A stretch of 64,000 nt of DNA from Prochlorococcus sp. AG-409-L14 (GTDB lineage: Bacteria; Cyanobacteriota; Cyanobacteriia; PCC-6307; Cyanobiaceae). Shown here in pieces: positions 1 through 64,000 of this stretch; the stretch's first letter is position 1; every line of letters starts with the position of its first letter. The stretch covers positions 124,001 to 188,000 of the forward strand of contig QCKF01000001.1 in assembly GCA_003215545.1 (NCBI GenBank), given 5' to 3'. Below the pieces are notes generated by a model. That model saw nothing but the letters and a program-made list of their open reading frames with translations. It was not told the DNA's origin and ran no database searches. The position numbers and the translations under genes are program-made.

Positions 1-140
1 TTAGCAACAAAGCTATGCGGTTCATAATCGCTTTGATAATCATCTGCAAAAACAGGTTCAAGGAAAATCGAAAGAACTATCAAAACTGAAAATAAAAAAT
101 GCCCTAACCGTTCGCAGAAATAAGACTTACTCGAATCCAT
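1..140 (-). CDS. N-terminal fragment of a putative exported protein (signal peptide-like MDSSKSYFCERLGHFLFSVLIVLSIFLEPVFADDY...), truncated by window edge
   Basis: Reverse-strand ATG at 140 opens a frame to position 1; hydrophobic segment followed by an AxA-like cleavage site (VFA|DD). Confidence 0.5.
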   Translation of the reverse strand, partial: MDSSKSYFCERLGHFLFSVLIVLSIFLEPVFADDYQSDYEPHSFVA

Positions 141-320
141 AAGCTCATTAAATGGTTTTCTCAACAAGAGGTTAGGACCTAATAGAGGAGGCTTTCTTGA
201 TTAAAGAAAAGGCTACTTAAGAGTTTTGTCTCTTTAAAGCTACTTAAAAGCTATTACTCTCCAAAAAAAGGGTTCCCTAACCTCCAAAGAAATGTTGTAG
301 GCAATCACGTAGAATTATAA

Positions 321-389
321 AAGCCTGTCGGTTACCTCCTAATGAGGAGGTGAGTTATATATAAAACCGGTCGGGCTTCAAAGTCCGAC
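321..389 (+). promoter_or_regulatory. Structured leader upstream of rimP-nusA-infB: nested hairpin with an alternative downstream hairpin
   Basis: acctcct-aatg-aggaggt (334-351) enclosed by aagcc..ggctt / cggtt..aaccg (321-333 with 365-378); gtcggg (370-375) can instead pair with tccgac (384-389). Confidence 0.45.
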
Positions 390-402
390 ATTTTAAGATC
401 TC

Positions 403-870
403 TTGCCCCATCCCTTGCTACCAGAACTGGAAATACTTGCCTCTGACACAGCGGCAGAGAGGGGTTATGAGGTTTGTGCTGTGCAGTTACTAACACATCA
501 CAAACCAATCACAATGCAAGTGCAAATCCGCCAAATTGGAGGAGGAGACGTTTCCCTTGACGATTGTGCTGTTTTTAGTAGCCCTATGGGAGAAGCAATA
601 GAAGTCTCACAAATTATTCAGGAAGAATATGTACTTGAAATAAGTAGTCCTGGAATTAGTGATGAGCTAAAAAATGAAAGAGACTTTAATACCTTCAAAG
701 GTTTTCCTGTTGAAGTAACTATTGAAAAAAAGAATAAATCCAAATTACAAAGCACAGGTCTATTACATGAACGGTCGAATGACCATTTACTTCTAAACAT
801 AAAAGGCAGAATGAAACGAATACCCCTGGAAGAGATAAGACAAGTGCGCCTTGTGAGCCCAACGGGGTAA
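403..870 (+). CDS. rimP: Ribosome maturation factor RimP
   Basis: MPHPLLPELEILA...YVLEISSPGIS motif; first gene before nusA; TTG start (in-frame TAA at 394-396). Confidence 0.93.
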   Translation: MPHPLLPELEILASDTAAERGYEVCAVQLLTHHKPITMQVQIRQIGGGDVSLDDCAVFSSPMGEAIEVSQIIQEEYVLEISSPGISDELKNERDFNTFKGFPVEVTIEKKNKSKLQSTGLLHERSNDHLLLNIKGRMKRIPLEEIRQVRLVSPTG

Positions 871-928
871 ACCCTTTAAGCTCAAAGATCCTCTCTTCTA
901 ACTTTTTCTTCTCTCTCACCCATCATCG

Positions 929-2365
929 ATGGCATTAGTTATTCTCCCTGGCCTCAATAACCTGATCGAAGACATCAGTGATGAGAAGAAGCTGCCTACT
1001 CAAGTTGTAGAAGCCGCACTTCGTGAAGCTCTCCTTAAGGGCTATGAAAGATATAGAAGAACCCTTTATTTAGGTTTAAATGAAGACCCTTTTGAAGACG
1101 AATACTTCAGTAATTTTGATGTAGGACTTGATCTAGAAGAAGAAGGGTATCGAGTACTTGCAAGTAAAATCATTGTCGAAGAAGTTGAAAGTGAAGACCA
1201 TCAGATAGCCCTAACAGAAGTTATGCAAGTCGCAGAAGATGCGCAAATAGGAGACACTGTTGTATTGGATGTAACTCCAGAAAAAGAAGACTTTGGAAGG
1301 ATGGCTGCTTCCACAACAAAACAAGTATTAGCTCAAAAATTACGAGATCAACAACGTCGAATGATTCAAGAAGAATTTGCCGACTTAGAAGATCCAGTCC
1401 TCACAGCAAGAGTAATTCGCTTCGAGCGTCAATCAGTAATTATGGCTGTAAGTTCTGGACTAGGCCGTCCAGAAGTAGAGGCAGAGCTTCCACGAAGAGA
1501 CCAACTACCAAATGACAATTACCGAGCAAATGCGACTTTCAAAGTATATTTAAAAGAAGTAAGTGAAATACCCCGAAGAGGCCCACAACTCTTTGTTAGT
1601 AGATCTAACGCAGGACTGGTGGTATATCTATTTGAGAATGAAGTACCTGAAATTCAAGAGGGATCTGTCCGCATTGTTGCAGTTGCTCGTGAAGCAAATC
1701 CACCCTCTCGTTCAGTAGGACCTCGGACAAAAGTCGCTGTTGACAGTATTGAAAGAGAAGTAGACCCAGTAGGGGCTTGTATTGGCGCTAGAGGTTCAAG
1801 AATTCAACAAGTAGTCAATGAACTTAGAGGAGAAAAAATTGATGTTATTCGCTGGTCCTCAGATCCAACTCAATACATATGTAATTCCCTTAGTCCTGCC
1901 AGAGTGGAGATGGTGAGGTTAGTAGATCCAGAAGGTCAGCATGCACATGTCTTGGTTCCACCGGATCAACTTAGTCTTGCTATAGGACGCGAAGGTCAAA
2001 ACGTTCGTCTTGCCGCAAGGTTAACTGGATGGAAAATTGATATTAAAAATTCACAAGAATATGATCAAGCTACTGAAGATTCAGAAGTAGCTGAACTAAT
2101 TGCTCAGCGAGAAGAAGAAGAAGCTCTGCAACGAGAAGCTGAAGAACGTTTAGCCGCTGAACAAGCTGCTAGAGCGGAGGAAGATGCACGTCTCAGAGAG
2201 CTTTATCCATTACCAGAAGACGATGAAGAATATTCAGAAGAACAAGAATCTTCAAACGAAAAAGAAGCAGAAGAATCGTCTTTAAGTCAAACTGAAATGT
2301 CAAGCGAAGAAGATTCTCTTGAACCTGATCAATCTCCCGACAAAAAAGAGGATAGGGTCCGGTGA
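929..2365 (+). CDS. nusA: Transcription termination/antitermination factor NusA
   Basis: S1/KH motifs (DPVGACIGARGSRIQQVVNELRGEKIDVI), acidic C-terminal tail. Confidence 0.97.
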   Translation: MALVILPGLNNLIEDISDEKKLPTQVVEAALREALLKGYERYRRTLYLGLNEDPFEDEYFSNFDVGLDLEEEGYRVLASKIIVEEVESEDHQIALTEVMQVAEDAQIGDTVVLDVTPEKEDFGRMAASTTKQVLAQKLRDQQRRMIQEEFADLEDPVLTARVIRFERQSVIMAVSSGLGRPEVEAELPRRDQLPNDNYRANATFKVYLKEVSEIPRRGPQLFVSRSNAGLVVYLFENEVPEIQEGSVRIVAVAREANPPSRSVGPRTKVAVDSIEREVDPVGACIGARGSRIQQVVNELRGEKIDVIRWSSDPTQYICNSLSPARVEMVRLVDPEGQHAHVLVPPDQLSLAIGREGQNVRLAARLTGWKIDIKNSQEYDQATEDSEVAELIAQREEEEALQREAEERLAAEQAARAEEDARLRELYPLPEDDEEYSEEQESSNEKEAEESSLSQTEMSSEEDSLEPDQSPDKKEDRVR

Positions 2366-2640
2366 ACCAGCAACCCGTTCTACGTCAATGCGTGGCTTGT
2401 CGAAAACGCCTGGACCGCAGGCTGCTTATACGAGTCATTCGTGATCATGAGAACGGCATTGTCCTGGGGAAGGGCATGGGCAGATCAGCCTACTTATGCC
2501 CAAATGAGTCCTGCCTGGAAGACTCGTTGCGTCGCAAGAGACTACAAAAAGCCCTGCGTTGCCAGGTACCTGTAGAGATTCTTGAGATGCTGCAAAAGGA
2601 TCTGAATCACAACATGATTCCAGACTCTGAGGCAAGATAA
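2362..2640 (+). CDS. YlxR family (DUF448) RNA-binding protein
   Basis: RQCVACRKRLDRRLLIRV...GKGMGRSAYLCP; overlaps nusA stop by 4 nt (GTGA). Confidence 0.9.
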   Translation: MNQQPVLRQCVACRKRLDRRLLIRVIRDHENGIVLGKGMGRSAYLCPNESCLEDSLRRKRLQKALRCQVPVEILEMLQKDLNHNMIPDSEAR

Positions 2641-2706
2641 AACATGACCCCACCTTGAGTGGAGTCTCGAGGTACAGATCAATCCGAGGTCCGACCGGAG
2701 AACTTA

Positions 2707-5700
2707 ATGACCAGCAGCGGCAAAATCAGAATTTATGAGCTTTCCAGGGATTTGGGACTGGAAAACAAGGACGTGCTTGACGCCGCTAACAAGCTTTCTA
2801 TTGCTGTCAAAAGTCATAGCAGTTCAATTAGTGATGAAGAAGCAAGTCGAATCAAAAAACATCTAGGGTCTAAAAGCGAATCAAAAACATCTCCTGCAAA
2901 AAGCAAACCCAAATCTGAAAAGGTTATTCTTTCGGTAAAAAAAGCTCAAACTAATAAACCCAATCAGTCAGAGATAATTAATAAAAAGCCTACTGCAAAT
3001 AAAACCACTAATTCATCAAGCAAAGCTTCTCAAGTTCTGAAGCCGAAATCGCCTCATATTGCTTCTAAACAAACATCTGAGGCACCTCAATCTCCAACGA
3101 GACCAACAAAGCCTAAAGAAAAACCCCTAATAAAAACAAAAACATCATCCGGGCCAACCGTTTCAAAGACCCCGAATAATCCTGTCACTAGGCCTACACC
3201 TCCGCCTATCAGACCAACAGTTCCCAACTCAAAAAGTATCAACAAACCTGCTTCACCGAAAAGACCTAATCTAGGAGAAAAACCACAAAGAACAAATCAA
3301 GCATCGACTAACAACTCAAAGGCTTCAAGACCTCAAGGACCGCCTATACCCCGTCCACAAATTGTCTCAAAGCCACAACAATTAGTAGGTCGTCCACAAC
3401 CAAAACGCCCTACCGCGCCTCCCCCAAGCCGCCCAGAACGAAGACGTCCTGGTATAAGCCCTAGGCCAATAGGCGGTCCTAATGAAAGGAACACAGCTCA
3501 GCGTTCACCTGGGAATAATTCAGTTCGTCCAAACCCCCCTACCAGACCTGGTACGGGGAAAGGTGGCCAAAATCGTGCCACGGGTAACTCATTAGAGCTA
3601 GTAGGAAAACCTATTAGACGCGATCGATCGAATAACAATCCACCACAACGTAATAACTCAAACAATCGACCAGGGGGACCTCCGAGACAAGGGATGCCAT
3701 CAGGAATGCGCAAACCTGTGTCACCTGGCGAGCTAATGCAACTGCAAAAGCCAACAGGCAGACCAGGTACACCGCCACCTCGGCGTCAAGATGGCTCAAC
3801 TGTTGGCCCCAAAACTGGATCAAATAGCAATACACCGACAGCCAACCGCCCTACAGCGCCAGCAACTGCTCCCAAACGTCCAGCACATCGACCTGGAGCC
3901 GCAGGTGCGCCAAGGAAGCCAGGCCGTCCTGACTGGGATGACAGCGCCAAACTTGAAGCTCTTAGAAATAAATCCCCCCAAAAACAAAGACAAAAAGTAC
4001 ACATTATTGGTGAAAATGATGATGCCCTGACTACAGAAACGAGTGGATTTGCTGGAGAGAAACAAGCTTTAGTACTTTCTGCAAGCCTTGCTCGTCCTGC
4101 AAAACCAAAGTCTGGTCAAAAAACAACTGCAAAGCCTGCTGCGGCAATGCGGAAAAGGAAGAAGGAGACCACAAGGCAAAGACAGAGGCGACGTGCAATG
4201 GAGCTACGCGCGGCTCGAGAAGCAAAACAAGTGCGTCCAGAAATGATTGTTGTCCCAGAGGCAAACCTTACTGTTCAAGAATTGGCTGACATGCTTAGTG
4301 TTGAAAGCTCAGAAATCATCAAATCACTTTTCTTTAAAGGCATTACAGCAACAGTTACACAATCATTAGATCTATCGACAATTGAAACCGTTGCAGAGGA
4401 ATTTGGAGTCCCTGTTCTTCAAGACGATGTAGAAGAGGCCGCTAAAAAAACTGCGGAAATGATAGAGGAGACCGACCTAAAACATCTCATCAAAAGACCG
4501 CCTGTGGTGACTGTGATGGGCCACGTCGACCATGGGAAAACAAGCCTTCTCGATGCCATACGCAAGGCAAGAGTTGCTGCAGGAGAAGCAGGAGGTATTA
4601 CTCAACATATTGGGGCATATCAAGTTGAGATTGATCATGCAGGATCCAAGAGAAAGCTCACGTTCCTTGATACTCCTGGCCATGAAGCTTTTACAGCCAT
4701 GCGTGCTAGAGGAACAAAAGTCACTGACGTAGCGGTACTAGTAGTAGCTGCTGATGATGGTGTACGGCCACAGACCCTTGAAGCAATTAGTCATGCAAGA
4801 GCTGCAGAGGTTCCCATTGTCGTTGCTATAAATAAAATCGACAAAGAAGGATCATCCCCAGACCGAGTCAAACAAGAATTATCTGAACAAAGTCTTGTCG
4901 CAGAAGAATGGGGTGGCGACGTAGTGATGGTGCCTGTAAGTGCAATCAAAGGAGAAAATATTGACAAACTTCTAGAAATGATCCTGCTCGTTTCAGAAGT
5001 TGAAGATCTTCAAGCAAATCCTGATCGTCTAGCCAAAGGAACAGTTATAGAAGCCCACTTAGACAAAGCAAAAGGTCCAGTAGCAACACTACTAATTCAA
5101 AACGGAACCCTTCGCAGTAGCGATGTGCTTGCAGCTGGCCCAGTACTAGGAAAGATAAGAGCTATGGTTGATGAAAATGGCGCAAGGCTCAAGCAAGCAG
5201 GTCCTTCTTGCGCAGTAGAGGCTTTGGGTTTCAATGAAGTCCCCACAGCCGGTGATGAGTTCGAAGTTTATCCAGATGAAAAATCCGCTCGATCTGTTGT
5301 TGGAGATCGAGCTACCGATGCTAGAGCGATACGCTTAGCTCAACAAATGGCTTCAAGACGAGTATCTCTCTCAGCAATATCTGGTCAAGCTAGCGAAGGG
5401 GAATTAAAGGAACTCAATATTATTCTCAAAGCAGATGTTCAGGGAAGCTTAGAAGCAATTTTGGGATCCTTAGAGCAACTCCCCAAAGATGAGGTTCAAG
5501 TAAGAGTATTGCTTTCAGCACCTGGAGAGATCACTGAAACCGACGTGGATTTAGCTGCCGCATCTGGTGCTGTAATTGTCGGTTTTAATACCTCCATGGC
5601 CTCAGGAGCTAAACGAGCTGCAGACGCCAATGGAGTAGATGTCCGAGATTATGAAGTGATTTATAAGCTCCTCGAAGATATTCAACTTGCAATGGAAGGG

Positions 5701-6021
5701 CTTCTTGAACCTGAAATGGTAGAAGAGGCTCTTGGTGAAGCAGAAGTTCGTGCAATCTTCACAATCGGAAAGAGTGCCGTAGCTGGTTGCTATATAAAAA
5801 ATGGAAAATTACAAAGAAATTGCAGAGTGAGAGTTCAACGAGCCAATCAAATTATCTTTGAGGGGGATCTTGATTCACTACGCCGAAATAAAGACGATGT
5901 CAAAGAAGTGGCAACTGGGTTTGAATGTGGAATAGGGTGTGACCGATTTGCTAACTGGAAAGAAGGCGATGTAGTCTCTGCATATAAACTTGTTACCCAA
6001 AGACGCAAATTAAATACTTAG
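2707..6021 (+). CDS. infB: Translation initiation factor IF-2
   Basis: [18 protein letters not shown]-domain; start set at ATG 2707 ([16 protein letters not shown]) rather than the GTG at 2659. Confidence 0.95.
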
Positions 6022-6075
6022 AAACAATCCAGTCATAAATTCCTAAATTCTCTCAACAAAACAATTGCATATAGA

Positions 6076-6333
6076 TCATCGCCTAGGGCGATCAAGCCAC
6101 AATAAAAAACTAAATAATAAAAATGCACCTATTTGAATCGAAGCATCAGATAACGATACGCTCTCTCCAGATGCTGAGCGAGCGGTCATAATAAATAGAC
6201 CAATTGTTGCGGAGCCAAATAAAGCAATCCAAATGCCTCTTCTGAGTCCTCTTAGAGGACTCTTTGATTCTTTAAGCAACCTTTCCCTAAGGGCAGGATC
6301 CAACTTAGAGCCCATTTTCTCAGGATTACTCAA
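6076..6333 (-). CDS. Small cyanobacterial membrane protein, DUF3493-like
   Basis: 85 aa, N-terminal DPALRERLLKESKSPLRGLRR then two TM segments. Confidence 0.7.
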   Translation of the reverse strand: MSNPEKMGSKLDPALRERLLKESKSPLRGLRRGIWIALFGSATIGLFIMTARSASGESVSLSDASIQIGAFLLFSFLLWLDRPRR

Positions 6334-6374
6334 TGGATCAATAGCATGAATAGGAATGTTAGGTTCCTTTTATT

Positions 6375-6446
<72 letters not shown>

Positions 6447-6618
6447 TTGATTTAAACTTTGCCTTATCTATTTAGCACTGCTTAACAATTTCCAGATTGG
6501 ATAAAATACCAAAATAGGTACAACATCCTTAGGACATCAATCATGAAAAGACTAAACTTTGCATTAATAGCTGCAATTCCCTCAACTAGAAGCTCCTAAG
6601 TCAAGTCGAGATAAAACA

Positions 6619-8247
6619 ATGGTCTTACCCACATCTAATGAGCAAATAAAAAAGGAAAAAGGTTTCCCTCATGAAGATTCACAAGAGAAGATCTTGTTTG
6701 TAAGACTTCCATGTAATCCAATTTTTCCAATTGGACCTATCTACCTTGCAGATCATCTACATAAATGCTTCCCTAATATTTCGCAAAAGATCCTAGATCT
6801 AGCAGCTTTACCAGTACTTGATGTAGATCGTTCCTTAACTATTACTATCGATGATTTTCGTCCTTCACTAATAGTCTTCTCTTGGAGGGATATTCAAATT
6901 TATGCCCCAGTTGATGGTAGAGGAGGAAATCCACTTCAAAATTCCTTTCAAGTTTTCTATGCTCAAAACCCTTTAAAGAAACTACAAGGTGCCATAGGTG
7001 GAATAAAACTAATGACCAGTCATTATGGAGAGCTTAGACGAAATCAAAGGCTGATCAGAAAAGGCTTAAAATCTGCACGTCGCCATAACAGAAATGCAAG
7101 AGTTGTACTAGGAGGAGGAGCAGTAAGTGTTTTCTATGAACAACTTGGGAAGTCTCTACCTAAAGGAACAATTGTCTCAATTGGGGAAGGAGAACCTTTA
7201 CTTGAAAAACTTCTAAGGAATCAGGCAATAGATGGAGAAAGATGCTTTATTGTTGGTGAATCGCCAAGAGAAGGAATAATTCATGAGCAACCAAAAAGTC
7301 TCCCAAAAACTGCCTGCAACTATGAATATATTCAATCAATTTGGCCTCAATTAAACTGGTATCTTGAAGGTGGAGACTTCTATGTAGGCGTACAAACAAA
7401 AAGAGGCTGTCCTCACAATTGTTGTTATTGCGTATACACAGTTGTAGAAGGGAAACAAGTTCGAATTAACCCAGTCAAAGAAGTTATTAATGAGATGTAT
7501 CAACTATATAAGCTAGGAGTAAGGGGTTTTTGGTTCACAGATGCACAATTTATTCCTGCAAGACGTTATATAGAGGATGCGAAAGAGCTTTTAAAAGAAA
7601 TTTTGGCTGCAAACATGCAAGATATTCACTGGGCTGCATATATAAGAGCCGACAACCTAGATAAGGAATTAGCTGATTTAATGGTTGCCACAGGTATGAA
7701 TTATTTCGAGATAGGGATTACCTCAGGATCTCAAGAACTAGTTAGAAAAATGAGAATGGGGTACAATCTCAGAACAGTTCTTGAAAACTGTAAGTTACTA
7801 GCCCAGGCAGGTTATAAGGACGATATATCAGTCAACTATTCTTTTAATGTAATTGACGAAACCCCTGAAACCATAAGACAAACTATTGCTTATCATCGTG
7901 AGTTAGAAAATATATTTGGTCGGGAAAGGGTCGAACCTGCAATCTTCTTTATAGGACTACAGCCTCATACTCACCTTGAACAATATGGCTTCGAACAAGG
8001 GTTAATTAAACCTGGCTACAACCCTATGAGCATGATGCCATGGACAGCTCGAAAACTTCTTTGGAATCCTGAGCCTATGGGAAGTACTTTTGGTCGAATT
8101 TGCCTTGAAGCATTCGATAAAGATTCAGCAAACTTTGGACGAACTGTAATTGATTTACTTGAAAAAGATTATGGCATTTCTCCATTAGAAGAAGCACTGC
8201 GTGCACCACTAACTGGTCGCCGTGCCATAGCAACAGCAGTAAGCTGA
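6619..8247 (+). CDS. B12-binding-domain radical SAM protein (cyanobacterial Fe-S oxidoreductase)
   Basis: KRGCPHNCCYCVY radical SAM CxxxCxxC motif; N-terminal Rossmann-like region. Confidence 0.85.
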   Translation: MVLPTSNEQIKKEKGFPHEDSQEKILFVRLPCNPIFPIGPIYLADHLHKCFPNISQKILDLAALPVLDVDRSLTITIDDFRPSLIVFSWRDIQIYAPVDGRGGNPLQNSFQVFYAQNPLKKLQGAIGGIKLMTSHYGELRRNQRLIRKGLKSARRHNRNARVVLGGGAVSVFYEQLGKSLPKGTIVSIGEGEPLLEKLLRNQAIDGERCFIVGESPREGIIHEQPKSLPKTACNYEYIQSIWPQLNWYLEGGDFYVGVQTKRGCPHNCCYCVYTVVEGKQVRINPVKEVINEMYQLYKLGVRGFWFTDAQFIPARRYIEDAKELLKEILAANMQDIHWAAYIRADNLDKELADLMVATGMNYFEIGITSGSQELVRKMRMGYNLRTVLENCKLLAQAGYKDDISVNYSFNVIDETPETIRQTIAYHRELENIFGRERVEPAIFFIGLQPHTHLEQYGFEQGLIKPGYNPMSMMPWTARKLLWNPEPMGSTFGRICLEAFDKDSANFGRTVIDLLEKDYGISPLEEALRAPLTGRRAIATAVS

Positions 8248-8942
8248 AAATAGAGAAAAAAGCCTAAGGAAACTATAGCCAATAAACCTCCAATAGGATT
8301 ACCTTCCATACCTGCGGAGCCAATAATCCAGGAAGGTGAATTTGAAGAGATCTTAATCAATCCTGATGTAAGAAAAAACCAATTAGCAACCAATCCACCA
8401 TGAAATCCTATACAGCTCAACAAAGAGCCCCCATCAAGAATTCTCATGAAGCCTAAAACTAGGCCTAATAAAAACAACCCTAACCAAAAACTTGCCAAAG
8501 AAATCAGAGGCAAATCAAACCGAGTATGGGCCAAACTAAAAATTATAGCCTGAAGAATTATTGCCCAGCGATTCCCAAAGAACTCTCTTAATTCACCAAT
8601 CAACCACCCCCTAAAGATTAATTCCTCTAAGAATCCCACCAACAAAAACAAGAGGCTAGTATCAATAAATAATCTAAAAGAAATACCACCCAACCAAGCA
8701 ATTGAGTTGGTAACTAATAATGAAAAGAATAATAAAGAAAGTACATAAAAAGAATACAAATAACCACTAATTATATGTCTCCAAAAAATAAGACTTCTAG
8801 GGCTTCTAAGTCCTAGATCCTTGTATGGATGCTGACTCTTCCAACGAGTCTTCATCCAACTTGGCAAAGAGATTAAAAATATTAATGCAGTTATAATTGT
8901 CCCAGTAAAGTTAATATCAAATAATACATATGGAGACATCAA
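8169..8942 (-). CDS. CPBP (CAAX/abortive infection-like) family intramembrane metalloprotease
   Basis: FLEELIFRGWLIGEL and SLAHTRFDL motifs, multiple TM segments; N-terminus uncertain. Confidence 0.8.
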   Translation of the reverse strand: MMSPYVLFDINFTGTIITALIFLISLPSWMKTRWKSQHPYKDLGLRSPRSLIFWRHIISGYLYSFYVLSLLFFSLLVTNSIAWLGGISFRLFIDTSLLFLLVGFLEELIFRGWLIGELREFFGNRWAIILQAIIFSLAHTRFDLPLISLASFWLGLFLLGLVLGFMRILDGGSLLSCIGFHGGLVANWFFLTSGLIKISSNSPSWIIGSAGMEGNPIGGLLAIVSLGFFLYFQLTAVAMARRPVSGARSASSNGEMP

Positions 8943-9064
8943 GATTGAAAATATCTTAGCAACCAGCCACCCAAAACTATAAATAATGGGGAAGAAAGTT
9001 ACAGTTGGAATCCAGCGGCTTCTCTGAATAAGCCAATTATTCCAATGACCAGAGAAAAAAGTAA

Positions 9065-9403
9065 TCAGCTTTCTTTTTCAATAGAACTTGTAAGACCTTT
9101 TGACTTAAGAGACTCAGAATAAAATTCAGCAGGCTCTAAATCACAGACTATAACTAAACCAGTTCCTATATTATGAGCTTCAAGCATAACAGCAATAGCA
9201 TCCTGTTTGCTCAACTGAGGCACTACTTGCTTGAGTGTTTGAACCACATATTCCATAGTATTAACTGGGTCATTATGCAAAAGGACCTTATAAAGAGGTG
9301 AAGACTTTCGAACCTGATCTGACTGTTTTTCAACCAAAGAGGTTCCACCTAAGCTAGGAGCAGGTGTCTCTACGACCATAGAAAAAGAATTCATTACTGA
9401 CAA
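9065..9403 (-). CDS. clpS: ATP-dependent Clp protease adaptor ClpS
   Basis: PLYKVLLHNDPVNTMEYVVQTL...MLEAHNIGTGLV. Confidence 0.92.
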   Translation of the reverse strand: MSVMNSFSMVVETPAPSLGGTSLVEKQSDQVRKSSPLYKVLLHNDPVNTMEYVVQTLKQVVPQLSKQDAIAVMLEAHNIGTGLVIVCDLEPAEFYSESLKSKGLTSSIEKES

Positions 9404-9445
9404 TTTAAGGTTAAAGTATAGGTGTAATTGTTTTAAAACAATTTA

Positions 9446-10675
9446 TCAAAGCTTTTTTATTCTCTCCATAGCAATATTTACATTGTCACGACTATTAAAA
9501 GCAGACAGACGAAAATAGCCCTCACCACTTGAACCAAACCCACTGCCAGGCGTTCCAACTACATTTGCCTTTAAAAGCAAAAAGTCAAAAAACTGCCAAG
9601 AATCCATACCTTTAGGAACATTAAGCCAAACATAAGGAGCATTCTCTCCACCAAAAACTTTTAGTCCTGCCTCAGAAAGTTGATTGCGAATAATAGTGGC
9701 ATTTTCCATATAAAAAGAAACTAAGCTATTGATCTGATTACGACCTTCAATGGAATAGGCTGCATGTGCTCCTCGCTGAACAATATAACTAACTCCATTA
9801 AACTTAGTACTTTGTCTTCTATTCCAAAGACTCCATAAATCAACTTTTTCTCCATTATTTGCTACACCTTTCAAACCTTTAGGAATAACTGTAAATGCGC
9901 AACGAGTTCCTGTAAAACCAGCATTCTTAGAAAAAGAACGAAATTCAATAGCACACTCTTTTGCACCAGGGATTTCATATATTGAATGGGGTATAGATTC
10001 ATCTTGAATAAACGCCTCATATGCAGCATCAAAAAGAATCAGAGAGCCATGATCAATTGCATATTGAACCCAATTAGCAAGTTGCTCCTTGCTAGCTACA
10101 GCACCTGTTGGATTATTAGGAAAGCATAAATAAATTAAATCAACATGATTTTCTGGAATCTCAGCCTGAAATCCATTTTCTGCAGTAATTGGGATATATA
10201 ACAGCTGTTCATAACGACCAAAATCCTTAGAAATACCTGTGCGACCAGCCATCACATTACTATCCACATATACGGGGTAAACAGGGTCAGTAACTGCTAC
10301 TCGATTACTATCACCAAGTATGTCAAGAATGTTGCTACTATCACACTTTGAACCATCGGAAACAAAGATCTCATCAGGATCTATATCACATCCACGATCT
10401 TGAAAATCATTTTTAGCAATAGCTTCTCTAAGCCATAAATATCCTTGCTCCGGCCCATAACCATGAAAACCCTCAAGTGTTCCCATTTCATCTATTGCAA
10501 CTTTCATTGCATTTCTACAAGCCTCAGGAAGAGGCTCAGTCACATCGCCAATCCCTAAGCGAATAAGGTCTGCGTCAGGATGCTTGCTTGAAAAATCCTT
10601 GACCCTCCTTGCTATCTCAGGGAATAGATAACCAGCTTTGAGTTTGAGATAATTGGCATTAATCTGGACGACCAT
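9446..10675 (-). CDS. dapL: LL-diaminopimelate aminotransferase
   Basis: [13 protein letters not shown]...[34 protein letters not shown] lysine motif. Confidence 0.95.
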
Positions 10676-10766
10676 GAAGTCTTTATAGATTCATATTCCT
10701 ATCAAAGCACCCTTGATGTCGAGAAAAGCTCTCCTACCATAAACAAAAACGAGCAGAGAGTATCTT

Positions 10767-13448
10767 GTGTCTTTTATTGCAAGAACTAATAAACATCAAA
10801 AGTCGAACATTGATCCAATAGATCTGAACGAGGTCCTAGATTTTAAGATCAATAAGCCTGGACGTTATATAGGTAATGAACTAGGCGTAAAACAAAAAAA
10901 CTGGACAGAAGCAAAAGTACATTGGGTTCTTTCTTATCCAGAGTTATATGAAGTAGGGGCAAGCAATCTTGGACATATCATTTTATATTCAATTCTTAAT
11001 AATATTCCAGGCCAATTATGCGACAGGGTATATCTACCAGGTACAGATTTAGCGATAAGACTTAGAGAATTATCTAAGCCTTTATTTGCTGTTGAAAGTC
11101 AAAGAGCTATAAATACATTTGATATTATAGGTTTTAGTCTTAGCTACGAGTTAGGAGCGACAAATATATTAGAAATGCTGGACTTATCTAATATAAGTAT
11201 TTACGCCTCAGATCGCGGGGACTTGTCAATAAATCATCCTAAATCACCGCCTTTAATCTTTGCTGGAGGTCCTACCGCAACAAGCAATCCAGAACCTTAT
11301 GCCAAATTCTTTGATTTCATCGCATTGGGTGATGGAGAAGAGCTTCTGCCAGAAATAGGACTAGTCCTCAGTGAAGCCAAAGAAGCTAATCTAACAAGAT
11401 CAGAATGTCTATTAGATCTCTCTAACGTACCAGGAATTTATGTACCATCTTTGTTTAAAGAGAGTCATGACAAAGTCTCCTTAAAACCAATACATACCTC
11501 AGTAAGCAAGAAAGTATTACGACGCGTTGCTAATCCAATCCCACATTATGGTATGGGATTGGTCCCCAATATTGAAACAATTCATGATCGACTAACCATT
11601 GAAATCCGTAGAGGATGTACTCGTGGGTGTCGCTTCTGTCAACCAGGAATGTTAACTCGTCCTGCAAGGGATGTAGAACCAAATGAAGTAATTGATGCAG
11701 TAGAAACTGGAATGATAAAAACAGGATATAGCGATTTTTCCTTACTATCTCTAAGCTGCAGTGACTATCTTTCTCTACCTGCTGTAGGTGTTGAACTTAG
11801 GAACAGATTGGCTGATAAAAACATCACATTACAACTACCAAGCCAGAGAGTCGATCGTTTTGATGACGACATTGCACATATCCTTGGTGGCGCAAGACGG
11901 GCAGGATTAACTTTTGCACCAGAAGCAGGTACTCAAAGACTCAGAGACATCATTAATAAAGGCCTAAATGATCAAGATCTCTTAAATGGGATCAGGAGTG
12001 CAATGAAAAATGGCTTTAAAAAAATAAAATTATACTTCATGATCGGGCTACCAGGTGAGAGAAATTCAGATGTTTTAGGAATTCCAAATACCTGCAACAT
12101 GCTGCAAAAAGAATGTCAAGATCTAGGTCGATTACATCTAAATATAACTATAAGTAATTTCACTCCTAAACCGCATACTCCCTTTCAATGGCATAGTGTT
12201 TCCAAAACAGACTTAGAGAACAAGCAAGAATTATTAAAGAGCAAATTTAAACAACTCAGACATATCAAGGTGAATTTCACTGACACACGTATTTCAGCAA
12301 TGGAAGATTTTGTGGGTAGAGGCGACAGAGATTTAGCTCCAGTAATTGAAGCAGCGTGGAAAGCTGGAGCAGGTATGGACGCATGGTTCGAATCATTAGA
12401 GCGTACTTATAAGGCATGGACTAAAGCAATTACTCAAGCAGGCCTAGAAGGGCGTTACAGGAAAACTGAACTAAGTTCTTGGAACAAAATAGAGTCAATG
12501 TCCCCAAAAGAACTAAAAGATTTCTGCTCCAAACCTTTGCCTTGGGATCATATTGATACAGGGATTGAAAAGACATGGCTGGCAACCGATTTACAACGTG
12601 CTTTACAGGAAAAAGTAATAGATGATTGCTCCTTTGGAGGTTGCAGTAACTGCGGAGTTTGTGGACCTGAACTAGGCCAAAATGTAATTATCTCTGCACC
12701 GGAAATACCAATACAAAAAGAAAAACAATCTCCACCAACTAAACGTATATGCAAAATAAGACTAAGCTTCGCAAAGAAAGATTCTATGAGACTTCTCAGC
12801 CATCTTGATATTGTTAGATTATTAGAGCGCGCCCTGCGTCGAAGCAATCTTCCTATTAGCTATACAGGTGGGTTTCATCCACTACCAAGAATAGAAATAG
12901 CACTTGCTCTACCACTTGGTGTCGAGGCATTTAGAGAATGGATGGAGATTGAATTCACAAAACAAATTGACTCTGAAGAAGTGCGTGTCAAACTTCAACA
13001 ATCCTTACCAAAAGGCTTAGAGCTTACAACTGCGCAGACCTACCCAATAACAAAAGAAAGTCTTTCTAAACAAGTAAAAGGAGCTATATGGAGCTTTAAA
13101 ATCATTATTGATTCACAACCACAACCCACCCTATTGGAATGGGAACAAGCGCTTGAATATATTCAAAAGAAGAAAAATCTTATATGGCACGATACCGATA
13201 AGAAAGGAAGGCCACGTCATAGAGATTGTCGTCCCTCATTAGTATCACTAAATATTCACAATGAAGTTCCTAAAAGTATAAAAATACAGCAATTTAATGA
13301 AATAAGACTTGAACTTGAAACCCTAATCGATTCGATGGGAAGAAGTCTTAAGCCAACACAAATAAAGTTTTGGATTGAAGAATATTTCAAGCATCCAGCA
13401 ACTATTACAGATATTAGAAGGGATGAACTCCTCTTGTTTCAGTGCTAA
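10767..13448 (+). CDS. Large radical SAM protein with C-terminal DUF2344 domain
   Basis: IRRGCTRGCRFCQPGMLTRPARD; C-terminal RLSFAKKDSMRLLSHLDIVRLLERALRRSNLPISYTGGFHPLPRI. Confidence 0.88.
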   Translation: MSFIARTNKHQKSNIDPIDLNEVLDFKINKPGRYIGNELGVKQKNWTEAKVHWVLSYPELYEVGASNLGHIILYSILNNIPGQLCDRVYLPGTDLAIRLRELSKPLFAVESQRAINTFDIIGFSLSYELGATNILEMLDLSNISIYASDRGDLSINHPKSPPLIFAGGPTATSNPEPYAKFFDFIALGDGEELLPEIGLVLSEAKEANLTRSECLLDLSNVPGIYVPSLFKESHDKVSLKPIHTSVSKKVLRRVANPIPHYGMGLVPNIETIHDRLTIEIRRGCTRGCRFCQPGMLTRPARDVEPNEVIDAVETGMIKTGYSDFSLLSLSCSDYLSLPAVGVELRNRLADKNITLQLPSQRVDRFDDDIAHILGGARRAGLTFAPEAGTQRLRDIINKGLNDQDLLNGIRSAMKNGFKKIKLYFMIGLPGERNSDVLGIPNTCNMLQKECQDLGRLHLNITISNFTPKPHTPFQWHSVSKTDLENKQELLKSKFKQLRHIKVNFTDTRISAMEDFVGRGDRDLAPVIEAAWKAGAGMDAWFESLERTYKAWTKAITQAGLEGRYRKTELSSWNKIESMSPKELKDFCSKPLPWDHIDTGIEKTWLATDLQRALQEKVIDDCSFGGCSNCGVCGPELGQNVIISAPEIPIQKEKQSPPTKRICKIRLSFAKKDSMRLLSHLDIVRLLERALRRSNLPISYTGGFHPLPRIEIALALPLGVEAFREWMEIEFTKQIDSEEVRVKLQQSLPKGLELTTAQTYPITKESLSKQVKGAIWSFKIIIDSQPQPTLLEWEQALEYIQKKKNLIWHDTDKKGRPRHRDCRPSLVSLNIHNEVPKSIKIQQFNEIRLELETLIDSMGRSLKPTQIKFWIEEYFKHPATITDIRRDELLLFQC

Positions 13449-13714
13449 AGTGAGCATAGGAAGCCAAGTTAAAGGCAGATCCTGCCCCTGGCACTTTCCG
13501 GCCCTACTTACACCAACTCTCAGGAGAGCAAGGCCTTTCAGATTCGTTTACACCGGATAGTCAACTCCGGATATGCAGCTGGACATGAGTTCAATCTCCG
13601 TCTGTTGCTTAAAGCAATCTAGGTTGTTAACCATTTTCCATATCTAGCAGTGTTACTGCAGGATTTTGATCATTTCTACGCCAAACAAAACAGGGCACAC
13701 ACTCTTTTTCATAT
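13449..13714 (+). promoter_or_regulatory. Long putative 5' leader of rne with several short hairpins
   Basis: ggcag-atc-ctgcc (13474-13486), ctct-cagg-agag (13517-13528), ccgga..tccgg (13553-13570), ttgctt-a-aagcaa; no convincing CDS. Confidence 0.4.
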
Positions 13715-15670
13715 ATGCCTCAGCAAATTGTAATCGCTGAGCAACTGCGTATAGCAGCCTTGCTCTCAGATGAACGAGTAGATGAATTAATCGTCGCCCA
13801 AGGACGCTATCAAATAGGAGATGTTTTCTTAGGCACAGTAGAAAACGTATTGCCAGGAATTGATGCAGCCTTCGTAAATATTGGGGAGAGTGAAAAAAAT
13901 GGTTTCATTCATGTCTCAGACCTAGGTCCACTAAGGCTCAAAAAAGGAGCATCAGGAATTACAGAATTACTTGAACCTCGTCAAAAGGTATTGGTTCAGG
14001 TGATGAAAGAACCAACAGGTACAAAAGGTCCAAGACTAACAGGGAATCTTTCATTGCCAGGTAGATATTTAGTTCTTCAGCCTCATGGCCAAGGCGTAAA
14101 TATCTCAAGAAGAATTAGCTCTGAAGGAGAGAGAAATCGCTTAAGAGCACTTGGTGTACTAATCAAACCTCCAGGAGCAGGTTTATTAATAAGAACCGAG
14201 GGAGAAGAAATTAGCGAAGAATTGCTAATTGATGACTTGGAATCATTATTAAAGCAATGGGAGGCAATTCAACAAGCATCTGAAGAGTATTCGCCTCCAG
14301 TTTTATTAAATCGAGATGATGATTTTATTCATAGAGTTCTAAGAGATCATGCTGGAAATAATCTAACAAAAGTGATTGTAGAAAATGACAATGCCAAGGA
14401 AAGAGTTCAAAAATTTCTAAGCAATGATGGCAATAATCTTCTCGTTGAAACAAAGAATGAAAGCACAAATTTACTTGAACAATATCGAATTAACAATGCT
14501 ATTCGTGAAGCATTGCAGCCAAGGGTGGAATTGCCCTCAGGGGGTTATATAATAATCGAACCAACAGAAGCACTAACAGTTATAGATGTCAACTCAGGTT
14601 CTTTTACTAGATCGGCCAATGCACGTGAAACTGTGCTTTGGACTAATTGTGAAGCAGCTATAGAAATAGCTCGTCAACTTAAACTAAGAAATATTGGAGG
14701 AGTAATTATAATTGACTTTATTGACATGGAGTCGCGAAGAGATCAACTTCAATTATTAGAACATTTCACCTCTGCAGTGAAAGACGATTCTGCAAGACCA
14801 CAAATTGCACAACTTACTGAACTTGGATTAGTTGAACTTACTAGGAAAAGACAAGGCCAAAATATATATGAATTATTTGGCAAGCCATGCCAAAATTGTT
14901 GCGGGCTTGGACATATTGCCGTTTTACCTGAACAAGAACTGATTCAACCATTGGCTTCAGCAGCAGGACTTATCCGTAGTGCTTCTTCCAAAGCAGAGCT
15001 GAATTCCTCAGTTGAAACTAATAATGCAAAGCGCAAAAAAGGTGCACGTAATCGCCTTGGAAACGAAAATCTTTTACAATCGCAGACTGAATTAAGTAAC
15101 CAAGAAGTATCAACAGAAGCGGAGGATAACCTCAGCGAAAATTCTGATGAGGGCACCTCCTCAGAATTCACAAATAACAGACAAGAGCCTGAACTAATTA
15201 CGGTACGAATAGATACTGAAGAAGAACAGGTATATAGCTCCCTTGGGCTAAACCCTATGTTGCTATTAGATCCGATCCCCGAGCATGACAATTTATTGGT
15301 ATCTATAGTTCGCCACGATGAAGATGAAGAGGCAATACTTGAAGAAGCACGAAATCAACTCGCTGCTTTAACAGGTAAGCGCAGAAGAAGAGGTAGGAGC
15401 AACAACAAAACCATGCAAAGGAATGGTAATGAAAATATATCCTCAATAGATTCCGAAACACTAAATATGGATTCACAAACTGAAGAAAGTAAGGATTCAA
15501 TACGAGTTGAAATCACTTCTGAAGAAGAAACCAAATCCTTAAATAAGGCAGATAAAGTAGATCCTTCATCATCATTAAAGCCAGACCTTGAGAAACAACC
15601 TGATCCAGAAGATCCTAGAAGGCGAAGGAGGCGTTCGTCCGCCTCAAAAGAAGGTCAAAATGCAACATAA
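13715..15670 (+). CDS. rne: Ribonuclease E/G family endoribonuclease
   Basis: [27 protein letters not shown]1 start; [24 protein letters not shown] catalytic motif; C-terminal [11 protein letters not shown]. Confidence 0.95.
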
Positions 15671-16256
15671 GCAGCTCATAATTGCCGGTGTTGATGAAGT
15701 AGGTAGAGGTTGTCTTTTTGGTCCAGTTTTTGCAGGTGCAGTTATACTTTTTGAACAGCATGAACAGAAGCTATTTATAGCAGGACTTAAAGATAGCAAG
15801 GTTCTTTCTCCAAAAAAAAGGGCAGAACTAGTTCCATTAATTAAAGCCAACTCTGTAACTTGGGCGCTAGGGCAATCATCTGCCAAAGAAATTGATGAGA
15901 TAGGAATACAACTTGCCACTGAGAAAGCAATGCTTAGAGCGCTCCAAAAAATCTCTAAAGCAATTGATCTAGTTTTAGTAGATGGATTAATGCCCATTAG
16001 AGAATGGGCTGGTGAGCAAAAGGCTCTAGTAAAGGGCGAAACCAAGTCACTTGCCATTGCTGCTGCAAGTGTTCTTGCAAAAGAGGAAAGGGATAATCTT
16101 ATAAAGCGTTTGGCTAATAATTTCCCAGACTATGGACTAGAAAGTCATGTCGGGTATGGAACTAAAATCCATCGTGAAAGTATTTTGAGATCAGGATCAA
16201 CATACATGCACCGAGAATCATTTCTCACCAAATTACAACTTAAGAACCAGAAATAA
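15660..16256 (+). CDS. rnhB: Ribonuclease HII
   Basis: [22 protein letters not shown]; start placed at ATG 15660, overlapping the rne 3' end by 11 nt. Confidence 0.93.
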
Positions 16257-16262
16257 TCCAAA

Positions 16263-16793
16263 CTATTGTTCACACCAGTTTGTAAAATCTTCCAAGAGTT
16301 GTTGTGTTACACGCGCCTTAATTCCTAATAAAATTCCATTTAGAATTGTTTGGCCTGTACTTTCGAGTACTTGCTTCGGGATCAACTTAAGCAAAGGGGG
16401 CTGACTCACTGAAACCCCTAGGACTGCTTCTCCCTCAAGCCCAGTATTTGTGGCTTCGAGCACTGCATTAAGGGTCAATTCAAAGTCATCAACAATCCCT
16501 AGGCCATCTAATTCGCTATCAGTCGCATGCATTTTCAACTTCCCATCAACATTTACAACTCCGATTGAAACAACTGGGTTTACTTCTAACTGAAACACCT
16601 TAAAGCTTGTAACGTTGTAACGGAAGCTTCCAGGACCAAGAGGTGTCAACTTACTTGCGTCAAGCATCGCTCCGACAACTCTCTCCTGCTCAAGGAGATA
16701 AGCCGGCAGTCTCTCAATGTATTTATTGACCGGTAGATCAAGTTTTTGTCGTGCTTCGAAAGCCAGAGGCATAATTGACGCCTGACAGAACAC
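16263..16793 (-). CDS. DUF1997 family protein
   Basis: Cyanobacterial ~180-aa protein, LPAYLLEQERVVGAMLDASKLTPLGPGSFRYNVTSFKVFQLEVNPVV. Confidence 0.75.
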   Translation of the reverse strand: MFCQASIMPLAFEARQKLDLPVNKYIERLPAYLLEQERVVGAMLDASKLTPLGPGSFRYNVTSFKVFQLEVNPVVSIGVVNVDGKLKMHATDSELDGLGIVDDFELTLNAVLEATNTGLEGEAVLGVSVSQPPLLKLIPKQVLESTGQTILNGILLGIKARVTQQLLEDFTNWCEQ

Positions 16794-16827
16794 GATCCTA
16801 TAGGGCTTCAGGCTCTAAATTTTTAAA

Positions 16828-17670
16828 ATGCATACAAGAGTGGCCTTCCTCGGACCTGAGGGTACATATGCAGAACAAGCAGCTTTTGCAATGAGCAAGC
16901 TCGAGAATATGCATAAACCAGAGCTTGTACCTTGTACTGGAATCCATAATGTTTTTGAACAAATTTCTCAACAATCTTGTGAATTTGGGGTAGTGCCTAT
17001 TGAGAATTCTGTTGAAGGGGGTGTAACGAGCAGTCTGGATGCACTTTGGATTCATCCTGAATTGTTTATCCATAGAGCCTTAGTCCTCCCAATCCAACAT
17101 GCACTTTTAGGGAATAGCTCTATAGAAGATATTTCTGAAGTACTCTCACACCCTCAGGCTCTAGCTCAATGCAGAAGCTGGCTAAGCAAAAACATACCAA
17201 ATGCTTTTTTATTACCAACAAGCTCAACTGCAGAAGCAGTCAAAATGATTAGTGGAAGTAAGTTCAGAGCAGCAATAGCATCTAGGAAAGCAATTAAAGG
17301 GCAAGAGATACAAGAACTTGCCTTCCCAATCAATGATTTACCTGGAAATAGAACTAGGTTTGTATTACTTCACAAACACAAAATAAAATCAACTGGAGGA
17401 ATAGGGAGTATTGCCTTTTCCTTACACGCAAATAAACCTGGTGCACTCCTTAAAGCACTTTCTTGCTTAGCAGATTTAAGACTAAATATGAGCAGAATTG
17501 AATCAAGACCATCAAAACGAGAGTTAGGCGAATATGTATTTTTTATAGATTTAGAATTACCAGAAAATCTACATGGCAATTATTCTAAACTCAAAGAAAA
17601 ATTGGCTCCATATTGCGAACATCTAGTAGATTTTGGATGTTATCCATGTAGTGAAATTAATTCAGATTAG
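16828..17670 (+). CDS. pheA: Prephenate dehydratase
   Basis: VAFLGPEGTYAEQAA; GVVPIENSVEGGV; C-terminal ACT domain NKPGALLKALSCLADLRLNMSRIESRP. Confidence 0.95.
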   Translation: MHTRVAFLGPEGTYAEQAAFAMSKLENMHKPELVPCTGIHNVFEQISQQSCEFGVVPIENSVEGGVTSSLDALWIHPELFIHRALVLPIQHALLGNSSIEDISEVLSHPQALAQCRSWLSKNIPNAFLLPTSSTAEAVKMISGSKFRAAIASRKAIKGQEIQELAFPINDLPGNRTRFVLLHKHKIKSTGGIGSIAFSLHANKPGALLKALSCLADLRLNMSRIESRPSKRELGEYVFFIDLELPENLHGNYSKLKEKLAPYCEHLVDFGCYPCSEINSD

Positions 17671-17675
17671 AGTGA

Positions 17676-18617
17676 TTATTTTTTGAGCTTAAATACACCA
17701 AATTGCATCAAACCTTTAATAAAAGCCCAGCGCATTAACAAAACAGTTGGTATTTCTCTTAAACCTTTAAAGAAAGCTAATGGACCTAGTTTTAGAAAGA
17801 CTCCTGGCCTTCTTATGCCCTCAAAAATAGAATCTATCCAAGATACAACAGTGAAGCGAGTCCAGTCATCAGTCTCTACAAAAGATATAGATGATTCGGT
17901 TGCTAAAAGATTCTTATGAAAGCTCTTAATACTTGCAAAATCTGGATGTGCCCATTGATGTAATAACTGTCGCATTACCAACTTCTCTAGATTATTCATT
18001 GGAAGTTCAATCTGGTCACGCTTATTCCAATCAGCTAAAGCCAAAATCCCACCAGGCCTTAGGACTCTGAGCATCTCATCCGCGAATCTCTGCTTATCAG
18101 GCATGTGTGGTCCTGCTTCCACGCTCCAAACGGCATCAAAACTATTCGCCTCGAGTTCAAGATCTAGCGCATCCATTACTACAAAACGACATGAGATCCC
18201 ATCAGGAGTGAGCTCTGTGGCTCGTTTTGCTTGTTGGGGACTAATAGTGATACCAAGCACATTAAATCCATAATCCCTAGCAAGAATTCTTGAACTCCCC
18301 CCAATTCCACATCCAACATCAAGCAGCAAAGAACCTTTTGGAAGTTGATTCAACTCACTCCAATTGACAAGTTGGTGCACAAACTCAATCTTTGCTTCAC
18401 GAAAATCTTTTTTTCTCTTCTTGTTAGGATCATAAAATCCTAAATGTATATGTTCTCCCCATAGAAGTTCTAATAATCGATCACTAGTCCATTGATCATA
18501 AGCATTTGCCACACTTGAACTTGAATCATATTTCCTGCTTTTATAAAACCAAAGGGTAATAATGAAAAGCAAGCCAAAACAAACTATTAGCAACAAAGAT
18601 AACCAATTAGACATCAA
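17676..18617 (-). CDS. SAM-dependent methyltransferase, tocopherol/plastoquinone (MPBQ/MSBQ) type
   Basis: N-terminal TM anchor; LLDVGCGIGGSSRILARDYG and WSVEAGPHMPDKQRFADEMLRVLRPGG. Confidence 0.75.
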   Translation of the reverse strand: MMSNWLSLLLIVCFGLLFIITLWFYKSRKYDSSSSVANAYDQWTSDRLLELLWGEHIHLGFYDPNKKRKKDFREAKIEFVHQLVNWSELNQLPKGSLLLDVGCGIGGSSRILARDYGFNVLGITISPQQAKRATELTPDGISCRFVVMDALDLELEANSFDAVWSVEAGPHMPDKQRFADEMLRVLRPGGILALADWNKRDQIELPMNNLEKLVMRQLLHQWAHPDFASIKSFHKNLLATESSISFVETDDWTRFTVVSWIDSIFEGIRRPGVFLKLGPLAFFKGLREIPTVLLMRWAFIKGLMQFGVFKLKK

Positions 18618-19276
18618 TTGTTAGCAGGGTCAACTTTAGACAGAGTTTCCTTTATAACAGTTCTTGCAGCCAACTCTCTTCTACTATGATCCAACATCTC
18701 AAACTCACGTTTTAAACGATTAATAGTTTGATTCATTTCTAAAAGATTTTGCTGCTCTTCTGCTGCTGGGCCTCCTAAGTGGGCAGCAATCCAAAAAGAT
18801 AGTTCTCTAGGCAAGTCGGGCAAATCATCTGGAAGAATAGTTTCTGATTCTGTAAGTTTGCCTGTGAGAGAGACAACATCTTTAAGTGCTTTAAGAACTT
18901 CTTGGGCAAGCTTTCTCAATTCATCTTGATCCTTAATTGGTTCATCTTCAATCCAAGAGACCATTGCACATAGATAAGGTGTATTCCTTGTTATTTCAAG
19001 TACTCGAAAACGTTGCTGACCAAAAGTAATGATATTGCTTCGACCATCTTGAGATGTCTGATGTTTAATTATCTCCGCGCAACATCCCACTTCTGCAATT
19101 TCCTTAGTAGTTGGGTCTAATCTGACGACGCCAAAACGACTATCACTCTCAAGAACAGTTTGTAACATTATTCGGTATCTAGATTCAAATATATGCAAAG
19201 GAAGAACTTCCTGAGGGAACAAAACCACATCAGGCAGAGGAAAAAGGGGCAGTTCCCTGACTGCAAGATCTGTCAA
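18614..19276 (-). CDS. LON N-terminal substrate-binding domain protein (peptidase S16-like)
   Basis: ELPLFPLPDVVLFPQEVLPLHIFESRYRIM. Confidence 0.9.
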   Translation of the reverse strand: MTDLAVRELPLFPLPDVVLFPQEVLPLHIFESRYRIMLQTVLESDSRFGVVRLDPTTKEIAEVGCCAEIIKHQTSQDGRSNIITFGQQRFRVLEITRNTPYLCAMVSWIEDEPIKDQDELRKLAQEVLKALKDVVSLTGKLTESETILPDDLPDLPRELSFWIAAHLGGPAAEEQQNLLEMNQTINRLKREFEMLDHSRRELAARTVIKETLSKVDPANN

Positions 19277-19342
19277 GGGATTAGTAGAGAGTACAGATTT
19301 AGATCCTAGGTAAACAATCTTGATTCGGGGGGCTAAAAAGCC

Positions 19343-19663
19343 TCAAAGCTTAACTTCAATATCTACACCACTCGGTAGATCTAACTTCATAAGGGCATCA
19401 ATGGTCTTAGCTGAAGGATTGTAAATATCAATAATTCTTCTATGTGTGCGAGTCTCAAAGTGCTCTCTTGAGTCCTTATCAACGTGTGGTGAGCGAAGAA
19501 CACAGTAAATCTTTCTTTTTGTTGGAAGCGGGATAGGACCTATCGCTGTAGCAGCTGTGTTATCAGCTGTCTCTATTATTTTTTCACACGAAAGATCAAG
19601 CATCCGCCTATCAAAAGCTTTGAGTCGAATTCGAATCTTCTGCTGAGCAATTGCCGTTGACAT
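19343..19663 (-). CDS. rpsJ: 30S ribosomal protein S10
   Basis: [36 protein letters not shown]-track start trimmed by 35 codons. Confidence 0.96.
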
Positions 19664-19720
19664 GACTGGTTCCCTGTAAGTGGAAAGGGCGTTAAAAACT
19701 GGGTTTTCGAGGTTCTTTGA

Positions 19721-19761
19721 ACAAAAAGGCCTACAAAGGTTTCTTTGAAACCTTTGGCCTT
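19721..19761 (-). terminator. Rho-independent terminator downstream of tuf
   Basis: Minus strand: aaggcc aaaggtttc-aaa-gaaaccttt (gta bulge) ggcctttttg; 15 bp stem followed by a T tract. Confidence 0.75.
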
Positions 19762-19781
19762 CCTTCAAACAATAAATTCAA

Positions 19782-19845
19782 TTTAAATGATTGCCTGGCT
19801 ATATAGCAAAGTATTTAGAGCTATATAGCCAGGCAATCATCTAAA
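19782..19845. repeat. Long inverted repeat in tuf-rpsJ spacer
   Basis: atgattgcctggctatatagc (19787-19807) exactly reverse-complements 19820-19840; 12-nt loop; 4 more bp beyond one mismatch. Confidence 0.9.
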
Positions 19846-19849
19846 GAAA

Positions 19850-21043
19850 CTACTGGAGGATTTTTGAAACCACTCCTGCACCAATAGTCCTGCCACCTTC
19901 TCTAATCGCAAAGCGCATACCTTGTTCAATTGCAACAGGACAAATCAATTCGCCTGTCATCTTGATGCGATCACCTGGCATAACCATTTCTACATTGCTT
20001 CCATCATCAGAAGTAAATGCTGTGATCTGACCTGTAACGTCAGTAGTTCTGATATAGAACTGAGGTCTATAGCCTGCGAAGAACGGTGTATGCCTTCCTC
20101 CTTCTTCCTTTTTCAATACATAAACCTCACCTTCGAATTTGGTATGAGGTGTAATAGACCCTTTCTTAACTAAAACCATGCCACGCTCAATATCTTCTTT
20201 TTGAATACCCCTCAACAGAAGTCCAACATTGTCCCCAGCCATACCTTCATCTAGAAGTTTGCGGAACATTTCCACCCCAGTAACAGTTGTCAATCTGGTG
20301 TCTTTTATGCCAACTATCTCAACTTCCTCTCCAACTTTTACCTTCCCCCTCTCAATTCTGCCAGTTGCGACTGTTCCACGTCCTGTTATAGAAAAAACAT
20401 CCTCAACAGCCATAAGGAATGGCTTATCAACTTCCCTCTCAGGTTCTGGAATTGAAGTATCAACAGCTTCCATTAATTCGTTAATTTTAGATTCCCATTC
20501 AGAATCACCTTCTAGGGCTTTCAGGCCAGATACCTTGACTATTGGGACATCATTGAAACCATAACCTTCTAGAAGTTCACCGATTTCCATTTCAACAAGT
20601 TCGATGATCTCCTCGTCATCAACCATGTCGCATTTATTTAGTGCAACAACAAGAGCTGGAACTCCTACTTGCTTAGCCAAAAGAATGTGCTCCTTGGTCT
20701 GAGCCATTGGACCATCAGTAGCAGCACAAACCAATATTGCTCCATCCATCTGAGCAGCACCTGTGATCATATTTTTGACATAGTCAGCATGACCTGGGCA
20801 ATCAACGTGGGCGTAATGCCTACCGTCTGTCTCGTATTCAACATGGGCTGTATTGATGGTGATACCACGCTCACGCTCTTCTGGAGCACCATCGATGTCA
20901 CCATAATCCTGGGCTTTTGCCTGACCCTTCTTAGCCAGCACATTTGTTATTGCTGCAGTAAGGGTGGTTTTGCCATGGTCAACATGCCCAATTGTGCCAA
21001 TGTTGACGTGGGGCTTGTTCCTCTCAAACTTCTCGCGAGCCAT
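19850..21043 (-). CDS. tuf: Elongation factor Tu
   Basis: [33 protein letters not shown]. Confidence 0.98.
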
Positions 21044-21084
21044 TTTGTTAAAGAATCGGGGGGTGGAAAATTAAGTGTCAAAGA

Positions 21085-23160
21085 TCAGGAATTGCCCTGA
21101 TTCTTGGAGATGATGGCTTCAGCAACATTGCGAGGAACTTCCTCATAGTGGCTGAACTCCATTGAAAAGATACCCCGACCTTGGGTCATTGATCGGAGCT
21201 GAGTGGCATAGCCGAACATTTCAGCTAGAGGCACTTTGGATTGCACTTTAGACAATCCATCGTCTATTGACTGACCCTCTACCTGTCCTCTGCGTGAAGA
21301 AAGGTCACCAATAATAGAGCCTAAGAAATCCTCAGGCACTTCTACTTCAACTTTCATCATTGGTTCAAGAAGTACTGGACTGCATTTCTTGACTCCATCT
21401 TTGAAAGCCATTGACCCAGCAATCTTAAAGGCCATTTCTGATGAGTCGACATCATGAAAAGAGCCATCGATCATTGTTACCTTGACATCAATTAAGGGAT
21501 AACCAGCTATTACACCAGATTCACAAGTCTCTTTCATACCTGACTCAGCGGGGCCTATGTATTCCTTGGGGACTACCCCTCCAACAATTTTATTTATGAA
21601 TTCAAAACCGGAGCCAGGTTCACCTGGTTCCATTTCAATAACTACATGACCATATTGCCCTTTACCTCCAGTCTGTCTTGCAAATTTCCCCTCACCCTTG
21701 GAACTAGCTCTGATTGTTTCTCGATAAGAAACCTGGGGCGCACCAATATTGGCTTCAACTTTGAATTCGCGAAGCATCCTGTCAACAAGAATTTCTAAAT
21801 GCAATTCCCCCATCCCAGCAATCACAGTCTGGCTAGTCTCTGGATCTGTACTGACTCTGAAGGTAGGATCTTCTTCAGCCAATGAAAGTAATGCCTTAGA
21901 AAGCTTCTCCATATCACCTTTAGTTTTGGGCTCGACAGCCACAGAAATCACTGGTTCTGGTATATAAAGCGTCTCAAGAACTATTGGCTCATCTGTTGTA
22001 CAAAGCGTATCGCCTGTAGTTGTGTTTTTAAGACCAAGAACTGCCCCCAAATCTCCTGCTCGAAGCTCATCCACCTCTTCACGATCATCTGCTTTTAAAA
22101 CAATCAGGCGTGAGATCCTCTCCTTTTTGTCTTTAGTGGAATTAAGTACATAACTGCCTTTAGAAAGAACACCTGAATACATCCTCACAAAAGTCAACTT
22201 TCCATAAGGGTCAGCCATAACTTTGAAAGCCAATGCACTAAAAGGAGCGCTGTCATCTGATGGCCGCAAAGCTTCTTCTCCACTAGGGAGGACCCCTTGA
22301 ATTGGAGGAACATCTACAGGAGCAGGTAAATAGTCAACCACTGCATCAAGCAACAATTGCACTCCTTTATTTTTAAATGCAGATCCACAAAGCATTGGCA
22401 CAAGACCATGCTTAAGGACCCCTTCTCTAATTCCTGCTTCTAATTGATCTTGGGTAAGTTCTCCTGTCTCAAGAAAAACCTCAATAAGCTTTTCATCTGT
22501 TTCTGCTATTGACTCCATCAATTTAGCTCTCCACTCTTCTGCCAATTCAGCCATATCAGATGGAATCTCAGTCTCCTGAATATCCTTGCCCAAGTCATCT
22601 TTATATATATAAGCCTTATTTTTGACTAGGTCTACAATTCCCTTCAAATCATTTTCTGCTCCAATAGGTAATTGAATAGGAACAGCATTTGCTTTTAATC
22701 GATCTTTGATTTGGCCATGAACTTTTAAGAAGTCAGCACCAGTTCTATCCATCTTATTTACAAAAACCATCCTTGGGACGGAATATCGGTCTGCTTGCCT
22801 CCAGACAGTTTCTGATTGAGGCTGAACTCCACCAACTGCACAAAAGACCGCAATCACTCCATCAAGGACTCTCATAGAGCGTTCAACTTCAATTGTGAAG
22901 TCAACGTGTCCTGGAGTATCAATGATATTTATTCGATGGTCCTGCCAAGTGGTTGAAATAGCAGCAGCAGTAATAGTTATTCCTCGTTCACGTTCTTGAG
23001 CCATCCAATCGGTGACCGCAGCACCATCATGGACCTCACCCATTTTGTGGACTACACCTGAGTAGAAAAGGATCCTCTCAGTACAAGTTGTTTTACCAGC
23101 GTCAATATGGGCAGCGATACCGATATTTCTGACGCGTTCCAGAGGGAAAGCACGAGCCAC
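21085..23160 (-). CDS. fusA: Elongation factor G
   Basis: [35 protein letters not shown]. Confidence 0.98.
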
Positions 23161-23249
23161 AGGAAACTCTCCGAGGTTTGGCGTTAAAAGGCGGGTGTGA
23201 CTCTACAGGTCAGCCTTACCAAAGAGAAACTGTAGAGAACAGAAATAAA

Positions 23250-23720
23250 TCAATATCTGTAATGTGCAAATGCTTTATTCGCTTCAGCCATTTTATGTGT
23301 CTCCTCTCTCTTACGTACTGCACTACCTGCTTCATTAGCAGCATCCATAAGCTCACCAGCTAGTTTCTGAGCCATACTTCGCCCGTTTCTTGCTCTAGAA
23401 AAATTAACTAACCAGCGAAGTGCCATCGCAGTTCCGCGTTCTTGACGAACTTCCATAGGAACCTGATAAGTAGCCCCACCAACCCTGCGAGCTCTAACTT
23501 CAACTAAAGGTGTTGCGTTCTTTACAGCTGTCTCAAACAACTCAATAGGATCATTACCTGTACGTTCATTAATCAAACCAAATGCCTGAGCCAATATCCT
23601 CTGCGCAGTTGACTTCTTTCCATGTTTCATAAGTCTGGCGACCATCATTGTTGCCAAACGATTATTGAACTGAGGGTCAGGAAGAACTGGACGTTTTTCT
23701 GCTGCGTTTCTACGAGACAT
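23250..23720 (-). CDS. rpsG: 30S ribosomal protein S7
   Basis: [22 protein letters not shown]. Confidence 0.98.
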
Positions 23721-23788
23721 AAAAATTTAGGAAATTTGTTTTGAAGTAATGCTTAAGAAGTTGGCGATGGGAGCAGTTTTAAAGCCAA

Positions 23789-24163
23789 TTACTCCTTAGG
23801 TGATTTCGCTCCATATTTAGAGCGAGCTTGCCTACGGTCCTTAACACCAGCAGTATCAAGAGTACCCCTAATTATGTGATATCGGACTCCTGGAAGATCC
23901 TTTACTCTTCCGCCTCTAAGCAATACGACCGAGTGCTCTTGAAGGTTGTGACCAATGCCTGGGATATAGGCAGTAACTTCGAAGCCTGAAGTCAAACGAA
24001 CACGAGCCACCTTACGCAAAGCTGAGTTTGGTTTTTTTGGGGTAGAGGTATAGACACGAGTGCATACCCCTCTGCGCTCAGGGCAAGCCCTTAATGCGGG
24101 AGATTTTGTTTTACGAGTGAGCTGCTGGCGCTCGGTCCGAATTAGCTGTTGAATGGTTGGCAT
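23789..24163 (-). CDS. rpsL: 30S ribosomal protein S12
   Basis: [39 protein letters not shown]. Confidence 0.98.
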
Positions 24164-24521
24164 CGACGATATGAATGTGGCCAGTAACCTGACCTAATTA
24201 CCACAAACAAATAGATTAACTGTTCGCCTGTCCAGATTCAGAATTCATCTTAAAATGTACTTGGAGTTCAACAAACTTAAGAAGCTTGGGTTTTTCATTT
24301 AGCAAAAAGTCAGTAAAAATGCTGATGGCTTAAATCCAATTTATAAAAAGAACAAAAATGCCTTGATCGATTTACCCCCACCAAAACTGTTTCAAAACAC
24401 CCATCAAACCAACAAAGAGTTGATATCCCAATTGATTTCAAGACTCATCCATCATTACGATCTTGTCTTGCCATCCCTTTATTTTGATTCGCTTGGGACA
24501 AGCAAAAGTTAGGTTGAATAT

Positions 24522-27500
24522 ATGCCCCAAATATCCTCTAGTCCTAACTGGCCTTACTGCGACAGCAAAGCTCCTTCTGCAGTAGCAGGTGAGAAAGATG
24601 CCTGTGGCGTGGGATTTCTAGCCCAAATAGATGGAGAAGCCAGTCATTGGTTACTTCAACAGGCACTGCGTGGATTGAATTGCATGGAACATAGAGGAGG
24701 CTGTGGAGGAGATAGTGATTCTGGGGATGGAGCAGGTTTGCTATGCGAAATCCCCTGGGATTTCTTCAAACAAGTTTGGCAAGTTGCCAAGGAGAGTTCC
24801 GAGTCTTCTTCTGGACTTGGAATGTTTTTTATGCCGAATGAGCCTGAGAAAAGAACCAATGCGAAGAAATTTTGTGAAGAAGAAGCAAAAGCTCTAGGGT
24901 TGCAATCAAAAGGCTGGAGAGAAGTCCCAGTAAATGCTTTAGTCCTTGGACCACTCGCCAAGGAAACTGCACCATTTATTGAGCAATGGCTCGTCGAAGG
25001 GTCTCAAAATGACAATGATCTAGAGAATATTCTCTTTCGTCTTAGAAGGCGTATAGGTCGACGAGCAAGACAAGCATGGGGGCAAAATGCAAAAGATCTC
25101 TATATAGCATCACTTAGCAATAGAACAATTGTTTATAAAGGAATGGTTAGATCAGAGGTTCTATCTGCTTTCTATGAAGACCTAAATGATTGCAGATTTA
25201 AAATCTCCTTTGCTGTTTATCACCGAAGATTTAGTACCAATACACTGCCTCGCTGGCCATTAGCTCAACCAATGAGACTTTTAGGCCATAATGGAGAAAT
25301 AAACACTTTGCTTGGCAATCTAAACTGGGCAAAAGCAGCAGAAGTTAACCTAACTGAAGTCTGGGGTGACTCAGCAAACGATTTAACGCCAATAGTTAAT
25401 AAAGATTTTAGTGATTCAGCTAATTTAGATGCAACACTTGAACTCCTTGTTAGAAGCGGGCGCCCTATAACTGACAGTCTTCTCACACTTGTACCAGAAG
25501 CATTTAGAAATCAACCAGAATTAACTGATAAAACTGCAATAAAAGCTTTTTATGAATATTCAGCATGTACCCAAGAGCCATGGGATGGTCCAGCATTACT
25601 TGTTTTCTCTGATGGCATATATACAGGTGCAAGTCTTGACAGAAATGGATTACGGCCTGCTCGGTATTGCATTACTGAAGACAACTTTGTAATCATGGGT
25701 TCAGAAACAGGTGTGGTCGATCTTAAAGACAAAGTTGTTATTGAAAAAGGCAGATTAGGCCCAGGGCAGATGTTAGCTGTAGATCTAAAAAAACATAGAT
25801 TACTTCGCAATTGGGATGTAAAAAAAGAAGTAGCTAATCGTTACGACTATGAAATTTGGCTTCAAAATAATAGGAAAAATATACTCAATCAACCTTGGCT
25901 TCAAGAAAAACAATTAGATAGCGCTGAGCTGTTACAACAACAAACTGCATTTGGCTTTTCAGCAGAAGACTTTGACTTGATTATTGACGCGATGGCAGGA
26001 GTAGGTAAAGAGCCTACTTATTGCATGGGTGATGATATTCCACTTGCAATTCTTTCTAGCAAGCCCCACATACTTTATAACTATTTTAAACAACGTTTTG
26101 CACAAGTAACCAATCCTCCTATAGATCCTTTAAGAGAAAAGCTTGTAATGAGCCTAGAAATGTACCTAGGTAAACGTGGCTCAGCACTAAAACCTAATGC
26201 AAATGCAGCTTCTGTTATCCACCTGGAAACTCCTATCCTAAATGAAGCTGAAGTTGAGTCTTTAAAAACTGAGAACTTAGCTACAAAAGTCCTATATACT
26301 TTATTTAATAGCAATCAAGGTCCAGATGGACTGAAAAGTCAACTAAAACAACTTTGCCTGAATGCGGAGGATGCTGTTCTAAAAGGAAAAGAAATTTTAA
26401 TTCTTTCTGACAAAGGTGTAAATTCTCAAAATACATATATCCCACCCTTACTAGCAGTAGGTGCAGTTCATCACCATTTACTTCAAAAGGGTTTGCGCTT
26501 AAACGCATCAATAGTTGTAGAAACTGCTCAATGCTGGAGTACACACCATCTAGCCTGCTTAATTGGATATGGTGCAAGCGCAATATGCCCTTGGCTTACC
26601 TTAGAAACAACAAGACATTGGTGGAATAGTCCTAGAACACAAAAGCTAATTCAAAGTGGGAAACTCCCAGAGCTAAGTATAGATAAAGCTCAAGACAACT
26701 TGAAAAAAGCTCTTGAAGATGGGCTTAGAAAAATATTATCTAAAATAGGAATCTCACTTTTAGCTAGTTATCATGGAGCACAAATTTTCGAAGCAATTGG
26801 CCTTGGTGCTGACTTGATTGAAACAGCTTTCAAAGGAACTACGAGTCGGATCGCTGGCTTAACTCTTAATGAATTAGCAAATGAGACAGAAACTTTTCAT
26901 GCCAAAGCATTCCCTGAAGTAAATAGAAACAAGCTGGAATTTGTAGGATTTGTTCAATATAGAAGTGGTGGCGAATATCATCTAAATACTCCTGAAATGT
27001 CAAAAATCCTTCATGCGGCAGTAAAAGAAGGGCCTGAGTACAATCACTTCAAAATATATCAAAACCTTCTAGAAAATAGGCCTCCAACTGCTCTTCGTGA
27101 TCTATTAACTTTCAATCCATTAAAAGAACCGATACCTATAGAAGAAGTTGAAAGTATAGAAGAAATATGCAAGCGTTTCTGCACTGGCGGAATGAGCCTT
27201 GGCGCTTTATCAAGAGAGGCCCATGAAGTACTTGCCATTGCAATGAATCGAATAGGTGGCAAAAGCAATAGTGGAGAAGGTGGAGAAGATCCTGCACGTT
27301 TTAAAATTCTTAAAGATGTCAATCAAGATGGGCTTTCACAGACTCTCCCAACCATTAAAGGGCTGAGGAATGGCGATACAGCATGTTCTGCAATTAAACA
27401 AATTGCATCAGGGAGATTTGGAGTAACCCCTGAATACATCAGAAGTGGGAAGCAGCTAGAGATCAAAGTTGCACAAGGTGCAAAGCCAGGAGAAGGGGGA

Positions 27501-29108
27501 CAACTTCCTGGTCCAAAAGTTGATAATTACATAGCAAAATTAAGGCATAGCAAGCCAGGTGTTGCACTTATTTCTCCACCACCTCATCACGATATCTATT
27601 CAATAGAAGATTTAGCTCAACTTATCCATGATCTACATCAAGTACATCCAACTGCAAAAGTAAGTGTGAAGTTAGTAGCAGAGATAGGAATAGGCACAAT
27701 TGCAGCTGGTGTAGCCAAGGCAAATGCAGATGTAATACAGATCTCGGGACATGATGGAGGAACAGGTGCCTCTCCATTGAGCTCCATTAAACATGCTGGA
27801 TGTCCTTGGGAACTTGGACTCAGTGAAGTCCATCGATCACTACTTGAGAATGGCCTCCGTGATCGGGTTTTATTGCGAACTGATGGAGGACTAAAAACAG
27901 GCTGGGATGTTGTTATAGCAGCGTTGCTAGGCGCAGAGGAATATGGATTTGGTTCAGTTGCAATGATTGCAGAAGGGTGCATCATGGCCAGGGTATGTCA
28001 TACAAATAAATGCCCTGTAGGTGTGGCAACTCAACAAGAAGCATTGCGAAAGCGCTTCCCAGGCATTCCTGAACATGTTGTGAACTTCTTTTTATTTATC
28101 GCTAACGAAGTAAGACAAATTATGAGCGAACTTGGAATCGCTAAACTACAAGATTTAATTGGCAAGACATACCTTCTAAAGCAGAGAGAAATAAATCTTG
28201 CAAAGACAAAATCAATCGATCTTTCTTCTTTACTACAACCAATTAAAGAATCAGATGATACTTCTTGGCTTTTACACAATAAAGATGCGCATTCAAATGG
28301 AAATATTTTGGAAGACGAACTTCTCCAGAATGAGACACTAGTCCACGCAATAAATAATCATGGATTTAGCTCGATGAAAGTTTCAATTAATAATACTGAT
28401 AGAAGCGTTTGTGCTCGACTGGCTGGTGAGATAGCCCACCGATATGGGAATAAAGGGTTCCAAGGAAATATTGAACTTATATTCAATGGGGCTGCTGGAC
28501 AAAGCTTCGGAGCGTTCTTACTCCAAGGTATGCACATAAGGTTAATTGGTGAAGCAAATGACTATGTCGGCAAAGGAATGAATGGTGGCGAAATAATTCT
28601 TGTACCTCCAAATATTGATAACAATTCAGGCAATCAAGTCATTCTTGGCAATACATGCCTTTACGGAGCAACAGGTGGCAAATTTTTTGCTCTTGGCAAA
28701 GCAGGCGAACGCTTTGCCGTTAGGAATAGTGGCGCAGATGCAGTTTTAGAAGGAGCAGGAGATCATTGTTGTGAATATATGACTGGAGGCACTGTGGTCT
28801 TATTGGGATCAACTGGTAGAAATATTGGTGCGGGAATGACTGGAGGATTGGCCTTCCTTCTTGACGAAAATGAAGACGTTTTTGAAAAAGTCAACAAAGA
28901 GATAGTTACTATCCACCCACTAACAACTGTCGAGGGAGAAAAAATCCTTAAACCTCTAATAGATGCTCATTTCCAGCAGACTAAAAGTGTCAAAGCAAAA
29001 GAGATCCTTAATCATTGGGAATCTTGGAGAGGGAAATTCAAAGTTCTTGTTCCTCCCAGCGAAAAAGAGAAAGTAGGGTTAATAGAAAAGCAAGAAATCA
29101 AAATCTAA
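24522..29108 (+). CDS. glsF: Ferredoxin-dependent glutamate synthase
   Basis: 1528 aa; KDACGVGFLAQ N-terminal nucleophile, FMN/3Fe-4S region CHTNKCPVGVATQ. Confidence 0.96.
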   Translation: MPQISSSPNWPYCDSKAPSAVAGEKDACGVGFLAQIDGEASHWLLQQALRGLNCMEHRGGCGGDSDSGDGAGLLCEIPWDFFKQVWQVAKESSESSSGLGMFFMPNEPEKRTNAKKFCEEEAKALGLQSKGWREVPVNALVLGPLAKETAPFIEQWLVEGSQNDNDLENILFRLRRRIGRRARQAWGQNAKDLYIASLSNRTIVYKGMVRSEVLSAFYEDLNDCRFKISFAVYHRRFSTNTLPRWPLAQPMRLLGHNGEINTLLGNLNWAKAAEVNLTEVWGDSANDLTPIVNKDFSDSANLDATLELLVRSGRPITDSLLTLVPEAFRNQPELTDKTAIKAFYEYSACTQEPWDGPALLVFSDGIYTGASLDRNGLRPARYCITEDNFVIMGSETGVVDLKDKVVIEKGRLGPGQMLAVDLKKHRLLRNWDVKKEVANRYDYEIWLQNNRKNILNQPWLQEKQLDSAELLQQQTAFGFSAEDFDLIIDAMAGVGKEPTYCMGDDIPLAILSSKPHILYNYFKQRFAQVTNPPIDPLREKLVMSLEMYLGKRGSALKPNANAASVIHLETPILNEAEVESLKTENLATKVLYTLFNSNQGPDGLKSQLKQLCLNAEDAVLKGKEILILSDKGVNSQNTYIPPLLAVGAVHHHLLQKGLRLNASIVVETAQCWSTHHLACLIGYGASAICPWLTLETTRHWWNSPRTQKLIQSGKLPELSIDKAQDNLKKALEDGLRKILSKIGISLLASYHGAQIFEAIGLGADLIETAFKGTTSRIAGLTLNELANETETFHAKAFPEVNRNKLEFVGFVQYRSGGEYHLNTPEMSKILHAAVKEGPEYNHFKIYQNLLENRPPTALRDLLTFNPLKEPIPIEEVESIEEICKRFCTGGMSLGALSREAHEVLAIAMNRIGGKSNSGEGGEDPARFKILKDVNQDGLSQTLPTIKGLRNGDTACSAIKQIASGRFGVTPEYIRSGKQLEIKVAQGAKPGEGGQLPGPKVDNYIAKLRHSKPGVALISPPPHHDIYSIEDLAQLIHDLHQVHPTAKVSVKLVAEIGIGTIAAGVAKANADVIQISGHDGGTGASPLSSIKHAGCPWELGLSEVHRSLLENGLRDRVLLRTDGGLKTGWDVVIAALLGAEEYGFGSVAMIAEGCIMARVCHTNKCPVGVATQQEALRKRFPGIPEHVVNFFLFIANEVRQIMSELGIAKLQDLIGKTYLLKQREINLAKTKSIDLSSLLQPIKESDDTSWLLHNKDAHSNGNILEDELLQNETLVHAINNHGFSSMKVSINNTDRSVCARLAGEIAHRYGNKGFQGNIELIFNGAAGQSFGAFLLQGMHIRLIGEANDYVGKGMNGGEIILVPPNIDNNSGNQVILGNTCLYGATGGKFFALGKAGERFAVRNSGADAVLEGAGDHCCEYMTGGTVVLLGSTGRNIGAGMTGGLAFLLDENEDVFEKVNKEIVTIHPLTTVEGEKILKPLIDAHFQQTKSVKAKEILNHWESWRGKFKVLVPPSEKEKVGLIEKQEIKI

Positions 29109-29109
29109 A

Positions 29110-29418
29110 ATGCCTTATTTTATAAAAACAGAGAAATTTAATAATAATGCAGAAAAGCTACTTCCAAAAATCCGAAAGCAATATCTCATGGAACACAAGA
29201 AATGGGTTAAAAGCTTAGAATCTAAAGGTATATTTATTTCAAGTGGCTATTTAGTAGATGCAAATCAAAAGCCTGGAGGTGGAGGCCTACTGATATTTAA
29301 AGCTGAATCATATGATGCTGCAATTATTCTAATAAGAGAGGACCCAATGATAACGAATAAATTAGTAGAATGGGACCTTAAAGAATGGGTTCATGTAACA
29401 GGAGGAATATTAAACTGA
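29110..29418 (+). CDS. YCII-related domain protein
   Basis: 102 aa; GYLVDANQKPGGGGLLIFKAESYDAAIILIREDPMI; 1 nt after glsF stop. Confidence 0.8.
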   Translation: MPYFIKTEKFNNNAEKLLPKIRKQYLMEHKKWVKSLESKGIFISSGYLVDANQKPGGGGLLIFKAESYDAAIILIREDPMITNKLVEWDLKEWVHVTGGILN

Positions 29419-29420
29419 AG

Positions 29421-30290
29421 TTATCTTGGATAAGTTTTCATCAGTTTTTTAACCTCGCCTGCATGGTAACTACTACGAGTCAAAGGGGAGCTGACAACTT
29501 GTAAAAACCCCATTTGAGACTCACCCATATCTCTATAAAAGTCAAACTTTTTAGGAGTAACAAATCTATCTACAGGGAGATGCTTAGGTCCTGGTGACAA
29601 ATATTGACCAATAGTAATTATATCTACATTGTTATCTTTTAAATCAGACATGACTTCTAAAACCTCTTGATCAGTCTCACCAAGTCCAACCATTAATCCA
29701 GATTTTGTATAAATTTTTCCCCATCCTTCTCTGACTCTACGAAGTAATTCTAAAGAACGTTTATAGATAGCTTGAGGCCGTACTTTTCTGTAAAGCCTAG
29801 GCACTGTCTCAATATTGTGATTAAGGACATTAGGCAAAGCATCGAGTACAAGAGAAAGTGCATCCCAGTTTCCACAAAAATCAGGGATTAATAGCTCAAT
29901 GGTGGTTTTTGGGGATCTATCTCGAACTGCATTAATACAAGAAACAAAATGACTTGCTCCACCATCCTGAAGATCATCTCTATTCACCGAAGTAATAACA
30001 ACATGCAATAGTCCCAACCTTGACACTGCCTCCCCTAAGCGATCAGGCTCAGTGGGATCTAAAGGCCTAACACTTCTATCAAAATCAATATCGCAATAAG
30101 GGCAACTACGTGTACATGCAGGTCCCATTATTAAAAATGTTGCTGTCCCACCTGCAAAGCATTCGCCAATATTTGGGCAACTAGCTTCTTGGCAAACTGT
30201 GTTTAGTTTTAAATCTGACAAAAGCTCAGACACAACACCAACCCTTTCCTGCTGTGGAGCTTTAACACGTAACCAACTTGGCTTAAGCAA
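29421..30290 (-). CDS. lipA: Lipoyl synthase
   Basis: [36 protein letters not shown]. Confidence 0.96.
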
Positions 30291-30372
30291 AACTTTTCAG
30301 CTAATGGAAGAACTTTAGGAAGCCTTGCTCTATATAACTTTCTTTCAGAAACATCTCCTAAAGTTAAAAAGC

Positions 30373-30445
30373 GGGATGTAGCGCAGTTTGGGAGCGCACT
30401 TCGTTCGGGACGAAGGGGCCGCAGGTTCGAATCCTGTCATCCCGA
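30373..30445 (+). tRNA. tRNA-Pro (CGG)
   Basis: cgggatg/catcccg acceptor, anticodon loop ttCGGga, T-arm ggttcgaatcc. Confidence 0.95.
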
Positions 30446-30478
30446 CTAGAAATACCTCAAAGAAACTTCCATAAACCA

Positions 30479-32302
30479 TCAATAACCTCGAGGGGTTAAG
30501 AACCATCCTTCTTTATGAGTACTAGTATTATTTCCAATAATTAAAATAGTAAACATGTCTACTTCGTTAATTGGTATGGATTCCAAAGTATGCATCTGTA
30601 CCTGTTCCTGAGGTCTACCAATCTGGCGTGCTAAAACCACAGGAGTTGATCCAGGTCGATAATCAAGTAATACCGAGATAGCCTCTTTTAATTGCCAATC
30701 TCTCTTCTTTGATTGTGGGTTATATAAGCCAATTACGAAATCACCCATCGCTGCACCTATTAGCCTTTCTTTAATTCTGGTCCATGAAATCATTCGATCA
30801 CTAAGGCTAATCGTGCAAAAGTCATGCATAAGAGGAGCCCCAATTCGACTGGCCGCCATTTGCAAGGCAGAAACTCCTGGATGAACTTGAAACAAAGGGC
30901 GATCATTCTTAGGCTTTTCAAGGAGAAGTTCTAGAGCAAGTCCAGCCATGCCATATATACCGCTATCACCTGAAGAGATAAGAGCTACACGTATGCCTTG
31001 ACTTGCCAGTTCTAAAGCTTTTTCACATCTATCTTTTTCAAATGTCAACACTCCATCAATACGTGCTTGTCCAGAAGTTCTAAGTGGTTCTAAAAAGTCT
31101 AGATAATATTTATAGCCAATCCATATGGCACTGCGAGCCAGAGCTTGTTTTGCATCATGAGTCAAATAAGCCAATTCACCTGGTCCACTTCCAATAAGGT
31201 GTAACTCACCTCTTTGTGGCGCAAAAGGTACTTTTGCTTCCGCAATTGCCACTGTTAATGCACCACTCTCAAAGCTATTTTTTGGATAAAAAATAGTCTT
31301 TCTAAGCACCAATTCACCTCCATTCCCTGCTGCTAGCAATGCCGAAGCTTCAGCAACAGAAGACGTATCCATCACTTTCTTCACCACTTCAGAAGGAGAA
31401 GGTACATCAACTTCATTCAAAGCATGAGGCTTAAAAAAGCGAATTAGCCAATTCTTTTTATTTAACAAAGTAATCAGTCCAGTCTCATCTGATTTCTTGT
31501 CAATGGTTGCAATACCTACTACAGCCTCCTCTGCCAAACCTGCTGCAATTAAGGCTTCTCCCAATGACCTTTCTATAAGAGAAAAACTTGTATTTCTCTC
31601 ACATCCAACTCCTATCCAAAGAGTTGGAGGGTGCCAGCAACAAACTTCCCTATTTAATTTAGATCCAACAAAAAGTGCTCCATCTGAATCACAAGAAACA
31701 TCTCCTCTATAAAAATAAAATGTTTTCTGAGCAGACAGAGTTTCTTGCCATAAGCAAGACCCAGTTTGCTGAAAACATTTCAAATGCAATCCTTGGGACT
31801 GCTTGAACATCAATTCATTCCACTTTTTAGCTTTGCTACAACGCTTCCAACCCCAAGCTTCTCCGAAGGTATCAATAAATAATCTATCTTGAGTTCTTGC
31901 ATCTCCTGTAAGGAAGGCCTTCCCTCCTAGGTCTTCTGCAATTTGTATAGCCAAATCTTCTGCTCCTGCCTGATGACCACCTAATAAAGGGATAAGATTT
32001 AACCCTTTTGCATCAATCACCAATACAGCTGGGTCAATGTTTTTCCCTTGCAAAAGCGGTGCAACAAGTCTTACTACTGCACCTACTGCACCTACAACCA
32101 AGAAAACAGAGTCACCATGCCAATACTTTTCAAAAATTTCGGTTGCAGAATCAACAATTAAATGCTCTGGCTTATTTGCAAGGGTTGAGGCTGCTCCAAC
32201 CGTAAGAGCAATCTTGTCGACATGATTACGGTCTTGAAGGTTTTGAATAATCGGCCAAGCACTCGAGGAGAGTCCTAAGGCAATTCGCTGAGCTAGATGC
32301 AA
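30479..32302 (-). CDS. cobJ: Fused CbiG / precorrin-3B C17-methyltransferase (CobJ/CbiH)
   Basis: N-terminal CbiG-like region (AAVVRLVAPLLQGKNIDPAVLVID-type), C-terminal methylase GELHLIGSGPGELAYLTHDAKQAL. Confidence 0.88.
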   Translation of the reverse strand: MHLAQRIALGLSSSAWPIIQNLQDRNHVDKIALTVGAASTLANKPEHLIVDSATEIFEKYWHGDSVFLVVGAVGAVVRLVAPLLQGKNIDPAVLVIDAKGLNLIPLLGGHQAGAEDLAIQIAEDLGGKAFLTGDARTQDRLFIDTFGEAWGWKRCSKAKKWNELMFKQSQGLHLKCFQQTGSCLWQETLSAQKTFYFYRGDVSCDSDGALFVGSKLNREVCCWHPPTLWIGVGCERNTSFSLIERSLGEALIAAGLAEEAVVGIATIDKKSDETGLITLLNKKNWLIRFFKPHALNEVDVPSPSEVVKKVMDTSSVAEASALLAAGNGGELVLRKTIFYPKNSFESGALTVAIAEAKVPFAPQRGELHLIGSGPGELAYLTHDAKQALARSAIWIGYKYYLDFLEPLRTSGQARIDGVLTFEKDRCEKALELASQGIRVALISSGDSGIYGMAGLALELLLEKPKNDRPLFQVHPGVSALQMAASRIGAPLMHDFCTISLSDRMISWTRIKERLIGAAMGDFVIGLYNPQSKKRDWQLKEAISVLLDYRPGSTPVVLARQIGRPQEQVQMHTLESIPINEVDMFTILIIGNNTSTHKEGWFLTPRGY

Positions 32303-32754
32303 GGCATAAATAATGCGAAGGAACGTTTTTAAGAAAGAATTCTGATCCTCTTGTCGTAGTTAGAACCTTCTATTAAAAAATACTCTGCTCATAAGCAATC
32401 TTGCAAAAAAAACTAAAAAGCTAGGGAACTTAAGAGTCAATCTGAACAATAAATGAGTGTTCAATTCTCTGAAAAGACATACTCGGGCGATACCTGGGAA
32501 AGTCACATATGAAATAACGTAACTTGCCATTGACAATTTCCACTTTTTAATCATTGGCAATAAAAGAAGGGTGTTGTGCTGCTGGATAGAACATTTGTTA
32601 CTTGCATCAGTAGTAACTGGCTCTCGGACTTATCATTTATATAGTTGGCCTTTAACTAGGTCCGCATAAGACCAATGTCAGCAATGGGCTAGTCCCAATG
32701 TAGGCATGGCTCAGGAGACCGATCAACCTACCAAAGTTGGCTTTATTCCTGAAA

Positions 32755-32828
32755 ACTTCCATACCTTCGGGTATGGCACATGGGTGGAAAACCACCTCGA
32801 TCCCTCCGATCCCTCGAGGAACCTCTCG
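32755..32828 (+). ncRNA. psaA leader RNA (cis-regulatory, psaA-motif-like hairpin array)
   Basis: ccatacc-TTCG-ggtatgg (32759-32776); gggtgg-aaaa-ccacct (32782-32797); cctcga..tcgagg (32795-32819) adjacent to the psaA start. Confidence 0.7.
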
Positions 32829-35087
32829 ATGACCATTAGCCCACCAGAGCGTGGAAGGAAAGATCAGGCCGTATTTGATCAGCCTGTTGACAGAGACAAC
32901 TCTCCTGTCGACTATGAAAAGCTCGGCAAGCCTGGTCATTTCTCTAGCAAACTTTCCAAAGGTCCAAAAACTACAACTTGGATTTGGAATCTCCACGCTG
33001 ATGCTCACGACTTCGATACGCATTTAGGTGATCTCGAAGAGACAAGCCGAAAGATCTTCTCGGCCCACTTCGGACACCTTGCGATCGTCTTTATCTGGCT
33101 CAGCGGCGCCTTCTTCCACGGAGCCCGATTCTCTAACTATTCCGGCTGGCTAGCAGATCCAACGCACGTGAAACCAAGTGCTCAGGTTCTTTGGCCAATA
33201 GTTGGTCAAGAAGTTATGAACGGCGATGTGGGGGCTGGCTTCCATGGCCTTCAAATCACTTCAGGCATTTTCCAAATGTGGAGATCCTGGGGCATAACTA
33301 ATGAGGCACAACTAATGGCTTTGGCCATTGGTGCTGTTGTAATGGCAGCCCTCATGCTCCATGGAGGCATTTACCACTATCACAAAACGGCTCCGAAGCT
33401 CGAATGGTTCCAGAAAATTGAGCCAATGCTTCAGCACCATCAGATTGTTCTGATTGGTTTAGGTTCTATTGCCTGGGCAGGCCACCTTATACACATAGGT
33501 GCTCCAACAGCTGCATTATTAGATGCAATTGATGCCGGCAAGCCTCTCGTTATTGATGGGGTAACCATTGCTAGCGCTGCAGATGTTCCAACCACAACAC
33601 TTTGTAGTCCTGCTGTTGCGAGCCAGATCTTCCCAAGTCTGGATGGTCGAACAGTTGAAAACTTCTTTACTCTTAACTGGTGGGCATTCAGCGATATCCT
33701 CACCAATAAAGGGGGCCTAAATCCTGTAACAGGAAGCCTTTGGATGACAGACATCTCCCACCACCATCTGGCTTGGGGAGTTTTCGCCATCTTTGGTGGT
33801 CACATGTGGGGCAACGCCGTCCATGGGGTTGGCCACAAAATGAAGGACATTATGGATAACCACAAAGGTGATCCACTCCTTTTCCCTGCACCAAAAGGAC
33901 ATGAAGGAATCTTTGAATTCCTTAGCAATAGCTGGCATGCCCAACTAGCAATCAACCTTGCAATGGTTGGATCAGGGAGCATTGTTGTTGCGCACCACCA
34001 ATATGCGCTACCTGCTTATCCATATATTTCCCTTGATCATCCAACTGTTTTAGGACTATTCACTCACCACATGTGGATAGGCGGATTAATGATTTGTGGT
34101 GCTGCTGCTCATGCAGGCATCGCAATGATCCGTGATTACGATCCAGCAATTCATATTGACAACGTTTTAGATCGCATCCTTAAAGCTAGAGATGCAATCA
34201 TTAGCCACCTCAACTGGGTTTGCATGTGGCTTGGCTTCCATAGCTTTGGTCTTTACATCCATAACGATGTAATGCGAGCACTTGGACGCCCACAAGATAT
34301 GTTCAGTGATACAGGAATTCAACTGCAGCCATTTTTAGCTCAGTGGGTTCAAAATCTCTGGAATGGATCCGTAGGATCTGCAGAACTTGTTGGTGCGGGA
34401 AACCTGCCAGGTGCAGTTAGTGATGCTTTCTCAATTCCACTTGGTACAGCTGACTTGATGATTCATCATGTTCATGCTTTTACCATCCACGTCACTTTGC
34501 TGATCCTTCTAAAAGGTGTTCTATATGCAAGAAGTTCTCGACTAATTCCAGACAAAGCCAATCTAGGGTTCCGTTTCTCTTGCGACGGGCCTGGACGTGG
34601 AGGTACATGCCAAGTTTCTTCTTGGGACCATGTATTCCTAGGTCTTTTCTGGATGTACAACGGTATCTCAGTTGTCATTTTCTACTTCTCTTGGAAGATG
34701 CAAAGTGATGTTTGGGGTTTAACCGGTGGCAACTTTGCTCAAAGCTCAATCACAATTAATGGTTGGCTACGTGACTTCTTATGGGCACAATCATCACAGG
34801 TTTTAACTGGCTACGGTAATTCCAATGCTGGTTATAGCTTGTTGTTCTTAGGTGCTCACTTCATATGGGCATTCAGCCTAATGTTCCTGTTCACTGGCCG
34901 TGGCTACTGGCAGGAGTTATTTGAGTCCATACTATGGGCCCATAACAAGCTGAAGCTTGCTCCAACCATCCAGCCTCGGGCTCTTTCTATAACCCAAGGC
35001 CGTGCAGTGGGTGTAACCCACTTCCTCCTAGGCGGAATAGTAACCACCTGGGCTTTCTTCCACGCCCGCCTTATTGGGCTCGGCTGA
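32829..35087 (+). CDS. psaA: Photosystem I P700 apoprotein A1
   Basis: [13 protein letters not shown] start; [17 protein letters not shown] Fe-S FX loop. Confidence 0.97.
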
Positions 35088-35109
35088 CCTCTCCTGACCT
35101 TATCCCCAC

Positions 35110-37338
35110 ATGGCAACGAAATTTCCTTCGTTTAGTCAGGGTCTGGCACAGGACCCTACAACCCGTCGTATTTGGTACGGCATTGCCACGGCTCACGATT
35201 TTGAGAGCCATGACGGAATGACAGAAGAGCTTCTTTATCAGAAGCTCTTCTCCACTCACTTTGGCCATCTAGCAATCATTGGCCTTTGGGTTGCAGGCAA
35301 CCTGTTCCATATCGCCTGGCAGGGCAACTTCGAGCAGTGGGTCACCGACCCTCTTCATGTTCGCCCTATAGCTCACGCAATCTGGGATCCTCACTTTGGT
35401 CAAGGCATCACAGATGCAATGACTCAAGCGGGTGCTAATGGCCCAGTAAACATTGCCTATTCCGGTCTTTACCACTGGTGGTACACAATCGGAATGAGAA
35501 CCAATGTTCAGCTATATCAAGGTGCAATTTTTATAAACATCCTTGTTTGCTGGCTACTTTTTGCAGGCTGGTTACATTTACAGCCTAAATTCCGTCCTTC
35601 CTTAGCTTGGTTTAAAAACGCTGAAGCACAACTGAACCACCACTTAGCTGTGTTGTTCGGTTTCAGCAGTATTGCTTGGACAGGTCACCTTGTTCACGTA
35701 GCGATTCCTGAATCTCGTGGTCAACATGTTGGCTGGGACAACTGGTTAACTGTTCTTCCCCATCCAGATGGTCTCGTACCATTTTTCACTGGCAACTGGG
35801 GTGCATATGCACAGAATCCAGATTCGTTAGATGCTGTTTTTGGAACATCCCAAGGTGCAGGAACAGCCATTTTCACCTTCATGGGTGGATTACAACCAGA
35901 TAGCGGCGCTCTTTGGCTAACAGATATTGCCCATCACCACGTGGCAATTGGTGTGATGTTCATAGTTGCTGGTCATATGTACCGCAACACATTTGGAATA
36001 GGTCACACACTTAAGGAAATCACAGAAGCGCACAACACATCTCATCCCAACGATCCTCATAAAGGCCATTTCGGCATCAATCACAATGGGATCTATGAGA
36101 CTGTAAATAACTCGCTGCATTTCCAACTTGGCCTAGCCTTAGCCTCTCTTGGAACAGCAGCAAGCTTGGTAGCCCATCACATGGGAGCTCTACCTTCCTA
36201 TGCATATATTGCACAGGACTACACAACCCAAGCCGCTCTATATACACACCATCAATACATAGCAATCCTATTGATGTGTGGAGCTTTCTCACATGGCGCT
36301 ATTTTCTTTATTAGGGATTACGATCCTGAGCTAAATAAAGACAATGTATTAGCAAGAGTTTTAGGCACCAAAGAAGCTCTTATAAGTCATCTGAGCTGGG
36401 TTTGCATGCTTCTTGGATTCCATACCCTTGGACTTTATGTACACAATGATGTATGCGTTGCCTTTGGTACTCCAGAGAAGCAGATTCTAATTGAACCTGT
36501 ATTTGCTCAGTTTATCCAAGCAGCAAGTGGAAAGGTGATGTATGGGTTTGATGCACTGTTGGCCAATACCTCTAGTGCTGCAACCTTGGCTTCTGCTCAG
36601 GTCCCCGGTAATCACTACTGGATGGATATGATCAATCGTCAAGATGCTCTTACTAATTTTGTCCCAATTGGTCCAGCTGACTTCTTGGTTCATCACGGTA
36701 TTGCACTTGGTATCCATACAACTGCCCTAATACTTATTAAGGGTGCTTTAGATGCAAGGGGTTCAAAACTTATTCCTGATAAAAAGGACTTTGGCTACTC
36801 CTTCCCTTGTGATGGGCCAGGACGTGGAGGTACATGTGATGTATCTGCATGGGATGCCACATACATGGCACTTTTCTGGGCAGTAAACACTATTGCTTGG
36901 GTTCAGTTCTACTGGCACTGGAAACACCTTGCCATTTGGCAAGGCAACCTTGCTCAATTTAATGAATCAGGTACTTACTTGATGGGATGGTTCAGAGATT
37001 ATCTCTGGCTTAATAGCGCACAGCTTATTAATGGCTACAACCCATTTGGAGTAAATGCTCTTTCTGTTTGGGCTTGGATGTTCCTCTTTGGACATCTGAT
37101 CTGGGCGACAGGATTTATGTTCCTAATCTCCTGGAGAGGGTACTGGCAAGAACTTATAGAAACTTTAGTTTGGGCACATCAACGCACACCTATTGCGAAC
37201 CTTATTGGATGGAGAGATAAGCCAGTGGCTCTTTCCATTGTTCAAGCTCGTTTAGTAGGTGTTGCTCACTTTGTGATTGGAACAGCTGTAACTTATGCAG
37301 CCTTTGTAATAGGATCTACTGCCGGCAAGTTCGGATAA
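35110..37338 (+). CDS. psaB: Photosystem I P700 apoprotein A2
   Basis: [51 protein letters not shown]. Confidence 0.98.
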
Positions 37339-37383
37339 AAGGGTCCTAAACAAATGATTTAATTCCTTCTCAAGTAAAAAAGT

Positions 37384-37416
37384 AAGCCGTCAGTGACTAA
37401 CACTGACGGCTTTTTT
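37384..37416 (+). terminator. Rho-independent terminator after psaAB
   Basis: aagccgtcagtg-actaa-cactgacggctt followed by tttt. Confidence 0.92.
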
Positions 37417-37584
37417 ATTACCAATTCAAGTAAGCCTTTAAGTAGGATAATACTTTCGAAAAAAGTAAAAACTAAATCTACCTAGAAAAACCACCTTCAA
37501 ATCCATCATCTAAAACAATATCCAAATAAGCAGATGATTGTTGTGGGATCAGTATCTTTTAAAACGAATCAAAACCTATGTCTT

Positions 37585-37752
37585 CTATTTAACTTCTGCC
37601 GAAAGAATTTTAAGAATCCGGTTCCATGTTGTGGGCCATTTCCACCTAAATAAGACTGCAAGTATTATAAGTAAAGAAATACCCTCTATCGGATGATTAA
37701 TATTTGACAAGCTAGGCAAAATTTGTTCTGAAGGAGCTAAGGTTGAGTACAT
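37585..37752 (-). CDS. Uncharacterised 55-aa single-TM microprotein (below ORF-track cutoff)
   Basis: MYSTLAPSEQILPSLSNINHPIEGISLLIILAVLFRWKWPTTWNRILKILSAEVK*; lies between psaB and psaL terminators. Confidence 0.5.
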   Translation of the reverse strand: MYSTLAPSEQILPSLSNINHPIEGISLLIILAVLFRWKWPTTWNRILKILSAEVK

Positions 37753-37857
37753 AATTGATTTCAAATTAAAAAGAGCAATGCATATTTTCCTTACCTAACT
37801 AGATAGTGACAAGAAACAGATCCGAAGGCCATATTAGATTAATTATTTAGTTGCAAA

Positions 37858-37890
37858 AAAACTGGGGCATATAAATGCCCCAGTTTTTTT
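37858..37890. terminator. Bidirectional terminator-like hairpin after psaL
   Basis: aaaactggggcat-ataa-atgccccagtttt flanked by A and T tracts. Confidence 0.9.
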
Positions 37891-37932
37891 GTGTTCAAAT
37901 TCAAAAAATAGAAACTATGAAAAGCTTATTTG

Positions 37933-38496
37933 TCAGCCTCCAACCCAAATACCTTTAATCAAAGGCATAATTGTATCTAAATGCAGTGTTCCGCAAAGTA
38001 ACCAAGCGAAAACGCATCCACCACATCCTCCTAGCCAGAATCCACTAGTAAAGTCAGCCCAACCAATTTTGGTAAACAAATCAGCAGGTGGATTATTGAT
38101 TGTGCAATCTGCTGGTTGAACATTAGGCCCTTGACCTGGAGAGTTATATAGGACCAATAAAGCAGTAAGAATATGCACAGCTCCTATAGAGCCAAGCAAT
38201 CCCGCAGTCAAAGCAAAGTCCGTATTCCTCAATGGGCCAGTCATGGTGTATGGCCCATACAAAAGGTACCCAAAGGCAGCACCTACTTCTAGACCTCGGA
38301 AGTTTGGAGACAAACCTTCGCGATAAAAAGGAAGGTTGTTCAAGAATGCCTTGGTGAAATAACCACTGTTCACAGGTGTAGATAGATTTCCTACACAAGG
38401 ATCAGAAACTGGCGTGACGGCCCATTCACTTTGAATTTCTGATCGATACGAATCGTCTAGTTTTTTGGGCCCAAGGAAAAGGTTCTCTTCAGTCAT
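37933..38496 (-). CDS. psaL: Photosystem I reaction center subunit XI
   Basis: [57 protein letters not shown]. Confidence 0.97.
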
Positions 38497-38539
38497 TTTT
38501 TTAGGAATAGCAGGTTTCTTAATGAAGGGAAAACACTAT

Positions 38540-38656
38540 TTAATCTGTTGATGTGATGTATCGACCCACTAGGACGATGAATACAGCTGGGGCCATAATC
38601 CCAATGAGTGGCACAAATACTGCTGGCAACCAAGTTGCGGCAAATTCACTAGTCAT
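38540..38656 (-). CDS. psaI: Photosystem I reaction center subunit VIII
   Basis: 38-aa MTSEFAATWLPAVFVPLIGIMAPAVFIVLVGRYITSTD*; upstream of psaL, missed by ORF track. Confidence 0.92.
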   Translation of the reverse strand: MTSEFAATWLPAVFVPLIGIMAPAVFIVLVGRYITSTD

Positions 38657-38796
38657 GGCACATGCCAATAGTTCCATCGCTACTCTAGAGAGTGCATTCG
38701 TCCTCTTCCCACTTAAAGCCCTCTGGTGACATAAAAGTTCAATCCAATACGTCGGATTGCATCATCTATCAACCTGCATCAATCAACTCATTCCTT

Positions 38797-39285
38797 ATGA
38801 ACCAACTCTTCGCAGCAACTGCTGCCTTATTGATAGCAGCCTTTTTTTGGGGTCGTGGGCGCAAACCTGGAAACAGCGCTTTATTCAATTACACAGGCGC
38901 CAACACCTACAGCAAATGGCTCGGGAATGACAAAGTATCTGTTTCACAGTTCCATAAAGATCCTCATAAAAACTCATTTCTATTTTTAAATCCAATAGAA
39001 AATCAATGGAAAGGCCCTATCAACACTCAAGAGCGTCTTGAATTGCAAAAACATCTCAAAAACTCAATTAAAGGTAGTCCAGAGCAAAGGTTAGAAGCTG
39101 TAAAAATTGCAAGCTTATGGGGGCATTCTTCTGTATTAGAAATTCTTCGAAGAGGTCTTAGAGATTCTGATAATCGAGTGGTTGCTATAGCTGCAGCTGG
39201 CTTGGGAAAGAAAAAAGGTACCTTTTTGAAGGTTCCATCTCAGGAGACTCGACGGCCACCGCGCAATGTCTCTCGGATGCGATAA
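38797..39285 (+). CDS. Conserved membrane-anchored protein with HEAT-like C-terminal repeat
   Basis: MNQLFAATAALLIAAFFWGRGRKP...EQRLEAVKIASLWGHSSVLEILRRGLRDSDNRVVAIAAAGLG. Confidence 0.65.
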   Translation: MNQLFAATAALLIAAFFWGRGRKPGNSALFNYTGANTYSKWLGNDKVSVSQFHKDPHKNSFLFLNPIENQWKGPINTQERLELQKHLKNSIKGSPEQRLEAVKIASLWGHSSVLEILRRGLRDSDNRVVAIAAAGLGKKKGTFLKVPSQETRRPPRNVSRMR

Positions 39286-40205
39286 ATTGGACGACCCTGA
39301 CTTTCATGATATGTGCGAATCTGAAGTTCACCTAATAGTCCAAAACAAAACAGCTGAACACCTGCTACTCCTGTAACCAAAGCCAATGTAAACAAAGGTC
39401 TATTACCTATATCTTCCCCAAGCAATTTAAGTATCAATAAATAGAAGCTAGTACACAAACTTGCTGCAATTGCAAGGATTCCTCCAAATCCGAATACATA
39501 CATTGGTCTAGTTAAAAACCGATTCATAAACCAAACGGTCAATAAATCCATTAAAACTCTAAATGTACGGTCTATTCCGTATTTGCTATTCCCATATTTA
39601 CGTGTCCTATGATTGACCTTTATCTCAGTAATCTTTGCACCCTCAATATTAGCAAGGACAGGTAAGAACCTATGCAGTTCTCCATAAAGTCTCATGTCAG
39701 ACAATACTTCTCTCCTATAGGCCTTAAGTGAGCAGCCGTAATCATGCAAATGAATTCCAGTAACTAAACCAATTAATTTATTTGCAATTCTTGATGGCAA
39801 TTTTCTTTGCAACTTTGCATCTTTTCTCTTATAGCGCCAACCACTTACAAGGTCATAGCCCTCCCTTAATTTATTGATTAAAGCAGGTATATCTGCAGGA
39901 TCATTTTGCAAATCACCGTCAAGGCTAACAATCAACTTTCCTCTTGCAATATCAAATCCTGCAGCCATTGCAGCGGTTTGTCCATAATTTTTTCTAAGCA
40001 AAACGCAGACCAACTCTTTAACTTCTGCACTTAATTTTGCTAAGACCTTGGCACTGCTATCCAAAGAGCCATCATTAACCAGCACTAACTCAAAACTTTC
40101 ACCAGTTGGTCGCAAAGCCTTCAGGAGCTGGTCAACTAGTTGTGGCAAACTTTCTTCCTCGTTATAGACTGGGACAACAACTGAAATATCTAGGCTCGAA
40201 TTCAT
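39240..40205 (-). CDS. Family 2 glycosyltransferase (polyprenyl-phosphate sugar transferase type)
   Basis: ISVVVPVYNEEESLPQLVDQLL; IVSLDGDLQNDPADIPALI; two C-terminal TM. Confidence 0.93.
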   Translation of the reverse strand: MNSSLDISVVVPVYNEEESLPQLVDQLLKALRPTGESFELVLVNDGSLDSSAKVLAKLSAEVKELVCVLLRKNYGQTAAMAAGFDIARGKLIVSLDGDLQNDPADIPALINKLREGYDLVSGWRYKRKDAKLQRKLPSRIANKLIGLVTGIHLHDYGCSLKAYRREVLSDMRLYGELHRFLPVLANIEGAKITEIKVNHRTRKYGNSKYGIDRTFRVLMDLLTVWFMNRFLTRPMYVFGFGGILAIAASLCTSFYLLILKLLGEDIGNRPLFTLALVTGVAGVQLFCFGLLGELQIRTYHESQGRPIYRIRETLRGGRRVS

Positions 40206-40243
40206 CTTCTTTGGATTATTTCTTACTCACTTTATAACAAAAA

Positions 40244-41002
40244 CTATAACAAAGTACTTCCATCATGGCATTTACATACTCTTCCAATTCCCCTGAAGAG
40301 GGATCTGTAATGCAAACCGACAGAATCTCCTAAACGAGGGTAGAGATCATCAAGCTTAATCCCATTGTTACCATCATCCTTTCCTGAACTATGCCAATAA
40401 GAACCCGAACCCATATAGATACCTACATGATTACATTTCTCAGAAGAACCAAAAAATAGAAGATCTCCTGGCCTAAATAAATAGATTTGATCTAATCCCA
40501 ATGACAAAGGTTGACAAAATCTTTCCTGCTGATATGCATCACGAGGTAGCCATATTTCTTGACTAGCAAATGCTGTCTGAACGAGTCCGGAACAGTCATA
40601 ATTTGGCCCCAATGTTCCACCCCAAAGATATTGATTAGGCTGATTCGAAGCATTCCTAACCCAACTTAAAACTTGTGGAATTAACCTATTTATTTCATCA
40701 CTGGTCTTTAAAATAGGCTCCCATGAACTAATACATATAGCGTTATGAAGAACATCTTTAAAATCGAGCCAGCATATATAGCCATCTTCCATTAATTTAA
40801 CTTTTATACGTGCTAAGACCTTTCTATTTGCCAAAGTGTCCGAATCACGGTCAATCTTTAACTGAAAAGAACGGCCACACAAAGCCTGAGTGACAAGTTC
40901 ATCCCCTTTGGGACCAGAGAAGCCACTAACACCAATTTTTAACCTCCAGAAACTATCAGGGAGCATAAGGTTTCTGGCAAATAAAGCACCTTCATTCAAC
41001 AT
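40244..41002 (-). CDS. NlpC/P60 family cell-wall hydrolase
   Basis: YLWGGTLGPNYDCSGLVQTAF, DLLFFGSSEKCNHVGIYMGSGSYWHSSG. Confidence 0.88.
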   Translation of the reverse strand: MLNEGALFARNLMLPDSFWRLKIGVSGFSGPKGDELVTQALCGRSFQLKIDRDSDTLANRKVLARIKVKLMEDGYICWLDFKDVLHNAICISSWEPILKTSDEINRLIPQVLSWVRNASNQPNQYLWGGTLGPNYDCSGLVQTAFASQEIWLPRDAYQQERFCQPLSLGLDQIYLFRPGDLLFFGSSEKCNHVGIYMGSGSYWHSSGKDDGNNGIKLDDLYPRLGDSVGLHYRSLFRGIGRVCKCHDGSTLL

Positions 41003-41928
41003 TGGATAAATTTAGTCCCATGACCTTCTTTGACTACGACACCAATATGAACCTCCACTTGGAGGAAGTATTGGCTGGCCTTGAAAAAGATGGTCGCCCA
41101 GGGCTCCACAACAAAATTTCAATCAATTGGATTCGTTATAACCAACCAAACCCTTCACCTTCTAGTGGAAAAGGTGCGAGCTGGTCAGAGGAAAGGCTTC
41201 TTTATCCTGCAAGTGTAGTCAAGCTGGCATATGCAATTGCTACCGAAGCTTGGATACAAAAAGATCTAATCCAAGAATCTGATGAAATAAGAAGAGCACT
41301 TAAGGACATGATTGTCTATTCAAGCAATGACGCGACTGGATTAATCCTTGATCTATTAACTGGAACTACTAGTGGTCCATCTCTTTTCGGAGATCGTTGG
41401 TTAGCTTGGAAAAAGCAACGGAATCTAGTAAATGAGTGGCTTAAAGAACTCCAATGGCCAGAACTAAACAAAATTAATTGTTGTCAAAAGACTTGGAATG
41501 AAGGGCCTTATGGGCGAGAGCGTGATTTTTATGGGGCAGGCAATGAAAATCGCAACGCACTGAGTACTGCAGCAACATCTCGAATACTCGAAGCAATAAT
41601 GACAAATACGTTGATATCTCCACCGGCCTGCAAAAGGCTACAAAAACTTCTATCTAGATCGCTAGATTTAACGCAAAGGAAAGCTAACCCAGAGAATCAA
41701 ATAGATGGCTTTCTTGGTGAAAATTTGCCAAAAGGTACTCAAATTTGGAGCAAAGCTGGATGGATGAGTCAGGCAAGACATGATGCTGCTTGGTTTTCAC
41801 ATCCTCAATCGAATCCAATGCTGTTAGTAGTTTTTACCCAAGGCAGACAATTGGCAAATGATCGCGTGCTTCTTCCTACCATAGGGAAAGAATTAGTCTC
41901 ATTTCACTTAGGGATGCAAAGAAGCTGA
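41002..41928 (+). CDS. Class A beta-lactamase-like serine hydrolase
   Basis: YPASVVKLAYAIA (SxxK), YSSNDATG (SxN-like), start TTG 41002 or ATG 41020. Confidence 0.78.
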   Translation: MDKFSPMTFFDYDTNMNLHLEEVLAGLEKDGRPGLHNKISINWIRYNQPNPSPSSGKGASWSEERLLYPASVVKLAYAIATEAWIQKDLIQESDEIRRALKDMIVYSSNDATGLILDLLTGTTSGPSLFGDRWLAWKKQRNLVNEWLKELQWPELNKINCCQKTWNEGPYGRERDFYGAGNENRNALSTAATSRILEAIMTNTLISPPACKRLQKLLSRSLDLTQRKANPENQIDGFLGENLPKGTQIWSKAGWMSQARHDAAWFSHPQSNPMLLVVFTQGRQLANDRVLLPTIGKELVSFHLGMQRS

Positions 41929-42102
41929 TCAAAAAAATAAATAGAGCAAATCAAGCCAATACTAAGTGACTGGGTAATATTACTTACCTATTAGTGAAGA
42001 GTTTCTTTCCAAAAAGATTCAGAGAATCAAACGACTAACATATTTTCTTTATATATTAAGCCAATCAGTGTCTTATAACTAAAGAAGAACTCAAGAGGAA
42101 CA

Positions 42103-42249
42103 ATGAAAAAAGTTTTTCAATGGTTTTTGAACCTCGAAAAAAGCATGGGAGATGCACTGTTTCATCCTTATCAAGACAATCAACCTCCATCAATAGGCTT
42201 CCAACCCTTCACAGGAACAAAAAGTCGCAATAAAAAAATCTTTGCATAA
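42103..42249 (+). CDS. Small 48-aa protein of unknown function
   Basis: MKKVFQWFLNLEKSMGDALFHPYQDNQPPSIGFQPFTGTKSRNKKIFA*; agagga upstream of ATG; tatatt upstream. Confidence 0.55.
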   Translation: MKKVFQWFLNLEKSMGDALFHPYQDNQPPSIGFQPFTGTKSRNKKIFA

Positions 42250-42544
42250 TTCATCCTTCAATCATAAAAAATAAATCCAAGAGATTAGTAATTTGAGATT
42301 GCCATTCATAATTTCTTAGACAAAATATTATAAATACATTAAGAAGCTTTGACTTTCAAGATTTATTTATCCTTGGAAACAAGGTTGGTTGCCTCTTCAG
42401 TGAGGGAATTAAAAATCAATATGATTTCAATTCTCTCTAAGCAAGATGGATGGGTAAATCCTATATCTAATCAATTACTCTCTTCTAATTGACAATACTC
42501 TCTACACTTGCAACTTTTTTGCAACTCCTGAATATTAAAAAACA

Positions 42545-42633
42545 CGGAGAGGGAGGGATTCGAACCCTCGACAGAAGTTGCCTCCTGTAACTCCTTAGCA
42601 GGGAGCCGCTTTCAACCACTCAGCCACCTCTCC
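42545..42633 (-). tRNA. tRNA-Ser (GCT)
   Basis: ggagagg/cctctcc acceptor, loop ctGCTaa, long variable arm. Confidence 0.95.
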
Positions 42634-42689
42634 AGGGGCGTAACTACATTATCAAGTGATTGAGAAAGATCCTAGAAATCAGGCCTTAT

Positions 42690-43889
42690 TCAAATCACTA
42701 ATCTTGGGAGTCTATGCCTAAACCCGCATAAAACTTCCCATGGGATAGAACCAGTCAAGTCACTCCAGTCTTTTGGAGTGACTTGATTAGCTCCATCCTC
42801 ACCCAATAATGTCACAACGCCACCAATAGATAGTTCAGGGGAGTCCGTAGCATCTAAAACCATTTGATCCATGGTTATAGTCCCTACCTGAGGCAAAGTT
42901 CTTCCATTGAATAGGGCAGTCACCTTCCCTGAAAGAGCTCTGCTGACTCCATCAGCATAACCAATCGCAACAACAACCAATCGACTCTCCCGTGCAGTAA
43001 TAAAACCATGCCCATAACTCACTCCTACGCCTGCAGGCACATCTCTTATGAGACATACACGTGCCTTAACTGCTAATGCAGGCCTAAGATTTAATTCTTG
43101 AGGCAAATATTCTATAGGGCTATATCCATAAATAGCTAAACCAACTCTAACCATGTCATAGTGAAAACTCTTATCTCGCAAAGTTCCTGCAGAATTAGCT
43201 AAGTGTATACAAAGATCCTCTCTTGCTTTAATTGGAAGGGTATTTACAACATCCTCAAAACGAGATTGCTGAAGGGTTGTAATTTGTTGTGACCTTCCAT
43301 GCATCTCTCCATCAGCCAATGCGAGATGACTATATATACCTTTTAATTTTAAATTCTTCAGCTTAAAAATAGCTTCAATCAAGCTTGGAGTTTCATAAAG
43401 ATCGCAACCAAGCCTTGTCATCCCTGTATCAAACTTCAACTGAACCTCAAATCTTCGGCCAGAATCTTGTGCAATCTTTTCGCAAATCAATGCCTCCCTA
43501 ATACTGCTAAGAGTTGGAATAAGTTTCCAATGAAGACAGGATTTAAGTTCTTCTGCTTCAGTGAGATTAGCCAAAAGTAATATTGGACATTGAAATCCTG
43601 CGTGACGTAGCTCTATACCTTCTTGCAAAGTTGCCACCCCAAGACTGCTAGCACCTCCTTTCAATGCAGCAGCAGAAACTGTTTCTGCTCCATGGCCATA
43701 GCCGTCTGCCTTTACTACAGCCATCAATGCACAAGTATCAGCAAGACGTTCCTTAATAGTTCTTACATTTTCCTGAATAGCATTCGGATAAACCTCAACC
43801 CAGGCTCTCTGACAAGGATCAGACTCACTCTGGAAACCATTACTTGAATCCAAGTTGTCAGGATCGCGATTAGCGATCAAATCATTCAT
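42690..43889 (-). CDS. alr: Alanine racemase
   Basis: VEVYPNAIQENVRTIKERLADTCALMAVVKADGYGHGA; start at MNDLIANRD (43889) preferred. Confidence 0.95.
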   Translation of the reverse strand: MNDLIANRDPDNLDSSNGFQSESDPCQRAWVEVYPNAIQENVRTIKERLADTCALMAVVKADGYGHGAETVSAAALKGGASSLGVATLQEGIELRHAGFQCPILLLANLTEAEELKSCLHWKLIPTLSSIREALICEKIAQDSGRRFEVQLKFDTGMTRLGCDLYETPSLIEAIFKLKNLKLKGIYSHLALADGEMHGRSQQITTLQQSRFEDVVNTLPIKAREDLCIHLANSAGTLRDKSFHYDMVRVGLAIYGYSPIEYLPQELNLRPALAVKARVCLIRDVPAGVGVSYGHGFITARESRLVVVAIGYADGVSRALSGKVTALFNGRTLPQVGTITMDQMVLDATDSPELSIGGVVTLLGEDGANQVTPKDWSDLTGSIPWEVLCGFRHRLPRLVI

Positions 43890-43951
43890 AGAAAAATAGC
43901 TACTGAATGTGCATGCAACTTCCATGCAATAGAAGTAGCATGCCTCGGGAT

Positions 43952-44464
43952 ATGGATGCTGGCATGCGCCAGGTTCTCGTTCTAAATGCGTCTTACGAGC
44001 CTTTAAACATCACCACCTGGCGACGAGCAATGGTGATGATGATCAAAGGGAAGGCTGTAAGCCTAGAAGAAGACTCCTCTCATAAAATAAGGCAAGGTAT
44101 TCTGTTGCCAACAGTTATAAGGCTTCGCCAATTTGTCAAGGTTCCTTACCGAGAATTACCACTTAGCAGGCGCAATGTTCTGCTCCGTGACAATGGCTCC
44201 TGCCAATACTGCGGCATTTCAGAAGAAAAGCTTTCAGTTGACCATGTAATACCCCGCAGCAGAGGAGGAGATCATGCTTGGGAAAACGTTGTTACAGCAT
44301 GTCTTTCTTGCAATATTTTAAAAGGTAATAAGACACCACAAGAAGCAGGGATGCCTTTAAAGAAACAACCTAGGAAACCTTTAAGCAATCTCATATTTCA
44401 AACAAATAAGCTGATAAATTCTGGTCAACACACAGAGTGGAGAAAATATGTCATTGGCTGGTGA
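43952..44464 (+). CDS. HNH endonuclease family protein
   Basis: MRQVLVLNASYEPLNITTWRRAMVMMIKGKA; CQYCGISEEKLSVDHVIPRSRGG; start trimmed from 43907. Confidence 0.9.
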   Translation: MDAGMRQVLVLNASYEPLNITTWRRAMVMMIKGKAVSLEEDSSHKIRQGILLPTVIRLRQFVKVPYRELPLSRRNVLLRDNGSCQYCGISEEKLSVDHVIPRSRGGDHAWENVVTACLSCNILKGNKTPQEAGMPLKKQPRKPLSNLIFQTNKLINSGQHTEWRKYVIGW

Positions 44465-44482
44465 GAAAAATATAGATTAATG

Positions 44483-45586
44483 CTATATACCATCACTTAA
44501 ATCTTCCATTTTCTTTCTTTGCTCTTCTGCAATACAAGCTCCAATTATTTCTTGTAATTGCCCTGAAAGGATAGGTTCTAAGGAAAAATTGCATCCCAAA
44601 CGGTGGTCTGTAGTTCGATTATCTTTGTAGTTATATGTACGAATTTTTTCACTGCGATCTCCAGTCCCAACTTGTGATCTTCTCTCAGAACTCTCACGAG
44701 CATTTGCCTCAGCAATTTGAATCTCTAACAATTTTGCACGAAGTATCTCCATCGCTCTTTCTTTATTTTGTAATTGAGAACGCTCTTGGGTGCAAAAAAC
44801 TCTTATGCCCGTTGGCTTATGAAGAAGATCTACAGCCGTTTCAACCTTATTAACATTCTGACCACCAGCACCACCTGATCTTGCAGTACTAATCTCTAAA
44901 TCGCCTGACTCAATCTGTACCTCAACTGGGTCAGCTTCGGGCATAACAGCTACTGTTGCAGTAGAGGTATGAACTCTTCCTTGTGATTCTGTTGCTGGAA
45001 CTCGTTGAACTCTATGAACTCCTGCCTCAAATTTTAGTTGACTAAAAACTGCATCTCCCTTTACAGAAATAATCAACTCACGAAAACCTCCTAAATCAGC
45101 CTCAGTTGCACTTATAGGCTTTACAGACCAACCAACCTTTTGCCCATATCTTTCATACATACGAGCTAAATCACCCGCCCAAATACATGCCTCATCTCCT
45201 CCTGCACCTGCTCGTATCTCAAGCATTACACTCCTTTCGTCTCTTGGATCTTTAGGAAGCAAAGCAACAGTCAACTTCTGAAGTAAATCATTCTTTTTAT
45301 GCTCCAAACGGCTCAGTTCATCCTGAGCCAAGGCCTCCATTTCAGAATCACCTCTACTGTCTCTTAATAGTTCACGCGTTTGGTCCCATTCATCTTCAAC
45401 CTTAAGCAGAGCCTGATAATCCAGCACAAGAGGTTCTAAATGTGCTCTATCACGTGCAATTGTTTCTAAACGCTTTGGGTCTGCCGCCACATCAGGATCA
45501 GCTAATTGAAGCTCCAAATTCCTGAAACTTGCCTTAGCTGTTTCTAATCTCGACTTAAGGGTTGAAGAGTCCATGCTCATCAACAA
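44483..45586 (-). CDS. prfA: Peptide chain release factor 1
   Basis: [26 protein letters not shown]. Confidence 0.97.
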
Positions 45587-45634
45587 TTAGTCCTATCTAG
45601 TTGATTTAAAATGTTACTTTTCAAAAGCTATAAT

Positions 45635-45955
45635 TTACTCTTGCCCAGAGTCATTTGATTTATCTTCTGAATTTTCCTTACTATCATTTGATTCCTTTTT
45701 TCCAGTATTTTCTTCCTTTTTACCTTTAGATGGTTCTTTTTTATCAGTTGACCCCATGCCATATTTACGCATGAACCTATCAACACGACCTTCAGTATCA
45801 AGAATTTTCTGAGTCCCAGTAAAGAATGGATGGTTTCCACTCCAAACATCAACATGAATTTCTTCTTGTGTTGAACCTGTTGTCATAACAACTTCACCAT
45901 TGCAAATCACCTTTGCTTCTGGATACCAAGTTGGATGGATATCTGGTTTTGGCAT
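45635..45955 (-). CDS. rpmE: 50S ribosomal protein L31 with extended charged C-terminus
   Basis: MPKPDIHPTWYPEAKVICNGEVVMTTGSTQEEIHVDVWSGNHPFFTG. Confidence 0.95.
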   Translation of the reverse strand: MPKPDIHPTWYPEAKVICNGEVVMTTGSTQEEIHVDVWSGNHPFFTGTQKILDTEGRVDRFMRKYGMGSTDKKEPSKGKKEENTGKKESNDSKENSEDKSNDSGQE

Positions 45956-46007
45956 TTGAATTAGTAATAGAAAAAATTTAGAGGATTAAATCAAAAAGGT
46001 TAATTTA

Positions 46008-46418
46008 CTAACGTTTAGAGAACTGAGGTGCTTTTCTAGCTTTCTTGAGTCCATATTTTCTACGTTCTTTTGCTCGAGGATCTCTACTTAAATGGCCCTC
46101 AATTTTAAGAGGTTTGCGATTATCTAGAGAAAGCTCACAAAGCGCTCTTGCAGCACCTTGCTTGATAGCGTCTGCCTGACCAGTAAGGCCACCTCCGTAA
46201 ACATTGGCAAGGATGTCATATGACTCATTAAGGCCAAGAGTTTGAAGAGGAGCCTTGACTGCAGCAAGATAAGCCGGATTAAAATTCAAATAATGGTCAC
46301 CAGGACGTCCATTAATTGTGATAGTTCCTTTCCCTGGAACAAGACGAACACGTGCGACAGATGTCTTTCTTCTGCCGGTGCCCCAATAAACAACACTGTT
46401 ACTAGATGAAGTACTCAT
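46008..46418 (-). CDS. rpsI: 30S ribosomal protein S9
   Basis: [20 protein letters not shown]. Confidence 0.98.
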
Positions 46419-46867
46419 TTGGTTGAAGCTGATTGATCTAGGTTAAGGATTTCTGGACTTTGAGCTGAATGAGGATGTTCTGAACCTCTATAAACCTTAA
46501 GTTTCCTAAAAAGCTGCCTCCCTAAAGCATTATGAGGAAGCATTCCTTTAATAGCCGTTTCAATAATCCTTTCAGGAATACGCTGCTGAAGAGAGCGAAA
46601 ACTCTCAACTTTCATCCCCCCAGGACGTCCAGAATGTCGCCGATAGAGCTTTTGCTCTGCCTTATTCCCTGTAACCAATATCTTCTCAGCATTCACGACA
46701 ACAACAAAATCGCCTGTATCTAAATGCGGAGTGAAGTGTGGTTTATTTTTCCCACGTAGTACAGAGGCCACTTTCGTAGCAAGTCTGCCCAGAGTTTGAT
46801 TCTCAGCATCTACCAGGTACCACTGGCGACTAATGGAATCAATGGAAGGAATAGAGGTCTTGTTCAT
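46415..46867 (-). CDS. rplM: 50S ribosomal protein L13
   Basis: [29 protein letters not shown]. Confidence 0.98.
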
Positions 46868-47065
46868 CGCGCCTACACGCTAGCCGGGTCCACAGATATC
46901 CTCTATCAAAAGCGATAGAGATGAGCAAAAGAGTTTTTGCACCCACTTAAATAGGCACATATAAAACTCAAACTTTGATTTTACACTTTCAAGTAAAGCT
47001 TTTGGTTGATTTGATTCGTATCTTCTTGACCTTTGAGTCAATTGTCCAAAATCCTGTTTTTAGAC

Positions 47066-47956
47066 CTAATCCAATAACGCAATTGGAGGCTGAGGTGGAT
47101 CATTTGTACGCAAAGCAAAGCTTGGCAGACAGTCAAAACATGCTGTGTCCTCAAAAAAAACCTCTGAATAACCAACTCTCAATAAAAAAAGCCCCTTTGC
47201 AGGAGCTGCTTCTTTCACATCTGATCTGCGACCTTCTTGCCAGCGCCTTTGAAATTCCTTAAATGTAAGCCTGTGCTCACCTAAAGCAACTAACTGGCCT
47301 ACCAACAAACGAACCATGCCATATAAAAATCCACTTGCCTGAATCTCAACAATAATAAGATCTCCTTGACGCTCTAAAAAAACCGACTGTACGGAAGTAA
47401 AAGCATGTGCTCTATGACTGCCACTCTTCTGAAAAGCCCTAAAGTCATGAAAACCTATGAGACCTTCTAAGGCTGTCCTCATTAATAAATCATCTAACTT
47501 AAATTGATATCTATGCCAGCTCCAAGAATGTAGAAATAGATTAGGTCTTTTAGCATTATAAATAATATATCTATAGCGACGATATTTTGCTGAATAACAA
47601 GCATGCCAAGTATTTGGTCTTAAGACTGACTCTCGGACTCTTATGGTTTTTGGCAATCGTCCATTTAAAGCAGAAGCCCAGCGATAGGTGGGAATAGGAC
47701 CAGAATAATCAAAATGAACAACCTGCCCTGAGGCATGCACACCCGCATCAGTTCTTCCTGCCGCAAATACTTTGACAGGTACATGAGATTCAAAACTTGA
47801 TATGGCTTCTTCTAGTTCTGCTTGAATTGTTTTGCCTTTTTTTTGGCGTTGCCAACCACAAAAATCAGATCCATCATATTGAAGGCTTAAAGCAACTCTA
47901 CTTTTCTTATTTGGTTCAGACAAATAACCTGTCATATCTATAGATTGGCATGGCAT
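47066..47956 (-). CDS. truA: tRNA pseudouridine(38-40) synthase
   Basis: [36 protein letters not shown]. Confidence 0.96.
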
Positions 47957-47999
47957 TTAATTGAATATAAAACCAATAATTTCTAAAATTTCTATCTCT

Positions 48000-48350
48000 C
48001 TAAACAAGCTCAATAATTGCCATTTGGGCATTATCTCCTCTACGAGAAACAGTTCTAACTATTCGGGTATACCCCCCCTTGCGATCCCCATAACGATCTT
48101 GAGCCTTTTCAAAAAGAGCATGAACGAGCTGTTTGTCGTAGATATACCCAATTGCTCTTCTTCTAGCAGCCAAAGTACCTTCTTTGGCAAGAGTAATCAT
48201 TCTTTCTGTCTGATCCCTCAAAGCTTTAGCTCTGGCCTTAGTAGTTGTAACTCGTCCTTCACGAATTAATTGAGTGGTCAAACCTCTCAATAAAGCCTTC
48301 CGCTGATCAGCTGGGCGACCAAGCTGTGGTACTCGACATTGATGACGCAT
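48000..48350 (-). CDS. rplQ: 50S ribosomal protein L17
   Basis: [24 protein letters not shown]. Confidence 0.98.
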
Positions 48351-48384
48351 AGTTCTAAGCCTTAATCATTAAAGATAAAATAAA

Positions 48385-49323
48385 TCATGCTGAAGTTCGA
48401 CTCTGAGGAATCGATATGCCAATTCTCTCAAGAGCTTCCAATACTTCGTCAGCTGATTTAGATCCGAAATTTTTAATTTCAAGCAAATCTTCATAACTAA
48501 AGCCCATTAAATCTGAGACAGAATTAACTTGTGCTCTCTTAAGACAGTTATAAGCCCTCACAGATAAGTTTAATTCCTCAAGAGGAATTTGGGCCTCAGC
48601 AGAAGGCTCAGGCTCTTGAGGCACTTCCTCAACCATGGTGACAGTCGCTAGAGGCTGAAAAAGCTCAATTAGCTGATTAGCGGCTTCGGCCAATGCGTCA
48701 TCTGGAGTAGTAGAGCCATCAGTTTCAACCTCCATCCTCAACCTTTCCCGCGTTGACCCACCCTCTGCAACAGCTGTCTCATCAATAGTGAAATTTACTC
48801 TCCTAACTGGCATAAACACCGCATCAATCTGAAGGAGGTCGATAGCACTTGTATCTTCATGGCGACTATCAACTGGGCGATATCCCACGCCCCTTTCAAC
48901 ATGTACTTCCATCTCAAGACTATGTCCTTCATGAACAGTCGCTATTGGACGATCTCCATCAACAACTTGAACTTGAGAAGAAAATTGCAGATCTTTTGCC
49001 TTTACCTCAGATGGTCCTGAAACAACTAAACGACCAATTTCTAGCTCCTGAGTGCGGCTATTGACTGAAAGCTGCTTGCAATTCAAAAGAATATCAAGAA
49101 CATCTTCTCGGACCCCAGGGATAGTTGCATATTCATGATTTATTCCAGCAATTCGAACAGCGGTTATTGCACTTCCTTCCAGGCCTCCCATTAGGACACG
49201 ACGAAGAGAATTCCCAAGGGTAGTTGCCTGACCTCGTTCTAACGGGCCAATGAGGAAAACACCTGTCTGGGAGCGATCATCAGAGGTTTGATTTTCGATC
49301 CGATCAATCTGGTATTGCAGCAC
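48385..49323 (-). CDS. rpoA: DNA-directed RNA polymerase alpha subunit
   Basis: (GTG)[56 protein letters not shown] start preferred over track start 49362. Confidence 0.96.
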
Positions 49324-49378
49324 GGTCTGAATCTGTAAAGGAGTTAGAGGAGATGAAGCCAAAAATTAGGCGATGAGG

Positions 49379-49771
49379 TTAAACGCGACGGCGTTTAGGC
49401 CTTCTACAGCCGTTATGAGGTAACGGAGTCACATCTCTTATAAGGGTGATCTCAAGTCCTGCAACCTGTAAAGCACGTATGGCTGTTTCCCGACCTGATC
49501 CTGGACCACGTACAAGGACTTCTATCTGACGCATACCCTGTTCGAGAGCCTTTCTAGCTGCTGCCTCAGCTGCAGTCTGCGCAGCAAAGGGAGTTCCCTT
49601 CCTAGCACCTTTGAACCCACTTGCACCTGCTGAAGACCAGGAGATAACTTCTCCAGCAGTATCAGTAATTGAAACAATAGTGTTGTTAAAAGTGCTTTGA
49701 ATATGCACAACCCCATTTGGGACATTGCGCTTAGCCTTTTTTGAGCCTGATTTCTTTGTTGGTGTGGCCAT
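49379..49771 (-). CDS. rpsK: 30S ribosomal protein S11
   Basis: [28 protein letters not shown]. Confidence 0.98.
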
Positions 49772-49833
49772 GTTAGTGGGCCTGGTTGATAAAGATTAGA
49801 AAATTGCTGACTATGCAGCGAGAGAAATACAAA

Positions 49834-50199
49834 CTATTTCTTCTTACCAGCAACTGTTTTGCGAGCACCACGGCGGGTTCGGGCATTAGTCCTTGTGCGC
49901 TGGCCCCTTACAGGGAGGCTCATCCGATGTCTGCGACCACGCAGACAGCCGATATCTTGCAACCGTTTAAGAGCCATACCCTCTTGACGCCGCAAGTCTC
50001 CCTCAATAGTGAATGCCTCAGTGGCATTTCTGAGTTTCTGAACATCACCATCCTCTAAATCTTTTACGCGAATGTCCGGATTCACTCCGGTTTTCGCAAT
50101 TATGGTTTTGGCTCTGGTTAAGCCAACCCCATAGATGTAGGTGAGGGCAACTTCAACTCGCTTATCGCGTGGAATGTCGACACCAGCAATCCTTGCCAC
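49834..50199 (-). CDS. rpsM: 30S ribosomal protein S13
   Basis: [26 protein letters not shown]. Confidence 0.98.
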
Positions 50200-50225
50200 T
50201 TAGAACTAATCGAAAGGGAACGGGG

Positions 50226-50285
50226 ATCACCTGAGCGGTGATGATCTAGTAAATCAAAAGCTAAAAAGCAAGTGATTTACTAGAT
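50226..50285. repeat. Two adjacent inverted repeats in rpmJ-rpsM spacer
   Basis: atctagtaaatca (50244-50256)/tgatttactagat (50273-50285), 13 bp perfect; atcacc-tgagc-ggtgat (50226-50242). Confidence 0.85.
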
Positions 50286-50303
50286 TTTCAGAAAAACCAA
50301 GTA

Positions 50304-50417
50304 CTAGCCTTGGCGCTGCTTGTGCTTGGGGATGGCGCAAATGACCATTACCCGGCCGTGGCGGCGAATCACCCGGCACTTCTCACACATTTTCTTGACT
50401 GAAGCGCGCACCTTCAT
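50304..50417 (-). CDS. rpmJ: 50S ribosomal protein L36
   Basis: [37 protein letters not shown]; below ORF-track cutoff. Confidence 0.97.
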
Positions 50418-50453
50418 GGGTGTGGCTCTCCAAACTGCCAAACCACAATATTA

Positions 50454-51014
50454 CTACAAGGATGGACCTAGTTTTTGAAATATGCGGAGCGAAATATCTT
50501 CAACAGTTCCAGATGCCTGAATCTTGCTAAGCAGACCCTGCTGCTTATAAAACTCAACAAGAGGTTCCGTCTTTTCTCTGTAGACAACTAAGCGTTTACG
50601 AATAACTGTTTCAGTGTCATCAGATCTACCTCTAGCAAGAAGCCTTGCAATCAAGTCCTCATCATCAAGCTCAAGAAGAATTGCAGCATCTATAGGCTGC
50701 TGAAGCTTTGTAAGCAACAACTCAAGAGCTTTTGCTTGGACTACATTTCTTGGAAATCCGTCAAGAAGCCAGCCTCCATTATTTTGATTATTCAATGTTT
50801 TTTCTACAATAGAAAGAACAAGTTCATCACTTACAAGATCCCCTCTATTCATAACAAGTTCAGCTTCTTTTCCTAGGACACTTCCTGCCTCTACTTCTGC
50901 TCGCAACATGTCACCAGTGGACAAATGTGCGATTTTATTATTTGCACACAGCAAATCCGCCTGGGTACCTTTCCCAGCACCTGGTGGTCCAAGAAAAACC
51001 AATCTACTTTTCAT
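50454..51014 (-). CDS. adk: Adenylate kinase
   Basis: LVFLGPPGAGKGTQADLLC. Confidence 0.97.
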   Translation of the reverse strand: MKSRLVFLGPPGAGKGTQADLLCANNKIAHLSTGDMLRAEVEAGSVLGKEAELVMNRGDLVSDELVLSIVEKTLNNQNNGGWLLDGFPRNVVQAKALELLLTKLQQPIDAAILLELDDEDLIARLLARGRSDDTETVIRKRLVVYREKTEPLVEFYKQQGLLSKIQASGTVEDISLRIFQKLGPSL

Positions 51015-51053
51015 GTGATTTCGAATAAGGGAGAGAATTAACAGTGATGATTA

Positions 51054-52373
51054 TTATTTTCTAACAAGACCTTCATACCGCTGAGAAATAACATAAGTTT
51101 GAACTTGCTTAGCTGTATCGATAGCCACACCAACAAGGATTAGCAAAGATGTCGCTCCAAGCCCCTGGAAAGTCTGAACATTTGTAGCTCGCTCAACTGC
51201 AGCAGGAATAATTGCAACAGAACCAAGGAAAAGTCCTCCTAATAAGGTCAACCTATTTTGTACCCCAGATAAATAATTAGCAGTAGCACTACCTGGCCTA
51301 ACCCCTGGGATTGCTACTCCACCTCTTTTTAGATTTGAAGCTATATCAATAGGATTAATAGTTAAAGAAGCATAAAAGTATGCAAAACCAAGAATCAATG
51401 CGAAAAATGCAAATGCATAAGGCCAAGGATTTGCCGCGCCTGGGCTCAAGGTACTAGCAGCTTTAATCAGCAAAGGTATCTTCGTAAAATTAGCTATTGT
51501 TATAGGCAAAAAGATTAATGCAGATGCAAATATAATAGGCATTACACCTCCAGCATTTAACTTAAGAGGAAGATAACTTTGTCTAGTAGGCAATACTCCC
51601 GTGCCACCTATCTGCCTTTTCGCACTAACAATAGGCAATCTTCGGGAACCTTCCTGAACAAAAATTATTCCTACAATTGTCGCTAAAAATACTGATAACA
51701 AAACAATTATACCGACCACATCATTCCTATCTCCTGTCTGAGCCTTTTCAATAGTTGAACTAAGTGCCTTTGGAAGAGTAGCAACAATATTCAAAAATAT
51801 TACCAATGAAGCCCCTTGGCCAATTCCTTTTTCAGTAATAATTTCACTCAACCACATAACAATCATCGAGCCAGTTACTAATGCCAATGATGTTTGCACT
51901 ACAAAGGTGACTTCACTAAGGCTTTCTATTGAGTATTGACGAAGAATTAGAGCGAAAATAATACTCTGTACAAGTCCCCACCCAAGTGCAACATATCTAG
52001 TTATTTGTGCGATTTTCCTCCTTCCAGCCTCACCCTCATTCTTTTGCAGATCCTCCAACTGTGGAAGTGCTGCTGTAAGTAATTGCAAAATTATCGATGC
52101 ATTAATAAATGGCAAAATTCCCAATGCAAATATACCCAATGTGGAAATACCACCTCCGGTAAATATGTCTAAAAAACCAATCAGTTGTCCTCCTTGTTCC
52201 AAGAAAGATTGAAAGGCCTCACGGTCTATTCCAGGCATGGGAATATAGATTCCCAAACGAATCAATAAAAGCAACCCAAGCGTAGTAAGAACCCTTCCGC
52301 GAAGCTCACTATTGCGCACTAATTGGCCAACTACTTCTGATGCGCTGGGATTACGACCCCTACTTACAAGCAT
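51054..52373 (-). CDS. secY: Preprotein translocase subunit SecY
   Basis: RLGIYIPMPGID; multiple TM; LKRGGVAIPGVRPG. Confidence 0.98.
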   Translation of the reverse strand: MLVSRGRNPSASEVVGQLVRNSELRGRVLTTLGLLLLIRLGIYIPMPGIDREAFQSFLEQGGQLIGFLDIFTGGGISTLGIFALGILPFINASIILQLLTAALPQLEDLQKNEGEAGRRKIAQITRYVALGWGLVQSIIFALILRQYSIESLSEVTFVVQTSLALVTGSMIVMWLSEIITEKGIGQGASLVIFLNIVATLPKALSSTIEKAQTGDRNDVVGIIVLLSVFLATIVGIIFVQEGSRRLPIVSAKRQIGGTGVLPTRQSYLPLKLNAGGVMPIIFASALIFLPITIANFTKIPLLIKAASTLSPGAANPWPYAFAFFALILGFAYFYASLTINPIDIASNLKRGGVAIPGVRPGSATANYLSGVQNRLTLLGGLFLGSVAIIPAAVERATNVQTFQGLGATSLLILVGVAIDTAKQVQTYVISQRYEGLVRK

Positions 52374-52477
52374 GTATCAAAAATGCGATGTGGAGTTTTA
52401 CAAACTTTATTATGAGGCAATTTATTGCTAATTAATCAAGATTTTTTCAATATTTTGTTGCTAGTTGAATATTCTCT

Positions 52478-52927
52478 TTAAATAATCTCACAAGTTCCAC
52501 CTGCGGATTCTATTTTAGTTCGAGCAACATTTGTAAAAGCAGCAGCCTGGACACTAAGCTTCACTTTCAATACTCCATTTCCAAGAACCTTTAATGGATT
52601 CTTAGGGCTTGTCACCAAACCTTCTTTGACTAATGAATCAAGGTTAATTGTACTTCCTTCCTTAAGCTCATTCAAAGCAGATACATTGATTACTGTAAAA
52701 GCCTTTTGATTAACTATTGGAAAATGTTTTAGCTTTGGGACCCTTCTATAAAGAGGCATCTGACCTCCTTCAAAGCCAGGGCGAGTTGGACGTCCTGATC
52801 TGGATTTTTGGCCTCGCATGCCAAAGCCACAACTTGCACCCTGGCCAGCAGCTATACCACGACCTTTGCGGAACTTACGTCTGCGAGCTCCAGAATTAGA
52901 CTTTAAAGAATCGAGTCGAAATGTCAT
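52478..52927 (-). CDS. rplO: 50S ribosomal protein L15
   Basis: [31 protein letters not shown]. Confidence 0.98.
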
Positions 52928-52941
52928 TGGAATAATTTAAC

Positions 52942-53586
52942 TCAAGAATAGATCTGCTCAAGGGAGATTCCCCTTTCCTTAGCGGTCTGCTTATGAGTAC
53001 GCAAACCAGCAAGTGCAACCATTGCAGCCCTTGCATTATTCAAAGGTGTTTTACTACCCAATCGCTTAGCAAGAACATTCTTTATACCAGCAAGCTCTAA
53101 AACCGTTCGTATTGATCCCCCTGCGATCACACCAGTACCAGGAGCAGCAGGGCGAATAAGCACACTAGCTGCTCCATCACGTCCATTTGAAAGAGTTGGT
53201 ATTGAACTATGCCTTGTCAAAGGAACCCTAACCAAATGTTTCTTACCATCTGCGACTCCCTTTCTCACTGCACCAATAACATCTCCAGCTTTCCCTACTC
53301 CTACACCAACTTGGCCTTTTTCATTTCCTACTACAACAATGGCCCTAAAGCTCATCTTCTTGCCTCCTTTAACTGTTTTAGAGACTCTACGAATTTGTAC
53401 TACACGTTCTTGCCATTCAGAATCTCGTTCCTGACCTCGGCGGTCTCCCCTCCTTCCTCTTCTTTCACCCCTACCTCCACCTCGCCGCTGTTGCTGCTGC
53501 TGTTCTTGTGGCTGGTTTTCAGCAGCAGGAACATCTGATGCTGCAGGGACATCTTGTTTGTTTGGCTGTTTTTTGGAATCAGTCAT
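52942..53586 (-). CDS. rpsE: 30S ribosomal protein S5
   Basis: [33 protein letters not shown]. Confidence 0.98.
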
Positions 53587-53600
53587 CTTTAAAGCAGTAA

Positions 53601-53969
53601 TCAGAATTTAAGACCTGCCTCACGGGCAGCATCAGCAAGAGCTTTTACTCGTCCATGAAAAAGGTTGCCTCCTCTATCGAAAACAACCTTTTCAATCCCT
53701 TTCGCCAAGGCACGCTTAGCAACTAGCTCGCCAACAGCAATTGATGCATCGCAGCTACTACCTCCAGTCTTTAAAGAAGTGCGCAAATCTTTGTCCAAAG
53801 TTGAGGCTGCACAAAGCGTACTTTGCGCCACGTCATCAATGACCTGGGCATAAATATGATTATTAGAGCGGAACACAGCAAGCCTTGGACGCTGTGAAGT
53901 GCCACTCAAATGACGACGCAACCGCCTATGCCGCTTCTGAGTCTGTTGTTTTCGAGAGATGTTGGACAT
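53601..53969 (-). CDS. rplR: 50S ribosomal protein L18
   Basis: [20 protein letters not shown]. Confidence 0.98.
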
Positions 53970-54007
53970 GACTAAGTAAATTTAGAACAAATTGTTTAGG
54001 TTGATCT

Positions 54008-54547
54008 TTATTTCTTACCGGACTTACCGGCTTTTCTAATGATTCTTTCACCCTCATATTTAATACCTTTACCTTTGTAAGGTTCAGGTGGCCTTATAGC
54101 CCTAATTTTGGCAGCCTCATTACCAACTAACTCTTTATCAGGGCCAGAGACAGTGACATTGGTATTATTTTCAACCTTAAAAGTAATTCCATCTGGAGGA
54201 ATCACTTCAACAGGATGGCTATAGCCAGCACTAACCACGAGATTTCTACCTTTAACTTGAGCCCTAGAACCAACACCAATTATTTCGAGTTTCTTTGAAT
54301 AACCTTGACTCACTCCTTCAACCATATTGGCAACTAAAGAACGACAAAGGCCATGCCTTTCTCTTGATTTTCTTTTCTCACTTGTTGGAGCAATTACAAG
54401 ATTATTGTCTTGTTGAGTAATAGTCACTCCTTCAGGGAGAGTCCTACTCAGCTCTCCTTTAGGGCCTTTAACGGTGACAGAAAGACCGTTCAATGTCACA
54501 GCAACCTTCTCAGGAACTGGAATGGGGTTTTTACCAATACGAGACAT
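54008..54547 (-). CDS. rplF: 50S ribosomal protein L6
   Basis: [35 protein letters not shown]. Confidence 0.98.
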
Positions 54548-54562
54548 AATTAAAACTCCTTA

Positions 54563-54964
54563 TCAATAGACATAGCAGAGAACTTCTCCACCAACGCCTT
54601 GTTTGCGGGCATCTCGATCACTCATAACTCCTTTTGATGTTGAAATGATTGCCACGCCAAGACCACCAAGCACCTTAGGCAGTCCTCTGGTGTTCTTATA
54701 GATTCTCAATCCTGGCTTGCTAACCCTCTGCATTGATCGAATTGTTGGATGGCGATGCTTACCGCTGTATTTCAATTCAAGGATTAATTGAGTACGGACA
54801 CCCTCACCTTCTTCACTGATCTCAGCAATAAAGCCTTCCTGTTGAAGCACCTTTGCAATACTGCGTGACATGCGAGACGCTGGAATTCGAGTGGTCTCAT
54901 GACGTTTCTCACTTGCATTACGAATGCGAGTAAGCATGTCTGAGATTGGATCATGGTTGGCCAT
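54563..54964 (-). CDS. rpsH: 30S ribosomal protein S8
   Basis: [18 protein letters not shown]; start trimmed from 54994. Confidence 0.97.
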
Positions 54965-54990
54965 AGAGTTCTTATGCGATGCGGGCGGGC

Positions 54991-55530
54991 TCAAGTAGTA
55001 CGGAAAGGCATTCCCATCTCGCTTAGGAGAGCTCTGCCCTCTGCATCCGAACGAGCACTGGTGACAATGGTGATGTCCATACCTCTTATTGAGTCAATTT
55101 TGTCAAAGGAAATCTCGGGAAAAATCAACTGCTCCCTAACTCCAAGAGTGTAATTACCTCGACCATCAAAACTTTTGGGACTTACACCACGAAAATCCCT
55201 AATTCTTGGAAGAGCAAGGTTGATTAGGCGCTCCAAGAATGCATACATTCGCTCACCACGCAAGGTAACAGCACATCCAATTGGCATGCCTTGGCGAATT
55301 TTAAATCCAGCTATTGCCTTTTTAGCTCTTGTCACCAAAACTTTCTGGCCTGTAATCGTAGCCAGTTCTGTCATCGAAGCCTCTAAAGACTTTGCATTCT
55401 GAGCAGCTTCACCAAGGCCTCTATTAACGGTAACTTTGAGTACCTTAGGAACCTGATGAATGTTGGAGAGATTTAGATCTTTCAGCAATTTTGGCTGGAT
55501 TTTCTCTCGATAGCGTTTTTTCAGTGACAT
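54991..55530 (-). CDS. rplE: 50S ribosomal protein L5
   Basis: [37 protein letters not shown]. Confidence 0.98.
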
Positions 55531-55598
55531 GGAGTTGGTAAGAGTTGCTTCTGGACTTGGTCAGAAAGCGGTGAAATACGAAAACTGGGAAATCTGAA

Positions 55599-55910
55599 TC
55601 AATCGATCAGTTCCCCAGTTTTTTTAAGGCGTCGTTTCTTATTGCCATCTTTATCGATGACAAATTCCACTCGACTTGCAATTTGCTTTTTACTGGAATA
55701 AATCATCACTTTGGAAGCATGCAAAGAAGCTTCTTCAGTCACAATCCTTCCACTCTCTCCTTCCTGCGTTGGTTTTACATGACGAGTACGGAGGTTTACT
55801 CCTTGCACGACTACATGATTTAAAACAGGCAAGGTCCTTATTACCTCGCCTGTTTTACCTTTATCTTTTCCATTTATTATTTTAACTAAATCACCTTTTT
55901 TAATACGCAT
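55599..55910 (-). CDS. rplX: 50S ribosomal protein L24
   Basis: [23 protein letters not shown]; start trimmed from 55955. Confidence 0.95.
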
Positions 55911-55955
55911 TTTAATGCGCTCTGTCGACTTGACTTTTGGGAAAGAGCTATTCAT

Positions 55956-56321
55956 TTATATAACCTCCGGGGCTAAAGAAACAATTTTAGTAAAACTCTT
56001 TTCTCGAAGCTCTCTAGCCACGGGACCAAAAACCCTAGTCCCTCTTGGGTTTTTATCATCATTTATAAGTACTGCAGCATTATCATCAAATCGAATTGAA
56101 TTTCCTGTATCTCTTCTCATAGTTGCCTTAGTACGTACGACTACAGCTTTCACAACATCTGACTTCTTAACTCCCATATTTGGCATTGCATCTTTAACGG
56201 CTGCGACAATCACATCGCCTACGTGTGCATAGCGACGATTTGAGCCAAGAACCCGAATGCATTGGATCCTTTTTGCACCACTGTTATCAGCAACAGTCAA
56301 AAAAGTTTCTTGCTGAATCAT
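55956..56321 (-). CDS. rplN: 50S ribosomal protein L14
   Basis: [26 protein letters not shown]. Confidence 0.98.
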
Positions 56322-56584
56322 TTCGCCACCTCCTCAGCCTGAATACTGTGACCAAGAACTTCTGATACTGCCCAGCGTTTTGAAGAACTTAGAGGCCGAG
56401 TCTCAGTAATTCTTACTCTGTCACCTACACGACAATTGTTTTCAGCATCATGAGCTTTGTATCTTGTGGTCCGACTAACCGTCTTCTGATAGATGGGATG
56501 TGGAAAGCGGTTCTCTACCGCTACCACCACTGTCTTGTCCATCTTGTCACTAACAACGGTGCCGACCCTTTCCTTGAGTGCCAT
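56318..56584 (-). CDS. rpsQ: 30S ribosomal protein S17
   Basis: [26 protein letters not shown]; start trimmed from 56605. Confidence 0.96.
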
Positions 56585-56601
56585 GGTTTTTAAATAGGTA
56601 A

Positions 56602-56820
56602 TCAAGTGAGAGAAGTGGGGGAGCTATGTCGCTCCTGTTGAACTGTTAAAAGTTGAGCCAACTTAATGCGAGCCTCCTTAAAACGATGTGTGTTATTCAG
56701 CTGCCTTGTAGCTTGCTGAAAACGAAGATCAAAAAGTTCCTTACGAACTCCTGAAATCTGCTCTGTAATGTCAGAGTCACTGAGATTACGTAATTCGGCA
56801 GTATCAAGACGTGGCGTCAT
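56602..56820 (-). CDS. rpmC: 50S ribosomal protein L29
   Basis: [31 protein letters not shown]. Confidence 0.96.
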
Positions 56821-56822
56821 AA

Positions 56823-57302
56823 TTAATTCTCCGAAATTGTTGTTGATGAAGGAGAAGAACTGCTAGCCATTGCAAAACTCTCAGAGTCTTCTTCTAAAGC
56901 AATAAATTTTGTTTTGACAGGAAGTTTGTACTGTGCCAGACGCATTGCTTCACGAGCGATTGCTTCGGTGATTTCTTCCCCACCCATTTCAAACAAAATT
57001 CGACCTGGCTTCACAACAGCAACCCAAAATTCTGGATTGCCTTTTCCTGAACCCATTCGAGTTTCAGCAGGCCTCATTGTGACTGGTTTATCAGGGAAAA
57101 TACGTATCCAAATCTTCCCTCCACGTTTTACGTATCGAGTCATGGCTCTTCGGCTTGCTTCTATTTGCCTAGAAGTAACCCAGCCACACTCTTGGGCCTG
57201 AAGTGCAAATTGGCCAAAAGCGATGGTATTACCCCTTGTGGCAACACCTCTCATACGGCCCCTTTGTTGTTTGCGGAATTTGACTCGTTTTGGACTAAGC
57301 AT
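56823..57302 (-). CDS. rplP: 50S ribosomal protein L16
   Basis: [19 protein letters not shown]. Confidence 0.98.
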
Positions 57303-57320
57303 TGTTTTAGGTCTCCTTCA

Positions 57321-58049
57321 TTAACCCTCGTTGGAGCGATCTTCAAATTGTTGGGGCCTTCGATTACCCCTTCGCCTAGGGCTTGCACCAACAGGCAAAG
57401 GTTGATCTTCTTTGGCTAAAACCTCTCCTTTAAAAATCCAAACTTTGATCCCAAGAACTCCGTAAGTCGTAGTAGCAACCTTAGTTGCATAATCAATCTC
57501 AGCTCTAAGTGTATGCAAAGGAACTCGCCCCTCACGAGTCCATTCTGTGCGGGCAATTTCTGCCCCATTAAGACGCCCTCCCACCTGAATCTTTAGACCA
57601 AGGACCCCTGCCCGCTGAGCTCTTTGAACAGCCATTCGAATTGTTCTACGAAAGGCAACACGCTTTTCCAACTGTTGAGCGATATATTCTGCCAACAAAA
57701 ACGCATCAGCATCAGCTCGTTCTACTTCAACAACATTTATTCTCACCTGGCGACTTCCATCTCCAATAGTTTTTTGTATGCCTGAACGAAGTTCTTCTAT
57801 ACCACTACCCTGACGACCAACGATTACCCCTGGACGTGCAGTTTTCAATTCAACTTCAAGTTGATCGGCCTTACGAGCAATCAAAACATCACTGATTCCT
57901 GCAGTCCCATATTTCTTCTGAATAAAGCGACGAATCCTGTCATCTTCTTGCAAAAGAAGGGGGTAAGTCTTTGCAGGAGCGTACCAACGCGAACGGTGCT
58001 CCTGGGTTATCCCAAGGCGAAGGCCAGTTGGATGGATTTTGTGTCCCAT
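57321..58049 (-). CDS. rpsC: 30S ribosomal protein S3
   Basis: [24 protein letters not shown]. Confidence 0.98.
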
Positions 58050-58065
58050 CAGTCTTTATCGAGGG

Positions 58066-58434
58066 TCATGAGTCTGTTGAAGATGTCACAGCAATACTGA
58101 TGTGACATGTCTGCTTTTTGATCGCGAAGGCACGACCTTGAGCACGGGGTCTATACCGTTTCATGGCCGGCCCCATATCAGCCGAAGCTTGAGAAATTAC
58201 CAAAGAAGAGGGATCTAATCCAAGATTATGCTCAGCGTTAGCAACGGCAGATCTCAAAACTTTTGTAATTGGACCAGTAGATCTATAAGGCATAAACTCG
58301 AGCATAATCAAGGCATCTCTATAAGAACGACCCCGAATCTGATCAAGAACTCGCCTTACCTTCGAAACGGATCCGCGTATATACCTGCCATGGGCAAGAG
58401 CAGAAGTTGATTTAATTGATGTTGCAGTAGCCAT
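58066..58434 (-). CDS. rplV: 50S ribosomal protein L22
   Basis: [27 protein letters not shown]. Confidence 0.97.
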
Positions 58435-58439
58435 TTTAT

Positions 58440-58715
58440 TCAACGTCCTCCTTTCTTATCTCTAATGTGGCCCCTATAAGTCCTTGTTGGTGCAAATTCA
58501 CCAAGTTTATGGCCAACCATTTGTTCAGTAATAAAAACTGGAACATGATTTCTACCGTTATGAACGGCAATTGTATGGCCAATCATTAATGGCAAAATTG
58601 TGGATGCCCTTGACCAAGTCTTAATGACAGATTTGTCATCTTGAGAGTTTTGCTTCTCAATCTTCTTAAGAAGACTGTCAGCAATAAAAGGGCCTTTTTT
58701 GAGTGAACGTCCCAT
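58440..58715 (-). CDS. rpsS: 30S ribosomal protein S19
   Basis: [23 protein letters not shown]. Confidence 0.98.
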
Positions 58716-58753
58716 GGCGAAGGTTTATAGAAAAGTGCAATCGGTGTTAAAAA

Positions 58754-59617
58754 TTAGGCATCTCTACCACCACGACTCCGCTTAGAGACACGGCGGCGTT
58801 TCCTAAGTACAAACCGGTTGCTGGGCTTGTTCCGCTTGCGGGTCTTAAGGCCGAGGGCGGGTTTACCCCAAGGAGTAACTGGTCCTGATCGACCAATAGG
58901 AGCCTTACCCTCACCTCCACCATGTGGGTGGTCACAAGGGTTCATAACACTTCCTCTGACTTGAGGTCTACGCCCAAGCCACCTTCTACGGCCAGCTTTA
59001 CCAAGGCTGGTATTGCGTATTTCCGAATTCCCAACCTCTCCAAGAGTTGCATAACACTCTCTACGCACGAGTCGAACTTCAGTGGAAGGAAGCTTTAAAG
59101 CGACATAATCACCCTCTTTAGCCATTACTTGAGCACTACTACCAGCTGTTCTAACCATTTGACCACCACGCCCCTTATACAACTCAACACAATGGACACT
59201 GGACCCTAAAGGGACATCAGAGAGTGGCATTGCATTGCCTATTTCTACAGGAGAGTTAGGCCCTGATACAACTTCCTGGCCAATGGTTATGCCTGCAGGA
59301 GCAAGAATATAACGCTTTTCACCATCTGAATAAAACAATAGTGCTAGGCGAGCATTGCGATGAGGGTCGTAGTGAATAGCCGCAACTTTTGCCTTGACTC
59401 CATGCTTATTGCGTCGAAAATCAACGATCCTATAAAGACGTTTATGACCACCACCTCTATGCCGACATGTGATAACTCCTCGATTATTTCGACCCTTGCG
59501 GCGATGTTTTGAAACCAATAACGACTTCTCAGGTTTACCCCCTGTTACCTCACTGAAATCAGTAACTACCCTTGTTCGAGTGCCAGGTGTATAAGGTCGG
59601 AAAGTTCGGATTGCCAT
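58754..59617 (-). CDS. rplB: 50S ribosomal protein L2
   Basis: [21 protein letters not shown]. Confidence 0.98.
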
Positions 59618-59631
59618 GATTTTTAATCTCC

Positions 59632-59934
59632 TTAGGACTCAGGGAATAAATCAATCTTGTTGCCTTCTGCTAGACGCACTACAGCCTTTTTGACTTGAGA
59701 GCGCTTACCAGCAAAACGTCCAACTCTTCTAGTGCGCCTTGGTGGGTTCATGGTACTTACACCTAAGACACGAACGTCAAACATCTTTTCAACTGCTGCT
59801 TTGATGTCAGGCTTGGCAGCACGATGGTCGACCTCAAATGTGTACTGATTAATCTCTAGGGCCCTTGTTGCCTTCTCGGTAATCAAGGGTCGCCTAATTA
59901 CATCAGCGAGCCTATTTGCAAATCGTTCAGTCAT
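59632..59934 (-). CDS. rplW: 50S ribosomal protein L23
   Basis: [27 protein letters not shown]; start trimmed from 60006, overlaps rplD by 8 nt. Confidence 0.95.
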
Positions 59935-60565
59935 CTCCATATACCTCCTTAATGGCTGAGAGAGCGTCTTCACCCAAAACCAATGTATTGGCATGGAGTA
60001 AATCAAAAACGTTAAGCTGATTAGCTGCTACCAACTTGACTTTTTCAAGATTTCGAACTGAACGCTTAATTACCTCAGAAGGGCTAGAGAGAATAATCAA
60101 AACCTTGGTATTAGGCTTTATTCCAAATCTTTCTAGGCAAGCACTAATCTCACTGGTCTTAGGAGTTTCCAAAGACAAGCCAAAATCTTTCACGACTTTT
60201 ATATCATTTATGCGAGCCATTAGTGCTGTTCTAAGAGCCAAGCGTCTTTCCTTACGATTCATGCCAAGGTTGTAACTCCTTGGCTTTGGCCCGAAAATAA
60301 TTCCTCCCCCTGGACGTAGCGGAGTACGAATAGAACCTTGTCTTGCTCTACCAGTTCCTTTTTGTTTATAAGGCTTTCGTCCACCGCCTCGAACTTCAGA
60401 TCTTGTAAGAGTGCTAGCTGTACCCTGCCGACTATGAGCTTGGTGACGAAGAACAGCACGATGCATTAAATCACCTGCTGAGGAGTCCTTAGCCACCTTC
60501 AAATCAAGACTTGCCTTACCGGCTTCTTTCCCTTCCCAATTAAGGACAACGCAATTAGCCATCAC
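59927..60565 (-). CDS. rplD: 50S ribosomal protein L4
   Basis: [29 protein letters not shown]. Confidence 0.98.
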
Positions 60566-61218
60566 TTACCTCCATTTTTGGGTTGATTACCCACTCGGTT
60601 AGCTGGGCGAATATTTAATAAAGACCCAGGCTTACCTGGCACAGAACCTTTAACTACCAATAAGTTGCGATCAGAATCAACTTTCAAAATAGTTAATCCA
60701 CGAGTTGTAACCTTTTTCCCTCCATAACGACCGGCCATTCTCTTACCTGGGTAAATACGACCTGGCGTAGTACCAGCACCAGTAGAACCCGGTTGTCGAT
60801 GGTTTTTAGAACCATGACTCATAGGGCCTCGACTAAAACTATGACGTTTCTGATAACCAGAAAAACCTCGCCCCATCGAGTCACCACTAACATCAACCTT
60901 TTGACCTGCTTCAAAGTTACCCACAGTGATAGGGCTCCCAAGGTCAAGGCCATTTAAGTCATTAACTCGATACTCGCGTAAATGCCTAAGTAGTCCCTCA
61001 CCTGACTTTGCAAGATGTCCCTTTGCAGGTTTAGATATCAACTTTTCTCTAATTTCCCGAAAGCCAATTTGCACAGCAAAATAGCCATCGGTGTCATTAC
61101 TTTTGAGCTGGGTAATCCTACAAGGTCCTGCTTCGATCAAAGTGACCGGTACAGCTTTACCTTGTTCATCAAAAAGCTGAGACATACCCAGCTTCTTCCC
61201 AAGGATGCCAATAGACAT
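60562..61218 (-). CDS. rplC: 50S ribosomal protein L3
   Basis: [33 protein letters not shown]. Confidence 0.98.
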
Positions 61219-61604
61219 GATTAAAAAGAAACGCCAGCGGTAATACCTCTTGTATGAGGTTGTGTGTAATTAGTTGATTAATTCAAAGCTATTAATCAGA
61301 AAACCCTTGTTCCTTATTGAAAATAAGAAACTAGATTATCGTCAAAAACTAGCGGGTGAATCAACTTGGCTGGGACTTAGCCGACCTAATTTAAATCGTC
61401 AGTTTCCCGGCAAACTTTGGGTAGAAACCCATCTTGCTCTGGCCTATCAACCCAGCGCATTCGCTGGACCTGCTTCGCCTCCTGGAGGCCCGGCTAGCGG
61501 ACGGGCACAGAATGAAGCAAACTAAAACACTACACTATCGACTGTCAGAATCAACCAAAAATGAATTTGCTGGCAGAATTATTTTGGTTCTAAAGATTTA
61601 GGCA

Positions 61605-62066
61605 ATGCCGCTTTTACTCTCTGGACAAGGTTTTCGCCATGATCTCGAGTCTGCTGGTTGCCTGGCTATTCTTGTACCTCTAGAAGGAGGTTCTGAGACA
61701 AGGCTTCTCCGTAGACTAAGAGCATCCGGATATAAAACCCAAATTTTTTCTGCTAGGGGACTTGGAGATCCGGAAGTATTCCTCATGCAGCTCCATGGAA
61801 TAAGACCACCTCACCTGGGCCATCAATGCATTGGCAGGAATGGTGCTTTAGGTGAAGTCCAGCAAGTCGCCCCACAATTAGGAGATTTACTAATTGGTAA
61901 TAGTCCAATTGCTCTTTGGTTACTCGAAGGCCAAGTGTTGTCCAAATCTGAATTGATAAGCCTAAATGATTTATGTCAACGAGAACCTCGTTTAAAAATT
62001 ATTGTTGAGATGGGTGGAGCAAGAAGTCTTAAATGGCAATCTATGCCCAGCTATCTATCTAATTAG
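61605..62066 (+). CDS. ndhN: NAD(P)H-quinone oxidoreductase subunit N
   Basis: [43 protein letters not shown]. Confidence 0.93.
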
Positions 62067-62107
62067 TCTTTGTCTTTTAAGTCTCAAGAATTGGACAATC
62101 CTCCTCA

Positions 62108-63097
62108 GTGGAAATAGAAATCTCAAAAGGTAACTGGGTAAAACTGATCTGTGGTGCAAGTAATCAAGATCTTCCATCTATTACAGATCTCTGTGCAGTT
62201 TATTCCGTAGCAGGAGTACATTGTGTTGATGTTGCCGCTGATATTGCTGTAGTAAATGCAGCACGAAAAGGACTTGATTGGGCTAAATCTAAAAAAGGGA
62301 AAAAAGCATGGCTAATGGTTAGTCTGAGTGATGGTAAAGATGCTCATTTCCGTAAAGCAAAATTCAACTCCAAATTCTGTCCTAAAGAATGTCCGCGTCC
62401 ATGCGAAAGAGTCTGTCCTACTAAAGCAATACAACACAAAAAAGGAGTTAATGAAAAACTATGTTATGGATGCGGAAGATGTATACCTGCTTGCCCTTTA
62501 GGGCTAATTGAAGAAGAAGAAAAACATCTACATATCAACGATTATGGAAAGCTTATTGCAGAAATTGCACCAGATGCTGTCGAGATTCATACTGCAACTG
62601 GAAGAATCAAAAGCTTTGAGGCTGCTATTGCAACAATATCCAAGTCGAAAGTTCCATTAAAGAGAATTGCTGTTAGTTGTGGTTTAGATAAAAATGCACT
62701 AAATGTAGAAAAACTAGCCAAGGAATTGTGGCTTAGATATGGATGTCTTCAAAAATATGGATACAAAGCACTTTGGCAACTTGATGGCCGCCCCATGAGT
62801 GGAGATCTAGGTAGCAAGACTTCAAGAGACGCGATTAAGCTTTGGGAAAGAATTCGACCAATAGCTCCACCAGGACCACTTCAATTAGCTGGTGGAACCA
62901 ATGCACATACAATCAGATTACTCAAGACAAAAGATAGACCTGAAGGAATTGCATTTGGTGGCATGGCAAGAAAACTACTTCAGCCATTACTCATTGAAGC
63001 CCAAAATAAAAATATCAGTCTTAGAGAATGGCCTGAAGGCTGGGAAGCAGCACTGAATAATGCCAAGAAACTAATTGTTCCTTGGTTATCTACCTAA
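62108..63097 (+). CDS. ldpA: LdpA-like 4Fe-4S protein (circadian input related)
   Basis: CPKECPRPCERVCPTKAIQHKKGVNEKLCYGCGRCIPACPLG; adjacent to ndhN; GTG start. Confidence 0.85.
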   Translation: MEIEISKGNWVKLICGASNQDLPSITDLCAVYSVAGVHCVDVAADIAVVNAARKGLDWAKSKKGKKAWLMVSLSDGKDAHFRKAKFNSKFCPKECPRPCERVCPTKAIQHKKGVNEKLCYGCGRCIPACPLGLIEEEEKHLHINDYGKLIAEIAPDAVEIHTATGRIKSFEAAIATISKSKVPLKRIAVSCGLDKNALNVEKLAKELWLRYGCLQKYGYKALWQLDGRPMSGDLGSKTSRDAIKLWERIRPIAPPGPLQLAGGTNAHTIRLLKTKDRPEGIAFGGMARKLLQPLLIEAQNKNISLREWPEGWEAALNNAKKLIVPWLST

Positions 63098-63369
63098 TAC
63101 AAACCAGAACAATTGGTCACATCCGTCAAGCACAAATTTCGAGTTAGGCATGAACAAGTTAAAAAAGGGAAAAACCAATAGCAACAGAGATTGAAAGAGT
63201 CTCTTGAAAATCCTTGCAATATGAGGGAATCCTCAATGAAATGCCTCAAACAAGGCTTTTCAAGCATCGAAATTAATCAAGTCTTTATAAATTAGCGAAG
63301 ATTAATCCTCCATGTGCAATTATTTGAAGACAGGTCGACTTCCACTTCTAAGTGAAAGATCTGGATCTA

Positions 63370-63441
63370 TGGGCCGTCGCCAAGTGGTAAGGCAGCGGGT
63401 TTTGGTCCCGCCATTCGTAGGTTCGAATCCTACCGGCCCAG
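63370..63441 (+). tRNA. tRNA-Gln (TTG)
   Basis: tgggccg/cggccca acceptor, loop ttTTGgt, T-arm ggttcgaatcc. Confidence 0.95.
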
Positions 63442-63457
63442 TTTTCGAAATCCTTTT

Positions 63458-64000
63458 TTGCCCTCCCAATCACTTTTGGTTTTTGACTTTGATGGAGTAA
63501 TCGTTAATGGGATGGAGGAGTACTGGCTCAGTGCTAGAGAAGCTTGTCTTAAACTTTTAGGCTGTTCATCAGATGCCAAAAAACTATCAAAGTCAGTCCC
63601 TCAAGCTTTTAAAAAGCTAAGACCTTGGGTGCATCAAGGGTGGGAGATGGTCTTATTAGCAGCTGAAATGGTACGTCCTGATAGCACATTAGTCATACAT
63701 GGCAGTCAAGAATTCGCATCGAATTATCAAACTTGTATCAACAAATCCCTAGATATATGGCATTGGGATCAAAACCAGTTACAAGATGCTCTTGACAGCA
63801 TAAGACGAGACGCAATTACTAAAAACTATGACAACTGGATACGTCTTCATAAACCTTTTCCGCACGTTATTCAACTAATCAAGCAACTAGAGCAAGAAAA
63901 TTTTGCTTGGACAGTACTAAGTACAAAAAGTGCAGAGTTTACTTCTGAAATTCTAAAAACATTTGAACTGAATCCCTTGCATGTATATGGACATGAAGCT
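63458..64000 (+). CDS. HAD-superfamily hydrolase, 3'-truncated by window edge
   Basis: Open frame from TTG: LPSQSLLVFDFDGVIVNGMEEYWLSAREACLKLLG... to position 64000; DxD motif. Confidence 0.75.
   Translation, partial: MPSQSLLVFDFDGVIVNGMEEYWLSAREACLKLLGCSSDAKKLSKSVPQAFKKLRPWVHQGWEMVLLAAEMVRPDSTLVIHGSQEFASNYQTCINKSLDIWHWDQNQLQDALDSIRRDAITKNYDNWIRLHKPFPHVIQLIKQLEQENFAWTVLSTKSAEFTSEILKTFELNPLHVYGHEA

Follow-up and report, generated by a model that had tools for sequence, protein, structure and literature searches.

Squeezed between psaB and psaL in this Prochlorococcus genome is a short open reading frame (ORF) that carries no annotation, and its position among photosystem I genes raises the question of whether it is a gene at all and, if so, which membrane complex its product would serve. 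The features that bear on this question lie as follows within the window, the 64-kb stretch of DNA that was analysed.

32706-35087, plus strand: psaA.
35110..37338, plus strand: the converging neighbour, an ORF conserved in relatives and taken from general knowledge to be psaB.
37384..37412, either strand: terminator hairpin between the ORF and psaB (fold about -21 kcal/mol, z -7.3 to -7.6).
37585..37752, minus strand: the ORF, a gene of set A (defined below) for a 55-aa single-helix protein, based on translation, same-place homologues, coding pattern and helices.
37753..37854, minus strand: gap of roughly 100 nt from the psaL terminator to the ORF start codon, where an own promoter is expected.
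37855..37890, minus strand: terminator hairpin with a U-tract directly after psaL (RNA fold -23.4 kcal/mol, z -7.1).
37933..38496, minus strand: the upstream neighbour psaL (photosystem I subunit XI), an ORF matched to PsaL chains by phmmer (E 3e-50).
38540..38677, minus strand: an ORF upstream of psaL, presumably psaI on general knowledge, the psaI-psaL order being conserved in relatives.

The ORF is located downstream of psaI-psaL on the same strand and is convergent with psaAB; the initial annotation had placed it between psaAB and psaL-psaI without giving a strand, and had described two strong flanking terminators, both of which indeed fold as hairpins. The hairpin at 37384-37412 has T-rich flanks on both sides, and a perfect-stem scan detected a hairpin at the position of the psaL-side one in about half of the relatives. 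Because hairpin terminators stand on both sides, the ORF is probably its own transcription unit, as had been proposed, with a promoter in the gap at 37753-37854; a conserved -10 or other promoter box was sought in this gap and none was recognised, nor was a Shine-Dalgarno sequence before the ORF. Minus-strand translation from 37752 to 37585 gives MYSTLAPSEQILPSLSNINHPIEGISLLIILAVLFRWKWPTTWNRILKILSAEVK, 55 aa, exactly as first reported. A TTG four codons upstream of the ATG would extend the product to 59 aa; the 55-aa start is favoured because the ATG lies exactly 19 codons before the conserved His20 in 18 of the 27 psaL-linked homologues.

Several lines of comparative evidence bear on whether the frame is coding. 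Searches of whole genomes with tblastn recovered homologues with intact frames in relatives (E down to 8e-16), and in 27 Prochlorococcus genomes (G080 and G206 included), which span 19 genus-level groups, the homologue keeps the same place and orientation, after psaL, usually 150-200 nt from its stop codon, and converging on psaB. A 36-codon core could be aligned without gap or stop in 27/27 of these relatives, while the other five frames over the core are each interrupted by a stop in 26 or 27 of the 27. Mismatch rates in the core at codon positions 1, 2 and 3 are 0.32, 0.18 and 0.55, pN is below pS in 351/351 pairs (Nei-Gojobori), and dN/dS (omega) has a median of about 0.20 over the 168 pairs for which dS is finite, a value that is only rough because dS is large. 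Taken together, the open, gap-free cores, the codon-position pattern and the excess of pS over pN point, beyond reasonable doubt, to a protein-coding gene under purifying selection. The initial annotation had proposed a tBLASTn and dN/dS comparison and had named loss of the frame in close relatives, together with lack of a transcript, as grounds for abandoning the gene; the comparison yielded same-place homologues under constraint, and the frame is kept throughout. That this previously unannotated ORF is a real, translated gene can hence be regarded as virtually certain.

The gene belongs to an uncatalogued family of small membrane proteins, of which a psaL-linked subfamily occurs in many low-light genomes. 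A family profile found members in 46/400 genomes sampled from the taxonomic family (26/59 genera), and a phylum-wide draw of 292 genomes returned only six with a match, all six inside the same taxonomic family. Comparison of an alignment of close members with genome contigs led to named records, namely Prochlorococcus single-cell genomes and MIT 0701; a single-sequence scan of genome contigs gave no match, and a bridge query with the divergent member of G014, run in search of a wider family, returned the same Prochlorococcus genes only. Weak tblastn matches outside Prochlorococcus (L017, L018 and L024 were inspected) were rejected, their frames being unlike the family. Set A is defined by an HP[IL]EG plus RWxWPxxWN core, a start 19 codons before the His and a location between psaL and psaB, all of which are found in the window ORF; set B comprises paralogues in varied contexts whose N-terminus is shorter, the start codon mostly preceding the His by 9 or 12 codons. 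The source genome carries one copy of each (G000 C1 and C4). In a tree of 62 sequences, built on 45 columns only, the 27 psaL-linked members form one side of a branch with support 97/90. The set B paralogue of the source genome (G000:C4:10226-10378; L031, L050) reads MNEFLGIIQHPIEGCAYLIYIGLFLRWRHPKSWNKLLDGL... and lies about 1.6 kb from acsF; in several genomes of genus g11 (L130, L133, L138, L139, L147) a set B gene is preceded, at a short distance on the same strand, by a pstS-like gene for a phosphate-binding protein; and a third, highly diverged member (L151:1994-2170, G014:C5), MKMELPADAPSQVLYILRGCKPFIEALGYLFAIAIIARWRFPES..., has neither the HPxEG motif nor the WN pair.

Databases offered no identity for the family. 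Pfam and NCBIfam gave no match above cut-off, PHROGs gave none that convinced, phage records and IMG/VR gave none, and a profile search of PDB chains (177,635 distinct sequences) found nothing up to E 10, in keeping with the early remark that the protein matches no recognised photosystem I subunit; Rfam gave nothing in the 64-kb window besides tRNAs, and no antitoxin RNA. Matches to Pfam Imm17 (0.008) and Wza_C (0.025) and to PHROGs were rejected as sub-cut-off and scattered among members. In the titles, abstracts and passages of the openly licensed literature that were available, neither a description of the gene nor proteomics or a structure of low-light Prochlorococcus photosystem I was found.

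The predicted structure agrees with the single membrane helix and basic/aromatic stretch first described. The AlphaFold model (mean pLDDT 74; 84-89 for residues 21-50) places a membrane helix at 21-38, a break, and then a basic, tryptophan-rich amphipathic helix at 40-50. His20, Glu23, Gly24, Arg36, Pro40, Trp43 and Asn44 are invariant in the alignments, where they flank a single helix, and Pro21, Tyr27, Leu28, Trp37 and Leu47 are nearly so (the window copy has Leu at position 27); in L048, a set A member outside the aligned rows, Gln replaces Glu23. These residues underlie the two motifs of the family, HPxEG and RWxWPxxWN. By the positive-inside rule, the Arg, Lys and Trp residues after the membrane helix would put the C-terminus on the cytoplasmic side. 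Since Glu23 and Arg36 stand too far apart on the helix to form a pair, their conservation suggests contacts with partners or pigments.

The genomic distribution follows the chlorophyll-binding Pcb antenna in part. A Pcb search of 64 genomes gave a strong match in all 28 that carry the family, and the family occurs in 0/26 Pcb-less genomes; the remaining 10 have Pcb and no family member that could be found, including the pcb-rich complete genomes G003 (the LLVIII strain MIT1223), G078 and G100, and strict coupling of the family to pcb number was rejected on account of such pcb-rich genomes. Two of these ten, the small genomes G017 and G117, are taken to be high-light strains, and G003, G078 and G100 are among the other eight; five (G015, G016, G064, G077, G082) are incomplete assemblies, so that absence weighs less there. 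No member was found in the high-light genomes tested. Set B alone is present in G093 and G010, presumably MIT9313 (LLIV) and SS120, and G100, which lacks the family, is presumed to be MIT9211. All three cultured LLVII strains, MIT1300xe (G080), MIT1307xe (G074) and MIT1341xe (G031), carry set A; among the groups with a major pcb expansion, LLVII is the most basal one (PMC11559063). An origin of the family close to the base of Pcb-bearing Prochlorococcus, followed by losses, fits this distribution; the restriction to Pcb-bearing genomes is nevertheless confounded by common descent.

Genomes devoid of set A qualify the meaning of the psaL-psaB location. In G010, G061, G100, G017 and G016, psaL and psaAB are separated beyond the stretch read, and in G029, G093, G003, G027 and G078 they are adjacent with the gene missing; the conserved adjacency is thus partly retained gene order. 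In SS120-like, MIT9211-like and high-light genomes (L183, L184, L185, L187) psaL lies away from psaAB and is followed by alanine racemase or other genes, which indicates lineage rearrangement. Two genomes have, at the usual place of the ORF, a second, incomplete psaL 3' end (L104:2042-2254 in MIT1223; L108:2079-2276 in G027), which covers the third membrane helix, is nearly identical to the psaL of the same locus and has no obvious ATG; it is perhaps a duplication scar. These repeats prompted the idea that the ORF derives from the end of psaL, which was rejected as the sequences are dissimilar by eye. In G078, psaB is directly followed by a diverged fragment that resembles the psaB 3' end at 46-63% identity (L109:975-1206).

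As to function, the most likely single reading, and one to be held tentatively, is that the protein assists a pigment-protein complex, as an accessory subunit or in its assembly. It would sit in the membrane, probably the thylakoid, with its short N-terminus in the lumen, helix 21-38 across the bilayer and helix 40-50 on the cytoplasmic face, and might pack against such a complex, photosystem I or its Pcb antenna being the first candidates; His20 and Glu23 could contact pigment or partner at one side, and Arg36, Trp37, Pro40, Trp43 and Asn44 could form a contact surface at the other. The psaL-psaB place in 27 genomes, the well-supported branch, the co-occurrence with Pcb, set A in LLVII and the seven invariant residues make this role plausible at the level of sequence. 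Against it, set B paralogues occupy variable places away from psa genes, pcb-rich genomes exist without the family, known photosystem structures hold no similar chain, and photosystem I is directly indicated only by the neighbouring genes, whose order may be just inherited. Of the initial annotation, then, the real small gene, the likely own unit, the membrane helix and the basic/aromatic tail stand, whereas the role of a photosystem or thylakoid accessory subunit is no more than plausible. A more specific version, in which a photosystem I subunit or linker invented by Prochlorococcus helps the expanded Pcb antenna of the low-light LLVII grade to dock on photosystem I, having been gained with pcb multiplication and lost in later lineages, is rather unlikely.

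Almost as likely as a role at a pigment-protein complex is that the protein is an accessory subunit or regulator of some other membrane complex (NDH-1, cytochrome b6f, photosystem II, a transporter or a protease) and merely inherited its place beside psaL. The varied contexts of set B, such as the vicinity of acsF or the position behind a pstS-like gene, would suit this explanation, and gene order around psaL is so widely kept that adjacency to it carries little information; all set A genes found nonetheless lie in the psaL-psaB spacer, none was found elsewhere in genomes where psaL and psaAB are separated, and the solved chains without similarity include the small subunits of NDH-1 and b6f. 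A membrane-acting toxin that belongs to a type I toxin-antitoxin system and is kept silent by antisense RNA would account for a short, hydrophobic protein with a basic/aromatic tail, its own transcription unit and scattered paralogues, yet this is highly improbable given the fixed position and invariant residues across deep divergence, the lack of any Rfam match in the window besides tRNAs and of any match in phages and viral contigs. A chance, untranslated frame, which the short length and the lack of a Shine-Dalgarno sequence or recognisable conserved promoter might suggest, has a negligible probability in the face of the coding evidence above.

The product is therefore a concrete candidate to seek in photosystem I-Pcb preparations, being conserved, uncatalogued and encoded beside psaL in cultured low-light strains; even if its partner is another complex, it represents a family missed by Pfam, NCBIfam and PHROGs. 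Among known systems, the single-helix HLIP and chlorophyll a/b-binding proteins are likewise cyanobacterial and about 50 aa long, but the present family has HPxEG and RWxWPxxWN rather than the ExxN/HxR signature, is absent from the tested high-light genomes, and showed no Pfam match to the chlorophyll-binding family PF00504 in any of 25 members. The small photosystem I subunits PsaI, PsaJ, PsaM and PsaX resemble the protein in size and single membrane helix, and the ORF adjoins psaI-psaL-psaB; unlike them, it is restricted to Prochlorococcus and is only a candidate for photosystem I membership, and no sequence similarity to the solved chains of PsaI, PsaJ, PsaK, PsaM or PsaX appears up to E 10. 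NdhP-like NDH-1 subunits likewise differ in sequence from the protein as far as solved chains go, and its phylogenetic range is narrow; nevertheless NdhP, a 5 kDa small NDH-1 subunit (PMC4131877), exemplifies the tiny single-helix type that stabilises a large thylakoid complex, and it is this type that the protein resembles.
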